Of a stretch of 64,000 nucleotides of DNA, positions 1 through 64,000 are shown piece by piece. The DNA is taken from NCBI RefSeq assembly GCF_017939745.1, contig NZ_JAGKQQ010000001.1, forward strand, positions 6,649,299 through 6,713,298. The letters run 5' to 3'. The DNA comes from Gemmata palustris (GTDB lineage: Bacteria > Planctomycetota > Planctomycetia > Gemmatales > Gemmataceae). The notes beneath the pieces are model-generated. The model searched no databases, was not told the origin of the DNA, and worked only from the letters and a program-made list of their open reading frames with translations. The translations under genes were made by a program, and so were the position numbers. Every line of letters begins with the position of its first letter. Within the stretch, counting starts at the first letter, position 1.

Positions 1-195
1 GGCGGGGGCGGCCGGGTGCAGTGCGACCAGCAGCACCGGCCGCTCGTCGCCGTCGCGCACGACGTGCGCGTCCAGCACCGCGTCACCGATGCCCTCGAAC
101 CAGACGGCGGCGCGCGCCAACCAGTCACGGGCTTCGGTGCGCGATAAGCGCTCCGCAAGGTCGAGTTGGCCGGTAAGAGACAGAACGATCGACAT
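1..195 (-). CDS. Hypothetical protein, N-terminal fragment (gene runs off the window)
   Basis: Only the first 65 codons lie in the window. The ATG is the reverse complement of bases 193-195, and the frame stays open to base 1 with the high third-position G+C of its neighbours. The protein starts MSIVLSLTGQLDLAERL and continues with a helical, Arg/Ala-rich stretch, then a strand-like stretch RPVLLVALHP. No signal peptide or known motif is visible. It lies 97 bp downstream of the kinase gene on the same strand and could share its transcript. I do not recognise the family. Confidence 0.6.
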   Translation of the reverse strand, partial: MSIVLSLTGQLDLAERLSRTEARDWLARAAVWFEGIGDAVLDAHVVRDGDERPVLLVALHPAAPA

Positions 196-292
196 GCGGG
201 CAGACCCGCTCCGTCATGGGAACGAGAGGAATCCTTCGCTCGGTCAGTGTACGAAGGTGCGCGGGAGGGGGGAAGGGACGTTACGGGGCAGA

Positions 293-1792
293 TCAGTCGG
301 CGTCCGGCGCCGGATCGTCCGCGGCACCGTTTTGGGAGAGCTCGTTCAGGGTGCGCAATAACTGCTTCATCGTCACGCCGGGGTCGACCAGGACCGCCCC
401 GTGCGCGTGCGCGCGGGCCTGGGCCTTCCAGTTCGCCTGGTCCGGCCCGAGGATCAGGATCGCGCCGACCTCCATGCCCGCGTTGTCGGCGGCGCGGAGC
501 ACGTCGTTGAACGCGGTCACCCCCTCGCGGCCCACCGTTCGCGCGTCGATGATGAGCGCGTGGTACCCCTGCTGCTGGTACCGCTTCACGGCCTGTCCGG
601 GGTCGATCGTGAGCACCACCCGGTACCCCTCGGCCTTGAACCGGTCGCGGAATGCGTCCTGGAGCTTCTGGTTCTGCTCGACCACGAACAGCGTCTTCGG
701 GCCGACCGGCCCCCGCGCCTGGCCGGGTCCGGTCGTGAGGTCCGCGCGGCACGCCTGCAGCGCCTCGACCAGTTGCGTCGGGGTCTGGAACCGCTGGGCC
801 GGCTCGAACGCGAGCATTTTGGCGAGCAGGCGCATGAGCGGGGGCGTGATCCCGAGCCCGGGACCGTTCTGGCGCAGCGTGTCCTCCACGTCCATGTACC
901 GGCGGGCCTGCATGCGCGCCTGCCGGTCCTTCGTCACCGGCATGATCGGCTGCCCGGTGAGGCACTCGTAAAGAACCGAGCCGAGGAAATAAATGTCGCT
1001 CCGCACGTCCCCGGCCTTTTGACCGGTCGCCTTTTCGAGACCGGCGTAATCGACCGTGCGGTCCACGGCCACGTCGTCGTCGCGGTCGTCCTGGCGCTGG
1101 AGGTGAACGGACGACCCCTGACTGATCTCGGCGAGCCCGTAGTCCACGAGCTTCGCCTGCCCGGTCGAGACCGCGATCAGGATGTTCGTCGGTTTGATGT
1201 CGCGGTGGGTCAGCCCGCGCGCCTGAGAGTACGCGAGCCCCTGCGCGCACTCGTCCATGATGCGGAGCGTTTCGTCGGCGGTGAGCTTCTTCCGCGCCTG
1301 GAGCAGGTCGCGCAGGTTCCCGCCCTCGACGAACTCCATCACGATGAAGTGCTGGCCGGTCTTCGAGTCCTGGTTCACCGCGAGGACGGACACGATGTTC
1401 GGGTGCCGGATGGTCAGCCCGAGCTTCCCTTCCCGCTGGAACAGTTCGACCTTTTGCTTGTCGATCGTCCACTTGTTGCGGAGCACCTTCACTGCGACGA
1501 CCTGCCCGGTGCGCGGGTCGTCCCCGCGGTAAACGCGCCCGAAACTGCCCGACGCGATCTTGTACAGGAGCCGGTACCCGCCCAGGAAGTAGCCGTCGAG
1601 GTCGCCCTTGAGCAGCTTGTTCCCCTGCCAGGGCGTGAGGTGGCGCTTGCGCTCCAGCAACCGCACCATGTCGGTGGCCGGGGCCTTCTTGTCGCCCAGT
1701 TCGTCGAGCCCGTCTCGTATTTGATCGGGGGCAACCAGGCCGAGACGGAGGGCCAGTTGGCCGATTCCAGAGGCATCGAGGTTAACAGCCAT
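293..1792 (-). CDS. Serine/threonine protein kinase with C-terminal receiver-like domain
   Basis: A predicted cytoplasmic protein kinase of 499 residues. Residues 1-75 form an all-helical N-terminal region that also precedes two other kinases in this window. The kinase domain spans about 76-345: a Gly-rich loop SGSFGRV at 81-87, the ATP-binding Lys102 (VAVKVL), and the catalytic loop HRDIKPTN at 196-203. The Mg-binding motif reads DYG at 217-219 instead of DFG, and the APE region reads YAGLE at 249-253. Residues 366-485 have the strand/helix rhythm of a response-regulator receiver and keep one candidate Asp (D416). The paired acids after strand 1 read EQ (372-373), and the usual strand-5 Lys is replaced by Asp470. 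I use the ATG at 1792; an in-frame TTG lies five codons upstream. There is no transmembrane segment, unlike the kinases near 36 kb. The substrate is unknown. Confidence 0.9.
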   Translation of the reverse strand: MAVNLDASGIGQLALRLGLVAPDQIRDGLDELGDKKAPATDMVRLLERKRHLTPWQGNKLLKGDLDGYFLGGYRLLYKIASGSFGRVYRGDDPRTGQVVAVKVLRNKWTIDKQKVELFQREGKLGLTIRHPNIVSVLAVNQDSKTGQHFIVMEFVEGGNLRDLLQARKKLTADETLRIMDECAQGLAYSQARGLTHRDIKPTNILIAVSTGQAKLVDYGLAEISQGSSVHLQRQDDRDDDVAVDRTVDYAGLEKATGQKAGDVRSDIYFLGSVLYECLTGQPIMPVTKDRQARMQARRYMDVEDTLRQNGPGLGITPPLMRLLAKMLAFEPAQRFQTPTQLVEALQACRADLTTGPGQARGPVGPKTLFVVEQNQKLQDAFRDRFKAEGYRVVLTIDPGQAVKRYQQQGYHALIIDARTVGREGVTAFNDVLRAADNAGMEVGAILILGPDQANWKAQARAHAHGAVLVDPGVTMKQLLRTLNELSQNGAADDPAPDAD

Positions 1793-2139
1793 ACCCGCCA
1801 GCGACAATTAGATGAAGGGATCGGGGGCGCGATCGCCGGATGTGAATACCTTACCACCCGCGCGCCGGGCACGCAACCATGAGGGTCAGCAGTCGGAAGC
1901 AAGAGGCGGGCCAAAACGGGCTCGCAACACACGGAAGGCGCCCGGCGCGGGCCGCGATTCGGCACCCGCTGGGCGGTTTCACTCTAATTCCCGTTATCTG
2001 ATTTTTGTCGTCTCCCATTTAACTTCCGCCCCGGGTCCGAATTCCGCGCTCCGCTTGCGGTTGACCCGCCCCCCGACCGTCGCTATTGCCCGGATTCATT
2101 CCGTGACTAAATCGCCGCCCGTTGCGGGCCGGGGGAAAC
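1793..2139. other. Divergent intergenic region, no gene recognised
   Basis: 347 bp separate the divergent kinase and lipoprotein genes, so promoters for both should lie here. A locally A+T-richer patch around 1984-2024 is the best place to look for them, but I see no convincing -35/-10 pair. ORFs crossing it lack a ribosome-binding site and family resemblance and are taken as chance. Confidence 0.5.
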
Positions 2140-3084
2140 GTGTACCGGGCACTGACGATCGCCGTCGCGGCCTCCGCGGCCCTGCTGCCGACCGGGTGTG
2201 CCAATATGTGGGACGCGGTTACCAGCCGAAAGTTCCGCGACGCACCGTTCAAGACCGTGGGCAAGGTGATTTCGCCCGAAGACCCGGTCGTGGTGCTGCG
2301 GGCCGACCCGCCGCGCTCCGGCGACGAGCGGGCAAAGGCCATGCACCGGCTCAAGGAGCCGGCAGTTAATAAGGGCACGCAGGAGGACCAGGACCAGATC
2401 CTCGAGATCCTCACGCGGTCCGCGACGACCGACCCCAGCCCCGTGCTGCGGTTCGCGGCCATTGAAGCGCTCGGCCGGTTCGAGGACGCGCGCGTGACCG
2501 CGGCCCTGATGACGGCGTACCAGACGGCCGACGGCTTATCGGAAGCCGAACGCACGCGCCCGAGCGGGCCGGACCCGTTGACGGTCATTCCGGTCGGTGG
2601 CGGCGCGAGCGCGAACCGCGCGCCGACGCGCACCGGTGTGGACCCGGGGATGCCGCTCAAGGGGCCGGCGGGCTACGCCCCGGACACGGTCTCGGCACTG
2701 CGGTGTCGGTGCCTGGAGTCGCTCGGCGGCACGCACAAACCGGAAGCGGCTCGGTTCCTCGCCACCGTCACGGGCGCAGCCGGCCCGGACACCGTGGTGC
2801 CCGGGAGCGACGACCCGGAGATCCGTCAAGCCGCGGTCCGCGGGTTGAGCAACTGCCGCCAACCGGACGCGGTCGTCGCGCTCGCACAAGTGCTCAAACA
2901 GGAAGCCGGCAAGGATGTGATTCTGGCTCGGCAGTCTCACGCGGGGCTCGTGAAACTGACCGGTAAGCAACTCCCTCCGGACCCGGAGAAGTGGGACGGG
3001 GTCGTTCAAGCCGGGGTCGTCATCGCCCCCGAACCGACCCGAATCGAGAGCGCCATTCAGAACGCGGTCTTCTGGAAGAAGTAG
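2140..3084 (+). CDS. HEAT-repeat lipoprotein
   Basis: A predicted membrane-anchored lipoprotein of 314 residues. I choose the GTG at 2140, which follows a purine-rich GGGGGA and gives a standard lipoprotein signal: a hydrophobic stretch then a lipobox LPTGC with Cys20 as the lipidation site. An in-frame TTG at 2122 is the alternative. Helical repeat units resembling HEAT/PBS repeats occur at about residues 75-115 (VLRFAAIEALGRFED) and 185-275 (EIRQAAVRGLSNCRQPDAV), separated by a proline/glycine-rich linker. Such repeats normally act as protein-binding scaffolds; the partner is unknown. A long inverted repeat follows the stop codon. Confidence 0.8.
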   Translation: MYRALTIAVAASAALLPTGCANMWDAVTSRKFRDAPFKTVGKVISPEDPVVVLRADPPRSGDERAKAMHRLKEPAVNKGTQEDQDQILEILTRSATTDPSPVLRFAAIEALGRFEDARVTAALMTAYQTADGLSEAERTRPSGPDPLTVIPVGGGASANRAPTRTGVDPGMPLKGPAGYAPDTVSALRCRCLESLGGTHKPEAARFLATVTGAAGPDTVVPGSDDPEIRQAAVRGLSNCRQPDAVVALAQVLKQEAGKDVILARQSHAGLVKLTGKQLPPDPEKWDGVVQAGVVIAPEPTRIESAIQNAVFWKK

Positions 3085-3420
3085 TTCACTTCGCTGCGCT
3101 GTCAAAAGTCGTAAGGTCGAAGGTCGTAAAGTCGAACCCCAATGGGCGGGTCTCCGACTTTACGACCCTCGACCTTACGACTTTTGACGCATCTGAAACG
3201 ATTTTGCCGAATGAATCGAATTACCGGTTTGGGCAAGCGTCGGGTACGATGGTAGGGCCGGGGGCGCGGGCAAGTGCCACGGGTTCCGACGATTCGGCCG
3301 ACTGCGCCGGAAAAGCGTCGAAAAATCGTTCCGCCCCGGCGCGGCTCGCCCCAACAACGGTTAACATCTCACGATACGCGCTCGCGGCCCGCGGCCACTC
3401 GCACGCACGGAGCAGCCTCC
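3085..3420. other. Intergenic region holding an inverted repeat, no gene recognised
   Basis: 336 bp between two genes on the same strand. The first third is occupied by the inverted repeat at 3101-3188. The remainder (3190-3420) presumably carries the promoter and leader of the large downstream gene. I could not fix a promoter, and ORFs through it have no supporting ribosome-binding site. Confidence 0.5.
3101..3188. repeat. Long intergenic inverted repeat built of a repeated word
   Basis: The left arm 3101-3134 and right arm 3155-3188 are reverse complements at 33 of 34 positions, with a 20-bp spacer. Each arm is composed of short variants of one word (GTCGTAAGGTCG, GTCGTAAAGTCG), so it is both internally repetitive and palindromic. 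It follows the lipoprotein stop codon by 16 bp. It could act as a transcription terminator or 3'-end stabiliser, but it has no downstream T-run and is much longer than a normal terminator. Confidence 0.9.
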
Positions 3421-6400
3421 ATGTCGAATCCCAACGATCCGAAGCAGCCGACGCCCCCCCACCAACCCGACCCGAACGCGCAAAACCCTCAATCCGAGGC
3501 GCCCCCGGAGGGCGGGTACCGGAGCGGCGGGTCGTCGTTCGAGTTTCAGTTGCCGGACGAGGGCGGCGAGTTGCTGCCGATCCCGGAACCGGATGCCGGC
3601 ACAAGCGGAACGGACTTCGCGCTGCCGCCGCTCCCGGGCGCTGCGCCGGGGTCCAAGGGCTCGTTCGATTTCATTAACGTGCCCGGCAGTCGCGGCTCGT
3701 TCGGCGATTTCGGGCTCGAGCCGCCGCCGGCCGACAGCCCGAGCGGTCCGGGTTCGGCCGACGGCACGTTCCTGCTCCCGGACCTGCCGGCCGCGCCTAA
3801 TAGTGGCGATTCGGCCATTCTGTTCGACCCCGCGGCACCGCTCGCGGAGGCGACCTCGGCCGCGTTCGGGATGGAGCCGATCGAACCGACCAGCCTGCCG
3901 GACGTTTCGAGTTTGTACCCGCCGTCCGGTCCCGTGCTCAGCGCCCTCCCGGACATCCCGGCCCGGCCCCCGAGCAGCGCCGAGATCAACCTCGGTGCGT
4001 CCGGGGTGAACCTCGGAGGTATTCAGGCCGCGCCTATGACGGGCGACTCGTCCGCGGGCTTCGGGGGGCCGCTCCCGATTCCCCCCGGGAGCGAGTCGAT
4101 CGAAATTCCGGTCGCGGGCCTGTCATCCGTCGCGCCCGAGAGCGGGAAACCGCCCGCCGGCTCGGACCCCGACATTTTCGGGTTGGACGAACTGCCCCTG
4201 GCCGATTTCGACCCGGACAGCATATCCGAACTGGACCGCGTGCGGCCCGCACCCGGGGCGTCGAAAGAGGGCGACTCGGCAGTCGCGCTCGGCGCCCTCG
4301 CACCGACCACGGACCCCTCGTCGTTCTCCCTCGGTTCGGTCGAACTGCCGGTCGCGGAACTGGTGCCCGACGAGATCGGGTCCGGACCGGGCGGTTCGTC
4401 GGGTAGCGTCCCGGACGTGAAGAGCCTGTTCCCGACCGGGGCCGGTTCTTCGGGTTCGACGCCGGCGCTCCCGTCCGTTGTACCCGCGGCCCCGACCCAC
4501 CAGCGCGGCGGGTCGTCGTTCGAGTTCCAACTCCCGGAGGGGGTGGACTCGGTCAGTGATTTGCCGCCGATCCCGGGACCGGACGCCAACGATTCCAACA
4601 CGCACTCGGCCCTACCGCCCAAGCCGATCGCGCGCCCGGTTGATACTTCGTTCGACTTCATCAACATTTCAAGTGCCTCGCGCTCGTTCGCCAGCATCGA
4701 CTTTGAAGGCAAGGTGATCGCGCCCGCCGAGGGCGTCTCACCGGCCCCCGCCGCGCCCGTGGCCGACTCGAAGGTGCCGTTAGGCGCCTCGGACCCGGTG
4801 CATCCGGTCAAACCCGCGTCCGGGTGGCTCGATTCGGGTACGCCCCCCGCGGAAGACGTTCCGGCGGCCGAAGCCGTCGACGGGTCGAACGTCTTCGCCG
4901 GAGCACCCGTTCCGCCGGCCGAGCCGGTGGAGCTCGCGAACGAATTCTTCGACGCCGAACTGGAGATCGAAGCTCCGCCCCCTGCCGAGTCGGGGGCGGC
5001 CTCCGATGTCGCGCTCACGTTCGACCCGCCGACGGACGACAGCACCATGCGGGACGGTGGAATCAGCGACCTGCCCGTGGCCGCCGAGTTCGCGGACGCG
5101 GACAGCGGGACCGGGCTCCTCAACCCAGAGCGGTCGGACGCCGAGTCGATCCACGACATGCCTTCGCCGATTCCGGACAACCCGCTGTTCGATTCCGCTA
5201 CCCTCGCGCACGCGCCCGACCTGCCCGGAGATCCGGGTGCGGACGCCACCGACTACGGCGCGCCGCCGACCTACGACGCCGATGCGTCCAGCATCCTCGG
5301 CGATTTCACCGAGGGGCCGCACGGACCGCAGGACGAGTCCTCGGTGCGCGTGGAGGCCCCCGGCGTAGAGCGGACGCTCACCACCGGGCCGGTCGACGGT
5401 GCATTCGACCTGACCGTGTCCGACGAACCGGTCCCGGCCGGGCTGTTCGACGAGGCCGAAGATTCCAACGATTGGCGAGATCAGAGCGGGTCGAACCTGC
5501 TCGACCAGGACCACACCGCGGTGGACTTCGACCTGGAGGATTTGGCCGAACAGGGTAAGTCGAAGAACGGGGGGCCGCCGTCGCTCTCGTCGGCCCCGTC
5601 GAGCATCTTCTCCGGGCTGAAATCCCCGATCACTGGTTCGAGCGATCCAGTTGCCCCGCCGCCCGTCGAGGTGACCGAAGATCCGGCGGACGCGGTGGAG
5701 TTCACGGACTTCCCCGAGTTGAACGCAACGGTCGTGCGCCCCCCGGCCGACGATCTGGCCCAGGATCTGAGCTCGGCGAACTTTGAGTTGCCCGAACTGC
5801 CGGACACGGGAGAAGCGGACGGTTCCGTCGATTGGAGCGACGCGGCGCTGGCCGCGGACGAGAACGCGACGCGCGCTACGCCCGACGGGGTATCCCTGTC
5901 CGCGATCCTGCGGGGCGAACTGCCGGACGATTCGGCCGAGATGCCCACGCGGAACACGGGTTCGCTCGCGCCGTCCTCGACCGACCCTACTCGCGAGCCG
6001 GTCGTCAGTGTGGACTGGCTGTCCGGGTCCGCCGAGGGGTCCGCGGTTTCGGAACCGGTGAAAAGCAAACCGGGAACCAAGGAGAAGGGGAAAGACAAGG
6101 AGAAAGCGAAGGACAAAGAGCGAAAGGCTGTGGCCGCCCCACCGCCCCCGCCGAGCAAGACCAAACCCAGTAAAGGCAGCGACGCGGGGACGGGTTCGGG
6201 TACCAGTCCCGTTGTGCCCGAAAAGAAGGCCAAGCCCGCGAAAAAGGCCGGAAGCGGCATGGCCGCGGGGCTGCTCATCGGCGCACTGGCGGCCGGTGGT
6301 GCTTGGGCCGGGGTCTACTTCGGCGGCGTGATTCCGAACGAGAAAAAGGCGCAGTTCGTTCCCGGCGGACCTCCCGGCGGCCCGGTGGGACCGAGCGGTC

Positions 6401-8691
6401 CTGGTGGGCCGTTCGGACCCGGTGGACCGGGCGGCCCGCCCGGAGGGTTCCCACCCGTTCAAGCGACCGTGGACCCGCAAGCCGCGTTCGCGGCCGGGGA
6501 CACCGCGACGGCCCTCGAACACTTCAAGAGCAGCCCACCTGCCAGTACGGTCGAGAAGGCGAGTTCCGGTCCCATTCGGGTGTTCGCACGGGTGCAGGCG
6601 CTCAAAGATGGGTCCACCGTCCCGGCCGACGACGCGGACCTGAAGACCGCGCGTGAGGAGCTCGATGCCGTGCTCGCCGACGTGCCGGCGCTCGCGGAGC
6701 CGGGCGGCGTGAAGCGGGCGGTGAAGGCCGCGGTCGCGCTGGGCGTTTCACACGAGATCGCGGGCGACACCAAAACCGCACGCAAGGTGTACACCGACGC
6801 GATGGGCAAGTACCCCGCGTACAAGTCCACCTTCGAGGCACTCCTCGACAAACTCAACGCGCTCGAAGCACCGAGCCCCTCGGGTGCCTCCCGGCGCCTC
6901 GAACCGGCCGACGCGGAACGCATCCTCTTCGCGTCCACGCTGCTGCTCCAGGACGCCCCGAAGAACGAGGAGCCCGAACCGGGCGTGTTCTACTGGAAGG
7001 CCGTGAACCTCGCGGCCGGTGGAAAGTACACTGAAGCCGTCGATCAGATCGCGAAGGCGAAGGCCGCACACGCGGCCCGGGCGAAGGCGAGCGCCGGGCG
7101 CGGGCTGAACCCGCTCTCCGACCCGCTCGAACAGATCTTCACGCGCTCCTGCGACGAACTCAAAGCGTACTGGGAGCTGCGCGGGTCCATTTACGGTAAC
7201 CCCGCACTGGCCGCGACGATCAAAAAAGACGGGCTCGCGAAGGCGCTCGAGAAGCTTCTGGGCGCCGAGAAGGACGTGACCGCCGCACGCGACATGGTCA
7301 CAAAGCTCACGGGCGAGGTCGCGAAGCTCGACAAGGAAGCGAAGACCGCCGAGAAGGGGAAGACCGAGGCCGAGGAGAAACTGAAGACCGCCGCGGTTGA
7401 CCTGAAGGCCGCCGAGAAGAAGCTTGACACCGCGATGGCGGAGCTGAAGACCGCCGAGAAGGACGTCAAGGACCAGAAGGACGTGCTCGCCTCGCTGGTG
7501 GAGGCGCTGAAACCCGTGACGCCGATCCCGGACAAGTGGGGACCGGCGGACGTGCTCGCGGCGACGAAGTCCGTGGCGTCGCGCGTAACCGGGCCGGACC
7601 TGAAGGCACTTGTACCCAATTCGATGGTCGCCATCGGCGGGGGCGGGTTGGCCACCGGCCAGTTGCTCGACATCGCCGACCGGCTCAACAAGGCCGAAGC
7701 CGCGACGAAGGCCGTGACCGCCAAACTCGAAACGGAAACGAAGCGCCTCACCGAGAAGTACGACACCGACACCAAGAAGCTCAAGGACGACCACGGTGTC
7801 GCGCTGAAGAAGCTGACCGACGACTACGCGGCCGAGGCGAAGAAACTCAAGGACGGCAGCGCAGAGGAACTCAAGAAGCTCGCCGACAAGTACGCGATCG
7901 ATGCGAAGAAGTTGACCGACGAGCACACCGCGGCCGTCATCAAGTTGAACGAAACGCACGCGGTCGCGTTGAAGGAAGAACAGGCCCGGACCGAAGCGGA
8001 GAAGAAAAAGTTCGCGCTGCGCGAGATCGAGTTCCAGAAGCAGTTGGTCAACGCGGTCACGCCCGGGCAGGTGATGGACATTTGGCTGCCCGTTCTGACC
8101 GAACTGCGGCGCCCGGCCGACAGCGCGCCCGCACTGGCCGCGGCCGAAAAAGCGATTACGGGATCGGTCCCCGACTCCGAGGACGCGGCGAAGGCCCGCA
8201 CGGTGGCTGGCACGGCGTACCTGATTAACGGCGATCTGGCGAACGCCAAAGAAATGTTCCAGGCGGCTCGTCGCAGTCCGGCTTACAAGACCGCAGCGGG
8301 CAAACCCTGGGCACGGGCCGCGGATCAGGGGTTGGAAGCGGTGACCGATCCGGTCGCGCAGTACCGCCAGCCGGTTGTGTCCCGGGTCACCGACCCGAAG
8401 GCCGCCGCGGTGTCACTGGACGCGGGCATCGCGGCCTACAAAGCCGGGCGCTTCGATGTGGCGGTGAAGGCGCTGCTCGATGCCACGAAGAACGACCCCA
8501 CCGATCCGGTCGCGTGGTACTTCCTGGGTGCGACCCGCTGGGCACTGGGTGAGGACGAGCAAGCGAAGAAAGACTTCGCTCAAGGCGCCGAACGCGAACG
8601 GGCGTCACTGTTGCCGAACCGCACGCTGAGTGCGGCCCTCGCGCCGATCCAGGGGCCGGGCCGCGACGCGGTCGACCGCGCGCGGCCGTAA
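3421..8691 (+). CDS. Very large single-pass membrane protein with low-complexity N-terminus, coiled coil and TPR
   Basis: A 1756-residue protein started at the ATG at 3421; the frame extends upstream but without a better start. Residues 1-900 are Pro/Ser/Asp-rich, acidic and probably disordered. They contain a duplicated module: GGSSFEFQLP at 36-45 and 363-372, each followed about 45 residues later by SFDFIN (81-86 and 410-415). A Lys-rich segment leads to one transmembrane helix at about 948-967. After it come a Gly/Pro-rich linker (about 980-1010) and helical TPR-like repeats. Lys/Glu/Ala-rich coiled coil lies at about 1278-1365 and 1424-1540, and another TPR-like block at about 1665-1745. 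The basic segment before the helix suggests N-in topology with the helical part outside, which is inference. No enzyme motif is visible; a structural or scaffolding envelope role is the most that can be said. Confidence 0.85.
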   Translation: MSNPNDPKQPTPPHQPDPNAQNPQSEAPPEGGYRSGGSSFEFQLPDEGGELLPIPEPDAGTSGTDFALPPLPGAAPGSKGSFDFINVPGSRGSFGDFGLEPPPADSPSGPGSADGTFLLPDLPAAPNSGDSAILFDPAAPLAEATSAAFGMEPIEPTSLPDVSSLYPPSGPVLSALPDIPARPPSSAEINLGASGVNLGGIQAAPMTGDSSAGFGGPLPIPPGSESIEIPVAGLSSVAPESGKPPAGSDPDIFGLDELPLADFDPDSISELDRVRPAPGASKEGDSAVALGALAPTTDPSSFSLGSVELPVAELVPDEIGSGPGGSSGSVPDVKSLFPTGAGSSGSTPALPSVVPAAPTHQRGGSSFEFQLPEGVDSVSDLPPIPGPDANDSNTHSALPPKPIARPVDTSFDFINISSASRSFASIDFEGKVIAPAEGVSPAPAAPVADSKVPLGASDPVHPVKPASGWLDSGTPPAEDVPAAEAVDGSNVFAGAPVPPAEPVELANEFFDAELEIEAPPPAESGAASDVALTFDPPTDDSTMRDGGISDLPVAAEFADADSGTGLLNPERSDAESIHDMPSPIPDNPLFDSATLAHAPDLPGDPGADATDYGAPPTYDADASSILGDFTEGPHGPQDESSVRVEAPGVERTLTTGPVDGAFDLTVSDEPVPAGLFDEAEDSNDWRDQSGSNLLDQDHTAVDFDLEDLAEQGKSKNGGPPSLSSAPSSIFSGLKSPITGSSDPVAPPPVEVTEDPADAVEFTDFPELNATVVRPPADDLAQDLSSANFELPELPDTGEADGSVDWSDAALAADENATRATPDGVSLSAILRGELPDDSAEMPTRNTGSLAPSSTDPTREPVVSVDWLSGSAEGSAVSEPVKSKPGTKEKGKDKEKAKDKERKAVAAPPPPPSKTKPSKGSDAGTGSGTSPVVPEKKAKPAKKAGSGMAAGLLIGALAAGGAWAGVYFGGVIPNEKKAQFVPGGPPGGPVGPSGPGGPFGPGGPGGPPGGFPPVQATVDPQAAFAAGDTATALEHFKSSPPASTVEKASSGPIRVFARVQALKDGSTVPADDADLKTAREELDAVLADVPALAEPGGVKRAVKAAVALGVSHEIAGDTKTARKVYTDAMGKYPAYKSTFEALLDKLNALEAPSPSGASRRLEPADAERILFASTLLLQDAPKNEEPEPGVFYWKAVNLAAGGKYTEAVDQIAKAKAAHAARAKASAGRGLNPLSDPLEQIFTRSCDELKAYWELRGSIYGNPALAATIKKDGLAKALEKLLGAEKDVTAARDMVTKLTGEVAKLDKEAKTAEKGKTEAEEKLKTAAVDLKAAEKKLDTAMAELKTAEKDVKDQKDVLASLVEALKPVTPIPDKWGPADVLAATKSVASRVTGPDLKALVPNSMVAIGGGGLATGQLLDIADRLNKAEAATKAVTAKLETETKRLTEKYDTDTKKLKDDHGVALKKLTDDYAAEAKKLKDGSAEELKKLADKYAIDAKKLTDEHTAAVIKLNETHAVALKEEQARTEAEKKKFALREIEFQKQLVNAVTPGQVMDIWLPVLTELRRPADSAPALAAAEKAITGSVPDSEDAAKARTVAGTAYLINGDLANAKEMFQAARRSPAYKTAAGKPWARAADQGLEAVTDPVAQYRQPVVSRVTDPKAAAVSLDAGIAAYKAGRFDVAVKALLDATKNDPTDPVAWYFLGATRWALGEDEQAKKDFAQGAERERASLLPNRTLSAALAPIQGPGRDAVDRARP

Positions 8692-8698
8692 ACCGAAG

Positions 8699-8764
8699 AA
8701 TAACGGCGCAAGCCACGGGGCCGGAACTCGCAAGGGTTCCGGCCCCGTGGCTTGCGCCGTTATT
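8699..8764. repeat. Perfect 29-bp inverted repeat, probable bidirectional terminator
   Basis: The arms 8699-8727 and 8736-8764 are perfect reverse complements over 29 bp with an 8-bp loop. The element begins 7 bp after the stop of the large membrane protein and faces the convergent ABC permease. It can form a very stable hairpin on either strand, flanked by AATAA/TTATT. Terminator function is likely from position, though the arms are unusually long. Confidence 0.85.
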
Positions 8765-8861
8765 CTCCCCAAGTCACCGGCGAACCGCGCCCACAAGGGC
8801 GGTGTTGTTGGGCACTCCACTTACTTCTATCACCCTCGCGGGGCTACGAAGCATTCTCTTG

Positions 8862-8898
8862 TCTGATCCGTGTTATCGGCGTTATCCGCGGTTCTTCC
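8862..8898. repeat. Intergenic phrase shared with 14918-14956
   Basis: The segment beginning TCTGATCCGTGTTATCGG and ending ATCCGCGGTTCTTCC resembles the right arm of the inverted repeat near 14.9 kb (TCTTGATCCGCGTTAGCTG, then ATCCGTGGCTCTTCC). Here the partner arm is missing, so it looks like a half element or a degraded copy. The rest of 8765-8990 holds no gene that I can support. Confidence 0.6.
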
Positions 8899-8990
8899 TT
8901 TTTCTCACATAAAGAGTGCCACTACACCCGCTCCTTCGCGGTCCCGGCTCGTTGCACCGCTACGACAGGCCCGAAACGGGACTAACGCTC

Positions 8991-10355
8991 TCACTTCTTC
9001 CCGAAGAGCGACCATCCGCCCTTGCTGCCGGCTTCGCTCTCGCGGAAGAGCACGCCCTCGCGGTGGAACTGGCGCACCGCCGCGTAAAGCGCCAGCGCCA
9101 CACACAGGCTCAGAGAGCCGAACACCGCCGGGGCGTGCAGCCACGGGAACGCATCCGGGCGCACGGACATGAGCCGCTGCTGGAACAGTAGCGCGTTCGC
9201 CATCGGCACCCAGCGCGTGAACCCGTCCAGTTCGATGCCCGGCGTCATGCTCCAGTACGCGAGCGGGAGCACCGCGAAGAACAGCGGAACCATGTAGTAG
9301 TTCCCCTCCTTCGTGCTGCGGGCGAAGATCCCCAGCGCGAGCGCGAGCGCCGCGAACAGCATCGCCAGCGGGATCGCGGCCAAAATGCACGCGGCCAATC
9401 CCGACAGCGAAATCAGCCCGTGCCCGAACAGCCCGGGGGCCACCAACGGGGCCACCGCCACCGCGACGAGCATGAGCGCCACGTTCCACATCGCGGTGCC
9501 GAACGAGAAGCAGGTCGTGGCGAGGAACTTCCCGGCCACGATCTCGGTGCGCTCCGCCGGGCTGATGAGCAGCGTCTCCATCGTCCCGCGCTCCTTCTCG
9601 CCCGCGGTCATGTCGATGGCCGGGTAGATCGCCCCGGTGAGCATCCACATCACCAGGAGGAACGGGATCACCTTCACCAGCATGTCGCGCAGGTCGTCGG
9701 CGATCTTCTTTTCGCTCGTCTTCTCCGATTGCGGGTCGCGGATCTCGATGGGCTTGTCGAAGTCCGGGGGCAGCCCGCGGCGCGCGAACCGGGCGCCCTT
9801 CACGTCGTCGGCCCACTTGTGCAGCACGGCCGTCACGCGCTGCACGGCGAGCTTCGAGTTCTCCTCGCCGTCGCGCCCGAGCACGCGCACCGTGGGGCGC
9901 TCGCCGCGGTCCAGTTTCGCCGCGGCGTCGGGGTCGATCACCACGACCGCGTCCGCCCGGCGCGAGGCGAGGTGGGCCGCGAGTTCCTCGTCGGTCGCGG
10001 CGTCGAGCGGCCGGGCGGTCAGCGGGGCCGAGTCGAGCGCGGTCGTCGCGTCCGCGGGCGCGACCTGCCCGTGGGGGCCGAGGAGCGGGGGGTACGTCCG
10101 CATCCGGTGCGCGGCGCCGCCCGCCCCGCCGAGGAGCGGCGAAACGTCCGGCTCCGCTCGCGGGAGGTGCTCGGTCCCCACCAGACCCACCACGAGTTTC
10201 TTTTCCTTCAGCGCCGTGACGAACAGAACCCCCACGCCCACGAACAGCGGGTACATGAGGACGGGCAGCCCGAGGATGAGGAACAGCGTGCGGCGGTCGC
10301 GCAACTGGTCGCGGACCTCGCGGGCGGCGATCAAACGGACAACGGACCAGCGCAT
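8991..10355 (-). CDS. ABC-2 type transporter permease (NatB-like)
   Basis: A 454-residue inner-membrane permease. The N-terminus (VRLIAAREVRDQLRDRRT, then LILGLPVLMYPL) is typical of ABC-2/NatB-type permeases: a basic cytoplasmic start, then a first transmembrane helix at about 23-46. A large soluble region follows (about 50-230). A block of hydrophobic helices at about 235-425 contains MWMLTGAIYPAIDMTAGEKERGT at the start, as in NatB/YhaP relatives. These export substrates or sodium together with a separate ATPase; no ATP-binding partner is encoded nearby, so it must be elsewhere. It is convergent with the large membrane protein and divergent from the S9 peptidase. Confidence 0.88.
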   Translation of the reverse strand: MRWSVVRLIAAREVRDQLRDRRTLFLILGLPVLMYPLFVGVGVLFVTALKEKKLVVGLVGTEHLPRAEPDVSPLLGGAGGAAHRMRTYPPLLGPHGQVAPADATTALDSAPLTARPLDAATDEELAAHLASRRADAVVVIDPDAAAKLDRGERPTVRVLGRDGEENSKLAVQRVTAVLHKWADDVKGARFARRGLPPDFDKPIEIRDPQSEKTSEKKIADDLRDMLVKVIPFLLVMWMLTGAIYPAIDMTAGEKERGTMETLLISPAERTEIVAGKFLATTCFSFGTAMWNVALMLVAVAVAPLVAPGLFGHGLISLSGLAACILAAIPLAMLFAALALALGIFARSTKEGNYYMVPLFFAVLPLAYWSMTPGIELDGFTRWVPMANALLFQQRLMSVRPDAFPWLHAPAVFGSLSLCVALALYAAVRQFHREGVLFRESEAGSKGGWSLFGKK

Positions 10356-10569
10356 GAATCGACCCGGTTCGGGGAACGGTGCTCGGGGTGTTATAGGGTG
10401 AAAGTTGGCGCGCCGAGTAGAACCGACCGAAGTGCCGCGCCCGGCGCGCGCTCAATTCCCCGAGATCCGGCGCCATTTGCTCCCCGGTTCTGTTTCGCGC
10501 CCCGCGATTCGGGTACAACGTGTCCATCGCGCCGGGGCCGACGCCCCGGCTCAGAACAGAGGGTTCCGA

Positions 10570-12690
10570 ATGATCGCACTCACCCGCGCCGCGGTCGCGT
10601 CCGTGGCGCTCCTCGCGCTCGTTCTGCCGGCCCGCGCCGCCGACAAGCGGCCGATGAAGGTGGACGACCTGTTCGCGTTCAAGCGCGCCGCGGCGCCGCA
10701 AATCAGCCCGGACGGAAAGGCCGTCGTCTATCAGGTCACGACGGTCGATCTCGCCGCGAACAAGAGTAGCACGGCCTTGTGGCTCGCCCCGGCGGACGGG
10801 AAAGCGGAACCGAAACCGCTCACCGACCCGAAGGGCAAGAAGGACATGAACCCGCGCTGGGCGCCCGACGGCGAGCGCGTCCTGTTCGAGTCCACGCGCT
10901 CGGGTTCGGTCCAATTGTGGGTGCTGACGGCCGACGGCGCGGTGACGCAGATCACCGACATTAGCACCGGCGCCGGGAGCGGCGCCTGGGCGCCGGACGG
11001 CAAATCCGTGGCGTTCGCTTCGAGCGTGTATCCGGAGTTCAGCGAGAAGCCGTTCACCGAAAGTAACAAACTCAACAAGGAGAAGGACGACGAGATCGAG
11101 AAGAGCCCGGTGAAGGCGAAGGCGTTCTCGCGGCTGTTCTACCGGCACTGGGACGAGTACGTCGGCGACAAGCGCCAGCACCTGTTCGTGTGCAAGGTCG
11201 ACGGCACGGAGTGCCGCGACGTCACCCCCGGCGACCGCGACGCCAACCCCACGAGCACAACGTTCAGCAGCGGCGACGACTTCGCGTTCTCGCCGGACGG
11301 CAAGTACCTCGTGTTCTCCGCGGTGCCGGAAAAAGGCGAGTCGTGGAGCACCAACTACGATCTGTGCCGCGTGAGCGTCACGAACACGTCGACCAAGTGG
11401 GAAACGCTGACCACCGACAACAAGGCCGCGGACAGCGGGCCGAAGTTCTCCGCCAACGGGAAGAAGCTCGCGTGGCGCGCCCAGAAGCAGGCGGGTTACG
11501 AGGCGGACAAGTGGGACATCCTCGTTGCGGACTGCAAGCCGGACGGGACGCTCGCGGGCAAGCCGTTCAACGTGACCGGGAAGTACGACGTGTCGGTCGG
11601 TGAGTTCGTCTGGAACGGCGAGTACGATCGCGCGTTCCTCTTCACCGCGGACGCCGACGGCCTCGCGCCGCTCTTCATGGTTCAAGCGGACGGCGCGGGC
11701 TTCAAGACCGAGTACGCGGCCGGTGCGTGCGGGTCGCTCTCGACCTCGCGCAAGCGGAACATGTTGGCGTTCACCGAAACCACCATGTACCACCCGGCCG
11801 AGGTGAAAACGTACTGGTGGCCGGGAGAGCAAGCGAAGCCGGTGGACGTGAGTAAGGTGAACGAGAAACTGCTCGGCGCACTCGATCTGCCCAAACCCGA
11901 ATCGGTGGAAGTGCCGGTCGAGGGCAAGGTCAACATGCAGATGTGGATCCTGAAACCGCCCGGGTTCGATGCGCAGAAGAAATGGCCGGTCGCGTTCCTC
12001 GTTCACGGTGGACCACAGGGAGCGTGGGAGAACAGTTGGAGCTTCCGCTGGAACCCGCAGGCGTGGGCCGCGCAGGGCTACGTGGTGGTGCTCCCGAACC
12101 CTCGCGGGAGCACCGGGTTCGGTCAGAAGTTCGTGGACGAGATTACCGGAGATTGGGGTGGGAAGTGTTATCGCGACCTTATCGCGGGGCTGGACTTCGT
12201 CGAGAAACTGCCTTACGTGGATAAGGATCGCATTGGATCGGCGGGGGCTAGTTTCGGCGGGTACATGATGGATTGGTTCGCGGTGAACGACATCGCGAAA
12301 CGGTTCAAGTGCCTCATCACGCACTGCTCGGTGTGGAACTTCGAGAGCATGTGGGGCACGACGGACGAGTTGTGGTTCGACGAATGGGAGCACGGCGGGT
12401 TGCCGTGGGAAAAGCCCCAGAAGTACGCCGAGTTCTCACCCCACAAGAAGGCCGGGAACCTGGGCAAGTACAAGACCCCGATGCTCGTGATCCACAACGA
12501 TTTGGACTTCCGGTGCCCGATCGGTCAGGGGCACGAGCTGTTCACCGCGCTCCAGCGCCAGGGCGTGCCGAGCCGGTTCGTGAACTTCCCCGACGAGGGG
12601 CACTGGGTGCTCAAGCCCCAGAACAGCGCGTACTGGCACAAGGAAGTGTTTGGGTGGCTGAAAAAGTACGTCCCGCCCGGACCGAAATAG
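10570..12690 (+). CDS. Secreted S9-family peptidase (prolyl oligopeptidase / acylaminoacyl-peptidase type)
   Basis: A 706-residue serine peptidase that cleaves short peptides. A signal peptide (residues 1-24, ending PARAAD) suggests export. Residues about 30-430 form a beta-propeller with repeated PDGK-type blades (ISPDGKAVVY, WAPDGKSVAF, FSPDGKYLVF). Residues about 450-706 are the alpha/beta-hydrolase domain. The catalytic triad is visible: Ser561 in GASFGGYM, Asp646 in DLDFRCP and His678 in DEGHWV. I chose the ATG at 10570 because it gives the signal peptide; upstream in-frame codons only add an unlikely extension. It is followed by a secreted M28 peptidase on the same strand, 160 bp downstream. 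Confidence 0.95.
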   Translation: MIALTRAAVASVALLALVLPARAADKRPMKVDDLFAFKRAAAPQISPDGKAVVYQVTTVDLAANKSSTALWLAPADGKAEPKPLTDPKGKKDMNPRWAPDGERVLFESTRSGSVQLWVLTADGAVTQITDISTGAGSGAWAPDGKSVAFASSVYPEFSEKPFTESNKLNKEKDDEIEKSPVKAKAFSRLFYRHWDEYVGDKRQHLFVCKVDGTECRDVTPGDRDANPTSTTFSSGDDFAFSPDGKYLVFSAVPEKGESWSTNYDLCRVSVTNTSTKWETLTTDNKAADSGPKFSANGKKLAWRAQKQAGYEADKWDILVADCKPDGTLAGKPFNVTGKYDVSVGEFVWNGEYDRAFLFTADADGLAPLFMVQADGAGFKTEYAAGACGSLSTSRKRNMLAFTETTMYHPAEVKTYWWPGEQAKPVDVSKVNEKLLGALDLPKPESVEVPVEGKVNMQMWILKPPGFDAQKKWPVAFLVHGGPQGAWENSWSFRWNPQAWAAQGYVVVLPNPRGSTGFGQKFVDEITGDWGGKCYRDLIAGLDFVEKLPYVDKDRIGSAGASFGGYMMDWFAVNDIAKRFKCLITHCSVWNFESMWGTTDELWFDEWEHGGLPWEKPQKYAEFSPHKKAGNLGKYKTPMLVIHNDLDFRCPIGQGHELFTALQRQGVPSRFVNFPDEGHWVLKPQNSAYWHKEVFGWLKKYVPPGPK

Positions 12691-12850
12691 AGAAACGTAC
12701 TTGTCTCACCGTTCGCGAGCGGGGCGCTACGAGCGCGCCCCCGCTCCTTCGTGCCGAAACGCCCCCTTGCCCGAAGTTGCGCCGGAACCGCATAATAACG
12801 GCACCCGAATCCTCTCGCGTCCCTCTCTTCGCTCCTTTAAGGACACGCGC

Positions 12851-14749
12851 ATGCCAGACCCGTTCCGCCCACTCGTGGGCACACTTGCGGTCGTCGCGCT
12901 GCTCGCGATCACCGCCCCCGCGCCGGCCCAAAAGCCGTTCGACGATCCCGTTCTCGAGCGCATGCGGAAGGACATCTTCTTTCTCGCCAGTCCGGAGTGC
13001 GAGGGGCGCGGGATCGACACGAAGGGCATCGAAAAGGCGGCCGACCGCGTCGCGGAAGTGTTCCAGGAATCCGGGTTGAAGCCCGCGATGAAGGGCGGCA
13101 GCTACTTCCAGCCGTTCAGCGTCACAATGTCGTCGAAACTCGGTAAGCCGACCGAGCTCACGCTCACCGGTCCCGACGATGCGAAGAAGGAACCGAAGCT
13201 CAACACCGATTACAGCCCGATGGGGTTCAGCCCCACGAGCAAGGCGTCGGGCGATCTCGTGTTCGCGGGTTACGGCATCACGGCTCCGGGCCTCAAATAC
13301 GACGACTACGCGGGGCTCGACGTGGAGGGCAAGATCGTCGTGATCCTGCGCCGCACCCCGCGCTACAACGAGAAGGGTGACAAGCGGTTTGACACCACTG
13401 TGAACGCGAGCGACGACAGCACTCATGCGGCGTTCGCTACCAAGATCGAAGTGGCGCAAAAGCACAAGGCCGCCGGGCTCATCATCGTGAACGACACGAG
13501 CGCCGCGGGGAAAAACGACCCGATCGCCCAGTACGCTCAGCACGCGAGCGGCACTACGCCGGCCAAGTTCCCGGTGCTCTTCCTCAAGCGAGCCGTGCTC
13601 GACGAGATTCTCGCCGCAGCGAAACAGAAGTCGCTGACCGAGATCGAAACCGCGATCAACGAGAACTTGAAGTCACAATCGTTCGCACTCAAGGACTGGA
13701 AGGCCGATGCTCAAGTAACCGTGGACCGCAAAGAGGTGAAGACGAAGAACGTGGTCGGTGTGCTGGAGGGCGCGGGGCCTCTGAAGGACGAGACGGTCGT
13801 CATTGGCGCGCACTACGACCACGTCGGCTACGGTACTTTCGGGAGCGCGGGTGGCCCAACGGCGTCGGGCAAGATTCACTACGGCGCCGATGACAACGCG
13901 AGCGGCACCACCGGACTGATGGAACTCGCTCGCCGGTTCGGGGGGATCAAGAACCGTCAGGGCCGGCGCATCGTGTTCATCGCGTTCTCCGCGGAAGAGA
14001 TCGGGCTGGTCGGGTCGCAGTTCTACTGCAAGGAACCGCTGTTCCCGCTCGACAAGACCGTCGCGATGGTCAACATGGACATGATCGGCCGCACGAAGCC
14101 GGTACCGACGGACTGGCTCGGGCTGTTCGGCAAGAAGGACCGGCTCGTGGTGTACGGCACCGGCACCAGCGACGGGTTCACGGAACTGGTTCAGGACGCC
14201 AACAAGAAACCCGACTTCAAGCTCAGCGTCCTCCCGGCCGGTACCGGCCCCAGCGACCACGATTCGTTCTACCGCAAGAAGATCCCGGTGCTGTTCCTCT
14301 ACACCGGCACCCACGGTGAGTACCACAAGCCGACCGACGTTCCCGAGAAGATCGATGTTCCCGGGATGAAGAAAACAACCGACTTCGCCGAGTACCTCCT
14401 GACGGACCTGAGCACGCGCGAAAGCCCGCCGAAGTACGTCGCGGTGAAAGACCCGTGGAGCGATCCCACCGAATCGCGCCCGGCGCGCATGATGGGTCCG
14501 CGCCTGGGCATCCTCCCGAGCTACACCTTCGAGGGCGAGGGCGTTCTGCTTGAAGGCGTGTCGCCCGGTGGTGCGGCCGAAAAAGCGGGCATTAAGGAGG
14601 GCGACATCATTGTGGAAGTCGGCGGAAAGTCGACCCCCAACGTCGGCGCGTACATGACCGCGATGGGCGCACAGAAAGCCGGCAACGCTGTGGATATCGT
14701 CGTCGAGCGCAAGGGCAAGAAACTCACCCTGAAGGCCAAACTGGAATAA
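12851..14749 (+). CDS. Secreted M28-family zinc aminopeptidase with PA and PDZ domains
   Basis: A 632-residue metallopeptidase. The ATG at 12851 follows an AAGGA ribosome-binding site and opens a signal peptide (residues 1-26, ending APAPAQ). A PA-like insert domain (about 125-260) precedes the M28 catalytic domain (about 290-510). Metal and catalytic residues are in place: GAHYDH (His321), GADDNASG (Asp347), SAEE (Glu382/Glu383), NMDMIGR and DHDSF. A C-terminal PDZ domain (about 545-630, with GVSPGGAAEKAGIKEGDII) may bind peptide ends or partners. The arrangement PA-M28-PDZ is common in planctomycete and acidobacterial secreted peptidases. It probably works with the upstream S9 peptidase on extracellular or periplasmic peptides. 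Confidence 0.95.
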   Translation: MPDPFRPLVGTLAVVALLAITAPAPAQKPFDDPVLERMRKDIFFLASPECEGRGIDTKGIEKAADRVAEVFQESGLKPAMKGGSYFQPFSVTMSSKLGKPTELTLTGPDDAKKEPKLNTDYSPMGFSPTSKASGDLVFAGYGITAPGLKYDDYAGLDVEGKIVVILRRTPRYNEKGDKRFDTTVNASDDSTHAAFATKIEVAQKHKAAGLIIVNDTSAAGKNDPIAQYAQHASGTTPAKFPVLFLKRAVLDEILAAAKQKSLTEIETAINENLKSQSFALKDWKADAQVTVDRKEVKTKNVVGVLEGAGPLKDETVVIGAHYDHVGYGTFGSAGGPTASGKIHYGADDNASGTTGLMELARRFGGIKNRQGRRIVFIAFSAEEIGLVGSQFYCKEPLFPLDKTVAMVNMDMIGRTKPVPTDWLGLFGKKDRLVVYGTGTSDGFTELVQDANKKPDFKLSVLPAGTGPSDHDSFYRKKIPVLFLYTGTHGEYHKPTDVPEKIDVPGMKKTTDFAEYLLTDLSTRESPPKYVAVKDPWSDPTESRPARMMGPRLGILPSYTFEGEGVLLEGVSPGGAAEKAGIKEGDIIVEVGGKSTPNVGAYMTAMGAQKAGNAVDIVVERKGKKLTLKAKLE

Positions 14750-14765
14750 AATGCGGAGAAATCCG

Positions 14766-14952
14766 CCACGGATGAACACAGGCAACACGGATCAAGACAG
14801 AAAATAGAGAACAGAAGGCAGAGAACAGAGGACAGAGGGCGAACACAAAAGGGACCCGAACGGGCTATTGCATTTTGCCCATTGCTTCCTGTCCTCTGGC
14901 TTTTGAATCTCTGTCCTCTGTCTTGATCCGCGTTAGCTGTGTTCATCCGTGG
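14766..14952. repeat. Long imperfect inverted repeat with repetitive interior
   Basis: Outer arms 14766-14800 and 14918-14952 match as reverse complements at 32 of 35 positions. Between them lie runs of one word in both orientations (AGAGAACAGA, CAGAGGACAGAG on the left; TGTCCTCTG twice on the right), so the interior can also pair. It follows the M28 peptidase stop by 16 bp and ends about 40 bp before the start I choose for the LarA-like gene. Part of the right arm recurs at 8862-8898. Confidence 0.85.
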
Positions 14953-14993
14953 CTCTTCCTCTGCTTTACTCTCCTTCCAATACCGAGACCGCT

Positions 14994-16295
14994 GTGGACA
15001 TTCCCCGCGTTCAGCTCGTCCGCCAAACCGCCCCGCAACCGTCTGTCGCCAACATCGCCGCTACCGTGCGCGAGCTGTGGCTCGGGTCCAAGACCGCGAA
15101 GCGCATCAAGCCCGGGATGAAGGTCGCCGTGGCGTGCGGCAGCCGCGGGATCAACAACTACCTCACGCTCGCGCGCGCCACCGTTGATGCCATCAAAGAG
15201 CTTGGCGCCCAGCCGTTCGTGGTGGCCGCGATGGGGTCGCACGGCGGTGCCACTCCCGAGGGCCAGCGCGAGTTGCTCGCGAGCTACAATCTCGACGAAG
15301 CGCACCTCGGCGTTCCGGTCGTCACGGATATGGACGCCGAGAACATCGGCACGAACTCGTGGGGCCAACCGGTCTGGTGGGACAAGAACGCACTCAAGGC
15401 CGACGCCGTGGTGACGGTGTCGCGCGTGAAGCCGCACACGGACTTCCGTGGAAAGTTCGAGAGCGGCATCCTGAAAATGCTCGTGATTGGGTTGGGTAAG
15501 CGCCACGGGGCCGATCAGGTTCACAGTTTCGGGACGCGCGGGCTACGCGACATGATCCCGGAATCGGGGCAGGTCATTCTGAACAAGACGCCGTTCATCG
15601 GCGGATTGGCGATCCTCGAGAACGCGAAGGAAGAAACCGCGAAGCTCGAAGTGCTCGACCGCGACGACCTCTGGGACCGCGAGCCGGTGCTGCTCGAAGA
15701 GGCGCGGGCGCTGATGGGCCGGTTGCCGTTCAAAGGGGCGGACGTGCTCATCATCGGTGAGTGCGGCAAGAACTACTCCGGCGCCGGGATGGACCCGAAC
15801 GTGATCGGCCGGATGCTGATCGAGGCGACCCCGGAGGCCGAGACGAACGACCCGCGCATCGTCCGCATCGGCGTGCTGGAGGTGTCGCCCGAGAGCCACG
15901 GCAACGCGACCGGCATCGGGCTGGCGGACCTCACCACGAACCGCGCGCTGGCCGGGATCGTGCAGGGGCCGTTCCGCATGAACAACCTCACGGCCCGGTC
16001 GCTGTGGCGGAGCAAGTTGCCGTTCGGGTTCGAGACGGACCGCGAGGTGATCGCGAACTGCGTGGAAACGTGCTGGCAGCCCGAGTCCGAGAAGGTGAAG
16101 TTCTGCGTGATCCCGAACACGCTCGAGGTGGTGGAGATGTGGGTGTCCGAGCCGCTCGCGGCCGATCTGAAGGGGCACCCGCACCTGGAATTCGTCGGCG
16201 AACCGGTTCCGCTCCCCTTCGATGCTAACGGCAATCTGGTGCAAGAGAAGCTGTTCCCGCACAGTGTGCGCGGGTGCCGGCGGGCCGCGCACTAA
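14994..16295 (+). CDS. LarA-like (DUF2088) nickel-pincer-type racemase/epimerase homolog
   Basis: A 433-residue protein of the lactate racemase (LarA) superfamily, which uses a nickel-pincer nucleotide to racemise or epimerise 2-hydroxy acids. Signature regions are visible: an early strand-turn VACGSRGINN, the His-containing MGSHGGATPEG, and RVKPHTDFRGKFESGILKML with His and Lys residues where LarA binds nickel and cofactor. The substrate cannot be told from sequence, and DUF2088 proteins are diverse. No larB, larC or larE cofactor genes are in the window. The frame is open from a GTG at 14949, but that codon lies inside an inverted-repeat arm, so I prefer the GTG at 14994 (VDIPRVQLV). No clear ribosome-binding site precedes either. 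Confidence 0.85.
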   Translation: MDIPRVQLVRQTAPQPSVANIAATVRELWLGSKTAKRIKPGMKVAVACGSRGINNYLTLARATVDAIKELGAQPFVVAAMGSHGGATPEGQRELLASYNLDEAHLGVPVVTDMDAENIGTNSWGQPVWWDKNALKADAVVTVSRVKPHTDFRGKFESGILKMLVIGLGKRHGADQVHSFGTRGLRDMIPESGQVILNKTPFIGGLAILENAKEETAKLEVLDRDDLWDREPVLLEEARALMGRLPFKGADVLIIGECGKNYSGAGMDPNVIGRMLIEATPEAETNDPRIVRIGVLEVSPESHGNATGIGLADLTTNRALAGIVQGPFRMNNLTARSLWRSKLPFGFETDREVIANCVETCWQPESEKVKFCVIPNTLEVVEMWVSEPLAADLKGHPHLEFVGEPVPLPFDANGNLVQEKLFPHSVRGCRRAAH

Positions 16296-16377
16296 TAACA
16301 CTTCGCGTCGCGGCCCTGCTTGTCCATACGGGCCGCGGCAATTCCGATCGCCTCCTGTTCTTACTCCACTTTGCCGC

Positions 16378-19359
16378 ATGCCAGTTTGTGCGAACTGTAA
16401 CGGGCCGATCACCGGAAGCGGGTACGCGGGGCGCCCGCAACCCGACGGCGGCGCGCGGGCGTACTGTTGTTTCGGCTGTTTGAGCCTCGGCGAACGGGCG
16501 TGTACGGACGCCGGGTGCTACGCGACTTCTGCCACGAGCGGTAGGTTCGACGGGCTGCGGCTCGGAATCGGTTTGCTCGTCGTCGGGCAGTCGATGATTT
16601 TCGGCCTCGCGCTGAACGTACACGACGACGTTCCGCCGGTGATTCGCGACTTCACGCAGTGGTTCATCTTCACAATCACCATGCTGGTCGTGGCCCTCCT
16701 CGGCGGCCCGCTCATCACCACAGCGGCGCGGGAATTGCGCCGCGGGCGCCTCACGATCGAGGCACTGTTCCTGCTCACGATGTTCGGCGCACTCGGTGCA
16801 TCGCTCCAGGCGCAAATCACCGGGCGCGGGAAGATCTATTTCGAGGTCGTGTCGGTCCTGCTCGTCGTGTACACGCTCGGCAAGATGATCGGCGCGCGGT
16901 CACGGGTCGCAGCGCTCGCGAGTTCGCGCGCGTGGGGCGAGCAACTCGCGACGTGCCGTTTGGTCGATGACGCCGGCGACACGCGCACCGCGCCCGTTGT
17001 GGACGTGTGCCCCGGGGACGTGGTGGAAGTCCACCCGGGCGAGCTGATCGCGGTGGACGGGATCGTTCACGAGGGCGCGGGCTTCGTGTCAGAAACCGTC
17101 GTGAGCGGCGAGCCGTTCGCGGTGGTTCGGCGCCCCGGGGACCGCGTGGTGGCCGGGTCCGCGTCCTTCGATGCGACCTTTCGCGTCACCGCGACCGCGA
17201 GCGGCACCGAGCGCGAAATCGACCGACTGCTTGCGGCTGTAGAGTCCGCACGCGACAAGCCGCTGTCGTTGCAGGGGCACGCGGACCGGCTCGGGCAGTG
17301 GTTTTTGCCATTGGTGGCACTCACGGCGCTCGGCACGTTCGTGTACTGGACGTTTTTCACGTCGGCCGGGTGGGAAGCGGGCCTGTTCAACGCGATGTCC
17401 GTGCTGCTGGTCGCGTGCCCGTGCGTGATTGGTTTGGCGACTCCGGTGGTGATCTGGTCCGCACTCAATCGGCTCGCGGAGCGCGGGGTGATCGTTCGCG
17501 GGGGCGACGCCATCGAGCGCCTCGCGACCGTGGACCGCGTGATGTTCGATAAGACCGGCACTCTAACGGAAGACCGCTTCGCACTCGTTGACATCGAAAC
17601 GACTGCGACTGGCCCCGCGCGCACGAAGCTCCTCGGTTGGCTGTCGCTCGCACAGGCGCAGAGTAATCACCCCGTCGCGAAACCGTTCGCCGATTTACCA
17701 CGGAATTTCGCACCGGGTGCGGAACCGCGTGTAGCGTCACTCGTGGCGGTTCCGGGGTGTGGGGTGATCGCGGAACTCGTCGAAGCGAACGGCGCGCGCC
17801 ACGAAATCAAGATCGGGACGGAGGAGTGGGTGCCAAAAGGAATTGCTAAATCCCCTCTCCCCTTGGGGGAGGGGTTGGGGAGGGGTTTAAGGCAGAACCT
17901 AACCCCCCAACCCCCTTCCCTAAAAAGGAAGGGGGAGCAGAGCCATCCACCGCATTTAACCTCTTCCAAGGAAGTGGGTAACAAAACCGTTTTCGTCGCA
18001 GTTGATGGCGAACTTGCTGCGACCGCGGTCGTCGCCGAGCGGTTGCGCGATTCCACGCCTCAAGCGCTCGAACAGTTCCAACAACTCGGCCTGCCGGTCG
18101 AAGTCCTGACGGGCGACGCAACCGGCCGCGCGGAGGCACTCGGGCTCCCTTCCGCGCGCGGCGGATTGCTCCCGGATGACAAACGCGCAGCCGTCGAAGC
18201 CGCGAAGAACGAAGGCGGGAAGCCGCTGTTTGTTGGTGACGGAATCAACGATGCTTCAGCGCTCGCCGTGGCGCACGTCGGCGTAGCCCTTTCGAGCGGA
18301 ACCGATCTCGCCGTTAGCGCGGCCCCAATCACGCTTTACCACGCGGACCTTCGTGTGCTCCCGTGGGCCGTCGAGGTCAGCCGCGACGCGGTCCGCGCCG
18401 TGCGCCTGAACCTGACCCGCGCGCTGGTCTACAACCTCGTCGGCATGACGCTCGCCGCGTGCGGTGTGCTTCACCCCGTCGTCGCGGCCGTGCTAATGGT
18501 GGTGTCGAGTCTCACGCTGATCTTCTCGTCCACGCGCGTGGGGTGCGGGCACTTGGCGCGACTTACCCCCCCTGAAGGGAAGGGGGAGGAGAGGCAACCT
18601 AACCCCCTAACCCCCTTCCCTAAGAAGGAAGGGGGAACAGAACCAAATGCGGCAGACACAAAGCAATCATCGGTCGTTTTAAGCCCCTCTCCGCTTAGGG
18701 GAGGGGTTGGGGAGGGGTTCTTTCTCCCGTTCGCCCACGCCGTCGCGTTCGCGTTGCAGGGGGGCGTCTTCTTGCTGCTCCTGTCGTCGTTGCGCGAGCG
18801 CGACGCGGCCGTGTTCACGCTCATCGCGTTCGCGCTAGCGGGAGGCTGGCTCGCGATCGCGTGGCGTCGGTTCAATGTTCCGCACTGGGTCGATATGTGC
18901 TTCGGAATGCTCACGTTCGGCAACCTGGGAATGCTGCTCGGCTGGTGGGCCGATAATGACTTCGCCGCACTCCACGACCACGGGTGCTGTGCGTGCGTGG
19001 AGGCGATGCGCGAGGGCGTGATGAAGCCGTGGATGTGGGTCGGGATGCTGGTGTTCGCGAACGTCGCGATGCGCTGGTTGGGGCGCGGACCTGTACCGAA
19101 CGCGGATCACGCGATCGCGATGTACACGGGCGGGAACATCGGCATGGTGGTCGGCATGGTCGCGGGCGGCTGGTGCGCGACGCAGTTTCAGACGGAGAAC
19201 ATGGTCACCGCGGTCGCGACTAGTTTCGTGGGAATGACGCTCGGAATGCTCGCGGGGATGCTAGCGGGCACGTGGGTGACGGAGAGCCTTTTAACGGGAG
19301 TTCGCGCGGTCGGGTTCTGGCCCAAATGGGCGAAACTCAAAGCTACGCGAACTTCTTGA
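16378..19359 (+). CDS. Heavy-metal P1B-type ATPase (CcoI/FixI-like) with in-frame repeats and C-terminal membrane extension
   Basis: A 993-residue cation-pumping ATPase of the inner membrane. The N-terminus carries CANCNGPI and YCCFGC, like the Cys-rich start of CcoI/FixI copper pumps for cytochrome oxidase assembly, but I see no HMA ferredoxin-like domain. Core motifs are intact: CPC at 347-349, the phosphorylated Asp391 in DKTGT, and GDGINDA from 620. Residues about 488-535, in the nucleotide-binding part, and about 729-782, after the last core helix, are translated palindromic repeats (17842-17985 and 18562-18722) and look inserted. Residues about 783-993 add several transmembrane helices with FGNLGMLLG and GGNIGMVVG repeats and a HDHGCCAC cluster. 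I use the ATG at 16378, which gives the Cys-rich N-terminus. The 3' end overlaps the convergent TSUP gene by 17 bp. Copper is the likely substrate from CPC and the N-terminus. Confidence 0.9.
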   Translation: MPVCANCNGPITGSGYAGRPQPDGGARAYCCFGCLSLGERACTDAGCYATSATSGRFDGLRLGIGLLVVGQSMIFGLALNVHDDVPPVIRDFTQWFIFTITMLVVALLGGPLITTAARELRRGRLTIEALFLLTMFGALGASLQAQITGRGKIYFEVVSVLLVVYTLGKMIGARSRVAALASSRAWGEQLATCRLVDDAGDTRTAPVVDVCPGDVVEVHPGELIAVDGIVHEGAGFVSETVVSGEPFAVVRRPGDRVVAGSASFDATFRVTATASGTEREIDRLLAAVESARDKPLSLQGHADRLGQWFLPLVALTALGTFVYWTFFTSAGWEAGLFNAMSVLLVACPCVIGLATPVVIWSALNRLAERGVIVRGGDAIERLATVDRVMFDKTGTLTEDRFALVDIETTATGPARTKLLGWLSLAQAQSNHPVAKPFADLPRNFAPGAEPRVASLVAVPGCGVIAELVEANGARHEIKIGTEEWVPKGIAKSPLPLGEGLGRGLRQNLTPQPPSLKRKGEQSHPPHLTSSKEVGNKTVFVAVDGELAATAVVAERLRDSTPQALEQFQQLGLPVEVLTGDATGRAEALGLPSARGGLLPDDKRAAVEAAKNEGGKPLFVGDGINDASALAVAHVGVALSSGTDLAVSAAPITLYHADLRVLPWAVEVSRDAVRAVRLNLTRALVYNLVGMTLAACGVLHPVVAAVLMVVSSLTLIFSSTRVGCGHLARLTPPEGKGEERQPNPLTPFPKKEGGTEPNAADTKQSSVVLSPSPLRGGVGEGFFLPFAHAVAFALQGGVFLLLLSSLRERDAAVFTLIAFALAGGWLAIAWRRFNVPHWVDMCFGMLTFGNLGMLLGWWADNDFAALHDHGCCACVEAMREGVMKPWMWVGMLVFANVAMRWLGRGPVPNADHAIAMYTGGNIGMVVGMVAGGWCATQFQTENMVTAVATSFVGMTLGMLAGMLAGTWVTESLLTGVRAVGFWPKWAKLKATRTS
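17852..17940 (+). repeat. Palindromic element inside the P-type ATPase gene (copy 1)
   Basis: Two units lie in tandem. Unit A (17852-17887) pairs a CCCCTCTCCCC arm with GGGGGAGGGG and ends in a second TTGGGGAGGGG. Unit B (17897-17940) pairs CCCCCTTCC with GGAAGGGGG over a 7-bp loop. The ATPase frame continues through both, giving Pro/Gly-rich text such as SPLPLGEGLGRG. Both units recur at 18598-18719 with about three mismatches each. Confidence 0.9.
18565..18719 (+). repeat. Palindromic element inside the P-type ATPase gene (copy 2, rearranged)
   Basis: A partial B-like unit (18565-18590) is followed by unit B (18598-18641), a unique 41-bp spacer and unit A (18683-18719). The order is therefore reversed relative to copy 1, while each unit keeps its orientation. 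Unit B matches copy 1 at 41 of 44 positions, but it is read in another frame (NPLTPFPKKEGG instead of LTPQPPSLKRKG). Neither frame contains a stop codon. Confidence 0.9.
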
Positions 19360-20134
19360 CGAAGTAGTACGCGGACAGCCCGAAGCCGATCACGATGACG
19401 GAGTAGCGGACGTAGCGCGCGGGCAACCGGCGCGCGACCCGTGCCCCTATGTAGCCACCGAGGATCGCGGCGACGGCCATCACGCCCGCGCACTCCCAAT
19501 TCACCAGCCCGTCGCGAACAAACACCACTACGCTCGCGGCGTTGATCGAGGCCGCCAGGAACGTTTTCACCGCGTTCATGCGGTGGATGTCGCCCACCCC
19601 CATGAACCCGAGCGCGCTCAGCATCAGAATGCCGATCCCCGCACCGAAGTACCCGCCGTACACCGCGACGAGAAACTGAAAGCTGATTACAAGAGTCTGC
19701 GTCACCCCGTTCGGCTCGTGGTGCTCGGGTTGTGCGCCTTCGACGGCCGCTCGTTTTTTTACCCACTTCGAGAGCGGGGCCTGCACCACGAACAGCACCG
19801 CAGCGGTGAGAATGAGCCACGGCACCAGCGTCGCGAACGTGTCCTGGTTCTTGCCGACGAGCCACGCACCGAGGAACCCGCCAACGATACTCGGCCCGAT
19901 CATGCGTGCCACGAACCGTCGGCACTCCCACAACTCCTTGCGGTACCCGAGCGCCCCTGCGAACGACCCGGGTAATAACGCAACGGTACTCGTGGCATTC
20001 GCCATCGCGGGCGTGAGGAGCGCGGTGAGCGCGGGGAACGTGAGGAGTGTGCCGCCGCCCGCGACGGAGTTCATCACCCCCGCGAAGAACGCGGACACGC
20101 ACAAAAACGCATACGTCCAGAAGTCGGCTGGCAT
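19343..20134 (-). CDS. TSUP (TauE/SafE) family membrane transporter
   Basis: A 263-residue protein with about eight hydrophobic helices. The family signature is at the N-terminus: FFAGVMNSVAGGGTLLTFPAL, with a matching second-half repeat GYFGAGIGILMLSALG around residues 155-175. TSUP proteins move organic anions such as sulfoacetate, sulfite or related small acids. It lies 60 bp downstream of phnX on the same strand, with a short hairpin between them. Transport of a phosphonate or related C2 acid is therefore a reasonable guess, not shown. Its 3' end overlaps the convergent ATPase gene by 17 bp. Confidence 0.88.
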   Translation of the reverse strand: MPADFWTYAFLCVSAFFAGVMNSVAGGGTLLTFPALTALLTPAMANATSTVALLPGSFAGALGYRKELWECRRFVARMIGPSIVGGFLGAWLVGKNQDTFATLVPWLILTAAVLFVVQAPLSKWVKKRAAVEGAQPEHHEPNGVTQTLVISFQFLVAVYGGYFGAGIGILMLSALGFMGVGDIHRMNAVKTFLAASINAASVVVFVRDGLVNWECAGVMAVAAILGGYIGARVARRLPARYVRYSVIVIGFGLSAYYFVKKFA

Positions 20135-20152
20135 TCAGAGATGATAGAAACT

Positions 20153-20186
20153 GGCCCGCGCAATCGGTGCTGCATTCGCGCGGGCC
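20153..20186. terminator. Hairpin between phnX and the TSUP gene
   Basis: Perfect 9-bp arms (GGCCCGCGC at 20153-20161, GCGCGGGCC at 20178-20186) around a 16-bp loop, located just past the phnX stop and before the transporter start. There is no T-run. It may attenuate read-through or mark the phnX mRNA end. Confidence 0.45.
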
Positions 20187-20194
20187 GTCTACGT

Positions 20195-21004
20195 CTACGG
20201 GCGCTCGCCGCGGGAAAGACGGGTGTTGATGGCACCGATCAGGGCCGGTAGGTCGGCGATCGCGTGAATCACAGCGTGCGCGCCGGCCTTTTGGTAGCGT
20301 GCAATGATGTCCCTTCGGCGCGCCTCCAGTTCCGCGGCGGTTAGTGCCTTCAGTTCCGCTTCACTCAGCCCCATTTCGTTGCTCGAATCGATCACCCCAA
20401 CGCTCCAGCACCCGGCGTTTCGGCCGTCTTCGATGTCGATTACTGTGTCGCCGACCTTGACCACCGCAGCGGGCGGGTACACGTTCAGCGATTCCATGCA
20501 GCGGAAGATCATCCACGGCGCCGGGCGCCCGGCCGGTACGTCATCGGCACAGATGTTGAAGTCCGGCTCGAACCCCTGGTGCTTCGCGGCCGCGAGCACG
20601 ACCGCGGCGGCTTCGTGAAAGTACCCCGTACTCGCAGCGACCTTGAGCCCTTTCGCGCGAAGTTCGCTCGCCACCGCGGGTACGTCCGCGATCAACGCGC
20701 GATATTTCTCGGCGGCCGCAACCTGGAGTGGCGTTACGGAGCGGTAGAGCTCCTCCACGTCCGATTCGGCCCAGTCGCGCCCCACCGCCGCGCGCCACTT
20801 GTCACCCACGATCTCGGTGCGCAGCATCGCGCGAATGTGGTCCTTCTTGTGCAACCCCATCGGCCCGCGGGCCTCGGCGAGTGTGACGTTCACGCCCTTC
20901 GCCGCGAACGATTCGACGAACGCGCCCGTGGGGGCCAGGCACCCGTAATCGATGGTGGTCCCGGCCCAGTCGAGTACGACGAGTTTGATTTCAATCGGTG
21001 GCAC
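20195..21004 (-). CDS. phnX: Phosphonoacetaldehyde hydrolase (phosphonatase)
   Basis: A 269-residue HAD-superfamily enzyme that hydrolyses phosphonoacetaldehyde to acetaldehyde and phosphate, the second step of 2-aminoethylphosphonate breakdown. The nucleophile Asp12 sits in LDWAGTT. Lys53 in GLHKKDH matches the Schiff-base lysine of characterised PhnX proteins, and GRPAPWM near residue 166 is typical of the family. The length is normal. The start overlaps the 3' end of the PhnZ-like gene by 14 bp, indicating one transcript. No phnW transaminase, which normally supplies the substrate, is present in the window. Confidence 0.93.
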   Translation of the reverse strand: MPPIEIKLVVLDWAGTTIDYGCLAPTGAFVESFAAKGVNVTLAEARGPMGLHKKDHIRAMLRTEIVGDKWRAAVGRDWAESDVEELYRSVTPLQVAAAEKYRALIADVPAVASELRAKGLKVAASTGYFHEAAAVVLAAAKHQGFEPDFNICADDVPAGRPAPWMIFRCMESLNVYPPAAVVKVGDTVIDIEDGRNAGCWSVGVIDSSNEMGLSEAELKALTAAELEARRRDIIARYQKAGAHAVIHAIADLPALIGAINTRLSRGERP

Positions 21005-21554
21005 GGAGCGTGGCCTCCAGGTAGGTGCGGAAGTGCGAGTACGGGGGCGTCACGAACCCCACGATCTTCGCGCGGTCGTCGTACTCGCGGACCTTCGCGG
21101 CGGCGGTGAAGTACGGGTGCGCCTCGAACGCGCCGATTTCTTCGGCGGTCATCGGCCCGCCTTGGAGCTCCAAACTGCGGACGGACGCGGGCGAGAGGAG
21201 CCCCGGGTAGTCCGGGTGCTTGCCGCTCGCGAGGTAGCGCTTCGCGGGGACGTGCAAGCGGATCGGCTCCGTCACCGCCGGGCCGAAGGCGTGCGCCAGG
21301 AACCGCGCCCCGAGATCCTCGTGCCGGTCGTTGACGCCCTGATCCAAATAGTCCTCGCCGTAGCCGTGCAAGAAGTGGCCGATGTCGTGGAGGAGGGCCG
21401 CGGCGATCCACTCGGGTGGGCGCCCGTCCTGTTCCGCGAAGTGGGCCGCTTGCAGCGCGTGTTCGAGCTGCGTGACCGCTTCGCCGTGGTACTCGGCGCC
21501 GCCGCGCTCGGCGAACAAGCGGTCGATACGGGTCATTACGTCCGCGGGCGTCAT
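20991..21554 (-). CDS. PhnZ-like HD-domain protein of phosphonate degradation
   Basis: A 187-residue HD-domain protein matching the phosphonate-associated HDIG group that includes the diiron oxygenase PhnZ, which cleaves 2-amino-1-hydroxyethylphosphonate to glycine and phosphate. The metal-site pattern is clear: Tyr22 and Glu25 in EYHGE, His32, His56-Asp57 and His60 in LLHDIGHF, and His78 in NDRHED. The spacing matches the PhnZ Tyr24/Glu27/His34/His58-Asp59/His62/His80 set offset by two. The start is the ATG at 21554; the upstream extension of the frame lacks family resemblance. It overlaps phnX by 14 bp. PhnZ normally needs PhnY to make its substrate, and no phnY is seen here. Confidence 0.85.
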   Translation of the reverse strand: MTPADVMTRIDRLFAERGGAEYHGEAVTQLEHALQAAHFAEQDGRPPEWIAAALLHDIGHFLHGYGEDYLDQGVNDRHEDLGARFLAHAFGPAVTEPIRLHVPAKRYLASGKHPDYPGLLSPASVRSLELQGGPMTAEEIGAFEAHPYFTAAAKVREYDDRAKIVGFVTPPYSHFRTYLEATLRATD

Positions 21555-21704
21555 CGGTGTCGCCTCGTCTGGGTGAGCGTCGGGTTCGCGCCGAGTCTTC
21601 TTACGAACTGGAGCGTACACCCTTGCTCTCGTGTGGTGGTTCCCGATAGTATCGGAAAGTTGGAACCTGTCGTCCGATATCATCGTCCGCGCTGGTGCCT
21701 CCCA

Positions 21705-23198
21705 ATGGCCGTTGAACTCCGCTGCCCGGATTGCCGGGCTAAACTCCGTCTGCCAGAGGCGCCCGACGCCGGCACCGAGGTCGAGTGCCCCAAGTGTGCC
21801 ACCGTGTTCGCTGCGCCGGAACCGGAGGATACGGGCGAAGAAGAAGTTATCAAGAAAAAGAAGAAACCCGCGCGCGACGACGAGGGCGATGACAGCGACC
21901 GGGGCGAAAAGAAGGAAAAAAAGAAGACGAAAACGAAGACCAAAATCGACCCGAACGTCCCGCGGAAGCGCAAGGCCAAGAAGCGCGAGACCAGCAAGGC
22001 CCTGCTCTTCGGGGTGGTTGGTCTCGGCCTCCTACTCCTGGGTGGTGTCGGCGGGATGTTGGTTTGGTTCGTGGCGCGCACGCCCAAATCCGTCGAGATG
22101 ATGTACTACCTGCCGGAAGACTGCGACACGGCGGAGGGACTGAACCTGGGGCACGCCCAAAAGTACCCAGAACTCTACAAGAGCATCTCGGGCACGTTCC
22201 AGAACACCGAGTTCAAGGCCGCAATCGACGCCTTCGCACGGGTATTAGGCACGAGTGACGGGGACGCGCTCGTGGAGTACGTCGTGTTCGGTTCCTCCAA
22301 TAAGAGCGGCAGTGCTACGGTCGTCCGCACCAGGATGGACATCGACGGTACCGCGCTCGGGAAACTGCCCGGCGCTCAACAGAAGACCCTCGGTAGTGGC
22401 ACTTACTACCTCGTCGACGGTTTCAAGGGGGGGGCCAAGGTGCGCGTCTTTTCCCCGACCAGTCGGTTGATCGCGTACTGTTCGACAGATGTGCCAGAAG
22501 GGGTGTTTCAGAAGATGCTCGGCGGTCACGCCGACAGCAAAGAGAAAACGGTCGGGGTGCGGGCCGGTGAATTGGGTAAGCGGGTCACGAAAGGGACGTT
22601 CTGGAGTATGACGCTTTATCAGGGCGAGAACAAACCGCCGGCCGCGAGTGCGGGCGGTGCTCAGGGCGGAAACAACGACGATGGTAACGCCCAATTCGCC
22701 CGCTTGGTGGCCGATACGCTGGCCGGTTCAAAGGGTTGGGGGTGGAAAGCTAGTATTGGGAGTCGCGAAATCCGGTTCGAGATCACGGTGTGGTACAACG
22801 AAGGGGACAAGGCTTCAAATACGTCGAAAAAATTCAAAGAAAGCGATCTCGGCAAGGGCGATGAGGGCACCCCGCCGAAGTGGTGGAAAGAAAAGATCGA
22901 TAGTTTGGGCAAGAAGATCGGGGCGCAGATGCTCTCGAACGTCGGGTGCGGTTCGTCGGGCGACCTCTTCTTCGCCAAGTCCGCTGTCGACACTGTCGAC
23001 CTGAAGGACGCGGTCAGTAGCGTGGCGGGCAAAGTCACGGGGAAATCGGGTGGAATGGGCGGACCTCCCGGCGGACCCGGTGGCCCTCCTGGTGGTCCGG
23101 GCGGTCCTCCCGGTGGCCCCCCGGTTGGGCCTCCCGGCGGACCGGGGGCCCCGGGGCGCCCGCCCAAGACGAGGCGACGCGCGTGGGTACGCCGGTGA
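21705..23198 (+). CDS. Zinc-ribbon single-pass membrane protein with Gly/Pro-rich tail
   Basis: A 497-residue protein. The first 50 residues hold an MJ0042-type zinc ribbon (CPDCRAKLRLP, then CPKCATVF). Next come an acidic and Lys-rich stretch and one transmembrane helix (about 102-125, LLFGVVGLGLLLLGGVGG). A globular domain of unknown function follows (about 130-445) with SVEMMYYLPED near its start. The last 50 residues are GGP/GPP repeats ending in a basic PPKTRRR. Planctomycetes encode many such ribbon-plus-helix proteins; a role in sensing or envelope organisation is speculation. Its end overlaps the GTG start of queC by 16 bp, so the two may be co-translated. Confidence 0.82.
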   Translation: MAVELRCPDCRAKLRLPEAPDAGTEVECPKCATVFAAPEPEDTGEEEVIKKKKKPARDDEGDDSDRGEKKEKKKTKTKTKIDPNVPRKRKAKKRETSKALLFGVVGLGLLLLGGVGGMLVWFVARTPKSVEMMYYLPEDCDTAEGLNLGHAQKYPELYKSISGTFQNTEFKAAIDAFARVLGTSDGDALVEYVVFGSSNKSGSATVVRTRMDIDGTALGKLPGAQQKTLGSGTYYLVDGFKGGAKVRVFSPTSRLIAYCSTDVPEGVFQKMLGGHADSKEKTVGVRAGELGKRVTKGTFWSMTLYQGENKPPAASAGGAQGGNNDDGNAQFARLVADTLAGSKGWGWKASIGSREIRFEITVWYNEGDKASNTSKKFKESDLGKGDEGTPPKWWKEKIDSLGKKIGAQMLSNVGCGSSGDLFFAKSAVDTVDLKDAVSSVAGKVTGKSGGMGGPPGGPGGPPGGPGGPPGGPPVGPPGGPGAPGRPPKTRRRAWVRR

Positions 23199-23902
23199 CG
23201 GTGGTGCCCGATCAACACTCCGCGGGTGTGCCGTGGCCGCCGAGCAACCCGCGCGGGGCGCTCGCCGTTCTCGTGAGCGGCGGGTCCGACAGCGCGATCC
23301 TGCTGGCCGAAGCCGTTCGTGCGTACCCAGCGGTGTTCCCGCTCTACGTTCGCACCGGGTTGCACTGGGAAGAAGTTGAGAGAGCGCACCTCGATCGCTT
23401 CCTGGAAGCCATTCGCGCACCGACACTTCGCCCGCTCCGCGCCCTGGATGAACCGATTCGCGATGTGTACGGCGCCCACTGGAGCGTGTCGGGCGCGGGC
23501 ACGCCCGGCGCCGATTCGCCGGACGAAGCCGTGTTCCTCCCCGGGCGCAACGTGCTCCTACTCGCCAAGCCGCTCCTCTGGTGCCACCTGAACGGCGTAC
23601 CGGAGATCGCCACCGCACCGCTCGGTGCGAACCCGTTCCCCGACGCGACCCCTCGGTTCTACGATGACTTCGCGGCGATCGTGAGTTCGGCCGTGAACGG
23701 GAGCGTCCGCGTGCTCCGCCCGTACTCCGCGTTACACAAAGTCGATGTGCTGCGCCGCGGGCGCGGGCTGCCACTAGAACACACGTTCTCGTGCCTCCGG
23801 CCCGTTGGCGAGTTGCACTGCGGGGCGTGCAACAAGTGCGCGGAACGCAAGCACGGGTTCCGCGACGCCGAGATGCCCGACCCCACGCGATACGCGAGCT
23901 GA
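23183..23902 (+). CDS. queC: 7-cyano-7-deazaguanine synthase
   Basis: A 239-residue ATP-dependent enzyme that converts 7-carboxy-7-deazaguanine to preQ0 in queuosine biosynthesis. The PP-loop LVSGGSDS lies at 30-37, and the C-terminal zinc site is present as a Cys before LRPVGELHCGACNKCAERK. The GTG at 23183 overlaps the preceding gene by 16 bp; an internal GTG would also keep the PP-loop. queD follows after 46 bp. The middle of the protein is somewhat divergent from Escherichia-type QueC, but the motifs are complete. Confidence 0.93.
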   Translation: MGTPVTVVPDQHSAGVPWPPSNPRGALAVLVSGGSDSAILLAEAVRAYPAVFPLYVRTGLHWEEVERAHLDRFLEAIRAPTLRPLRALDEPIRDVYGAHWSVSGAGTPGADSPDEAVFLPGRNVLLLAKPLLWCHLNGVPEIATAPLGANPFPDATPRFYDDFAAIVSSAVNGSVRVLRPYSALHKVDVLRRGRGLPLEHTFSCLRPVGELHCGACNKCAERKHGFRDAEMPDPTRYAS

Positions 23903-23948
23903 AGCCCCGCGGTTCCGCTCTTACGAGCCGGGCGCCAGGAGACGATGG

Positions 23949-24425
23949 ATGTTCAGGGTGACCAAAGAGATCCACTTCTGTTACGGGCACCGGCTGCTGA
24001 ACTACGCCGGCAAGTGCCGGAACCTGCACGGGCACAACGGTAAGGCCGTCGTCACGGTGGAAACCGAGGCGCTCGATGCGCTCGGCATGGTGGTGGACTT
24101 CTCCGAGATCAAGCGCGTCATCGGGAAGTGGATCGACGACACCCTCGACCACCGGATGCTCCTGCACCGGGACGATCCGATCATCGCGGAACTGCTCCGG
24201 CAGGGCGAGCCGTTCGTGGAGTTGGACGCGAACCCGACCGCGGAGACCATCGCGCGCCTCATCTTCGACCGCGCCGTCGAGCACGGGCTGCCCGTCACGG
24301 AAGTGACACTGTGGGAGACCGAGAACTCGTTCGCGACGTACCGGCCCACGCCCGGTGTGCCCACCAAACCGGTTACGATGCGCGAAGTGGCCGGGAACCC
24401 GGTGCCGGTCCCCACGCGCGCGTAG
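23949..24425 (+). CDS. queD: 6-carboxytetrahydropterin synthase
   Basis: A 158-residue tunnelling-fold enzyme acting two steps before QueC in preQ0 formation. Zinc ligands His14, His27 and His29 and the catalytic Cys23 are visible in CYGHRLLNYAGKCRNLHGHN; Asp and Glu residues of the fold follow (VVDFSEIK, LWETENSF). The ATG at 23949 has an AGGAG ribosome-binding site 8 bp upstream. The C-terminal tail past residue 130 is longer than in minimal homologs. queE is not in the window. Confidence 0.93.
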   Translation: MFRVTKEIHFCYGHRLLNYAGKCRNLHGHNGKAVVTVETEALDALGMVVDFSEIKRVIGKWIDDTLDHRMLLHRDDPIIAELLRQGEPFVELDANPTAETIARLIFDRAVEHGLPVTEVTLWETENSFATYRPTPGVPTKPVTMREVAGNPVPVPTRA

Positions 24426-24492
24426 GCCGGACGCGAACCCGTCGCCGCTATATCCTGTCTCAACGATCACAGTGACGCTGGGAGCGGTAGAT

Positions 24493-25533
24493 ATGGCCGA
24501 TGCGACGCCTCTCGACGATTTGAAGCAGCTTGAAGGGCAAGCCCTCACACACCTTCAACAGTGCGGGGACGAGTCCGCACTTCGCGCCTGGAACACGCAG
24601 TATTTTGGCGACAAGGGCGTGGTGAAGGCCGCCATGTCCAACCTTGGCAAGATTCCGAAGGACCAGAAGCCGGCTTACGGAGCTGAACTGAACCGAATCA
24701 AGGCCGCAATTACCGCGGCTTACGAGGCGGCACTTGCGGACGCGAAGGAGAAGGCCCTTCAAGTCAGTTTGACGACGAACCCGCTCGACGTGACGCTCCC
24801 CGGGCGCGCACAGACCCGGGGGCGGTTGCACCCCGCGACGCAAATCCTCCAGCAAATTTACTCCATCTTCGCGGACCTCGGGTTCCAGGTGTACCGGACT
24901 CGTGAGGTCGAAACGGACGAGCTGAACTTCGAGTTCCTGAACATGCCCGCGCACCACCCGGCGCGCGACATGTGGGACACGTTCTTCACCACCACACCGG
25001 GTGTCGTGCTCCGCACGCACACGTCCCCGGGGCAGATCCACGTGATGCGCGAGGCCGCGGGCAAGCCCATCCGCGTGATCCTGCCCGGGATGTGTTACCG
25101 CAACGAGGCGATCAGCACCCGGAGCGAGATCCAGTTCTACCAAGTGGAAGGCTTGGTGGTCGGCGAGGGCGTGACGATGGCCGACCTGAAGGGCACGATC
25201 ACCGCGTTCGCGCGTCGGATGTTCGGCCCGGAGCGGCAAGTCCGCATTCGCTCCAGTTACTTCCCGTTCACGGAACCGAGCATCGAAGTGGACATCGACT
25301 GGCCGCAGGACGACCCGAACCGCGACCGGCTCACGAAGGGCACCGGGTGGCTCGAAATCCTGGGCGCGGGTATGGTTCACCCGAACGTGCTGCGCGCCGG
25401 CGGGTACGACCCGGAGAAGGTGACGGGATTCGCGTTCGGCATGGGGCCGCAGCGGATGCTGATGCTCAAGCACGCCATTGACGATATTCGCCTCTTTTGG
25501 CAAAACGATCTGCGGTTCCTGAAGCAGTTTTGA
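24493..25533 (+). CDS. pheS: Phenylalanine-tRNA ligase alpha subunit
   Basis: A 346-residue cytoplasmic class II aminoacyl-tRNA synthetase subunit. The N-terminal coiled-coil arm (1-90) precedes the catalytic core, with motif 2-like VILPGMCYRNEAISTRSEIQ from about 195, the FPFTEPSIEVD segment, and motif 3 GFAFGMGPQRMLMLKH near the end. GGAG lies 8 bp before the ATG. Normally pheT follows pheS; here an unrelated zinc-ribbon gene follows after 23 bp, so the beta subunit must be elsewhere. Confidence 0.95.
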   Translation: MADATPLDDLKQLEGQALTHLQQCGDESALRAWNTQYFGDKGVVKAAMSNLGKIPKDQKPAYGAELNRIKAAITAAYEAALADAKEKALQVSLTTNPLDVTLPGRAQTRGRLHPATQILQQIYSIFADLGFQVYRTREVETDELNFEFLNMPAHHPARDMWDTFFTTTPGVVLRTHTSPGQIHVMREAAGKPIRVILPGMCYRNEAISTRSEIQFYQVEGLVVGEGVTMADLKGTITAFARRMFGPERQVRIRSSYFPFTEPSIEVDIDWPQDDPNRDRLTKGTGWLEILGAGMVHPNVLRAGGYDPEKVTGFAFGMGPQRMLMLKHAIDDIRLFWQNDLRFLKQF

Positions 25534-25556
25534 GCGGCCGAATTCGCGGGTGGTCG

Positions 25557-26048
25557 ATGCCGATCGTTTATCACTGCCCGCACTGTCGCCAGCCGGTCAC
25601 CGTGCCCGACGCCGTGCTCGGGCAGGCGATTGGGTGCCCACACTGCCGCGGCGCGTTCCAGACGTTTCCGGCGCAAGCACCGACACCGGTCCCGTCCGCA
25701 CAACAACCGCTCTCGCTCGACGACGAACCGGCCGATACCGGGAACGGGTTCGATCAACTGGATTCCCCGCGCCGGGGGCGCAACGGAAGCGCGTCGCGTT
25801 ACCGTGCGCAAAAGAAGGGAACGCCGCTCCCGAACATCACGGCCACAATTGCTGCGGTGATCGGGAGCGCGCTCGTAATGGTTTACAACCAAGCGAATCG
25901 GCGCCCGGGTCAGGGCTTCGATATCAAGGAAGTGCTCATCTCCGCCGTCGTGGGCGGCATCAGTGCCGGGATCGGGTTCGGGATCGGCAAGCTCATCGAA
26001 GGCAACACGAACACTTATTCCAAACGCTCGCGGCGCGACGAGGACTGA
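25557..26048 (+). CDS. Small zinc-ribbon membrane protein
   Basis: A 163-residue protein. An MJ0042-type zinc ribbon at the N-terminus (CPHCRQPVTVP, CPHCRGAF; residues 7-33) is followed by a disordered Pro/Arg-rich linker. Then come a short hydrophobic stretch (ITATIAAVIGSALVMVY) and a glycine-rich segment (SAVVGGISAGIGFGIG) that could span or associate with the membrane. The start is the ATG at 25557, 23 bp after pheS. The function is unknown. It is convergent with the old yellow enzyme gene. Confidence 0.75.
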   Translation: MPIVYHCPHCRQPVTVPDAVLGQAIGCPHCRGAFQTFPAQAPTPVPSAQQPLSLDDEPADTGNGFDQLDSPRRGRNGSASRYRAQKKGTPLPNITATIAAVIGSALVMVYNQANRRPGQGFDIKEVLISAVVGGISAGIGFGIGKLIEGNTNTYSKRSRRDED

Positions 26049-26068
26049 TGCCCGAACCCGTTCGCACT

Positions 26069-27202
26069 TCACGTCTTCCGCTTCACCGCATAACCGTACT
26101 GAATGGGCCAACTCGGTTCCTGGCTCAGCGCTTGCTGGGCTTTCAGCGCCCAGTACGGTTCGCGCAGCAGTTCGCGCGCGAGGAACACCAGATCGGCCGC
26201 GCCAGACGTGACGATCTCGTTCGCCTGGTGCGCGTCCGTAATCAGCCCCACGGCACCCGTCAGCAGACCGGTTTGGGCACGAACCGTGTCCGCGAACGGT
26301 ACTTGGTAGCCCTTCCCGACCGGGATCTTCGCGTGCGGCACGAGCGCGCCACTCGAGCAGTCGATCAGATCGACGCCGAGTGGCTTGAGCGCCTTCGCGA
26401 GTTCCACCGATTGCGGCAAATCCCATCCGCCCTCGACCCAATCGGTCGCGGAGATGCGCACGAACAGCGGGACATCTTGTGGGAGCACCGCACGAACCGC
26501 GGTGGTCGTTTCGAGTACGAACCGCATCCGGTTCTCGAGGCTACCTCCGTACCGGTCCGTGCGGTGGTTCGATAACGGCGAGAGGAACTCGTGCATCAGG
26601 TAGCCGTGAGCCGAGTGGATCTCGATCACGCGGAAGCCGGCCTTTATTGCGCGCTGAGCCGCGACTCGAAATTGCTCGGTAATGGCGCGAATACCCGCTT
26701 CGTCCAGCGCGGTCGGCGCGCGGCTCCCTTCGGTGAACGGGATCGCACTCGGCGCAACGTGCTGCCACCCGCCGGCCTCGAGCGACAGTTGCTCCCCGCC
26801 CTCCCACGGCACGCCACAACTCGCCTTTCGCCCCGCGTGCGCGATCTGGATACCGGGCATCGCGCCCATTCGCGCGATGAACGCGGCCACGCGCGCGAGT
26901 GCGTCCGCGTGGGCGTCGCTCCAGATGCCGAGGTCGCCCGGCGTGATGCGCCCCTCGGGGGCGACCGCGGTCGCTTCCACGAACACGAGGCCCGTTCCGC
27001 CGGCCGCCCGGCTCCCGAGGTGAACGAGGTGCCAGTCGTCCGCCATGCCGTCGGCCGCGCAGTATTGGCACATCGGCGAAACGACGATGCGGTTGCGGAA
27101 CGTGACCCCGCGGATCGTGAGCGGGGACAGGAGATCGGTGTCCGGCACGTTACGATCGTGGCTGACGCCCGACGGGCACCCCGCGTGCGAAGCTTCGCTC
27201 AT
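26069..27202 (-). CDS. NADH:flavin oxidoreductase, old yellow enzyme family (YqjM-like)
   Basis: A 377-residue FMN-dependent ene-reductase that reduces activated C=C bonds with NAD(P)H. The family landmarks are present: RNRIVVSPMCQY near residue 37, HLGSRAAGG, the QIAHAGRK strand, HSAHGYLMHEFLSPLSN with the substrate-binding His pair, and RYGGSLENR. SPMCQY with Cys and the short length fit the YqjM/thermophilic subclass. The physiological substrate is unknown. The gene starts 84 bp downstream of the sigma-factor stop on the same strand. Confidence 0.93.
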   Translation of the reverse strand: MSEASHAGCPSGVSHDRNVPDTDLLSPLTIRGVTFRNRIVVSPMCQYCAADGMADDWHLVHLGSRAAGGTGLVFVEATAVAPEGRITPGDLGIWSDAHADALARVAAFIARMGAMPGIQIAHAGRKASCGVPWEGGEQLSLEAGGWQHVAPSAIPFTEGSRAPTALDEAGIRAITEQFRVAAQRAIKAGFRVIEIHSAHGYLMHEFLSPLSNHRTDRYGGSLENRMRFVLETTTAVRAVLPQDVPLFVRISATDWVEGGWDLPQSVELAKALKPLGVDLIDCSSGALVPHAKIPVGKGYQVPFADTVRAQTGLLTGAVGLITDAHQANEIVTSGAADLVFLARELLREPYWALKAQQALSQEPSWPIQYGYAVKRKT

Positions 27203-27286
27203 AGTGAAATCGTGTGATGGGTCGGGCGAGAAAAAGGAACGACGGGAACCAGACGAACGGCCGAGGCACCCGAACGGACCGGGCGC

Positions 27287-28009
27287 TCAATCCGACGTTT
27301 CGGTCTTTTGTTCCGGGATCGGCTCCATCTTCGGCTTGGACTTGGTCTGTTTGGGCGGCTTGGCCACCGCGACCGAGGCGGCCTTCACCACCTTCACCGC
27401 GCGCGGGTCGGGCATCGCCGGGCTCGCCGTCACAGTTTCGCGGAGCTTTTTGCGCGCACGCGACAGGACCGCACCGATGGTGTTGACCGGCACATCGGTT
27501 TCCGTGCTGATCTCTTCGTAGGTGCGGCCTTCCAGGTAATAGAGCCGGACGATTTCTTTCTCCTGACCGGAGAGCCGCTTGAGTAGCTTCTCGACCTCTT
27601 CCAGGCTCTCCATTCCCTTTTGCGCGGCCGGCGCGTCATCGGGTTCCGCCTCCGTCAACCGCGACTCGCCCCGCTTGATCGCGTCCTTCACCTTCTGGCG
27701 CCGGGCCAGTTCGTGAACGCAGATGCGCCGGGCCACGACGGTGAGGTACGTCGCGAGGCTGGACTGCTTGCGGAACTCGCGGAGCACTTTGAAGTTGTTG
27801 GCGACGATCTGGAGCAACACTTCGGCGGCGATGTCCTCGACGTCCTCGGGGCCGACGCGGCTACTGCGCAAGTGCGCGGTGTACCCGATCGTGTGGTAGA
27901 TGAGGCTGAGGAACCGGTCCACGAAGTCGTTCCACGACCCCGGGTCGCGGTTCAAACACCGTTTGAGCAGGTCGCGGTCCACCGCGGTGAACGGAGTATC
28001 GGCATCCAC
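27287..28009 (-). CDS. RNA polymerase ECF-like sigma factor
   Basis: A 240-residue sigma-70 family protein. Region 2 occupies about 15-95 (VEDIAAEVLLQIVANNF, then LATYLTVVARRICVHELARR). Region 4 occupies about 140-195 (GQEKEIVRLYYLEGRTYEEIS and a DNA-recognition helix VNTIGAVLSRARKKLRE). A Lys/Pro-rich tail of about 40 residues follows, which is unusual and may be a docking segment. Region 3 is absent, as expected for ECF factors. The start is a GTG. No anti-sigma factor is adjacent. The divergent neighbour is a secreted HEAT/STN-like protein whose promoter could be a target, though that is conjecture. Confidence 0.9.
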   Translation of the reverse strand: MDADTPFTAVDRDLLKRCLNRDPGSWNDFVDRFLSLIYHTIGYTAHLRSSRVGPEDVEDIAAEVLLQIVANNFKVLREFRKQSSLATYLTVVARRICVHELARRQKVKDAIKRGESRLTEAEPDDAPAAQKGMESLEEVEKLLKRLSGQEKEIVRLYYLEGRTYEEISTETDVPVNTIGAVLSRARKKLRETVTASPAMPDPRAVKVVKAASVAVAKPPKQTKSKPKMEPIPEQKTETSD

Positions 28010-28489
28010 GGCCTAGCGCCTCGGTTGTTCGTCAGAGGGGCACGTCCAACAGTATAAAGCCTAGCCGGTGTTGGAACCTTTCACAACGGCCGGGTGCGAA
28101 TCCGTCCACACCCCCATTTTACCCACTGCCAGTGCGACCGGCACAACCGGATTTCATTCGTCTTGGGATTCGGTGCGGGACCGGGCACAACGGAGCTTGT
28201 CGGGACCGAAGCCGCGAGCCAAAAGTAAGCCTCAACGGGTCGGAATTACCTTCCACACACGCTGGGTGCCATTAACTACACCTCGTGCATTCGCGCCATT
28301 CTGTATCAACAGGATAATCGTCTTAAAAGTACAAACCCCCGACCCCGGCAGACTTGAGCGCATCTTTGCAAAATCGCGTAACGGGTCGGGTGCTAGACCC
28401 TTGAGAGCGTTTCTGTCGGCTGGTAGGCTAAAATCCGTGTTTGTGTTCCGCTCTGATTAACCCCTTTGGCCGGCCCCAGAGGAACCTCA
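28010..28489. other. Divergent intergenic region, no gene recognised
   Basis: 480 bp between the sigma-factor gene and a secreted protein gene. The sequence is less G+C-rich than its surroundings. On the minus strand a TATACT lies about 45 bp before the sigma GTG, inside a small CCAACA/TGTTGG inverted repeat, but no good -35 element is seen at the right distance. A 130-codon plus-strand ORF here (28068-28460) has atypical composition and no ribosome-binding site. Confidence 0.5.
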
Positions 28490-29878
28490 ATGCGCACGAC
28501 GCCCATCACGGCGGTATTCGGGTTGCTGCTCGTCGCGACGTTCGCAGCCGGGGGGAAAGAAATCTATTACGGGGGCGGCTCGCCAACCCCGATGCCGCTG
28601 GTGGCCGAAGGACCGGGTGACACGGCCGTCGAGCAGTTGATTAAAGACCTCGGGGCCGAGGACTGGCGCACCCGCGAACTGGCCGGGCGCGAACTGACCA
28701 CGAAAGGCGAAAAGGCACTCCCGTACATGCGCCGCGCGCTTCTCGCGACCGAAAACCCCGAAGTCCAGCGCCGGCTCTCGGTGCTCGTGAAGAAAGTGGA
28801 CTTCGACCGCCTCGTGGCCCCCAAGCGCGTCACCCTGAGCGCCAAGGACCTGAGCGCCAAGGACATCATGGCGGACATCGCCAAACAGACCGGTTACAAG
28901 ATCGAGTTCAACGAGCAGGCGAACACGAAACACTCCTTCGAGTTCAACGACACCCCGTTCTGGCAGGTCATCGACACCGTGGCGAATGCGTGCGGGGCCA
29001 CGGTGTACACGGAGTACGAAGACGACACCATTCGCATCTACAACCAGGACTCCGTCAGCCCCCACGTCGCCTACGCGGGGCCGTTCCGGTTCACCGCGAC
29101 CAACATCCAGTGCAACCGCACCGTGCAGCTCTCTAACCTCAGCCGGCGCGGGGGCGGCGAGCGGGTGAACGAGTACCTGAGCCTGAGTTTCCAGGTGCAG
29201 TCCGAACCGAAGAACCCGATGCTCAGCGTTTCGCAGCCGGAACTGGTCACCGCGACCGACAACCTGGGCGGGTCGCTCCTGCCCCCGCGCGAGAACAACA
29301 ACTACGCGTACCGGTCGGGCTACTACAACCGCGGCAGCCGCTCGCACAACCAGTCGATGAGCGTGAACCTGTCCCGCATCGATCGCAGCGCGACGAGCAT
29401 CAAGGAACTCAAGGGGCGCGTGCGCGTCGAACTGCTCTCGGGCACGTCGCCGGAGGTGACCGTCCCGGACCCGCTGAAGGTGAAGAAGAAAACGTTCACC
29501 GGCCGCACCGCGGACCTCGAAGTGACCTCCGTCGACCCGGACGCGAACAACAAGGGCGTGTTCACAGTCAACGTGACCGCGAAGAACCGGACCCCCGTGG
29601 ACCCGCGCCGCGGCGACGACTACATGTGGGCCAACAACATCCAGCAGCGCATCGAGTTGTCGGACGAGAGCGGCAACAAGTATTTCAGCTACGGGATGCA
29701 GTCGAGCAACTACACCCCGGGCGGGTATCAGATGACCCTGATGTTCGGCCCGGAAGACCGCCGGACCGGGCGCCCCAACCCAGTGAAGATCGGCCCGCCC
29801 ACCCGACTCGTGCTCACCGAATGGCACGCCGTCACCCACGAAGTGACGTTCTCGTTCAAAGACATCCCGCTCCCGTAA
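28490..29878 (+). CDS. Secreted protein with HEAT-like and STN-like segments
   Basis: A 462-residue exported protein. The ATG at 28490 has GAGGAA upstream and gives a signal peptide (residues 1-21). Residues about 45-102 look like one or two HEAT-type helices (DWRTRELAGRELTTKGEKAL). Residues about 112-165 match the secretin/TonB short N-terminal (STN) pattern, with VTLSAKDLSAKDIMADIAKQ and a following GYKIEFNE strand. The rest (170-462) is strand-rich, with a Tyr/Asn/Arg-rich loop around 265-290. STN modules usually interact in the outer-membrane transport or secretion machinery. No secretin is adjacent, and the role is unknown. Confidence 0.8.
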   Translation: MRTTPITAVFGLLLVATFAAGGKEIYYGGGSPTPMPLVAEGPGDTAVEQLIKDLGAEDWRTRELAGRELTTKGEKALPYMRRALLATENPEVQRRLSVLVKKVDFDRLVAPKRVTLSAKDLSAKDIMADIAKQTGYKIEFNEQANTKHSFEFNDTPFWQVIDTVANACGATVYTEYEDDTIRIYNQDSVSPHVAYAGPFRFTATNIQCNRTVQLSNLSRRGGGERVNEYLSLSFQVQSEPKNPMLSVSQPELVTATDNLGGSLLPPRENNNYAYRSGYYNRGSRSHNQSMSVNLSRIDRSATSIKELKGRVRVELLSGTSPEVTVPDPLKVKKKTFTGRTADLEVTSVDPDANNKGVFTVNVTAKNRTPVDPRRGDDYMWANNIQQRIELSDESGNKYFSYGMQSSNYTPGGYQMTLMFGPEDRRTGRPNPVKIGPPTRLVLTEWHAVTHEVTFSFKDIPLP

Positions 29879-30122
29879 CGCAATGTGACTGTGCTCGAAC
29901 TCCGACCGCAAGCGGGCGCGATACGCTTACTCGCGTTCGATTTCGAGTCCCCGCTTCCTTCCAATCTGCGACGGTGACGTGGCAAACGCACGACACTCTA
30001 CTGCAGCCGACGCGCTTCAAACTCGTTCGCACAATCGAATACAGGGCCTGTGCCGGATCGGACCGGCCGCGCCTCAATGCGCGCGGGGGCGTCTGCCCTC
30101 CGCGTACAAAATTGGAGTTCCC

Positions 30123-30893
30123 ATGCGCCAGGTAGTCGCCATGTTCGCTCTCGCCGTTTCCTCCACGGTTGCGAGTGCTGCAGAACCGGAGGCTAAAGAG
30201 TTCAAGGCCGATGGCAAGACGCTTCCGTACCGACTGATGAAACCGGCCGACCCCGAAGCCGGAAAGAAATATCCGCTCGTGGTCATCTTGCACGGGGCGG
30301 GCGAGCGCGGCGTCGATAACAAGAAGCAGCTCGTGTGGTTCTGGAAGGACAAGCAACCGAGCGTGCTGACGCGGCCGGAAGTTACCGCGGCGAAGGCGTT
30401 CGTAATCGTACCGCAATGTCCAGAAGGCAAGCGATGGGTCGAAGTAGCCTGGGAGAAGGGGAGTTACAAGTCGCCGGAGATCAGCGAACCGCTGAAGCTC
30501 ACACTCGCGCTGACGGATTCGCTTCTCAAGGATTTGCCCATCGACCCGGACCGCGTGTACATCGTCGGGATGTCGATGGGTGGCTACGGGGCGCTCGACG
30601 CAGCGCAACGACGCCCCGAACTATTCGCCGCGTGTGTACCGATTTGCGGCGCTGGGGACGTGAGCAAAGCGAAAGATATCGCCCACGTTCCGGTGTGGGC
30701 GTTCCACGGCGACGCCGACACCGCGGTGCCGGTGAGCGGCTCGCGCGAGATCATCGACGCTCTGAAGAAAGCCGGCGCGGAGCCGAAGTACACCGAATAC
30801 CCGAAAGTGGGGCACAACAGTTGGTCGCCGGCGTTCGAGGAGAAAGAGTTCTGGAACTGGATCTTCTCGCAAAAGCGCAAGCCGAAGAAGTAA
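30123..30893 (+). CDS. Secreted alpha/beta hydrolase (carboxylesterase/phospholipase-like)
   Basis: A 256-residue exported esterase. A signal peptide (1-21, ending ASAAEP) precedes an alpha/beta-hydrolase fold. The landmarks are an oxyanion strand VVILHGAGERG, nucleophile Ser151 in GMSMGGYGA, the acid in HGDADTAVP and the His in VGHNSW. The length and motifs fit the small carboxylesterase/PHB-depolymerase-like group in planctomycete secretomes. The ATG at 30123 is chosen for the signal peptide. The next gene starts 12 bp downstream. Confidence 0.9.
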   Translation: MRQVVAMFALAVSSTVASAAEPEAKEFKADGKTLPYRLMKPADPEAGKKYPLVVILHGAGERGVDNKKQLVWFWKDKQPSVLTRPEVTAAKAFVIVPQCPEGKRWVEVAWEKGSYKSPEISEPLKLTLALTDSLLKDLPIDPDRVYIVGMSMGGYGALDAAQRRPELFAACVPICGAGDVSKAKDIAHVPVWAFHGDADTAVPVSGSREIIDALKKAGAEPKYTEYPKVGHNSWSPAFEEKEFWNWIFSQKRKPKK

Positions 30894-30905
30894 GTGGAGC
30901 GGACG

Positions 30906-31547
30906 ATGACGGAAAGGGAGTGGGAGGAATCGGAAGACCCGCACGCGATGCTGATGCGCGTCGAGTCCGAATCGAACCGCAAGTTGCGTCTGTTCGCGTG
31001 CGCTTGTTGCCATCGAATTTGGAGTGCTATCCGCGACGAACGGTGTCGCGCTGCGGTACAGGGCGCCGAGCAGTTTGCCGACGGGCTCATTTCACAAGTG
31101 GTATTCGCCGAACTGTCGGCAGCAGCAGACGAGGCATACGGGGAGGCTTTCAATTCTACGCGCCCCGGTACCGAGATTGTTGCGTTGTACGCGGCCTATT
31201 TCACTGCGGCTGAGAATATCGAAGGGTGGCACATTTCGGACATCTTGCGAGCAACAGCGGATGTTTCGAGAACTGTAAGTAGAGAAGTTCAAGCCGATCT
31301 CTTCCGCGAAATCTTTGGGAACCCGTTCCGCGAAACGAAGTTTGACAAGCGGTGGCGCACGTCGGACGTGATGCTCCTCGCGGACGATATTTACACCGAT
31401 CGCGCCTTTGACAGAATGCCGATCCTCGCGGATGCGCTCCAAGACGCGGGCTGCGACAGCGCGGACGTCCTCAATCACCTCCGCGATCCGAGCGCGACGC
31501 ACGTCCGCGGGTGTTGGGCGCTCGATTTGGCGTTGGGCAATGAGTGA
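30906..31547 (+). CDS. Gemmata-type paralog family protein of unknown function (copy 1)
   Basis: A 213-residue cytoplasmic protein. The ATG at 30906 has GGAG 7 bp upstream; a GTG at 30894 is the alternative. The N-terminus has the family pattern TEREWEESEDPHAML followed by RKLRLFACACCHRIW and a helix with DERCRAAVQGAEQFADG. The C-terminus has FGNPFRETKFDKRW, DRAFDRMPILADALQDAGC and HVRGCWALDLALGNE. The same blocks occur in the gene at 57522-58088. From memory, proteins of this pattern are numerous in Gemmata genomes and not characterised. Conserved Cys in ACACC, DAGC and RGCW could bind metal, but this is a guess. It follows the hydrolase by 12 bp. Confidence 0.8.
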   Translation: MTEREWEESEDPHAMLMRVESESNRKLRLFACACCHRIWSAIRDERCRAAVQGAEQFADGLISQVVFAELSAAADEAYGEAFNSTRPGTEIVALYAAYFTAAENIEGWHISDILRATADVSRTVSREVQADLFREIFGNPFRETKFDKRWRTSDVMLLADDIYTDRAFDRMPILADALQDAGCDSADVLNHLRDPSATHVRGCWALDLALGNE

Positions 31548-31554
31548 ATCGCTA

Positions 31555-31590
31555 CTTGGTGGCGCTGACAAGAATGCCCGCGCCACCAAG
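31555..31590. terminator. Bidirectional hairpin terminator between convergent genes
   Basis: Perfect 11-bp arms (31555-31565 and 31580-31590; CTTGGTGGCGC) around a 14-bp loop, lying between the ends of the paralog-family gene and the THUMP methyltransferase gene. The position between two convergent stops makes terminator function likely. Confidence 0.65.
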
Positions 31591-31623
31591 ACAAAGATCG
31601 TAACTCGCACCCGCGGTACGAGA

Positions 31624-32739
31624 TCACACCAGCGGCTTGTTCCACACGCTCAGAACTGCCGGTTGACCGAGCAGTCGCACGCGGGTCTGACGCGCCTGCG
31701 ACCAGCGGTGCGATTGCAGCACGCGCTTCAGTCCCTCGTGCTCCATCGCGAGCAGCACCGCCCGGCCGCCCGGCTTCAGCACGCGGTTCCACTCTTCTGC
31801 TGCGGCTTCGTAAAGCGGCCCGATCTGCTCGATGGACGAGAGCTGCTTACCGAACGGCGGGTTCGATATGATCCGGTCCACGCTCGCGGTTTCCAGCGGC
31901 AATGCCGTGGCGTCCCAGCGCGCGAGAGCGGCGCGGCCGACGTTCTCCAGGTTCTGTGACGTGACGAACACCGCGTTCGGGTCGATGTCGCCGCCGATTA
32001 CGCGGACCTGCTCCAGCCCCCCGCGGTTCCGCTTTTCGGCCACGTTCAGCGATTCGGCCAGAATCGTGCCGGCCCCGCAGAACGGGTCGAGCACGGTCAT
32101 ATCCGGCCCGATCCCCGCCAGCCGGACCATCGCCGCCGCCACGGTGGGGCGCAGCGACGCGGCGACGTGTTCCAGCTTGTACGTCCGGTGCCGCATCGTG
32201 CGGTCCGAGAGGCGCACGCCGCACACGGCCGTCTTGCTGTAGATCGTCAGCCAGATTTCGAGCCAGGCGTTCTCGTTGCTGTAGTGCCATCCGTGCGGGA
32301 TTTTGCCGGCCAACCCCTCAATGAACGCCCCACGCGCGTCGGCCCGGCGGAACCCGTGTTCGCCCTGCATCTGGCACACGATGTGGTACGTCGGGCGCCC
32401 CTTCGTCTTGGGCCGGATCTTGTGGTGGAGCTTGAACAGGTGCTCCCAGTCCGGTTTGCGCGCGGTCCAGGTGCGGAGCGTCTCGAGGTCTTCGGATTTG
32501 TACGTGAGCGAATCCGACCCCCACGCCATCAGGAACACGTCTTCCGTGGTCCGGAGCGACAGCACTTTGTCGCTCAGCGTGTCCATGCGGAACACGACCA
32601 GTCCGCGCGCGGTCTTCTTCACCTCGCCGCCGATGTCGCGGGTGATCTCGTCGGCCGCGGTGGATTCGATCCCCCCGTGCGTCATGGCGTAGAGCGCCGG
32701 TAGCGGCTTGTCGTCGGTCGGTCGTCCGGAGCGGGACAT
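31624..32739 (-). CDS. THUMP-domain RNA guanine-N2 methyltransferase (TrmN/RlmL-like)
   Basis: A 371-residue SAM-dependent RNA methyltransferase. A THUMP-like RNA-binding region occupies about 25-165 (ALYAMTHGGIESTAADEI). The Rossmann domain follows: motif I DPFCGAGTILAE, an acidic motif II around GGDIDPNAV, and the catalytic motif IV SNPPFG. The NPPF motif indicates amino-group methylation of guanine in tRNA or rRNA, but the exact site cannot be assigned. The ATG at 32739 is preferred over a TTG nine codons upstream. Convergent with the paralog-family gene. Confidence 0.9.
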   Translation of the reverse strand: MSRSGRPTDDKPLPALYAMTHGGIESTAADEITRDIGGEVKKTARGLVVFRMDTLSDKVLSLRTTEDVFLMAWGSDSLTYKSEDLETLRTWTARKPDWEHLFKLHHKIRPKTKGRPTYHIVCQMQGEHGFRRADARGAFIEGLAGKIPHGWHYSNENAWLEIWLTIYSKTAVCGVRLSDRTMRHRTYKLEHVAASLRPTVAAAMVRLAGIGPDMTVLDPFCGAGTILAESLNVAEKRNRGGLEQVRVIGGDIDPNAVFVTSQNLENVGRAALARWDATALPLETASVDRIISNPPFGKQLSSIEQIGPLYEAAAEEWNRVLKPGGRAVLLAMEHEGLKRVLQSHRWSQARQTRVRLLGQPAVLSVWNKPLV

Positions 32740-32798
32740 CGGTAACTCGTGCGCGGGCGGAAACAAACAGACATGATATCAGATCCGCGGCCGCCGTG

Positions 32799-33446
32799 TT
32801 ACTTCTGGAAGTGTTCGCGCCCCTCGGCCGACCCGAGCATCAGTAAGCCCCACAATCCCGCGATCGCCCCGGGCACACAACACAAGTGGGCGAAATTGAG
32901 CGCAGCGAGTACGCACGCCACCTGTGCGAGCCGGTAGTTGCGCCGCAGCACGATCGACAACCCGCCCAGGAACACCACGCCGCTCGCCACGAGCGATGCG
33001 GGCAAGATCCACTGAAACTGACGGAGCAGGCGCTCGGTTTCTTGTGCGTCGTTGTCGGCTTGTTTCTCGGGCGGTTCGCCCGCACCGATGCCCATCTTGC
33101 GCAGCGTGTCGACCTGCTTGCCCGCCCACTCTTTCCCTTTAACCGGGTCCGCCACCAGAACGAGCAGCCAGGCGTTCACGAGCACGCCCATCACGCCGCA
33201 CAGGAGCAGCCCGAACGCCGGGAGCATGAGCATGACGTCCGCGCGCGGACGGGCTTTCGGTGCATCCGCGGTGGTGGCCGGGCGCGAGAGCAGTTCGGCG
33301 CCCGTGAGCTTGCCGTCCGCGCGCACCGGTGCGCGGAACATGGCCTTGCACTCCGGGCACTGGACCTGTGTGCCGAGCCAGTCCAGCGGCACCCGCACCA
33401 AGTGCTTGCACGCCGGGCACGCGATAATTTCCGTTTCGGGCGTCAT
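32799..33446 (-). CDS. Zinc-ribbon multi-pass membrane protein
   Basis: A 215-residue protein with an N-terminal MJ0042-type zinc ribbon (CPACKHLVRVP, CPECKAMFRAP; residues 10-42), a linker, and about four transmembrane helices: 70-98, 140-165 and a closely spaced final pair. It is the third protein in this window joining this ribbon to the membrane. The function is unknown. It lies 59 bp upstream of the methyltransferase gene on the same strand and is divergent from the next gene. Confidence 0.78.
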   Translation of the reverse strand: MTPETEIIACPACKHLVRVPLDWLGTQVQCPECKAMFRAPVRADGKLTGAELLSRPATTADAPKARPRADVMLMLPAFGLLLCGVMGVLVNAWLLVLVADPVKGKEWAGKQVDTLRKMGIGAGEPPEKQADNDAQETERLLRQFQWILPASLVASGVVFLGGLSIVLRRNYRLAQVACVLAALNFAHLCCVPGAIAGLWGLLMLGSAEGREHFQK

Positions 33447-33517
33447 CTTCGGATAGTCCCCGCGGTTCGGATCGCACGCGGGTAGAATACGAACGGGCGG
33501 CGAACGGAGACACTTCC

Positions 33518-33979
33518 ATGCCAGAATGGTTATCGAGCCGATTGCCCGACGGCTGGGCCGCGTGGCACCTGATCGCGCTGAGCGTCGGGTTGGCGGTGGG
33601 GATGGCGACGGTCAGCCTGTTCGCCGTCGGGTACATCCTCGCGCGCTTACCGGCCGACTACTTCGTGAACCCGGACGCCCGGCGCCCGATCGACCGGCAC
33701 CCGATCCTGAAGTGGCTCTTCGTTTTGATGCGGAACGCGATCGGGTACTTCTTGATCGCTTTGGGCGCGGTGCTCTCGCTGCCCGGCGTTCCCGGTCAGG
33801 GGCTGCTCACGATTCTGATGGGCGTGATGCTGATCGACTTCCCGGGGAAGCACCACTTCCAGAAGTGGCTCGTGACGCGCCGTGTGATCTTGGGCGGTGT
33901 GAACCGACTGCGGGCGCGGTCTGGAAAACCGCCATTCGTGACGGAAAGCCTCGACTTGGAAGGAAAAAGGCAAAAGTAA
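33518..33979 (+). CDS. PGPGW-type small membrane protein
   Basis: A 153-residue membrane protein with an N-terminal helix (about 15-42) and a helical hairpin (about 72-110). It contains LPGVPGQGLLTILMGVMLID and FPGKHHFQKWL, the pattern of the PGPGW family of putative transmembrane proteins. The function is unknown. The last codons (KRQK) and the stop lie inside the left arm of the intergenic repeat at 33969-34081, so the C-terminus may have been changed by that element. Confidence 0.75.
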   Translation: MPEWLSSRLPDGWAAWHLIALSVGLAVGMATVSLFAVGYILARLPADYFVNPDARRPIDRHPILKWLFVLMRNAIGYFLIALGAVLSLPGVPGQGLLTILMGVMLIDFPGKHHFQKWLVTRRVILGGVNRLRARSGKPPFVTESLDLEGKRQK

Positions 33980-34081
33980 AAAGGCAAAACGAGAAGCACG
34001 GAACCAAATCCGCTTTTCGTTCTGCCTCACTTACTTTGGTCTTACCGCTTTCGTTTTACCTTTTTCCTTTTCACTTTTGCC
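33969..34081. repeat. Imperfect inverted repeat made of GGCAAAAGTAAAA-type words
   Basis: The left part 33969-33996 (GGCAAAAGTAAAAAGGC and on) is repeated in reverse complement at 34047-34081, with small gaps. A further diverged copy of the same A/G-rich word lies between them (34005-34046). It separates two convergent genes and includes the last codons of the PGPGW gene. Its composition (A+T-richer, one strand purine-rich) differs sharply from the flanks. Confidence 0.65.
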
Positions 34082-34086
34082 TTTGA

Positions 34087-34659
34087 CTAGCCTTCGCTTC
34101 CCATGATCGCCGTCGTTTTCACGGATATCAGCGTGGGCATGAGCATGAGCGTGGGTAAGAGCGGGCGATAATTGCCGTCGATCGTCACGGCGATTTTCTC
34201 GGTAAAGACCGCGGTGTTCCACGGTACCGCATAAGGGTCGGAGGCGTTAAACGGGTTCGGGTACGTCCCGGCGGGCGCGGTGGACTTGGCCTTCGGGCGC
34301 ACGACCGGTGGACTGAGTGCCAGCCCCGACTGATCGACCGCGTAGGCGGCGACCTGGAACCCCTCAATGTTCTTCTGCATGCCGCCCATTCGGGCCGTGG
34401 TGTAGTTCTGAATGGACAGGTAGATCGTGCCCGACGCATCCGTGTAGTCGGTGTCGTCGAACGTCGAGGGTTTGTCCAGGTTCACCACGGCGTACCGCGC
34501 GCCGTCGCGCGCCGCGTTGTTGCTGATGTGCAGCACCATGAGGAACCGGCAATACTCAAACATGCCGAACAAGAGCAGCATGAAGACCGACAGGACCAGC
34601 GCCGACTCGACGACGGTCATCCCGCGACGGTGCTTTCGGCGGAGTCGGGTTACGAGCAT
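34087..34659 (-). CDS. TadE/TadG-like pseudopilin
   Basis: A 190-residue protein with the TadE pattern: a basic start (RLRRKHRRGMTVVESALV), then one N-terminal transmembrane helix (about 14-40) containing the conserved Glu of VVESALVL. After it come FGMFEYCRFL and AARDGARYAV, and then a periplasmic beta-rich region. TadE-like minor pilins are processed by a prepilin peptidase and assembled with Tad (Flp) pili. No Tad motor or secretin genes are seen here. The next TadE-like gene starts 43 bp upstream on the same strand. Confidence 0.88.
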   Translation of the reverse strand: MLVTRLRRKHRRGMTVVESALVLSVFMLLLFGMFEYCRFLMVLHISNNAARDGARYAVVNLDKPSTFDDTDYTDASGTIYLSIQNYTTARMGGMQKNIEGFQVAAYAVDQSGLALSPPVVRPKAKSTAPAGTYPNPFNASDPYAVPWNTAVFTEKIAVTIDGNYRPLLPTLMLMPTLISVKTTAIMGSEG

Positions 34660-34702
34660 GTGTGCGTCCGTGTTCGGTGCGGCGATACAGGGTTTTCGGG
34701 CG

Positions 34703-35281
34703 CTACCAAGTGGGCAGGGCGGTGTTCACCTGGAACCGGTCGTCGGTCAGCATTTGCCAGGTGACCGTGAACGTCACGGTCGTCGGGTTAATCAGGCCCA
34801 TGTTGATCCACCGCACCCGGCTCCAGGGGATGCTGACCGTGACGGTGAACATCATCCCCTTTTCCCCGTAGCACGGGTCCGTCGGGTAACTGCCGGCCGG
34901 GTAACTGGTGCCGACCGGGTCGGTCGAGAGCGGGACGTAGTCGGTGGTGCGGGGCGTCGTGAACCCGAACGTCACGGTCACGTCGGTCGGCTGGAGGTTC
35001 GTCAGCCCGGCGGCGTACATGTAGTCGTACACCGCATCCTTAACGTTCACCGTGCCGCTGGTCACCTTGATTTGGGTCGGGCTGCCGGAACTGTTGATCG
35101 TGTACGCCTGGGCGGACAGGCGCGCGCCCTCGCGGGTCGCGTTGCTCACGATCTGCTGCACCTGCACCATGCGCCCGACTTCCCAGATGCCGATCATCAG
35201 CGGGATCACGAACAGCAGGAACACGAAGGCGAGTTCGACGGCGGCGACGCCGCGGCGGGCCGGCCCATGCGATCGGCGCAT
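34703..35281 (-). CDS. TadE-like pseudopilin
   Basis: A 192-residue TadE-family protein. Its short basic start (MRRSHGPARRG) precedes VAAVELAFVFLLFVIPLMIG, with the conserved Glu in the first transmembrane helix. IWEVGRMVQVQQIVSNATREGARLS then matches the TadE consensus at length. The rest is strand-rich and probably extracytoplasmic. The ATG at 35281 is used; a TTG one codon earlier opens the frame. It is first of a two-gene unit with the TadE-like gene downstream and is divergent from the kinase genes. Confidence 0.88.
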   Translation of the reverse strand: MRRSHGPARRGVAAVELAFVFLLFVIPLMIGIWEVGRMVQVQQIVSNATREGARLSAQAYTINSSGSPTQIKVTSGTVNVKDAVYDYMYAAGLTNLQPTDVTVTFGFTTPRTTDYVPLSTDPVGTSYPAGSYPTDPCYGEKGMMFTVTVSIPWSRVRWINMGLINPTTVTFTVTWQMLTDDRFQVNTALPTW

Positions 35282-35496
35282 CAATCACCCCGTTGGATAG
35301 GAACAGCCGGCACCGGGTGCGGCCCGCGAGCCGGCCGCTGGAACACTCACGCTCGAAATTACGGCTTCTGGCCCCGCCGAGCGTAGGGACCGCGCAACCA
35401 TAGAACACGCCCCCGGCCGGGCAACCGATCCGGTCGGAAAAGTCGGGTCCGGGATCTTGTTCTATCCTGCAGTAATTCCCGACGAGCCGAGCACCC

Positions 35497-37020
35497 ATGA
35501 CCCGGCCGCAGACAGTACAGGATGTGTTCGACGCCCTCCGCCGCGACCGGCTCGTTGAGTCGGCCCGGCTGTCGGCGTTTGAGGATCGCTGTTCGGCGCC
35601 CGACGTGCCGGCGGTGCTCGCGCGCCTGGTGGCCGGGGGGCTGCTCACGGAGTTCCAGGCCGGCGAGGTCGCGCTCGGGAACAGTGCGGCGCTGTGGTTG
35701 GGCAACTACCGCGCGCTGGACCGGCTCGGGCGCGGGGGCATGGGGGCCGTGTTCCTGGCCGAGCACGCGGTTCTCGGCAAGCGGGTCGCGGTAAAGGTGC
35801 TCTCGGCCGCGCTGCGTGCCGATCCCGGTGCCCGGAAGCGGTTCTTCCGCGAGGCGCGCGCGGCCGCGACCCTCGACCACCCGAACATCGTGGCCGTGTT
35901 CGACGTGGACATGGCACACGACCCGCCGTTCCTCGTCATGGAGCACGTGGACGGGGTGAGTTTGCAGGAGGCCGTCGCCCGGGGCGGCACGTTCGCCGCG
36001 GGCGAGGTCGCGGCCGTCGCCGTGCAGGTGGCCGACGGGCTGGCCCGGGCCGCGTCCGTGGGGCTGGTCCACCGGGACATCAAGCCCGCCAACCTGTTGG
36101 TGGACCGGCGCGGGGCGGTAAAGATATTGGACCTGGGAATCGCCCGGTTCACCCAGGACGACACGAACTCGCGGGTGAACGGCAACGAGGTGATTCTCGG
36201 GACGCTCGACTACCTCGCCCCAGAACAGGCGGTGGACAGTTCGGAAGTGGACATCCGTGCTGATATCTACGCGCTGGGCTGTACGTTGTACTTCCTGCTG
36301 ACCGGGCACCCGCCTTACCCCGGCAAAGACCTGGCGTGGAAGCTGCGGGCCAAGCAGACCAGCGACCCGCACCCGCTCCAGCAGTTGCGCCCCGATCTAC
36401 CAGTCGAGTTCGCCCTGACGATTCACCACCTCATGGCCCGCGACCGCGCCGACCGGTGCCCGACGCCGGCTGCGGTGATCGCCGCGCTCCACCCGTGGGC
36501 AGTGCCGGGACCAGAATTCCCCGGTCGACTGTTCCGCCTCACGCGAGACAGTACGGCCCACGATCGCTCACCGACCGACCCGGAGCCCGCGCTCCCCGAC
36601 ACGCTGCGAATCATCAAGACGAACGCACGCGGTACGCCGGCCGGAATCACTCTGGCCCCGGCCGGGGACGGGATCAGCGCGCCCGGTGCCGATACGCAGG
36701 CTGGTGACACGGCAAGCGTGTCACCCGTCGGACCTGTCGAACCGACACCACCACCGCTTGTACCTTCACTCTTGCCCTTGCCCGACGAACAGGGGACGAC
36801 GCCCGGGTTCACCTCGCCGCTCGCTCCCGCCCGCGCGGCGCCGATTGGCGCGCCGGAACCGGTCGAGCCGCCTCTGACTCTCCCCGTCCGCTTACCCGAA
36901 TCTCCGCGTTCCGCACCTCCGCACCCACTGTCCCGCGTGGTCGGGGTGGTCGGATTGGTTGTGGCCCTCGCGGCCGTGATCGCCGGTGCCGCGGCGCTGA
37001 TTGCGCTCGCGGGGCAGTGA
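35497..37020 (+). CDS. Membrane-anchored serine/threonine protein kinase
   Basis: A 507-residue kinase. Residues 1-68 form the helical N-terminal region shared with the kinases at 293-1792 and 37109-38572. The kinase domain (about 70-345) has RLGRGGMGAVFLAEH at 77-90, Lys100, HRDIKPANLL from 192, DLG at 212-214, and APEQAVDS followed by DIRADIYALG. The Pro-rich region 345-475 is probably disordered, and a C-terminal transmembrane helix (about 480-504) anchors it with the kinase inside. Its activation segment is canonical, unlike the kinase at 293-1792. A second kinase follows after 88 bp on the same strand. Substrates are unknown. Confidence 0.95.
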   Translation: MTRPQTVQDVFDALRRDRLVESARLSAFEDRCSAPDVPAVLARLVAGGLLTEFQAGEVALGNSAALWLGNYRALDRLGRGGMGAVFLAEHAVLGKRVAVKVLSAALRADPGARKRFFREARAAATLDHPNIVAVFDVDMAHDPPFLVMEHVDGVSLQEAVARGGTFAAGEVAAVAVQVADGLARAASVGLVHRDIKPANLLVDRRGAVKILDLGIARFTQDDTNSRVNGNEVILGTLDYLAPEQAVDSSEVDIRADIYALGCTLYFLLTGHPPYPGKDLAWKLRAKQTSDPHPLQQLRPDLPVEFALTIHHLMARDRADRCPTPAAVIAALHPWAVPGPEFPGRLFRLTRDSTAHDRSPTDPEPALPDTLRIIKTNARGTPAGITLAPAGDGISAPGADTQAGDTASVSPVGPVEPTPPPLVPSLLPLPDEQGTTPGFTSPLAPARAAPIGAPEPVEPPLTLPVRLPESPRSAPPHPLSRVVGVVGLVVALAAVIAGAAALIALAGQ

Positions 37021-37071
37021 GCCTCATAACGGGCGTAGCTTCCCGGCCCTGTGGTGTGCTACACTATTCCC

Positions 37072-37077
37072 TATAAT
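37072..37077 (+). promoter_or_regulatory. Candidate -10 element before the second kinase gene
   Basis: TATAAT lies in a short A+T-rich island 32 bp before the kinase ATG at 37109. There is no recognisable -35 at the usual spacing. It may allow separate transcription of the second kinase. Confidence 0.35.
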
Positions 37078-37108
37078 TATTTAAACCGCCCCACTCTCTC
37101 GGGTCAGT

Positions 37109-38572
37109 ATGCCCGCGCCCGCCACCGTTAACGAACTGCTCGACCGGCTCCGCAAGAGCGGGCTGGTCCCGGCGGATCGTCTGGAAGGGTTCCTCGCGGG
37201 ACTGCAAACGTCCAGTAGCACCCCCCTCACAACAACCGCGGTACTCGATCGGCTCGTGAACGCGGGGATGATTACCCGCTTCCACGCCGACAAGCTGGCC
37301 GCCGGGAAGTACAAGGGGTTCCTGCTCGGCAGCTACCTCATCCTGGATCAGCTCGGGGCCGGCGGGATGGGGCAGGTGTACCTCGCCGAGCACGCCCACA
37401 TGCGGCGTCTCGTCGCGCTGAAGGTGCTCGACCCGCGCGCGTTCGAGAACGACCCGGTGGCCCGCGAGCGGTTCTTCCGCGAGGCCCGCGCCGCCGGCAC
37501 CCTCGACCACCCGAATATCGTCCGCGTCTTCGATCTGTGCCAGGAAGGGAAGATCCTTTATCTGGTGATGGAGTACGTGGAGGGGCTGAGCCTTCAGGCG
37601 CTCGTAACGCAGGTGGCGCCGCTCGACGTGGCCACCGCGTGTCACTACGCCCGGCAGGTCGCGTTCGGACTCCAGAACGCGCACGAAATGGGATTCGTTC
37701 ACCGCGACATCAAGCCGGCGAACCTGTTGCTCGACCGGACCGGGGTCGTGAAAATTCTCGACCTGGGGCTGGTGCGGTCCGAGGCCGACGCGGGCACGAT
37801 GCTCACCCAGCAGCTCGACAACAAGAACATCCTGGGGACCGCCGATTACGTCGCGCCCGAGCAGGCGGTAGACAGCTCGAAGGTGGACGTGCGGGCGGAC
37901 ATTTATTCGCTCGGCGCGACGCTATACTTCCTGCTCGCCGGGCGCCCGCTGTTCCCGGAAGGGCGGACCGCGCAGAAGCTCGTGTGGCAGCAGATTAAAG
38001 AGCCGGTCCCGATCGCGCGCCTGCGGCCGGACGTGCCGCCGGAACTGGCCGCGGTGATTCACCGGATGCTGCAAAAGCGCCCGGCGGACCGGTTCTCATC
38101 GGTTGCGGAAGTGTTTGAAGCGCTGGCCCCGTTCGATACCGAGGACATCCCGCCGCCGAACCCGGAGTGGATGCCCGAAGCCCCGGCGCGGGTCGCAATG
38201 GCCCGCGGGGCGCCCGGCTCGTCCCCGCGCGCGTCTTCGGGTCACGGGTCCAGATCTCAGATCGTTGTCGCCGCGATGCGCACGGGGACCGGCGGGTCGT
38301 CGGCCGCGATGCGCAAAGAGCGCGGCGACGGTAGCGGGTCCGATGCGGGGAAGGTCGCGGTCCCCGCGCCGGGCTCGGCGATCCGGAACTCACCTTTTAA
38401 TGAGCCGACCGCGTCTGCGAACGGCGACGACACGGATCCCCAGTACCGGCCGGACCTCGACCCGGTGCCAGCCGCCCCTCAACCCGCACGCACAACGACG
38501 CTGCTCATCGTGCTCTCGATCGCTCTCGTTCTCGCGCTCCTGGGGATCGTGATTCTCTTGCTGGGCAAGTAG
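37109..38572 (+). CDS. Membrane-anchored serine/threonine protein kinase
   Basis: A 487-residue paralog of the preceding kinase with the same architecture: helical N-terminal region (1-74, ending LGSYLILDQLG), kinase domain (about 75-350) and a C-terminal helix (about 465-485). Key residues are QLGAGGMGQVYLAEH at 81-95, Lys105, HRDIKPANLLLD with Asp200, DLG at 218-220, and APEQAVDSS then DVRADIYSLG. The Ser/Gly-rich linker at about 355-460 is likely unstructured. Tandem duplication is likely, but the linkers share nothing. Confidence 0.95.
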   Translation: MPAPATVNELLDRLRKSGLVPADRLEGFLAGLQTSSSTPLTTTAVLDRLVNAGMITRFHADKLAAGKYKGFLLGSYLILDQLGAGGMGQVYLAEHAHMRRLVALKVLDPRAFENDPVARERFFREARAAGTLDHPNIVRVFDLCQEGKILYLVMEYVEGLSLQALVTQVAPLDVATACHYARQVAFGLQNAHEMGFVHRDIKPANLLLDRTGVVKILDLGLVRSEADAGTMLTQQLDNKNILGTADYVAPEQAVDSSKVDVRADIYSLGATLYFLLAGRPLFPEGRTAQKLVWQQIKEPVPIARLRPDVPPELAAVIHRMLQKRPADRFSSVAEVFEALAPFDTEDIPPPNPEWMPEAPARVAMARGAPGSSPRASSGHGSRSQIVVAAMRTGTGGSSAAMRKERGDGSGSDAGKVAVPAPGSAIRNSPFNEPTASANGDDTDPQYRPDLDPVPAAPQPARTTTLLIVLSIALVLALLGIVILLLGK

Positions 38573-38577
38573 CGCCA

Positions 38578-38676
38578 GTTCCAGAGTTCCACGTTTCGGA
38601 GTTCCTACGGCGACGAGAAGGGTCGAGCAGTTTTTAACTTGGAACTCTGGAACGTGGAACTGTTGGAACTCCGAAA
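38578..38676. repeat. Intergenic interleaved inverted repeats of GGAACT words
   Basis: Two pairings can be traced: 38578-38591 with 38640-38653 (14 bp perfect) and 38594-38605 with 38665-38676 (12 bp perfect). The arms are in the same order on both sides, so the two stems compete or form a pseudoknot rather than one simple hairpin. The whole is made of GTTCCA/GGAACT words. It lies between a kinase gene and the convergent ubiA gene. Confidence 0.8.
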
Positions 38677-39558
38677 CTACTTGACCGCTAACTGCACCAG
38701 CACCACCGCGAGTAGCCCCAAACTAATCACGCCGTTGACGTGAAAGAACGCGCGGTTCACGCGCGTGAGATCGTCCGCGCGCACTAGGCTGTGTTCGTAT
38801 ACGAGCAGCACGCCGACCGCGATTAGGCCCGCGAGGAACACCCAGTCCAGGTGCGGCGAGGCGAAGTACAACCCCACGAGCAGCCCGAACATTACCGCGT
38901 GACACAGAGCCGCGATGCGCAGACTTTTGGGCACGCCGAACCGTGCGGGCACGCTGTGCAGGCCCGCGTCCGCGTCGAACTTCGCGTCCTGGCAGGCGTA
39001 GAGGATATCGAACCCGGCCACCCAAAACGCGACCGCGCTGCCGAGTAGGAGTGGGACCGTCATTTCGGTCAGCCCCTTCACCGCGACCCACGCCGCGACG
39101 GGAGCGAGCATGAGCGCGCCACCGAGCCAGAAGTGCGCGAGGCTCGTGAACCGCTTCGCGAGCGAGTATCCCAGTACGAACAGCAGTACCGGAGTGCTGC
39201 AGTACAGCGGCCACGGGTTTTCGGGCTCGCGCGCGTAAAAGAGCAGCGTGGACGCCACGAACCCCAGGCAGCACACCAGCGTGAACGCCCACACCGTACC
39301 GACCCGGAGCGTTCCGGCCGGTAAGTGTCTCCCCGCGGTGCGCGGGTTGGCGGCATCAATGCGGCGATCAACGATCCGGTTGAACGCCATCGCCGCGCTG
39401 CGTGCGAACACCATGCAGAGCAGGATGCCGAGGAGGTCTTGCCAGCGGAACGGCTCGTCCTTCCACGCGAGAGCCGCCGCGAGGATGGCGAACGGCAGCG
39501 CGAATATCGTGTGGCTGAAGCGGATCAGCTCCAGCAGCTTGTGGACAACCGTGGGCAT
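38677..39558 (-). CDS. UbiA-family prenyltransferase
   Basis: A 293-residue integral membrane protein with eight to nine helices. It transfers a polyprenyl group to an aromatic acceptor. The first Asp-rich motif reads NRIVDRRIDAANPRT (Asn60, Asp64, Asp68) and the second YACQDAKFDADAG around residue 190. These resemble 4-hydroxybenzoate octaprenyltransferase UbiA and its menaquinone-pathway homologs. Planctomycetes mostly use menaquinone, possibly through the futalosine route, so I do not assign ubiA specifically. The gene ends directly at a word-type inverted repeat and is divergent from the glycosyltransferase gene. Confidence 0.92.
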   Translation of the reverse strand: MPTVVHKLLELIRFSHTIFALPFAILAAALAWKDEPFRWQDLLGILLCMVFARSAAMAFNRIVDRRIDAANPRTAGRHLPAGTLRVGTVWAFTLVCCLGFVASTLLFYAREPENPWPLYCSTPVLLFVLGYSLAKRFTSLAHFWLGGALMLAPVAAWVAVKGLTEMTVPLLLGSAVAFWVAGFDILYACQDAKFDADAGLHSVPARFGVPKSLRIAALCHAVMFGLLVGLYFASPHLDWVFLAGLIAVGVLLVYEHSLVRADDLTRVNRAFFHVNGVISLGLLAVVLVQLAVK

Positions 39559-39756
39559 GGGAAGGAACCGTGGTCGCGGCGGATCGGGTTCGTTGTAGTT
39601 TACGAACCTCTGTGGAGTTAACCGCCGCGACCCGTTTCACACAACCCGCGCACGCGGTACACTGGGGCCGCGCGACCGTATTCGTGCTGAATTCCGGCTG
39701 TGACATTAACCACCTTGCGCACCCGTAGTTCTGAAAGATCGGTCACTTCTGGCGGT

Positions 39757-39786
39757 TTGTTTTGGTATGTGGTGTGCGAGTACAAT
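39757..39786 (+). promoter_or_regulatory. Candidate sigma-70-type promoter for the GT2 gene
   Basis: TTGTTT (39757-39762) and TACAAT (39781-39786) are separated by 18 bp, with the start codon at 39826. That places the transcript start about 33 bp upstream of the ATG. The region is clearly A+T-richer than its surroundings. Confidence 0.45.
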
Positions 39787-39825
39787 GCGGCAGCCCGTTC
39801 CGCACTGCGACACGAAAGACTCGTC

Positions 39826-40563
39826 ATGCGTGTTCTCACCGCGATTCCCGTTTACAATGAGGCGCGCCACGTGCGCGGCGTACTGTCCGAAGTGCGGCGG
39901 TACAGCCCGAATATCCTCGTTGTGAACGACGGTTCTACTGACGGCACCGGCGCCCTGCTCGACACCGAGCCCGGACTTCGGCGGATCGATCACCCGATCA
40001 ATCGCGGGTACGGGGCCGCGCTCATTTCGGCGTTCGCGTTCGCGCTCGAACACAACTTCGATGTGCTCGTGACGATGGACTGTGACGGTCAGCACCAACC
40101 GGAACGCATCCCGGTGCTGCTCGAAGCCATTCACGATTGCGACATCGTGTCCGGCTCGCGGTACTTCCGCGACTTCCGCCAGGATACCCCCGCGCCGTCC
40201 GACCGCCGGTTCATCAACGCGACCATCACGCGGGAGATCAACCAGCGGTACGGTCTGGATCTCACGGATGCGTTCTGCGGGTTCAAGGCGTACCGGCGCG
40301 AAGCGCTTCAGAAAATTCAGATCACCGAACGCGGATGGGGGATGCCTCTGCAACTGTGGGTACAGGCCGCGCGACAGCAGCTTCGGGTGAAAGAGATCGG
40401 CGTCCCGCGCCTGTATTTGGACCCCAACCGTGCGTTCGGCGGCGTGATGAACGACCCCGAGCAGCGGCTCGCGTACTATCGCGGCGTTCTCGCCGCGGCC
40501 GAGAGCGACGTGCTGCCCGCGGTCCGCGCTGCGTCCTACTGTCCGTGTCCGGGGTCGTGCTAA
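39826..40563 (+). CDS. Glycosyltransferase family 2 (polyprenyl-phosphate-mannose-synthase-like)
   Basis: A 245-residue GT-A fold enzyme. It begins with the nucleotide-sugar strand VLTAIPVYNEARH, then VVNDGSTDGTG, and the metal-binding DCDGQH. A C-terminal region FCGFKAYRREAL matches the DPM1-like branch. It probably transfers a sugar from a nucleotide donor to a lipid carrier or glycan; there are no transmembrane helices. The ATG at 39826 starts the fold directly, so the upstream extension of the frame is rejected. Its stop TAA shares its last base with the ATG of the next gene (TAATG), so the pair is translationally coupled. Confidence 0.92.
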   Translation: MRVLTAIPVYNEARHVRGVLSEVRRYSPNILVVNDGSTDGTGALLDTEPGLRRIDHPINRGYGAALISAFAFALEHNFDVLVTMDCDGQHQPERIPVLLEAIHDCDIVSGSRYFRDFRQDTPAPSDRRFINATITREINQRYGLDLTDAFCGFKAYRREALQKIQITERGWGMPLQLWVQAARQQLRVKEIGVPRLYLDPNRAFGGVMNDPEQRLAYYRGVLAAAESDVLPAVRAASYCPCPGSC

Positions 40564-42215
40564 TGCCCCCGCACCAGTATCGCGCACCGGCGGCAAACGG
40601 CGCGGTGCTGGCCGAACCCACGTTTGACGTGATCCCGGGACTGGTCGAAGCGAACCGTAAGCGACTCGACCGCGCAGACGTATTTGTCGGAGGGCTTCCG
40701 CTCCGCGACTTTCGCGCGATGGTTCGGCGCGAAGCACTGGACTTGGCGAACGGTCGGCGTGAGCTGCTCGGTGAGAAGGAAAGATTTTGGGAATCTCTAC
40801 CGAATCACGCTGGCGCGTCGCCTGAAGCGCCGCTCCTTCTCGCGGGGCACCAGCCGGAATTGACCCACCCCGGCGTGTGGGTGAAGAACTTCGCACTGAA
40901 CGGGCTTGCGCAAAAGTTGGGCGGTACACCACTCAACCTCATCGTCGATAACGACACACTCAAAACCCCCGCCTTCCGCCTTCCGGTCTTCAATGGCCGT
41001 GACCCGGACTCGGTGCGACTCGAAACGCTCGCGTTCGACACCAACCCCAACGGCAGGGAACTCGCTTACGAGGGGCGCCAGGTTTCTGATCCTCAACTGT
41101 TCGATTCCCTTCCGGATCGTGCCGCCCCTCTCTACGCGAATTGGGGATACACCCCCCTACTGGCGAAACATTGGCCGAGTGCGTTAACCGGAACGAGGAG
41201 TGAAGCGGCCCCGTGCACCAGAAAGGTGCGCGACATCTTTACTGCGCTGCGCCGGGACCGCGAGCGCGCGTGGGGCTGTAATAACCTCGAACTGCCCGTG
41301 AGTCAGTTATCGCAAACGGAAGCGTTCGCGCGTTTCGTTTGGCACATCTGGAACGATTTGCCGCGCTTTCGCGAAGTGTACAACGCCGCGGTCGCAGAGT
41401 ATCGGAAGGCGAACGGAATCCGAAGCGCGAATCACCCCGTTCCCGACTTGGTGGAGCGCGAGGGGTGGGGTGAGGTTCCCTTTTGGAGCTACATCGATTG
41501 CTTTCATAAGCGGCGCAGGAAACCGATGATCCGCGCCACCGGCCGAGAGTTCATTTGGCGGCTAGAGGAGGATCCCTTCGAGAGATGGCCCCTTCCGGGT
41601 GAACTCGATGCGTTCGCTCGGTACGTGTCCGTGTACCGTGAAATCCGTCCGCGGGCACTCACGCTCACGCTGTTCGCTCGGGTGTGCCTCGGTGACTTCT
41701 TCATCCACGGGATCGGCGGCGGAAAGTACGACGAAGTGACCGATGCCATTATCCGTGACTACTTCGGGATCGAACCGCCCGCGTACCAAGTGCTCTCCGC
41801 GACGTTGCACCTTCCGCTGCCCGCGTTCACTTCGACCGCGGGCGATCTGCGAGGCGCGCAGAGCCGTGTCCGCGAGCTGCAATGGAGCCCGCACCGGCAT
41901 CTGGGAGCGGAGCCGCGCGCGAATCCCGTTGTGCGGGCGCTAATCGCCGAGCAAGAGCACCTCGCCGCGCACGAGCCACCCCAAGGTGCCCACGCCGCGC
42001 GCCGGGAGTGGTTCCGCGCGATCCAGCGCGTTAAAGAGCAGTTGCGTCCGTTTGTTGCCGAACAGGTACCGCGGGCTGAAGCGGAACTGGCTCGGGTGCA
42101 GAGCGAAGTGGACGCGAACGCGATCCTTCAGCGCCGCGATTACCCGTGGGTGCTGTACCCCGAAGAAACTCTGCGGCCGTTTCTCGAAGATATGCGCGTG
42201 CGAGCGAGCGAGTAA
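40563..42215 (+). CDS. Conserved protein remotely resembling BshC
   Basis: A 550-residue protein, probably cytoplasmic. Around residues 95-140 the pattern LLAGHQPELTHPGVWVKNFA, then LAQKLGG and NLIVDNDT, recalls the N-terminal part of BshC, which has GQQ, then Lys and Asp-His on Rossmann strands. The rest, including WSYIDCFHKRRRKPM, GDFFIHGIGGGKYDE and a C-terminal helical part, does not match it clearly. BshC is the putative cysteine ligase of bacillithiol synthesis; neither bshA nor bshB lies nearby. Coupling with the GT2 gene through TAATG suggests a joint pathway. I treat the BshC likeness as a lead only. Confidence 0.75.
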   Translation: MPPHQYRAPAANGAVLAEPTFDVIPGLVEANRKRLDRADVFVGGLPLRDFRAMVRREALDLANGRRELLGEKERFWESLPNHAGASPEAPLLLAGHQPELTHPGVWVKNFALNGLAQKLGGTPLNLIVDNDTLKTPAFRLPVFNGRDPDSVRLETLAFDTNPNGRELAYEGRQVSDPQLFDSLPDRAAPLYANWGYTPLLAKHWPSALTGTRSEAAPCTRKVRDIFTALRRDRERAWGCNNLELPVSQLSQTEAFARFVWHIWNDLPRFREVYNAAVAEYRKANGIRSANHPVPDLVEREGWGEVPFWSYIDCFHKRRRKPMIRATGREFIWRLEEDPFERWPLPGELDAFARYVSVYREIRPRALTLTLFARVCLGDFFIHGIGGGKYDEVTDAIIRDYFGIEPPAYQVLSATLHLPLPAFTSTAGDLRGAQSRVRELQWSPHRHLGAEPRANPVVRALIAEQEHLAAHEPPQGAHAARREWFRAIQRVKEQLRPFVAEQVPRAEAELARVQSEVDANAILQRRDYPWVLYPEETLRPFLEDMRVRASE

Positions 42216-42218
42216 AAC

Positions 42219-42252
42219 AACACGGCCCGGCGCAGGGGTGCCGGGCCGTGTT
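42219..42252. terminator. Rho-independent-type hairpin between convergent genes
   Basis: Perfect 13-bp arms AACACGGCCCGGC (42219-42231) and its complement (42240-42252) around an 8-bp loop, followed by a short T-run on each strand. It lies between two convergent stop codons and should terminate both. Confidence 0.75.
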
Positions 42253-42270
42253 TGATGCCCGTGCGGTTCG

Positions 42271-43092
42271 CTATTGTTTCTTATTGCGAACCATGTCTTC
42301 GATCGCAGCCGCGATCGCGGTAACTTTCTCGTCGGTCAGTTCGTCCAATTTCAGTTCCCATCGCTGCGCGATGCGCATGCGATTGTAGATGATAATGGTA
42401 ACGGGGGCGTCACCGACCGCGAACGCGGTGAGTGCCGCAGACTTGTCCGCGGCCAGGCCGAAGGGCACCTTGTCGGCTTTTACGATGCCGGCGTACCGCT
42501 CCACTTCCTCGCGCTTCTCGTCGCGCTTCTCGTCGTGCGGGTACTCCAAGTCGACTGCAACCTTCTCGTCCGACCCGTCCGCACCTTTCACGGTCACGGC
42601 CTTCGTGCCACCCTCGAGTTTCAAGAACATCCCGAACGCGGCCAACTTGTCGGCCTGGTATTTCGAGATCAGGCCCTCGCGCGGTTTGTTGGGATCTTTG
42701 GTGTCCGCGTCGAGTTTGCGGAAGAGTTTGCTCAACCCGTCGGTGTCCTTGAGACCCGCGGTGTCGGCCCGCACGAAGATCGCGACCACCGGGGAGAGCC
42801 CGTGTTCGCACACGAGGCAGTGCATCTTGCCGGTGCGGTCCCGCGGGTCGCGGTCCTCGTCCTTGACGGCTTCGCCTTTCGGCGCCGCGATTTTCGGCGA
42901 GAACCGGTTGTCCACAACGAGTTGCGCGCGGAACGTGGACGGAACCACGTTCGAGTTCGTCGGGGCACGACCCGCCGGCTGCGCCGCCGAACTGAGCGCC
43001 GGCACGAGTGCCGATTGCGGCTCCTGTGCCCGCACCGCGGCCCCTGCTACCGTAAGCAACCCCGCCACCGCGATCGCGCGCCGGACAATCAT
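42271..43092 (-). CDS. Secreted protein of unknown function with CxxC motif
   Basis: A 273-residue exported protein. A signal peptide (1-22, ending AVRAQE) is followed by a low-complexity Ala/Pro-rich stretch. A domain at about 75-270 begins with MHCLVCEHGLSPVVAIFVRA, which looks like a thioredoxin-type strand with CxxC. It then has charged helices (DEKRDEKREEVERY). A redox role is possible but the fold cannot be fixed. The start is the ATG at 43092, 292 bp divergent from recA. Confidence 0.75.
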   Translation of the reverse strand: MIVRRAIAVAGLLTVAGAAVRAQEPQSALVPALSSAAQPAGRAPTNSNVVPSTFRAQLVVDNRFSPKIAAPKGEAVKDEDRDPRDRTGKMHCLVCEHGLSPVVAIFVRADTAGLKDTDGLSKLFRKLDADTKDPNKPREGLISKYQADKLAAFGMFLKLEGGTKAVTVKGADGSDEKVAVDLEYPHDEKRDEKREEVERYAGIVKADKVPFGLAADKSAALTAFAVGDAPVTIIIYNRMRIAQRWELKLDELTDEKVTAIAAAIEDMVRNKKQ

Positions 43093-43384
43093 CGCCGCTC
43101 CCTCCGAAACCGGTACTTCGTGCCCAACTACATTTCAGCGTGACAGCCCGCGTCGCCGTCGTCAAGGCTCTCGGGCGCCCGGAGTTAGAGTAAGTTTCAT
43201 TTGGAGGTGCGAGTTTGTGGTGCGTACCACGTGTCCAGTGGCGCGCCGGCCGCCCGTCCGGGGTGCGGGTCGCGCGATTTGGGAGGAGCGTTCGTGCTGC
43301 TGACCTTCATTAACCGCCCGCGCGCGGGTAGACTCCACCCCGTAACGACTAACCCACACCAACACAACACACTGGGAACAAGTC

Positions 43385-44545
43385 ATGGCTGAAAAGGGCG
43401 ACAAACTGGAGAGGCCGAAGGACAAGCACGAGGGCCGGGACAGCAAGGAGCTAAAAACCGCACTCGCGGCGATCGAGAAAGAGTTCGGAAAAGGGTCCAT
43501 CATGTCGCTCGGCGACATGAACGGGATGGACATCGACTGCATCTCGACGGGCGCGCTGAGCCTGGACTTGGCCCTCGGCGGCAAGGGCCTTCCGCGCGGG
43601 CGCGTGGTGGAGATCTACGGGGCGGAAGCCAGCGGCAAAACGACCATCGCGCTCCACACGATCGCGCAGGCGCAGAAGGCCGGCGGGGTGGCCGCGTTCA
43701 TCGACGCGGAACACGCCCTCGACCCGAGCTGGGCGAAGCGCCTGGGCGTGGATTTGGACAACCTGCTCGTCTCGCAGCCCGGGTACGGCGAAGAAGGTCT
43801 GCGGATCGCCGAGATGCTCATCAAGTCGAACGCGGTGGACATCATCGTCGTGGACTCGGTCGCCGCTCTCGTTCCCAAGAACGAAATCCAGGACAGTGAG
43901 ATCGGCGACACGAAGGTCGGGCTCCAGGCCCGGCTCATGAGCCAGGCGATGCGTATCCTCACGCCGCAGATCAACAAGAGCCGCACCTGCCTGGTGTTCA
44001 TCAACCAGATCCGGCAGAAGATCGGCGTGATGTACGGCGACCCGAACACCACGACCGGCGGGCTGGCGCTCAAGTTCTACGCGAGCGTGCGGATGGAAGT
44101 GAAGCGCGTCACGCACGTGAAGGACGGCGAAGACACGATCGGTGCGGAGACCCGCGTGCGCGTGGTGAAGAACAAGATCGCCCCGCCGTTCCGCAACGCG
44201 GAGTTCGAGTTGCTCCACGACCGCGGCATCGACTTCGAGGGCGACGTCATCAAGCTCGCGCTCGAGGACGAGGTCATCGAGAAGAGCGGCGCGCACTTCT
44301 CGTACAAGGAACAGCGGCTCGGCCAGGGGATGAAGAACGCGGTCGAGTTCCTGCGCGAGAACCACGCGGTGCGCGACGAAATCGTGGCCGCGGTCAAGGT
44401 GAAGCGGACGCCGAAAGTTGTGGACGCGGCAGCACTTGAGGCGACCGCCGCTCAGGAAGAGGCCGAGGCCGCCGCCGCGCTCGCGGCGCTGGGCGAAGAG
44501 GTCGAAATGCCGGTCAAGAAGAAGCGCGGTAAGTCCGCGGAGTGA
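43385..44545 (+). CDS. recA: Recombinase RecA
   Basis: A 386-residue DNA recombinase that forms ATP-dependent filaments and induces SOS. The Walker A motif GAEASGKTT lies at 79-87, Walker [13 protein letters not shown] follows, and DNA-binding loop 1/2 regions are recognisable ([23 protein letters not shown]). The N-terminus carries a highly charged extension of about 20 residues ([19 protein letters not shown]) and the C-terminus an Ala/Glu then Lys-rich tail. Otherwise it is standard length. I saw no clear LexA box in the 290 bp upstream. Confidence 0.98.
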
Positions 44546-44551
44546 TGCCCG

Positions 44552-44647
44552 GTGAACCCCGCCCGCAAGGGCGGTGGGTGGCGAGTCAGTGTGGCGAAAA
44601 TAAGCCGCGCCTGAGTGCTACCCACCGCCCTTGCGGGCGGGGTTCAC
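44552..44647. repeat. Perfect 28-bp inverted repeat downstream of recA
   Basis: The arms 44552-44579 and 44620-44647 are perfect reverse complements, and pairing continues imperfectly inward. The loop is about 40 bp. It lies 6 bp after the recA stop. A sequence resembling one arm occurs at 8778-8818 (CGAACCGCGCCCACAAGGGC). Terminator or repetitive extragenic palindrome are both possible. Confidence 0.88.
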
Positions 44648-44713
44648 CATTCGGGTTGCCCTCGACTCACTTCCCTTCGCTGTGTTAGCCTCCGGGTTCC
44701 GCTCAACCGGCAC

Positions 44714-44718
44714 GGAGG
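44714..44718 (+). promoter_or_regulatory. Ribosome-binding site deciding a TTG start
   Basis: GGAGG lies 8 bp before a TTG at 44727 and is the only good Shine-Dalgarno sequence near the flippase N-terminus. It selects TTG over earlier in-frame codons, which lie inside the recA-downstream inverted repeat. Confidence 0.7.
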
Positions 44719-44726
44719 CCGCTGCG

Positions 44727-46277
44727 TTGTCTGAATCACGATCTGCGAACCGTTCCCTTCTCATTGGCGCCGCAACCAACTGGGCGGCATTCGTGGCGGC
44801 GCTCGTGGTCAGTTTCTTTCTCGCGCCGTATCTCGTGCAATCACTTGGGGGGGCGCGTTACGGCGTGTGGTGCGTCGTCGAATCCGTTCTCGCGTATTTC
44901 ACGCTCTTTGATCTCGGCATCGCGGCGTGCCTCGTGCGATTCGTGGCGAAATTACACCCGACCGGTGATCGCAACGAACTCAGTAAGCTCGTGTCCGCGT
45001 GCTTCGGGCTGTTCGTGCTCGCCGGCGCGGGTGTGATGCTGTTGGGTGGCGCGCTCGTACCGTTCGTTGCTCCCGGCCTGGAACGAGAGCTCAACGAAGC
45101 CGGGGACGTACTGCCCTTTATGCTGCTCATGCTCGCGAACCTCGCTTTTACCCTTCCGTTGAGCGTGTTCCCCACGATTCTTGATGGCCTTCAGCGGTTC
45201 GGTACGAAGAGCGCGGGTCGGCTCGTGTGTCTTGCACTTCGTGTTGCTGGCATTGTTTGGGTGATGGAAACACGGCCGGGGTTGCTCTCCTTGGCGCTCG
45301 TGTTCACCGCGGCAAACTTGCTCGAACACGCACTTATGGCGCTGGCGTGCTTTCGTTTCCTGCCGGGTCTGAGGCTTTCGCACAAACTCATCGATCGGCC
45401 CACGCTGAAGGAAGTGCGGGGCTACAGCATTGATGCGTTCCTCGCGATGATCGCGGGGCGCATCACGGGGCAAACGGGAACGATTGTTGTGGGCGGATTC
45501 GTTACGGCCGCTGCCGCCGGGCATTATGCGATCGCGATGCGGCTTGTGGATATGGCGAAGAACCTGCTCCGCGCTGCGACCACGACTCTGACCCCCGCGG
45601 TGAGCGAGCGCGAGGCCGTCGGTGATTTCGACGGCGTGCGCCGGGTGCTGCTCGAAGGTACGCGCTGGGTATTGTACCTCGTGCTCCCGATTCACCTCGG
45701 TTTACTGTTCTTCGGTGCGCCGTTTCTCGCGCGCTGGATGGGCAACTCGCAGTACGCCGAGTGGTGCTATCCCGCGATGGCTATTCTCTCCGCGACGCTC
45801 ACCATCGGTGTCGCGCAATCGGTCGCGTCGCGCATCCTGTACGGGATGGGAAAGCTGAAACTCTTCGCCCGGCTCGCGCTCGTCGAAGCGGTGGTGAACC
45901 TCGCGCTCAGCCTCGCGCTCGTAGGGCCGTTGGGTCCGGTGGGTGTTGCCATCGCCGTGGCCGTGCCGAACGTGCTGTTCTGTCTGTTCGTGATTGCTTA
46001 CGCCTGCCGCATGCTGGAGGTGGGAGTGTGGCACTACCTGCGCGTGGGTTGGCTGAAGCCCGTGTGCGTGACAGCTATTCCCGCAATGGTGTGGAGTTTC
46101 GTCGCGCCGGTCGAAGCGGAATGGTTCGCGATCGCATTCGGTGTAGGAATCGGGTTGGTGCCGTTCGTACTTGGTGTTGCAGCAATCGAACTCGCCCCGC
46201 GGATCATGCTCATTCGTACCGGAATCACTCGGGCGACGCCTGTGACTCAATCAGGGCGGATAACTGCTGAGGCGTGA
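44727..46277 (+). CDS. Oligosaccharide flippase (Wzx-like, MOP superfamily)
   Basis: A 516-residue membrane protein with about twelve to fourteen helices. It likely moves a lipid-linked glycan across the inner membrane. The first helix LLIGAATNWAAFVAALVVSF and then LVQSLGGARYGVWCV with FDLGIAACLVRFV are typical of the polysaccharide biosynthesis/MATE-like group, as is GYSIDAFLAMIAGRITGQTG in the second half. The start is TTG, chosen because of the GGAGG 8 bp upstream. Its 3' end overlaps the convergent DUF167 gene by 53 bp. Confidence 0.9.
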   Translation: MSESRSANRSLLIGAATNWAAFVAALVVSFFLAPYLVQSLGGARYGVWCVVESVLAYFTLFDLGIAACLVRFVAKLHPTGDRNELSKLVSACFGLFVLAGAGVMLLGGALVPFVAPGLERELNEAGDVLPFMLLMLANLAFTLPLSVFPTILDGLQRFGTKSAGRLVCLALRVAGIVWVMETRPGLLSLALVFTAANLLEHALMALACFRFLPGLRLSHKLIDRPTLKEVRGYSIDAFLAMIAGRITGQTGTIVVGGFVTAAAAGHYAIAMRLVDMAKNLLRAATTTLTPAVSEREAVGDFDGVRRVLLEGTRWVLYLVLPIHLGLLFFGAPFLARWMGNSQYAEWCYPAMAILSATLTIGVAQSVASRILYGMGKLKLFARLALVEAVVNLALSLALVGPLGPVGVAIAVAVPNVLFCLFVIAYACRMLEVGVWHYLRVGWLKPVCVTAIPAMVWSFVAPVEAEWFAIAFGVGIGLVPFVLGVAAIELAPRIMLIRTGITRATPVTQSGRITAEA

Positions 46278-46530
46278 CCCCGCGAACGAGAATCACTTTG
46301 TTTCGGTTCGTCTGACCGCTCAACAGGGCAAGTTGCGACCGCTGAAGTTTGAAGTGCTCGCGGAGCAGTGCGAGTACCGCATCGTTCGCGCGCCCGTCTT
46401 CGGGCGGCGCGGTCACCGATACCCTCAGCGCGCCGGCGCGCTCGCCGAGCACCGCGTTCCGCTTCGCTTTTGGCTGCACGCGAACCGCGAGTGCCGCACC
46501 TTCCGCGTGTGGCGAAACTGCCGGTGACAT
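46225..46530 (-). CDS. DUF167 (YggU-like) family protein
   Basis: A 101-residue cytoplasmic protein with the compact alpha/beta DUF167 pattern: ALAVRVQPKAKRNAV, RVSVTAPPEDGRANDAVL and KVILVRGVTPQQL. Members are widespread and uncharacterised. The ATG at 46530 has GGAG at good spacing; a GTG at 46545 is an alternative. The 3' part overlaps the flippase gene on the opposite strand by 53 bp. Confidence 0.88.
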   Translation of the reverse strand: MSPAVSPHAEGAALAVRVQPKAKRNAVLGERAGALRVSVTAPPEDGRANDAVLALLREHFKLQRSQLALLSGQTNRNKVILVRGVTPQQLSALIESQASPE

Positions 46531-46945
46531 TTCGCACGTCTCCACGGATGAAAACGGAATCGAGTGGGTGCCCGGCCGGTGTATTGGCGCGAAGCCGATA
46601 GTCGGTTCGCGCGGCTCACCCTATCTCATGGGCACAATACGAGTTCTATTCCGAGCGAACCAAGCTTCGGCCCGCCCCGCGGTGTTTCGCGGGGAGCATG
46701 CGCGGAACCGATTCGTGCCCTCAATATTTGAGAACGCGCTGATCGACCCTGCGGCCGCTGGGCCGGAGCAAAGCACGGGCGCGAGGGCGGAAAGAGGTTC
46801 TCTGTTTTCCTCTCGCCCGGCGGCGCCGGCCGGTTTATGCTAATGGCTGTTCACACCTGCACCAGCCTACCGCAGTCCGCGTTCTACCTCACCCACCCCA
46901 CCGGGCGCTGATGGTCCGGCTCGCCGCACTCGCGAGGACTACGCC
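46531..46945. other. Divergent intergenic region, no gene recognised
   Basis: 415 bp between the DUF167 gene and the PSD1-type gene. It should hold promoters for both. An ORF of 164 codons on the plus strand crosses it and DUF167, and has no ribosome-binding site or recognisable family. I see no clear promoter or hairpin. Confidence 0.5.
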
Positions 46946-49474
46946 ATGCAACTCGATCTCGCTCGAACGCGATTTACGCTCTCCGCTTGCGCGCGGGGGT
47001 TCGGATTGGCATTCGCGCTCGCGACCGCCGCGCCCGTGTTCGCGGCCCCGCCAGTTGAAGCCGAGGAGCGAAAGGCCGTCATCGGGCAACCCGCGACCGT
47101 CGAGGCGTTCCCGCAGACTGTGGCGCTCAACGGCGTGCGCGACGCCCGCCAGCTCGTCGTCAGCGGCAAGTACGGTGACGGGTCGGTGCGCGACTTGACC
47201 GGTGTCGTTGAACTGAAGGTCGAGCCGGCCGATGTGGTCGAACTACAAGAGGGCGGGTACCTGCGCCCGAAGAAGAACGGTTCGGCGACCGTTACCGTCA
47301 ACGCGAGCGGCAAAGAGGTCCGCGTGGCGGTGACCGTTACGGGAATGGAGAAGGCCGTCCCGGTCAGCTTCCGCCGCGACGTGATCGCCGCGATGAACGT
47401 GGGCGGGTGCAACATGGGCGCGTGTCACGGCACGCCGAGCGGCAAGAACGGCTTCAAGCTCTCGCTCCGCGGGTTCGACCCGGCCGCGGACTTCCTGCAA
47501 CTCACGCGCGAACAGTTCGGGCGCCGCACCGGGAAGCACGACCCGGAACAGAGCCTCCTGTTGCTCAAGGGCGTGGGCCGCGTTCCGCACGAGGGCGGTC
47601 AACGGTTCGGCGCCACGAGCGTGCCGGGCGAAGTGGTAACGGCGTGGCTCGCGGAAGGGTTGAAGGACGACGCGCCGACATTGCCGGCCGTGAAGAAGAT
47701 CGAAGTCACCCCGCCGGCGCGCCTGCTGAAAGCGCCGAGCAAGTGGCAGCAACTGGGCGTCGTTGTCACGTTCGCCGATGATTCCAAGCGCGACGTGACC
47801 CGGCTCACGAACTTCAGCAGCAGCGACCCGTCCATTGCGGACGTCACGCCGACCGGGATGGTCGAGTTCAAGCGCTCGGGCGAGGTCGCGATCCTGTGCC
47901 GGTACCTCGAAGAACTGGTCGCGGTGCGCATCACCTATCTCGAACCCCGCGACGGGTTCGTGTGGCCCAACCCGCCCGAAACGAACTTCGTCGATACGCA
48001 CACGTTCGCCAAGCTCAAGCAGATGAGCATCGCGCCCTCCGAGTTGAGCGAGGAGCACGAGTTCGTGCGCCGGGCGTACCTCGACTGCATCGGTCGGATG
48101 CCCACCACCGACGAGGCGAAAGCCTTCCTCGCCGACAAGGACGCGAAGAAGCGCGACAAGCTCATTGATGCGCTCGTTGACACGCCGGAGTTCGCGGATT
48201 TCTGGGCACTCAAGTGGGCCGACGTGCTCCGCAGCAGCCGCAAGACGATTCAGGTGAAGGGCAGCTACGGGATGCAGGCGTGGCTCCGCGGGCACTTCCT
48301 GAAGAACACGCCGATGGACAAGATCGTGCAGGAGGTCATCACCGCCAACGGGAACTCGTACTCGAACCCGCCCGCGAACTACTACCGCATTGCGAAAGAC
48401 CCGACCGCGCTCGCGGAGACCACCGCGCAACTGTTCCTCGGCGTGCGGATGCAGTGCGCCAAGTGCCACAACCACCCGTTCGAGCGCTGGAGCCAGGACG
48501 ACTACTACGGCATGGCCGCGTGGTTCGCCCGCGTGCGGACCAAGCCGGAACCGACCATCGGTGCCAAGCCGCCGGGTGGTGCAGTAACCGCGGAAGTGAT
48601 CTTCACCGCGCGCGACGGCGAGGTGAATCAACCGCGCACCGGCAAGCAGATGAAGCCGCGCTACATCGGCACGGGCGACGCGGACGTGAAGCCGGGCGAG
48701 GACCGGCGCGCGGTGCTGGCCGTGTGGCTCACTTCTTCGGAGAACGCGTTCTTCGGCAAGTCGGTGGCGAACCGCGTGTGGTTCCACTTGATGGGTAAAG
48801 GGATCGTGGACCCGGTGGACGACTTCCGCGACTCCAACCCGTCGTGCAACGACGAATTACTCGATGCACTGGCGAAGGACTTCGCCAAGAACAAGTTCGA
48901 TATGAAAGTGCTAGTCAAGACCATCATGAAGTCGCGGACATACCAGCTCTCCGCGCAGCCGAACGACTCGAACCGCGACGACGGCAAGTATTTCTCGCAC
49001 GCAGTCACGAAGTTGCTCACGGCCGAACAACTGCTGGACGCGATCTGCGACTTCACCGCGATGCCGGAGAAGTTCGCGGGCCTGCCCGCCGGCACGCGGG
49101 CGATTCAGCTCCCCGATGGCGAAGTGAACCACCCGTTCTTGAAGGCGTTCGGCCAACCGGCCCGCGAACTGGCGTGTGAGTGCGAGCGCGAGAGCGACGG
49201 GAACCTCGCCCAGGCGCTGCAACTGATTAACGGCCCGACCGTGAACGAAAAGGTGCGCGGGGCGAACAACCGGCTCGGTAAGTTGCTCGCCGCGAAGACG
49301 AAGGACGATGAGATCCTGAGCGAACTGTACTTCGCCGCCCTCGGGCGCGCCCCGTTCGCCGACGAGAAGCAGATCGCGCTGGACCACGTTGCCAAGCGCG
49401 ACGACAAGCGCAAGGCGTGGGAAGACCTGGTCTGGGCGCTCGTAAACACCCGCGAGTTCCTCTTCCGGCATTAA
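46946..49474 (+). CDS. Exported DUF1549/DUF1553 (PSD1-type) protein
   Basis: An 842-residue exported protein of the planctomycete-specific type. A signal peptide (1-33, ending VFAAPP) is followed by a bacterial Ig-like strand region (about 50-135). Next come GGCNMGACHG (possible metal or heme-like C-x3-CH), a second Ig-like part (about 250-330), DUF1549 (about 355-560) with MQCAKCHNHPFERW (a CxxCH motif), and DUF1553 (about 590-842) with KSVANRVWFHLMGKGIVDP. The role is unknown; such proteins are usually paired with a DUF1501 partner, which is missing here. The ATG at 46946 opens the signal peptide. Confidence 0.92.
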   Translation: MQLDLARTRFTLSACARGFGLAFALATAAPVFAAPPVEAEERKAVIGQPATVEAFPQTVALNGVRDARQLVVSGKYGDGSVRDLTGVVELKVEPADVVELQEGGYLRPKKNGSATVTVNASGKEVRVAVTVTGMEKAVPVSFRRDVIAAMNVGGCNMGACHGTPSGKNGFKLSLRGFDPAADFLQLTREQFGRRTGKHDPEQSLLLLKGVGRVPHEGGQRFGATSVPGEVVTAWLAEGLKDDAPTLPAVKKIEVTPPARLLKAPSKWQQLGVVVTFADDSKRDVTRLTNFSSSDPSIADVTPTGMVEFKRSGEVAILCRYLEELVAVRITYLEPRDGFVWPNPPETNFVDTHTFAKLKQMSIAPSELSEEHEFVRRAYLDCIGRMPTTDEAKAFLADKDAKKRDKLIDALVDTPEFADFWALKWADVLRSSRKTIQVKGSYGMQAWLRGHFLKNTPMDKIVQEVITANGNSYSNPPANYYRIAKDPTALAETTAQLFLGVRMQCAKCHNHPFERWSQDDYYGMAAWFARVRTKPEPTIGAKPPGGAVTAEVIFTARDGEVNQPRTGKQMKPRYIGTGDADVKPGEDRRAVLAVWLTSSENAFFGKSVANRVWFHLMGKGIVDPVDDFRDSNPSCNDELLDALAKDFAKNKFDMKVLVKTIMKSRTYQLSAQPNDSNRDDGKYFSHAVTKLLTAEQLLDAICDFTAMPEKFAGLPAGTRAIQLPDGEVNHPFLKAFGQPARELACECERESDGNLAQALQLINGPTVNEKVRGANNRLGKLLAAKTKDDEILSELYFAALGRAPFADEKQIALDHVAKRDDKRKAWEDLVWALVNTREFLFRH

Positions 49475-49567
49475 CAGCCGGATCGAGTAGCCAGCGCCGT
49501 CGGAGTGCGGAACCGGTGCCATCGGTTTCGCGCCCCGATGGCGCGCCACCTGATGTGAAAGCCGCCG

Positions 49568-50230
49568 ATGGCCGATGAGCCGGTTGTCTGGATCGAAGCG
49601 GAGTCGTCGGACATGGCCCGCGCGATCATGGCGGCTCAGTCCACATTTCCAGAATTCGCGCGGCATGCGGAACTCGAACACTTCCGAATCGTGCCCGCGT
49701 TCGGGCTAGTCGCGATCAAGGCATTTTTTCCCGATCCGGCGCGACTGACGCGCGGGGAACACATGTTCGTGACGGACATCTTCACGAACGGCCGATCCGT
49801 TACGGGTACGCTCGCCAGTGACCCGAGCGACCTGCCCGGCTTGGCCGCGGGCCAAGAAGTCACCTTTCCGATCGCGAACGTGAGCGACTGGTTCCTCGTT
49901 CTCGGCAGACGGGGAATCGGCGGCTTCACCACAGACGTTCTCAAGAAACACGTGACGGCGGCAGAGCGCGCCGGGTTTGAGAGCCAGGAGCCGCTCGTAT
50001 GGTATCAGCACCGCGGTGAGGACGGTGCGAGTGCGGAACTCGCCGCCGCACCTGTCTGTACCGCGTGCGGCATGCCCGATCTGGTTGCGCGTGCGCACCG
50101 CACCGGCGCGTGCGAGTTGTGCGCCGGCGGTGGCGTTCGCTGTGATTGCTCTGGTTGCGGCGCGCCCCTGTTCCGCTACCCGGACGCACCCCGCGAGTGC
50201 CACCACTGCTTGGTCACAAGTCGCAAGTAG
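49568..50230 (+). CDS. DUF2314-type protein with Cys-rich C-terminus
   Basis: A 220-residue cytoplasmic protein. Residues about 20-120 follow the DUF2314 pattern: TFPEFARHAELEHF, VAIKAFFPDPA, EHMFVTDIF, and GQEVTFPIANVSDWF. Residues about 165-218 are a second, Cys-rich part (VCTACGMPD, ACELCAGGGVRCDCSGCGAP, ECHHC), which should bind zinc. DUF2314 has no assigned function. The esterase gene follows 39 bp downstream on the same strand. Confidence 0.82.
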   Translation: MADEPVVWIEAESSDMARAIMAAQSTFPEFARHAELEHFRIVPAFGLVAIKAFFPDPARLTRGEHMFVTDIFTNGRSVTGTLASDPSDLPGLAAGQEVTFPIANVSDWFLVLGRRGIGGFTTDVLKKHVTAAERAGFESQEPLVWYQHRGEDGASAELAAAPVCTACGMPDLVARAHRTGACELCAGGGVRCDCSGCGAPLFRYPDAPRECHHCLVTSRK

Positions 50231-50269
50231 ATGAGATGAGTACCGTTCCTTCCCGCGCCGAGACTTGAC

Positions 50270-51748
50270 ATGCGCTCCCTGTCGTTCGTTGCCCTTCTCG
50301 CCTTCGCTCACCACGCGCCCGGGGCCGATCCGAAACCGCTGGAATTCAAACTCACGTTCGACAAGTCCGCGTGCGACGGGCCGTTCACCGGGCGCGTGTA
50401 CGTGACGCTCCGCGCGAACCCCGCCTCTCCTCCGGTGGGCATGAACTGGTTCAAGCCCGAGCCGGGACTCGCGAAGGACGTGAAGGGCTGGAAGCCCGGC
50501 GAACCGCTCGTGCTCGATGCGAAGGTCGTTGCTTATCCCGCGCCGCTCGCGGACCTCAAACCCGGGAAGTATTACGTCAGTGCCGTGATGGACCGCGATC
50601 TGGGCGGGATCGACTTCCTCGGTTCGCCCGGCAACGTGTACGCAAAGACGGTGCAACTCGACCTCGACCCGAAAGCGTCCGGCACCGTCGAGCTAAAACT
50701 CGATCAGGTGGTCAAGGGGCGCGAGTTCAAGGAAACGGACACGGTCAAGCTCGTTGAGATCGAGAGCAAGCTGCTGAGCAAGTTTCACGGCAAGCCGATG
50801 AGCCTGCGCGGGGGCGTGGTGCTCCCGCCGTCGTTCGCGAAGGAGCCGAACCGCAAGTACCCGGTTGTGTACGAAGTGCCCGGATTCGGCGGGAACCACT
50901 TCGGGGCGCTCGGTGCGGCGGCGCGCAAGGCGTGGGACGTGAACGGCACCGAGATGATCTGGGTGGTCCTCGATCCGAACTGCCGACTCGGGCATCACGT
51001 GTTTGCGGACTCGGCGAACAACGGACCGGTCGGCCGAGCACTCGTGGAGGAACTGATTCCTCACCTCGAAAAGACGTATCGCGGGGTCGGAACGCGGTTC
51101 GCGACCGGGCACTCGTCGGGCGGGTGGAGCAGCTTGTGGCTCCAAGTCGCGTACCCGGACACGTTCGCCGGGTGCTGGTCCACCGCGCCGGACCCGGTCG
51201 ATTTCCGCGACTTCCAGCTCGTGGACGTCTACGCGAAGGGCGTGAACGTCTTCACCGACGCGGACGGGAAGCCGCGCCCGCTCGCCCACACGAACGGTAA
51301 GCCGATGCTGTTCTTCAAGCCGTTCTCGGACATGGAAGAGTACATGACCCGCGGCGGGCAACTCGGCTCGTTTGAAGCGGTCTTCAGCCCGGGCGGGGCC
51401 GACGGCCGTCCCCTACACTTGTGGGACCGCACGACGGGCGCCGTTGACCCGAAGGTCGCGAGGGCATGGGAGAACTACGACGTCCGACTCGTTCTGGAGC
51501 GCAACTGGAAAACACTCGGCCCGAAGCTCGGCGGCAAAATTCACGTCTACATGGGCGACGAGGACACGTTCTACCTCGACGGCGCCACGCGCCTGCTCAA
51601 GCAGTCACTCGCGGCACTTAAGAGCGACGCGGTGGTGGAACTGTTCCCCAAGCGGAACCACGGGAACCTCGTCGACGCCGCGCTCCGGAAGCGGATGAAC
51701 GAGGAGATGGCGGCCGCGTACCGCAAGGGCGAACGGGCCGGACGGTAG
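50270..51748 (+). CDS. Secreted esterase-like alpha/beta hydrolase
   Basis: A 492-residue exported hydrolase. A signal peptide (1-19, ending HAPGAD) precedes an N-terminal strand-rich domain (about 25-165). The esterase domain (about 180-490) resembles the putative esterase/enterochelin-esterase group: YPVVYEVPGFGG, nucleophile Ser282 in GHSSGG, an acid after MGDEDTFYLD, and a His in RNHGNLVD near residue 464. The substrate is unknown. Confidence 0.88.
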   Translation: MRSLSFVALLAFAHHAPGADPKPLEFKLTFDKSACDGPFTGRVYVTLRANPASPPVGMNWFKPEPGLAKDVKGWKPGEPLVLDAKVVAYPAPLADLKPGKYYVSAVMDRDLGGIDFLGSPGNVYAKTVQLDLDPKASGTVELKLDQVVKGREFKETDTVKLVEIESKLLSKFHGKPMSLRGGVVLPPSFAKEPNRKYPVVYEVPGFGGNHFGALGAAARKAWDVNGTEMIWVVLDPNCRLGHHVFADSANNGPVGRALVEELIPHLEKTYRGVGTRFATGHSSGGWSSLWLQVAYPDTFAGCWSTAPDPVDFRDFQLVDVYAKGVNVFTDADGKPRPLAHTNGKPMLFFKPFSDMEEYMTRGGQLGSFEAVFSPGGADGRPLHLWDRTTGAVDPKVARAWENYDVRLVLERNWKTLGPKLGGKIHVYMGDEDTFYLDGATRLLKQSLAALKSDAVVELFPKRNHGNLVDAALRKRMNEEMAAAYRKGERAGR

Positions 51749-51833
51749 GGCGGGCGCGCCGAATCGCCCCGGGCACGTTCGTTCCAATTTGAGTTTTGCC
51801 GTTGGGTCGGGGTGAACTAGAATCCGAGGGTAC

Positions 51834-53819
51834 GTGACCCGGCCGTTACGTGCCCGCCGGACCCCAAACGTGCCCGACTCGACGAACGATACCTTCCGAG
51901 CGATCTTCGATCTGCTCCCCACGCCCGTGGTCGGCTTCGACCGCGACGGGCGCCACACGTTCGTGAACCCCGCCGGGTGCCGCATGATCGGCCGCCCCCC
52001 GGACCGGTTACTCGGCCTGAAGGTCACGGAGGTCGGGCTGCCGCCGGAACTCGCGGCCGAAATCGATGCGAACCTGGAGCGCGTCTGTACATCGGGCGAG
52101 CCGTACTCGCACTCGCTGCAGTTCCCGTCCCCGGCCGGCCCCGTGGCCCTGTTCGTGAACCTCACCGCGCTGCCCGGCGGTGCGGGGGTGCTCGCGACCG
52201 CGACCGACATCACCGCCCAGTCCCGCGCCGAGTGCGCCCTGCGCGAGAGCGAGGAACGGTACCGCAATGTCGTCGAGGATCAGACGGAGGTCGTGTGCCG
52301 GTTCCGCCCGGACGGGACCATCACGTTCGTCAACGACGTGTACTGCCACGTGTTCGGGATGCGCGCCGATGAGCTGCTCGGGCACCACTGGCAGCCGATC
52401 GCCCACCCGGACGACCGCGCGCACATCGAGGCCGAACTCGCGACGATGGCGCCGACCAATCCGGTGGTCCGGATCGAGAACCGTTTGAGGGACGGGGCCG
52501 GGCGGATGCGCTGGATGGAGTTCGTGAACCGCGGGTTCTACGCGCCGGGCGGCGAACTGGTCGAGGTGCAGGCGGTCGGCCGGGACGTGACCGATCGCCG
52601 GGCCGCGGAGGACGCGCGGCGCGAACTGGAGGCCGACCTGCGGGCGAAGGAGCAGCAGCAAAAGTACGAGCGGCAGTTGCTCCAGTCGCAGAAGCTCGAG
52701 AGCCTCGGGGTGCTGGCCGGGGGGATCGCGCACGACTTCAACAACCTGCTCACCGCGATGCTCGGGTACGCCTCGCTGAGCCGGATGCGGCTCCCCCCGA
52801 ACGACCCGATCGGCGAGGACCTGAAGCGGATCGAGTCCGCGGCCCAGCGCGCGGCCGAACTGTGCCAGCAGATGCTCGCCTACGCGGGGCGCGGGCAGTT
52901 CGTCGTTCACCCGGTCGATCTGAACGCCCTCACCCAGGAGATGAGCCAGCTCCTGGCGACGGCGCTCTCGAAGCGGGCCGTTCTCAAGTACAATCTAACG
53001 ATCGGGCTCCCATCGGTTCAGGCCGACCCGACCCAACTCCGGCAAATCGTGATGAACCTCATCACCAATGCGTCGGACGCGATCGAACCACGGAGCGGGG
53101 TCATCACGCTGACCACCGGGCTGATCGACGCGGACGCGCGGTACCTGGCCGAGATCCAGGCCGTGGAGGAACTCGTACCGGGCCGGTACGTGTACCTCGA
53201 AGTGTCCGATACCGGGTGCGGGATGACCGACGACGTGCGGGCGAAAATCTTCGACCCGTTCTTCACGACCAAATTCACCGGGCGCGGGTTGGGGTTGGCC
53301 GCCGTGCAGGGCATCGCTCGTGCCCACAAGGGCGCGATCAAAGTGTACTCACAGTTGGGTAAGGGGACCACGTTCAAGGTGCTCTTCCCGGCCCTCGATC
53401 ACCCCGGCGCGGCGCCCGCGCCCGCCCCGGTGCTCCCGGCGCTGGCCGGGCGCGGGCGCCGGGTGCTCGTGGTGGACGACGAAGAAGACGTACAAGTGTT
53501 CGCCCGCAAGATACTCGAGCTCGTCGGGTTCGCGGTGACGGTCGCCCGCGACGGGCGCGCCGGGGTCGAGGCGTTCGCCGCCGAGCCGCACGAGTTCGTT
53601 CTCGTGCTGCTCGACCTGACCATGCCGCGGCTCGGCGGCGCGGAAGCGTACCGCGAGATGCGGCGCCTGCGGGCGGACGCCCGCGTGGTCCTCACCAGCG
53701 GGTTCGCCGCGCAAGAGGCGACGTCCGGGTTCGAGGGGAAGGGGTTGGCCGGGTTCCTGCGCAAGCCGTTCCGGGCCGACGAGCTGTTAAAGATCGTACT
53801 CGATGCCGTCGGGTCGTAG
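51834..53819 (+). CDS. Hybrid sensor histidine kinase with two PAS domains
   Basis: A 661-residue soluble signalling protein. PAS domains lie at about 20-125 (FDLLPTPVVGFDRDGRHTF) and 140-265 (YRNVVEDQTEVVCRFRPDG) with a PAC tail. The phosphoacceptor His300 is in GGIAHDFNNLL. The ATPase domain has NLITNASDAI, DTGCGM and GRGLGLAAVQ, and a C-terminal receiver carries Asp594 in LLDLTMP with its DD pair (VVDDEE). There are no transmembrane helices. The GTG at 51834 begins the frame; a later GTG (51870) is possible. No output regulator is adjacent. Confidence 0.94.
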   Translation: MTRPLRARRTPNVPDSTNDTFRAIFDLLPTPVVGFDRDGRHTFVNPAGCRMIGRPPDRLLGLKVTEVGLPPELAAEIDANLERVCTSGEPYSHSLQFPSPAGPVALFVNLTALPGGAGVLATATDITAQSRAECALRESEERYRNVVEDQTEVVCRFRPDGTITFVNDVYCHVFGMRADELLGHHWQPIAHPDDRAHIEAELATMAPTNPVVRIENRLRDGAGRMRWMEFVNRGFYAPGGELVEVQAVGRDVTDRRAAEDARRELEADLRAKEQQQKYERQLLQSQKLESLGVLAGGIAHDFNNLLTAMLGYASLSRMRLPPNDPIGEDLKRIESAAQRAAELCQQMLAYAGRGQFVVHPVDLNALTQEMSQLLATALSKRAVLKYNLTIGLPSVQADPTQLRQIVMNLITNASDAIEPRSGVITLTTGLIDADARYLAEIQAVEELVPGRYVYLEVSDTGCGMTDDVRAKIFDPFFTTKFTGRGLGLAAVQGIARAHKGAIKVYSQLGKGTTFKVLFPALDHPGAAPAPAPVLPALAGRGRRVLVVDDEEDVQVFARKILELVGFAVTVARDGRAGVEAFAAEPHEFVLVLLDLTMPRLGGAEAYREMRRLRADARVVLTSGFAAQEATSGFEGKGLAGFLRKPFRADELLKIVLDAVGS

Positions 53820-53831
53820 TTCGGAACGCCC

Positions 53832-53840
53832 GGAGGAGGT
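53832..53840 (+). promoter_or_regulatory. Strong ribosome-binding site for an 84-residue ORF
   Basis: GGAGGAGGT with 4 bp to the ATG at 53845. It supports translation of the small gene and its start; the alternative start upstream overlaps the kinase stop. Confidence 0.7.
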
Positions 53841-53844
53841 CGTT

Positions 53845-54099
53845 ATGAGTTTCGCCGACCGGGTCCGGCGCGAGCGGGCGGGCAACGTGTTCCTCGTGCG
53901 CGGGAACGATTCGACCGGGCGCGCGGCGTGGTACTTCCTGTTGGTCGATCCGGCGAAGCGGACCGCGTTCCAGCGGGCGTCCGCGGGCGAACTCGAACTG
54001 AACGCCTACGGGCGCATCATCGCGTCCGGTTACGGTGCCGGCCCGCCCGCCGCCGTGCGCGCACGTATGAGGACCGAGTACGGCTTCACCGGTGAGTAA
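53845..54099 (+). CDS. Small conserved-looking protein of unknown function
   Basis: 84 residues, starting MSFADRVRRERAGNVFLVRG. The central region AAWYFLLVDPAKRTAFQRA is strand/helix and likely a compact fold; no membrane segment or Cys motif. It is preceded by a strong GGAGGAGGT and begins 26 bp after the hybrid kinase, so it is probably co-transcribed with it. I do not recognise the family. Confidence 0.7.
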   Translation: MSFADRVRRERAGNVFLVRGNDSTGRAAWYFLLVDPAKRTAFQRASAGELELNAYGRIIASGYGAGPPAAVRARMRTEYGFTGE

Positions 54100-54214
54100 C
54101 CGGGCCGGAACGACCACCGTCACACATTTCGTAATTCGCGCGCCCCGGGCCGCGCCGCGGGTGGTATCATCCGGCCGGTGCCCGATTCTCTCCCCCTGCC
54201 AGGAACCCTTCAAC

Positions 54215-54931
54215 ATGCGCTGCTTCGTTCCGCTACTGCTCGTGCTCGCTTCCAATGTCGCGATCGGTCAAGAAAAGAAACCCGCTGCCCCGAAAGAGGC
54301 CCCGGTCGTGAAGCCCCACGAGGGGAAGAGCGAGACGATCAAACTCTTCGACGGCAAAACCCTCGACGGCTGGGAGGGCTATTCCGATCTGTGGTCGGTC
54401 AAGGACGGTATCATCGTCGCGAAGAACACGGACCCGCTGAAGTTCAGCACGTACCTGCTGACGAAGAACAAGTACACCGACTTCCGGCTCACGTTCGCGT
54501 CGAAGCTGGTCACGTCCGAAATGCACTCCGGCGTGTGCTTCTGGGGCGTAGTGAAGCCGGACGTGAGCAAAGACCCGGAGAAGGACCGCACGAAGCACAC
54601 CTACGCGGGGCACCTGGTCATGTTCCCGTCCGGGTACGGGATGTACGACCTGTTCGGGCGCAACAGCCTCCCGGTGGACGGCGGACCGGCGAAGAAGGTT
54701 GGCAAGCAGCACGACTGGAACGACATCGAGATTCTGGCCCAGGGGAACCGCGTCCGCGTCGCGGTCAACGGTACCGCGGTCGTGGACTGGCGCGACCCGC
54801 TCCCGGACCGTATCAAGGAAGCCCCGATCGGCCTCCAGTTGCACTCGAACACGGTGCCGCAAGAGGTCCAGTTCAAGGGACTTGTGCTGGAAACCTTCCC
54901 GAAGGAAGACAAACTGATCACCGTGAAGTGA
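54215..54931 (+). CDS. Exported DUF1080 protein (3-keto-disaccharide hydrolase-like)
   Basis: A 238-residue exported protein. A signal peptide (1-19, ending AIGQEK) precedes a DUF1080 jelly-roll-type domain: FDGKTLDGWEGY, WSVKDGIIV, FRLTFASKL, HDWNDIEILAQGNRVRVAVNG and GLQLHSN. DUF1080 includes 3-keto-glycoside hydrolases and many uncharacterised planctomycete proteins. The ATG at 54215 has AGGA upstream; the frame extends 5' without a signal peptide. A hairpin terminator follows at 54977-55018. Confidence 0.88.
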   Translation: MRCFVPLLLVLASNVAIGQEKKPAAPKEAPVVKPHEGKSETIKLFDGKTLDGWEGYSDLWSVKDGIIVAKNTDPLKFSTYLLTKNKYTDFRLTFASKLVTSEMHSGVCFWGVVKPDVSKDPEKDRTKHTYAGHLVMFPSGYGMYDLFGRNSLPVDGGPAKKVGKQHDWNDIEILAQGNRVRVAVNGTAVVDWRDPLPDRIKEAPIGLQLHSNTVPQEVQFKGLVLETFPKEDKLITVK

Positions 54932-54976
54932 CGCGAACCAACCGGTACCGTCGGCGGGATCGCCGAATCGATCTCA

Positions 54977-55018
54977 AAAACGTCCACAGAACCCGATGTT
55001 CATTCGGGTTCACGTTTT
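54977..55018. terminator. Hairpin after the DUF1080 gene
   Basis: AAAACGT/ACGTTTT outer arms and a GAACCCGAT/ATTCGGGTTC inner stem around GTTC, with a 5-bp bulge on one side and T-rich 3' end. It lies 45 bp after the stop and fits a Rho-independent terminator. Confidence 0.6.
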
Positions 55019-55074
55019 GCACCGGCCGATCTCTGTGGTACCCTTAACCGCGCGAGACCCGGCCGTCACATTTC

Positions 55075-57513
55075 ATGTCATCCTCCGTCCCACGCCCGAC
55101 GATCGGGATCGCGCCACGGCCGCCCACTATGACCGCTCCCCCGCTCGCCGTGCCCGACGACCGGTTCCACTATTTCAGTCGGGCCGCTGCCGTCGCCGCC
55201 GTCGCGATCAGTGCGATCGTTTTAACCGGGTGGGCATTCGACGTTCACACCCTTACGACGTTCTTGCCCGGCCTCGGCGTCATGAAAGCCAACACCGCCA
55301 GTGGGTTCCTGGCAACCGGAATTGCCTTGTTTCTTTCCGTTTCTGGCGGAACGTATCAGTGGACGGGGCGGTTGGCGGCCGTGCTCGTTGTGGCCCTCGG
55401 GCTCCTGACCCTCTCGCAGTACTTGGCCGATACCGAACTCGGAATCGACCAGTTGCTCGCCCCAGTCGGCCCCGCCTACCCCCCGTCTCCCCACCCGGGC
55501 CGAATGGCGCCGGCCACCGCCACGAGTTTCGTCCTGCTCGGGTTGGCCCTCCTGCTCCTCGACGCGCCTCCCGTTCGGGGGCTGACGCCCGCGCACCTGC
55601 CGGCCCTGTTGGTCGCCGCCCTCGCGCTGATTGTCCTCGCTGGCTACGCCTACGGGGTGACGGCCCTGTACCGCGTCCGGCCGTTCTCCGCCGTGTCCGC
55701 GCACGCCGCCGGTACGTTCTTGTTGCTGGCCCTCGGCGTTCTCGCCGCGCGCCCGCGCCGGGGGGTCGTGGCGGTGGTCGCGAGCGGGACCGCGGGCGGG
55801 CTCGTCATCCGCCGACAACTGCCCCTGGCCGCGGTGGGCCTGTTCGCGCTCGGCTGGGTGCGGTTGGCGGGCGAGCGGGCCGGGTACTACGACACCGCGT
55901 TCGGTTTGGCACTCATGGTGGTGTCGGCCGGTGCCCTGTTCACGGCCCTCGTGGTCTGGACCGGGCTGACCGTTCACGCCCTCGACTGGCGGCTGCGGGG
56001 CGCCGAGGAGGAGGCCCGCGAGCGCGCCGAGGTGCTCCGGGCGGTGATGGGGAGCGCGCCCGACGCGGTCATCACGGTGGACCGGCACGGCGTCATCCGG
56101 TCCGCGAACCCGGCGGCGGACCGGACGTTCGGGTACACGGAGGGCGAACTCGTCGGGCGCCCGATGAAGGAACTGGTGGCGGCCCCGCTCTGCGCGAACG
56201 GCACGGGGGCGCCGGCCGAGAACGCGATCGGGCGCGAGGTCGAGGGCCGGCGGCGCAACGGGTCGACGTTCCCCGCCGAACTGTCGGTGGCCGCGTTCCA
56301 GTTGGGGGGCGCTGCGCACTCCACAGTCGTGGTGCGCGACGCGACCGCGCGCAAGAAGCTCGAAGAGCAGTTCCGGCAGGCCCAGAAAATGGAAGCCGTG
56401 GGGCGGTTGGCGGGCGGGGTCGCGCACGACTTCAATAACCTACTCACGATCATTAACGGGTACTGCGAAGTGCTCCTCACGGCGCGGCCCCACACGAACT
56501 CGGACCGTGTAGCGGCGGAGGCGATCCGGGACGCCGGGGACCGGGCGGCGGGCCTGACGCGGCAACTGCTGACGTTCAGCCGCAAGGCGATCGTCGAACC
56601 GCAGGTCCTGGACCTCAACGAGGTGGTCACCCGGTCGGCGAAACTGCTCGGCCGGCTGATCGGCGCGGACGTGACCCTGGCCACCGCCCCGTCCCCCGAC
56701 CTCGCGCCCGTGCGGGCGGACCTGAACCAGCTCGAGCAGGTCGTCATGAACCTGGCGGTGAACGCGCGGGACGCGATGCCGCACGGGGGGCGGTTGACGA
56801 TCGAAACGCGGAACGTGCGCCTGGGCGAGGCGGACGTGCCCGCGTACCCGGACCTCGTGCCCGGGCGGTACGTTCAGTTGGCGGTTTCCGACACCGGCGA
56901 GGGGATGACGGACGAGGTGAAGGCGCGGGTGTTCGAGCCGTTCTTCACCACGAAGGCCACGGGCCGGGGGACGGGGTTGGGGCTGGCGATGGTGTACGGG
57001 GTGGTTCAGACCCACGGCGGGCACGTCGGCGTGTACAGTGAAGTGGGCGTGGGTACGACGTTCAAAATCCTGCTCCCGGCGACGACGGAGGCCCGGCCCG
57101 GGAACCGACCGGACGAGCAGGCGCCGGTCGCGCGGGGCACGGAGACGGTGCTGGTGGCGGAGGACGAGGACGGGGTCCGGCGGCTCGCCCGGCTGAGCCT
57201 CGAGCGCCAGGGGTACAAGGTTCTGGAAGCGACGAACGGGGCGGAGGCGATCGCGGTGGCGGCCGCGTACCCGGGGGCGATCCACATTCTGGTGACCGAC
57301 GTGGTGATGCCCGGGGGGGCCAACGGGCGCACCGCGGCCGAGGCGATCCGCGCGCAGCGCCCGGACCTGAAGGTGCTCTACGTGAGCGGGTACACGGACG
57401 ACGCGGTGGTCCGGCACGGGATCGTCGCAGCGACCGACGCCTTCTTACAGAAGCCTTTTACCCCGCAGTCCCTGGCACGCAAGGTGCGGACCGTCCTCGA
57501 CGGGAGCGGCTGA
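55075..57513 (+). CDS. Membrane hybrid sensor histidine kinase with PAS domain and receiver
   Basis: An 812-residue kinase. The first 300 residues carry about eight transmembrane helices, like a MASE-type sensor (SGFLATGIALFLSVSGG, TATSFVLLGLALLLLDAP). A PAS domain lies at about 320-425 (VMGSAPDAVITVDRHG), His451 in GGVAHDFNNLL, an ATPase domain with NLAVNARDAM, DTGEGM and GTGLGLAMVYG, and a C-terminal receiver with Asp742 in TDVVMP and the ED pair VAEDED. The frame is in step with the ATG at 55075, though an internal Met at residue 19 is also possible. It is the second hybrid kinase in this part of the window. Confidence 0.94.
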   Translation: MSSSVPRPTIGIAPRPPTMTAPPLAVPDDRFHYFSRAAAVAAVAISAIVLTGWAFDVHTLTTFLPGLGVMKANTASGFLATGIALFLSVSGGTYQWTGRLAAVLVVALGLLTLSQYLADTELGIDQLLAPVGPAYPPSPHPGRMAPATATSFVLLGLALLLLDAPPVRGLTPAHLPALLVAALALIVLAGYAYGVTALYRVRPFSAVSAHAAGTFLLLALGVLAARPRRGVVAVVASGTAGGLVIRRQLPLAAVGLFALGWVRLAGERAGYYDTAFGLALMVVSAGALFTALVVWTGLTVHALDWRLRGAEEEARERAEVLRAVMGSAPDAVITVDRHGVIRSANPAADRTFGYTEGELVGRPMKELVAAPLCANGTGAPAENAIGREVEGRRRNGSTFPAELSVAAFQLGGAAHSTVVVRDATARKKLEEQFRQAQKMEAVGRLAGGVAHDFNNLLTIINGYCEVLLTARPHTNSDRVAAEAIRDAGDRAAGLTRQLLTFSRKAIVEPQVLDLNEVVTRSAKLLGRLIGADVTLATAPSPDLAPVRADLNQLEQVVMNLAVNARDAMPHGGRLTIETRNVRLGEADVPAYPDLVPGRYVQLAVSDTGEGMTDEVKARVFEPFFTTKATGRGTGLGLAMVYGVVQTHGGHVGVYSEVGVGTTFKILLPATTEARPGNRPDEQAPVARGTETVLVAEDEDGVRRLARLSLERQGYKVLEATNGAEAIAVAAAYPGAIHILVTDVVMPGGANGRTAAEAIRAQRPDLKVLYVSGYTDDAVVRHGIVAATDAFLQKPFTPQSLARKVRTVLDGSG

Positions 57514-57521
57514 GGGTGCGA

Positions 57522-58088
57522 TCAGGACTTACCAAGCAGCAGATCGATCACCCAACAACCTCGGACGTGTGGCCCGTCCGAACGGCAGTGGTTCAAGATG
57601 TCGGCGTTCTCGCACCCGGCGTCCTGAAGTGCGTCCGCCAGAATCGGCAGGCGGTCGAAGGCACGGTCTTCGTAGATGCCGGTGGCGAGGGCCAGGACGG
57701 TGGATGTGAACCAAGCGGGATTGGCGACCGCAGGGCGGAATGGGTTGCCGAAGATGCACCGGAGGCTCTGTGATTCTAAGGCCCGTGCCTGTGACGGGTG
57801 AGCCTGAGTCCTTCTGATAACGACGGTTGCCCACCAGTGTGGTGCCGGGTTGAAAACTTCAAAGTCGAAGGCACCGAACATGCGAATCAACTGAGACAAA
57901 TCCTCCCTCCCGCCGATGACCTCCTCCGTAATGGTGTCGATCTCCTGATACCACTCGTCGTCTGCAGCCATTTCGTCAGACCAGTGGTGGACTGCAAAGA
58001 GAATTAGCTTTCTATCGCTCGCATTCCCTTTCAGGAACTCCAGTATCTGCGTCGGATCGGTGCTGGTCAGCCACTCTTGTTCGGTCAC
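57522..58088 (-). CDS. Gemmata-type paralog family protein of unknown function (copy 2)
   Basis: A 188-residue paralog of the protein at 30906-31547. It starts TEQEWLTSTDPTQILEFLKG with SDRKLILFA, as in the family. It lacks the ACACC stretch and reads HHWSDEMAADDEW instead. The C-terminus has FGNPFRPAVANPAW, DRAFDRLPILADALQDAGC, NADILNH and HVRGCWVIDLLLGK. The GTG at 58088 has GAGGGA about 7 bp upstream. Its stop is 8 bp from the convergent hybrid kinase stop. The middle (about 45-110) is unlike copy 1, so the conserved ends define the family. Confidence 0.8.
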   Translation of the reverse strand: MTEQEWLTSTDPTQILEFLKGNASDRKLILFAVHHWSDEMAADDEWYQEIDTITEEVIGGREDLSQLIRMFGAFDFEVFNPAPHWWATVVIRRTQAHPSQARALESQSLRCIFGNPFRPAVANPAWFTSTVLALATGIYEDRAFDRLPILADALQDAGCENADILNHCRSDGPHVRGCWVIDLLLGKS

Positions 58089-58159
58089 AGGCGTTCCCTC
58101 TGGTCCTAGCGCGGTCGGTTCCGCAGTTTACCATCACCGCGCACGAACCAGGAGTCCGC

Positions 58160-58567
58160 ATGTCCGAGCCGACGACGCCCTATATCGCCGTACAAGTCCC
58201 GATGATGCCCCGCGACACGAACCGGCACGGGACCATCTTCGGCGGCGTGCTGCTGTCGTACATCGACTTGGCCGGAGCGATCACCGCCCAGCGCGAATTG
58301 CAGCTCCGAGGTGGGAACCCGAAGGCGTCGTTCGTTACAGTCGCGATCAACCGCGTCGAGTTCAAGAAGCCGGTACTCGTCGGGGACGTGGTGCGGTTCG
58401 AGACGTCCGTGGTGCGGGTCGGGCGCACGTCAATGACCGTTCACATCGAGGTTTACGCCGAGCGTGGCGCGGACACGATTCACGTGACCTCCGCGGAAGG
58501 GGTGTTCGTCGGCGTGGACCTGTCTACCCCCGAGCGCAAGCCGGTGGAACTGTTCCCGCAAGCGTGA
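58160..58567 (+). CDS. Hot-dog fold acyl-CoA thioesterase
   Basis: A 135-residue protein of the YciA/BACH-type thioesterase family, hydrolysing acyl-CoA to acid and CoA. The active segment is NRHGTIFGGVLLSYIDLAG (Asn21, His23, Asp36) and RVEFKKPVLVGDVVRFETSV follows as usual. The substrate chain length is not deducible. A short hairpin overlaps its stop codon. The MaoC-type gene follows in the same direction. Confidence 0.92.
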   Translation: MSEPTTPYIAVQVPMMPRDTNRHGTIFGGVLLSYIDLAGAITAQRELQLRGGNPKASFVTVAINRVEFKKPVLVGDVVRFETSVVRVGRTSMTVHIEVYAERGADTIHVTSAEGVFVGVDLSTPERKPVELFPQA

Positions 58568-58608
58568 ACGGCGAACCCGCCGCTCTTGTGAGTAGGTTCG
58601 TCGTTCAC
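58564..58608. terminator. Hairpin at the thioesterase stop codon
   Basis: The arms 58564-58577 and 58595-58608 are reverse complements at 13 of 14 positions (GTGAACGGCGAACC). The left arm includes the stop codon. A terminator or 3'-end structure is likely. Confidence 0.5.
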
Positions 58609-58677
58609 CTTGTTCCGTCGCGCTGAGACACGTATACAAACTGTTGTTCGCGCACTGCCGAAATACGGGGCCGCACA

Positions 58678-59184
58678 ATGAGTTTTTCCTCGTTCCACCT
58701 CTACTTCGACGACCTGGAAGTGGGCCAGGAGTGGACGTCCGGTGGGCGCACGGTCACGGACGCGGACATCGTGAACTTTGCCGGGTTCAGCGGCGACTTC
58801 AACCCGATCCACATCGACCACGAGTTCGCCAAGGGCACGCCGTTCCGCCGGCCCATCGCGCACGGGTTCGCGGTCTTCTGCATCGCCAGCGGCCTGGGCA
58901 TCATCGCGCCGCCGGTCCGCACGATCGCGATGCTCCGGGTCAGCGGGTGGAACTTCAGCCTGCCGGTGTTCATCGGCGATACCATCCACAACGTGAGCCG
59001 CGTCAAGGAAAAGACGGTGCGCGGGCGGGGCCGCCGCGGGGAAGTGCTCTGGCACCGGTCCATCATCAACCAGGACGGCAAAGTGGTGCAGGACGGCGAG
59101 GTGATTACGCTCGTCGAGTGCCGCACCCCGGCCCGCGAAGCCGCCGCCCGCGAATCGGAACCGACCCCCGCATCGAACAACTGA
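58678..59184 (+). CDS. MaoC-like dehydratase (R-specific enoyl-CoA hydratase type)
   Basis: A 168-residue hot-dog protein. The hydratase motif FSGDFNPIHIDHEFA carries the catalytic Asp40 and His45. RPIAHGF and the C-terminal strand region match MaoC/PhaJ-type hydratases acting on enoyl-CoA. Length is normal. It may act with the upstream thioesterase in fatty acid or acyl-CoA metabolism; the gap between them is 110 bp. Confidence 0.92.
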   Translation: MSFSSFHLYFDDLEVGQEWTSGGRTVTDADIVNFAGFSGDFNPIHIDHEFAKGTPFRRPIAHGFAVFCIASGLGIIAPPVRTIAMLRVSGWNFSLPVFIGDTIHNVSRVKEKTVRGRGRRGEVLWHRSIINQDGKVVQDGEVITLVECRTPAREAAARESEPTPASNN

Positions 59185-59302
59185 CCGAGCGGAGCTCGGG
59201 GCCGGGAATGGGGAAGCGGGCACACGAACTCGAACCTTCTACGCGCTTCTCGTATCCTTGCATTTGGTCTTCCGTTCCGAGTTTCGACGGCTCCGCACCG
59301 CC

Positions 59303-60928
59303 ATGACAGTTCGCACACGCTTCGCGCCCAGCCCGACGGGCTACCTGCACATCGGGGGCGTTCGCACCGCCCTCTTCAACTGGCTGTACGCCCGGCGCCA
59401 CGGGGGCCAGTTCGTCCTCCGCATCGATGACACCGACGCGGCCCGCAACCGCGCCGAAGCCGTGAAGCCCATCCTCGATGGGTTCGACTGGCTCGGCATG
59501 GACTGGGACGAAGGGCCGACGAAGGATGCGAGCGGCGACAGCTTCGGTCCGCACAAACCGTACTTCCAGAGCCAGCGCAACGACAGGTACGTCGCGGCCG
59601 CGATGAAACTGATGGCCGAGGGCAAGGCGTACCCGGACTACACCACGCAGGCGGAGCAGGACAGCCGGCGCGACCTCGCGAAGCGGTTGAAACAGGCGTA
59701 TGTGCATCGCGGCAGCAACCGCGACGTGCCGCCGGAGGAGAACCTGCGCCAGTACAAGGAGAAGCCGGCCGCGATCCTACTGAAGGTGCCGACCGGCGAG
59801 AAGGTGGTCTTCGACGATCACGTTCGCAGCGACAGGAAGGACGACGGCGAGAAGAAGAACGCGCTTCTTGTGCCACTGGAGTTCAGTACCGACACACTTC
59901 GCGACGTGACTTTGCTCCGCGAGCCTGACGCGAGCGGTGTGCCGCGCGCCGTCTACCCATTCGCCACGGTCGTGGACGAGATCGATTTCGGCATCACGCA
60001 CGTCATTCGTGCCGAGGAACACCTCACGAATACGCCGCCGCAGATTCTGATTTACAAGGCGATGGGTGCAAACGTGCCGGAGTTCGCGCACCTCCCGCTT
60101 GTCAACAGCATCAACCCGGTGACGAAGAAGAGCGAGAAGATGAGTAAGCGGAACCAACCACCGCTTTCCGAGTACGAGATCGCCGCGTTGAAAGCGTGTG
60201 GATGGTCCGATGACGAGATCAAGGGCCGAGACGACCTGAACCTCAGTACGCTGGCATATTACCGCGCCCTCGGCTACTTGCCGGCCGCAGTCATGAACTA
60301 CCTCGTGCGCCTCGGTTGGTCGCTGGACGCTGAGAGTGAGTTCATCCCGCTCGATGTAGTGCTGAAGAACTTCAGTCTCGACCGCGTGACGAAAGCGCCC
60401 GGCAACTTCGACGCGAAGAAGCTCATGTGGCTCCAGGGCGAGTACATGAAGTTGCTCTCGCCGGTGGAGAAACTGGAGCGAGCACTGCCGCACCTGCGCC
60501 GCGCGCGACTCGTGAGCGATTCGGTCGATCCCGCAGCGCGTGCTCTTCTCCTGAAGATCGCGGAAACCGCGGCGGATCGCATCAAGCTGTTGTCCGACTT
60601 CGTGTTTTACGCGGCCCCGCTCCTGAAGGACGTGCCGGAATACAACCCGAAGGCGGTCGCCGACAAGCTCGCGAAGCCCGGCGTCGCGGACCGGCTCCGC
60701 GGGTTCGCGGACGAACTCCGTGCCCTGGAGCCGTTCGATGCGCCGACGATCCTGGCGTCGTTCATGGGCTTCGCGACCAAACTCGGTGTGAAGCCCAAGG
60801 ATCTCGACGGCCCGGTTCGGGTCGCGGTGACGGGCGAGACGACCGGCTTCAGCTTGCCGGAAACGCTCGCGCTCCTCGGGCGCGATAAGGTGCTGGCGCG
60901 GATTGAGAGCGCCATCAAGATGACGTAA
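59303..60928 (+). CDS. gltX: Glutamate-tRNA ligase, divergent
   Basis: A 541-residue class I synthetase charging tRNA-Glu (or tRNA-Glu/Gln). The HIGH motif reads RFAPSPTGYLHIGG (Pro-Thr-Gly-Tyr at 11-14) and the KMSKR loop lies at 279-283. The region normally reading RGEDH reads IRAEEH. After KMSKR there is an insertion of roughly 25-30 residues (LSEYEIAALKACGWSDDE and following) before the usual ALGYLP. The protein is longer than the common 460-490 residues. The ATG at 59303 begins at the motif. Confidence 0.93.
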   Translation: MTVRTRFAPSPTGYLHIGGVRTALFNWLYARRHGGQFVLRIDDTDAARNRAEAVKPILDGFDWLGMDWDEGPTKDASGDSFGPHKPYFQSQRNDRYVAAAMKLMAEGKAYPDYTTQAEQDSRRDLAKRLKQAYVHRGSNRDVPPEENLRQYKEKPAAILLKVPTGEKVVFDDHVRSDRKDDGEKKNALLVPLEFSTDTLRDVTLLREPDASGVPRAVYPFATVVDEIDFGITHVIRAEEHLTNTPPQILIYKAMGANVPEFAHLPLVNSINPVTKKSEKMSKRNQPPLSEYEIAALKACGWSDDEIKGRDDLNLSTLAYYRALGYLPAAVMNYLVRLGWSLDAESEFIPLDVVLKNFSLDRVTKAPGNFDAKKLMWLQGEYMKLLSPVEKLERALPHLRRARLVSDSVDPAARALLLKIAETAADRIKLLSDFVFYAAPLLKDVPEYNPKAVADKLAKPGVADRLRGFADELRALEPFDAPTILASFMGFATKLGVKPKDLDGPVRVAVTGETTGFSLPETLALLGRDKVLARIESAIKMT

Positions 60929-60949
60929 AATGAGTAGAGGAGGGCGGGA

Positions 60950-61426
60950 ATGGTCACACCGATGTTACGCGAACTCGCGGGACCGTTTCCCCCCTTCTTT
61001 TGGTTCGAGGAGCCGGGGTTCCTCTTCGAGCGCGGCGTTCGGCATTTAATCGATGCCTGGGACCAGGTTTGCCGTCAGGCGCTTCAGCGCGCTTCGGCCG
61101 AGGATCTGCAGGCCGCGCGCGACGACTACCAAGCGGTACTCACGGGGCACCTCAAAGTTCTCGACGGTTACTCGGTGCTGCTGAGCCGATTCCCGGGCGA
61201 GTACCCGCACGCGGAACTCGCGGACCGCCTACCGCGGCTCCGCGACCGACTCCAAGAACACTACGACTTTCTCTTCCCGCGCTGGCAAACGCTCGAAGAC
61301 CTCGAAGCGATCCTGCTCGAGCGGGTTTCGCTCCCGAACGACCAACTCAAGACACTGGCCGCGAAGAACCCGCCGCCGCCAGCGTGGTACGACGAGGTCA
61401 CCGACAAACTCGCGACGCCGGAGTAA
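60950..61426 (+). CDS. Hypothetical helical protein
   Basis: A 158-residue, Leu/Arg-rich, mostly helical protein. It begins VTPMLRELAGPFPPFFWFEEP and contains DAWDQVCRQALQRASAEDLQ and a RLPRLRDRLQEHYDFLF helix. GGAGG and GGG lie just upstream of the ATG. It is 21 bp after gltX and 6 bp before the PemK-like gene. An antitoxin role is conceivable only from that position; no DNA-binding motif is seen. The family is not recognised. Confidence 0.7.
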   Translation: MVTPMLRELAGPFPPFFWFEEPGFLFERGVRHLIDAWDQVCRQALQRASAEDLQAARDDYQAVLTGHLKVLDGYSVLLSRFPGEYPHAELADRLPRLRDRLQEHYDFLFPRWQTLEDLEAILLERVSLPNDQLKTLAAKNPPPPAWYDEVTDKLATPE

Positions 61427-61432
61427 ACCGCC

Positions 61433-61837
61433 GTGAGTTCGCCCCTCCAGCAAGGTCGGATCGTGTGGGTGGAATTACTCGATCCGCAAGGACGGAACCC
61501 GAAGCGGCGCCCGACCGTCGTTCTGACGCCCACTGCCGAAATTCACCCCGAGGGGGAAGTTGTTGTCGCAGCGCTGAGTTCACAGACGGATCAGTCGCCA
61601 CCGAACGTGTCGGTCGAGGTTCCGTGGCACCGTGACGGCCACCCGCGGACAAAACTGAACCGGCGGAACGTGGTCGTGTGTTCGTGGCTCGTGGTGGTGC
61701 CGGTCGCCGCGCTCGGGGCCGGCGATCTGGGCGGGATTGTGCCGTTCGCGGAGATGGCTCGTATCTTGGAGATTGTCCGCGCGATACAAGGTGGCCCGGC
61801 GAACCAAACACCCCCAGAGACAGAACCGAATTCATGA
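61433..61837 (+). CDS. PemK/MazF-like protein
   Basis: A 134-residue protein with the PemK/MazF fold pattern: QGRIVWVELLDPQG, RPTVVLTPTAEI, and RRNVVVCSWLVVVP. MazF toxins cut mRNA and are usually neutralised by a small upstream antitoxin. The gene upstream is 158 residues and not antitoxin-like. The start is GTG; its stop TGA overlaps the ATG of the PfkB gene (ATGA). Presence in this operon leaves doubt whether it is a toxin. Confidence 0.78.
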   Translation: MSSPLQQGRIVWVELLDPQGRNPKRRPTVVLTPTAEIHPEGEVVVAALSSQTDQSPPNVSVEVPWHRDGHPRTKLNRRNVVVCSWLVVVPVAALGAGDLGGIVPFAEMARILEIVRAIQGGPANQTPPETEPNS

Positions 61838-62820
61838 AAGAGTTCCACCTGATCGGCCTCGGCAACTCGCTGGTCGATATCCTTCTCGAGCTCAGTGACG
61901 CGGAGTTCGGGCCGCTCGCGTTCGAGAAGGGCACCATGCGCCTCACCGAGTACGAGGAGCAGCAAAAGTTGCTCACCGCGTTCCACGGGCGCGAGCCGCG
62001 CCTCGTGAGCGGCGGGAGCGTGGCGAACTCGGTCATCGCGTGCTCGCAACTCGGCGGCAAGGGGGCGTTCATCGGGTGCGTCGGCGACGACCGCTACGGC
62101 CTCCACTACAGCGAAGAGTTCCGCGAACTGGACATCGATTTCGCGAACCCGCCGCTGGTGGGCGAAACGACCGGCACCTGCGTGAGCATTATCACGCCCG
62201 ACGCCGAGCGCACGATGCGGACGTGCCTCGCGGTCTCGAGCCACCTCGCCGCGCGCCACGTCCCCGTGGAGAAGATCGCCGCGAGCGAGTGGCTCTTCGT
62301 GGAGGGTTACATTTTCGCGAACCCCGCGACCGGTCAACTCGCGATCCGCGAATCGCTCCAGGCGGCGAAGGCGAGCGGAACGAAGGTCGCGCTGACGTGT
62401 TCCGACGCCTTCGTTCCGCAAGTGTTCGGCGAAGCGTTCCACGGAGCGCTCAAGCAAAGCGACCTGCTCTTCTGCAACGCGACCGAAGCAATGGCTATTG
62501 CGGGCGGGAGCACGGCCGAGGTCGCGTTCGCGAACTTGAAGGGCGTCGTTCCGAACGCGGTCGTCACCGACGGGCCGAACGGCGCGTTCCTCCGGTACCA
62601 CGGGGCGGAGCACCACGTTCCGGCGTTCGCGTGCAAGCCGATCGACGTGACCGGCGCGGGCGACATGTTCGCGGGATCGTTCCTCTACGGGATCACGCAC
62701 GGGATCGCCGCGGAGAAGGCGGCCCGCGCCGCGAACTTCCTCGCGATGAAGGTGATTACCCAGATCGGCGCCCGGCTCCACCACGGGGCTCGCGATTACT
62801 GGCGCGAGGCGTGTATTTAG
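61834..62820 (+). CDS. PfkB-family sugar/nucleoside kinase
   Basis: A 328-residue kinase of the ribokinase/PfkB family, similar to adenosine kinase-type members. It has GLGNSLVDILLEL at the N-terminus, the substrate-binding GGSVANS, GCVGDDRYG, and the catalytic Asp277 in VTGAGDMFAGSFL. The substrate could be a nucleoside or sugar; the N-terminus resembles adenosine-kinase-like proteins. Overlaps the PemK-like stop by 4 bp (ATGA), so translation is coupled. Confidence 0.9.
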   Translation: MKEFHLIGLGNSLVDILLELSDAEFGPLAFEKGTMRLTEYEEQQKLLTAFHGREPRLVSGGSVANSVIACSQLGGKGAFIGCVGDDRYGLHYSEEFRELDIDFANPPLVGETTGTCVSIITPDAERTMRTCLAVSSHLAARHVPVEKIAASEWLFVEGYIFANPATGQLAIRESLQAAKASGTKVALTCSDAFVPQVFGEAFHGALKQSDLLFCNATEAMAIAGGSTAEVAFANLKGVVPNAVVTDGPNGAFLRYHGAEHHVPAFACKPIDVTGAGDMFAGSFLYGITHGIAAEKAARAANFLAMKVITQIGARLHHGARDYWREACI

Positions 62821-62906
62821 CCGCGCGGTTTGTGTTCCGTGTTTGGTACCCAACACGAACGCCCGGCCCGACTTACCCCGAATACGAAACACGAAGCATC
62901 ACGCAC

Positions 62907-63482
62907 ATGGGACGAACGAGAACGTTTATCGGCATCGACATTGGCGACGCGATTCGCGGGAGCGCCGTTGCGCTCCAGAAGGAACTGACGAAAATCAGCG
63001 CCGGGGTCAAGTGGACGGCGCCGGAGAGCATGCACATCACACTGCTGTTCCTGGGCGAAGTGGACGACCGCGAACTGCACCCGGTGTGCAAGGCCGTGAA
63101 AGCGGTCGCCGCGGGCGAAGCGCCGTTCTCACTCCGGGTATCCGGTGTGGGGGCGTTCCCGAACCCCCGGCGCCCGAAGGTGCTGTGGGGCGGCGTCACC
63201 GACGGCGCGGAACCGCTCCAACGGCTGTACACGGCGCTCGAAGAAGAGATGCTGGAACTGGGCTGCTACCGCACGGAGGAGCGCGGGTACACGCCGCACC
63301 TCACGCTCGGGCGCATCAACAGCCCGGAAGATGGCGTCGCGCTCGTGGCCGAACTGCCCAAGCGGATGGCGTGGCAGGGCGGGCGGGTCGCGGTCGGTGA
63401 GGTGATAGTGTACAGCAGCGAGATGGACCGCGACGGCCCGGTGTACACGGTTATGGGCCGCGCGCCGCTGACGGGAAAGTAG
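62907..63482 (+). CDS. thpR: RNA 2',3'-cyclic phosphodiesterase
   Basis: A 191-residue 2H-phosphoesterase that opens 2',3'-cyclic phosphates in RNA. Both catalytic HxT motifs are visible: HITL (His43) and HLTL (His131). The N-terminal RTFIGIDIGDAIRG and the CYRTEERGYTPHLTLGRI match ThpR. The frame runs far upstream, but the family starts at the ATG at 62907. The gap before it (62821-62906) holds an imperfect CGTGTTTGG/GAAACACG repeat. Confidence 0.93.
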   Translation: MGRTRTFIGIDIGDAIRGSAVALQKELTKISAGVKWTAPESMHITLLFLGEVDDRELHPVCKAVKAVAAGEAPFSLRVSGVGAFPNPRRPKVLWGGVTDGAEPLQRLYTALEEEMLELGCYRTEERGYTPHLTLGRINSPEDGVALVAELPKRMAWQGGRVAVGEVIVYSSEMDRDGPVYTVMGRAPLTGK

Positions 63483-63811
63483 AACCGGGGTCGCGGGTTA
63501 CGCGGCCCGCCCGTCTTCAACTCCGTGCTCGAGAACGAGCACCTCGGTTCCTTTCACCCGATAATTAATCCCTCAAGTTCCGCACACATTTTCGGTGCGG
63601 CTCCTCCCTCGGAAGCCACCGCGCGCTGACCTTTTGGCCGCGCTCGTGCCAACGGCTATACGCAATCTGCACATACATCAAGTCCGCTACCACCCGCGCA
63701 CACCCGCGCCGGGAGTGGGCTGTTCACCTTCCGCTCCCGGCGCGGGCGAGGTATAACAAGTGAACTCGCTTGTCCGCCCGTTCACTGTTCCGACTCACCA
63801 GGACGCCACGA
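63483..63811. other. Intergenic region upstream of dnaE
   Basis: 329 bp with no supported gene. It holds small inverted repeats (GTGCTCG/CGAGCAC near 63525, CCGCAC/GTGCGG near 63580) and the 13-bp hairpin at 63703-63746. A TATAAC at 63752-63757, 55 bp before the dnaE ATG, is a weak -10 candidate without a clear -35. Confidence 0.55.
63703..63746. promoter_or_regulatory. Hairpin upstream of dnaE
   Basis: Perfect 13-bp arms CCCGCGCCGGGAG (63703-63715) and its complement (63734-63746) with an 18-bp loop. It lies directly before the TATAAC at 63752, so it could be an upstream terminator or part of the dnaE control region. Confidence 0.5.
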
Positions 63812-64000
63812 ATGGCCCGCTGCTTCTGCCACTTGCACCTGCACACGCACTACAGCATGTTGGACGGGTTCAACCGCATCCCGCCGCTGGTGAAGCAGAC
63901 AAAAGAACTGGGCATGAACGCGGTCGCCATCACCGACCACGGGAACCTGTACGGCGCCATCGAGTTCTACATGGAGTGCAAGAAGGGCGGCATCAAGCCC
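63812..64000 (+). CDS. dnaE: DNA polymerase III alpha subunit, N-terminal fragment
   Basis: Only 63 residues are in the window. They form the start of a PHP domain: [31 protein letters not shown]. This is the standard N-terminus of the replicative polymerase alpha subunit. AGGA lies 7 bp before the ATG. The gene runs off the window end. Assignment to DnaE rather than PolC or DnaE2 rests on this short stretch. Confidence 0.85.

Follow-up and report, generated by a model that had tools for sequence, protein, structure and literature searches.

Why should one P-type ATPase gene of Gemmata palustris carry the same palindromic DNA twice, both times in frame and each time read differently? The gene lies within the window, the stretch of 64,000 nucleotides analysed here, at positions 16378–19359 on the + strand. 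Its open reading frame, Pfam matches, homologues and their alignment define it as a heavy-metal P-type ATPase of 993 amino acids with a C-terminal membrane extension, carrying the Pfam domains E1-E2_ATPase and Hydrolase. The open frame runs for 1045 codons without a stop; comparison with homologues favours the ATG at 16378 over 16222 as the probable start.

Two in-frame inserts in a P-type ATPase gene

Insert 1 (17842–17985, + strand) is in the nucleotide-binding domain, and insert 2 (18562–18720, + strand) separates the last helix of the core from the C-terminal helices. Both locations had been proposed from the DNA letters alone (hereafter the sequence-only reading), and both are borne out by Pfam and by a structure model of the ATPase (13 sequences; mean pLDDT 71.5). 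In this model, pLDDT falls below 50 at residues 487–533 and 721–780, matching inserts 1 and 2, which are both predicted to be disordered loops.

Each insert contains the two units described earlier, in the order A–B and then B–A. In insert 1, a unit search places the hairpin arm A at 17849–17887 (− strand, head at the right side) and the hairpin arm B at 17897–17941 (+ strand); the latter folds as a hairpin and is read in frame +0 (LTPQPPSLKRKG). Insert 2 begins with a decayed, C-like palindromic unit at about 18565–18591 (+ strand), seen in the alignment and as a weak match (6667873–6667897); it is decayed in the sister genomes G008 and G010 too. The C-like family also occurs away from A and B, but with 3 clusters in 0.68 Mb it is too sparse there for analysis. 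There follow the second unit B (18597–18641, + strand), now read in frame +2 (NPLTPFPKKEGG), a variable linker joining the arms (18642–18680, + strand, delimited by linker comparison) and the second unit A (18681–18719, − strand). The two A units differ at 2 positions (17852–17885 against 18684–18717), and the B hairpins are at 17911–17935 and 18611–18635, with the heads CTAACCCCC at 17899 and 18599. Unit B is thus read in two frames, neither of which contains a stop, as had been claimed. Dinucleotide shuffles of the window yielded neither unit A nor unit B. The G-rich strand of both A units reads GGGGAGGGGTTGGGGAGGGG, a four-tract G-quadruplex motif.

Alignment of homologues shows that the two segments are not conserved parts of the enzyme: at both insert sites, congeners carry other palindromic inserts or none, several of them lacking any. 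This was the comparison on which the idea of insertion had been staked, and it came out in favour of insertion.

A dispersed composite element with one open frame per strand

The units are not confined to the ATPase gene. The B pattern matches 75 times in the whole genome (9,228,281 bases), against 1 match for the reversed-pattern control, and the A pattern matches 54 times; the reversed-A control is uninformative because the A pattern is nearly symmetric. The family thus amounts to about 70 clusters in a 9.2 Mb genome, a dispersal whose absence would have refuted the sequence-only reading. Every match was extracted together with some 4 kb of flanking DNA at either end and compared side by side, which led us to revise one part of that reading. 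A and B had been taken for separate units; across the genome they are the two inverted hairpin arms of a single composite element, B(+)...A(−), about 100–130 nt long. Its layout is a AACCTAACCCCC-hairpin B, a variable linker and a hairpin A with the head AACCCCTCCCC on the far strand. The heads (CCTA[AC]CCCCC) lie 5′ of the hairpin and have no GTAG or CGTC tag. In fold predictions the arms pair as terminal inverted repeats, and a single strand can fold back along the entire element. The anatomy therefore combines the terminal inverted repeats of a MITE with the linker-joined inverted doublet of a REPIN.

The distance from CTAA to the end of A is mainly 121 or 97 nt, with minor classes of 109, 115, 118 and 124 nt, so that nearly all element lengths are 1 modulo 3 (69 of 81 across three genomes and a few others). 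The B–A copy in insert 2 (18597–18719) is a canonical 121-nt element (18599–18719), completed by its unit A and supported by the fold. The A–B copy in insert 1 (17849–17941) has the fixed 33-nt A-to-B offset that is found at junctions of tandem copies (L058 and L032). Other palindromes share these arrays. Hairpins of a second family (about GCTCCGGCCCGCGAGAAGCTCCGCTGACAGGGCCGGAGAGC) sit inside the loops of A or B and add 39 or 45 nt, also in frame (L047, L070, L012 and L049; in G008 and G010, L148, L153, L159 and L183). At L016 and L051 the arrays include yet another composite palindrome (GGAGGGGGTTGCAGGGGGAACCCG...GGGTTCCCCCTCACAAG).

The reading frames flanking each of 71 clusters were called with a codon model trained on the window. 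By this measure, 44 clusters lie in frame within one gene. Among strict clusters, 38 of 53 (72%) are genic, compared with 0.50 and 0.47 of random positions put through the same scoring (P = 0.001); the family is therefore not mostly extragenic, as REPs are. Several of the non-genic clusters start 0–7 nt from the stop codon of the upstream gene (L010, L039, L063, L066 and L070), and three others scored outside genes are probably genic as well (L007, L020 and L062). A Pfam scan covered 40 host frames; in 28 of them the insert was flanked by homology at either end or interrupted a domain, so these gene calls are not spurious open reading frames. The hosts are functionally unrelated and include essential genes. 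Among them are PheT (with the insert inside the catalytic-core domain), UvrA, Mfd, RarA/MgsA, RecD2, SelB, TilS and QueG, as well as an AIR-synthase-like kinase, a cysteine-desulfurase-like aminotransferase, an E2 acyltransferase, PSD1-type cytochrome proteins and the ATPase of the window.

Relative to the C of CTAA, the 44 genic clusters are read in frame +2 (sense, 24 clusters), −1 (antisense, 18) or +0 (2). The +0 reading is confined to the C variant of the head, and only C-variant copies are open in that frame. Readings +1, −0 and −2 are never used among these clusters, and nearly every copy has stops there. Each genic copy needs only one open frame, yet in 36 of 40 full-length copies, whether genic or not, neither +2 nor −1 contains a stop; open frames number 2.08 per element, against 1.28 in shuffles. 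The linkers are diverse (mean identity 0.62), and 65 of them contain no stop in −1 and 4 in +2. In column shuffles, the depletion of +2 stops is significant (P = 0.003 and 0.016), whereas that of −1 stops is not significant alone (P = 0.09 and 0.16); these statistics pool copies from G. palustris, G008 and G010, which are related. Outside genes, descent from a few common source copies may account for part of the frame bias.

Two earlier proposals can accordingly be narrowed. Freedom from stops had been suggested for several frames; it holds for two, one on each strand, and not for all, +0 being open only with C-variant heads. Tabulation of coding against intergenic copies, frame and length modulo 3, which had been suggested as a check, agrees with the original idea of stop-free reading in this narrower form. 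Selection or design had been invoked as the cause. Design is unnecessary: if frame-breaking copies are purged while the family keeps moving in both orientations, the open frames are accounted for.

Site turnover between species and range across phyla

We located the orthologous places of the genic sites in G008 and G010 and extracted them. Site length differs from that in G008 in 36 of 39 cases, by −204 to +249 nt, and 32 of these 36 differences are multiples of three (binomial P = 7 × 10⁻¹²). Of the four exceptions, two (L059 and L067) are probably anchor effects, because other anchors yielded a multiple of three. Among non-genic controls, 9 of 16 differences are multiples of three, which probably reflects genic copies among them. 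Frame breaks in G010 were set aside because this draft contains runs of N and likely errors in G/C runs. The sites differ in the element present, in tandem number, in nested 39- or 45-nt hairpins and in the presence of other palindrome families, so that between species of about 88% identity the content of a site can be swapped for unrelated palindromes. G008 has no element at L009, L022, L010 and L060. These empty sites are too diverged to fix the ends of the insertion or to delimit a target-site duplication.

The B pattern was found in 15 of 59 relatives, chiefly within the genus. A wider scan, with one genome per species, placed near-exact B units, among the matches listed, in Gemmataceae, other Planctomycetota, many filamentous Cyanobacteria and three Chloroflexota. 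Three cyanobacterial plasmid records also matched; there was no match to the B unit in phages. Outside Planctomycetota, 15 of 47 B units among the matches listed are embedded in open frames that extend for 80 codons or more to each side, and the genic readings among them are likewise +2, −1 or, for the C variant only, +0. Such open frames are unlikely to arise by chance at about 40% G+C. The hosts there include a U32 peptidase, an NRPS and a nitrite/sulfite reductase. In the U32 peptidase, two Nostoc species and Symplocastrum share the position of the B unit (L255, L271 and L322), which suggests a long-kept insertion. The sequence-only reading had described the phenomenon as one of Rickettsia type in a planctomycete; the presence in a planctomycete stands, and the limit to planctomycetes is too narrow, since genes of cyanobacteria and of one Chloroflexi genome also contain the B unit.

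Origin of the inserts and relation to known repeat families

Very probably, the family consists of non-autonomous palindromic mobile elements of about 100–130 nt, whose in-frame members are the survivors left after frame-breaking copies were purged. An element of MITE- or REPIN-like anatomy would be duplicated into new sites by some enzyme, in one orientation or the other. Its sequence is free of stops in one frame per strand, and its length variants step by multiples of three; a gene that receives it could therefore gain 32–43 codons for a disordered polypeptide rich in Pro, Gly and Arg. Insertions causing a frameshift or introducing a stop would be purged, so that survivors would be found in frame in genes or just past stop codons. 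Occupied sites are then remodelled in multiples of three through tandem copies, nested hairpins and swaps with other palindrome families. The term 'mobile' is used here on the basis of dispersal and of presence or absence between genomes; we infer that copying was transposition-like, that the inserts are translated and that frame constraint retains them. The element may have been able to spread inside working genes without breaking them because it offers one protein-readable frame per DNA strand.

A stronger version of this proposal, held with somewhat less than even confidence, takes the interior of coding genes as the main niche of the family. Having evolved one open frame per strand and length steps of 3 nt, the element could enter genes either way round, and its sites would be long-lived, in-frame hotspots of palindrome exchange in at least three phyla. 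Retention in genes would follow because only in-frame loss is tolerated there.

One candidate for the enzyme is a resident RAYT (TnpA-REP) that recognises and moves the hairpins of a classical REP/REPIN system. REPs are tied to RAYTs in the literature (PMC3116915, PMC3733652), the inverted hairpin doublet with outward heads is REPIN-like, and G. palustris does have a true RAYT (L382, C1:5014332–5014781), found with the NCBIfam model at 185 bits and missed by PF01797. This RAYT, however, is flanked by inverted GTAG-tagged repeats (GTAGGGTGGGTCGAGCC...) of a separate, classical REP system; no A or B unit lies within about 6 kb of it (13 kb examined), and the A/B heads lack a 5′ GTAG or CGTC tag. 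In addition, G008, a single contig with 58 B copies, has no match to PF01797 (Y1) and scores only E = 0.10 with the RAYT model. We therefore reject the resident RAYT as the mobiliser and regard a classical REP/REPIN system as quite unlikely; in G. palustris and G008, no RAYT flanked by A/B units was found. Three Y1-transposase matches occur in the G. palustris genome, and no A or B unit adjoins any of them. At one locus (L003, C1:4313822–4314058), several copies of a different palindrome (CTCCCGCTCCCTTGCGGTCGCGGCTCG) follow a Y1 transposase.

The remaining alternatives concern what the inserts are for, or whether they are inserts at all. Domestication, with Pro/Gly-rich linkers or mRNA hairpins useful to their hosts under positive selection, would be in line with the genic share above that of random positions, with the continued occupation of the same sites in sister species and with the U32 peptidase site common to Nostoc and Symplocastrum. 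It is nonetheless unlikely, given that unrelated palindromes replace site content between species of about 88% identity, that the hosts are functionally unrelated and that several congeners do without any insert in the ATPase. Removal or skipping of the inserts during expression, by RNA excision or by ribosomal bypassing over hairpins, would leave the proteins unmodified; the hairpins at insert ends speak for it, as does the presence of inserts within the catalytic domains of PheT, TilS and other housekeeping enzymes. Skipped segments, however, have no need of lengths in multiples of three or freedom from stops, both of which are strictly kept, and we consider this mechanism highly improbable. 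Finally, G/C-run sequence in a genome of 65% G+C could suggest low-complexity linkers that arose locally, without any mobile family. Arms that are nearly identical recur at about 70 places and in other phyla, shuffles contain none, and there are sites without the element; these data refute the idea, which we give next to no weight.

Mobile palindromes kept in frame remain the preferred reading, and their closest counterparts are the Rickettsia palindromic elements (RPEs), nearly half of whose first 44 copies were in frame in genes (PMC10969869). Like RPEs, the A/B elements are dispersed palindromes of about 100–150 bp, in frame in many unrelated genes and without a known dedicated transposase; the analogy drawn at the outset holds in this respect, relatives carrying other inserts or none. 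In contrast to RPEs, which were compared by description and are unrelated in sequence as far as known, about 72% of strict copies here lie in genes, both strands offer a frame that is in use and stays open, several palindrome families turn over at the sites, and the unit spans phyla. Intragenic REPs share the short hairpins, the frequent inverted dimers, some in-frame cases (uvrA, DNA repair) and the sites just after stop codons. GTAG and CGTC REPs lie mainly between genes, the strongest in-gene cases being those of Opitutus terrae and R. conorii (PMC3733652, the text of which does not mention Gemmata or the A/B family), whereas A/B elements are mostly genic and untagged. The REPIN/RAYT system shares the inverted hairpin doublet, variable linker, tandem clusters and non-autonomy, but no RAYT is tied to A/B, the resident one having GTAG repeats of its own. 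Bacterial MITEs with open reading frames (ERIC, QMITE and Anabaena MITEs) are also small, non-autonomous, inverted-repeat elements capable of in-frame fusion; here no parental transposon was found, the empty sites are too diverged to show whether a target was duplicated, and positions fused in frame to genes are the principal ones, not the exception. On these descriptions we file the A/B family as a variant of in-frame palindromic elements and not as a REP; its distinguishing traits are the unusual bias to coding DNA and the phylum range.

A 2024 review considered an RPE-like process in other prokaryotes conceivable but unexplored (PMC10969869), and RPEs have so far been viewed as an oddity of reduced parasites. 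Here the phenomenon appears on a larger scale, in a 9 Mb genome of free-living type, and the sister species provide a natural time series of insertion sites. Pro/Gly texts of this kind should be annotated as mobile DNA and not as conserved domains. As judged from the gene sequences, core enzymes such as PheT, TilS, UvrA, Mfd and SelB can probably carry 30–80 foreign residues. How selection shapes a mobile element for reading on either strand, and whether new protein linkers arise from inserts of this kind, can now be tested.
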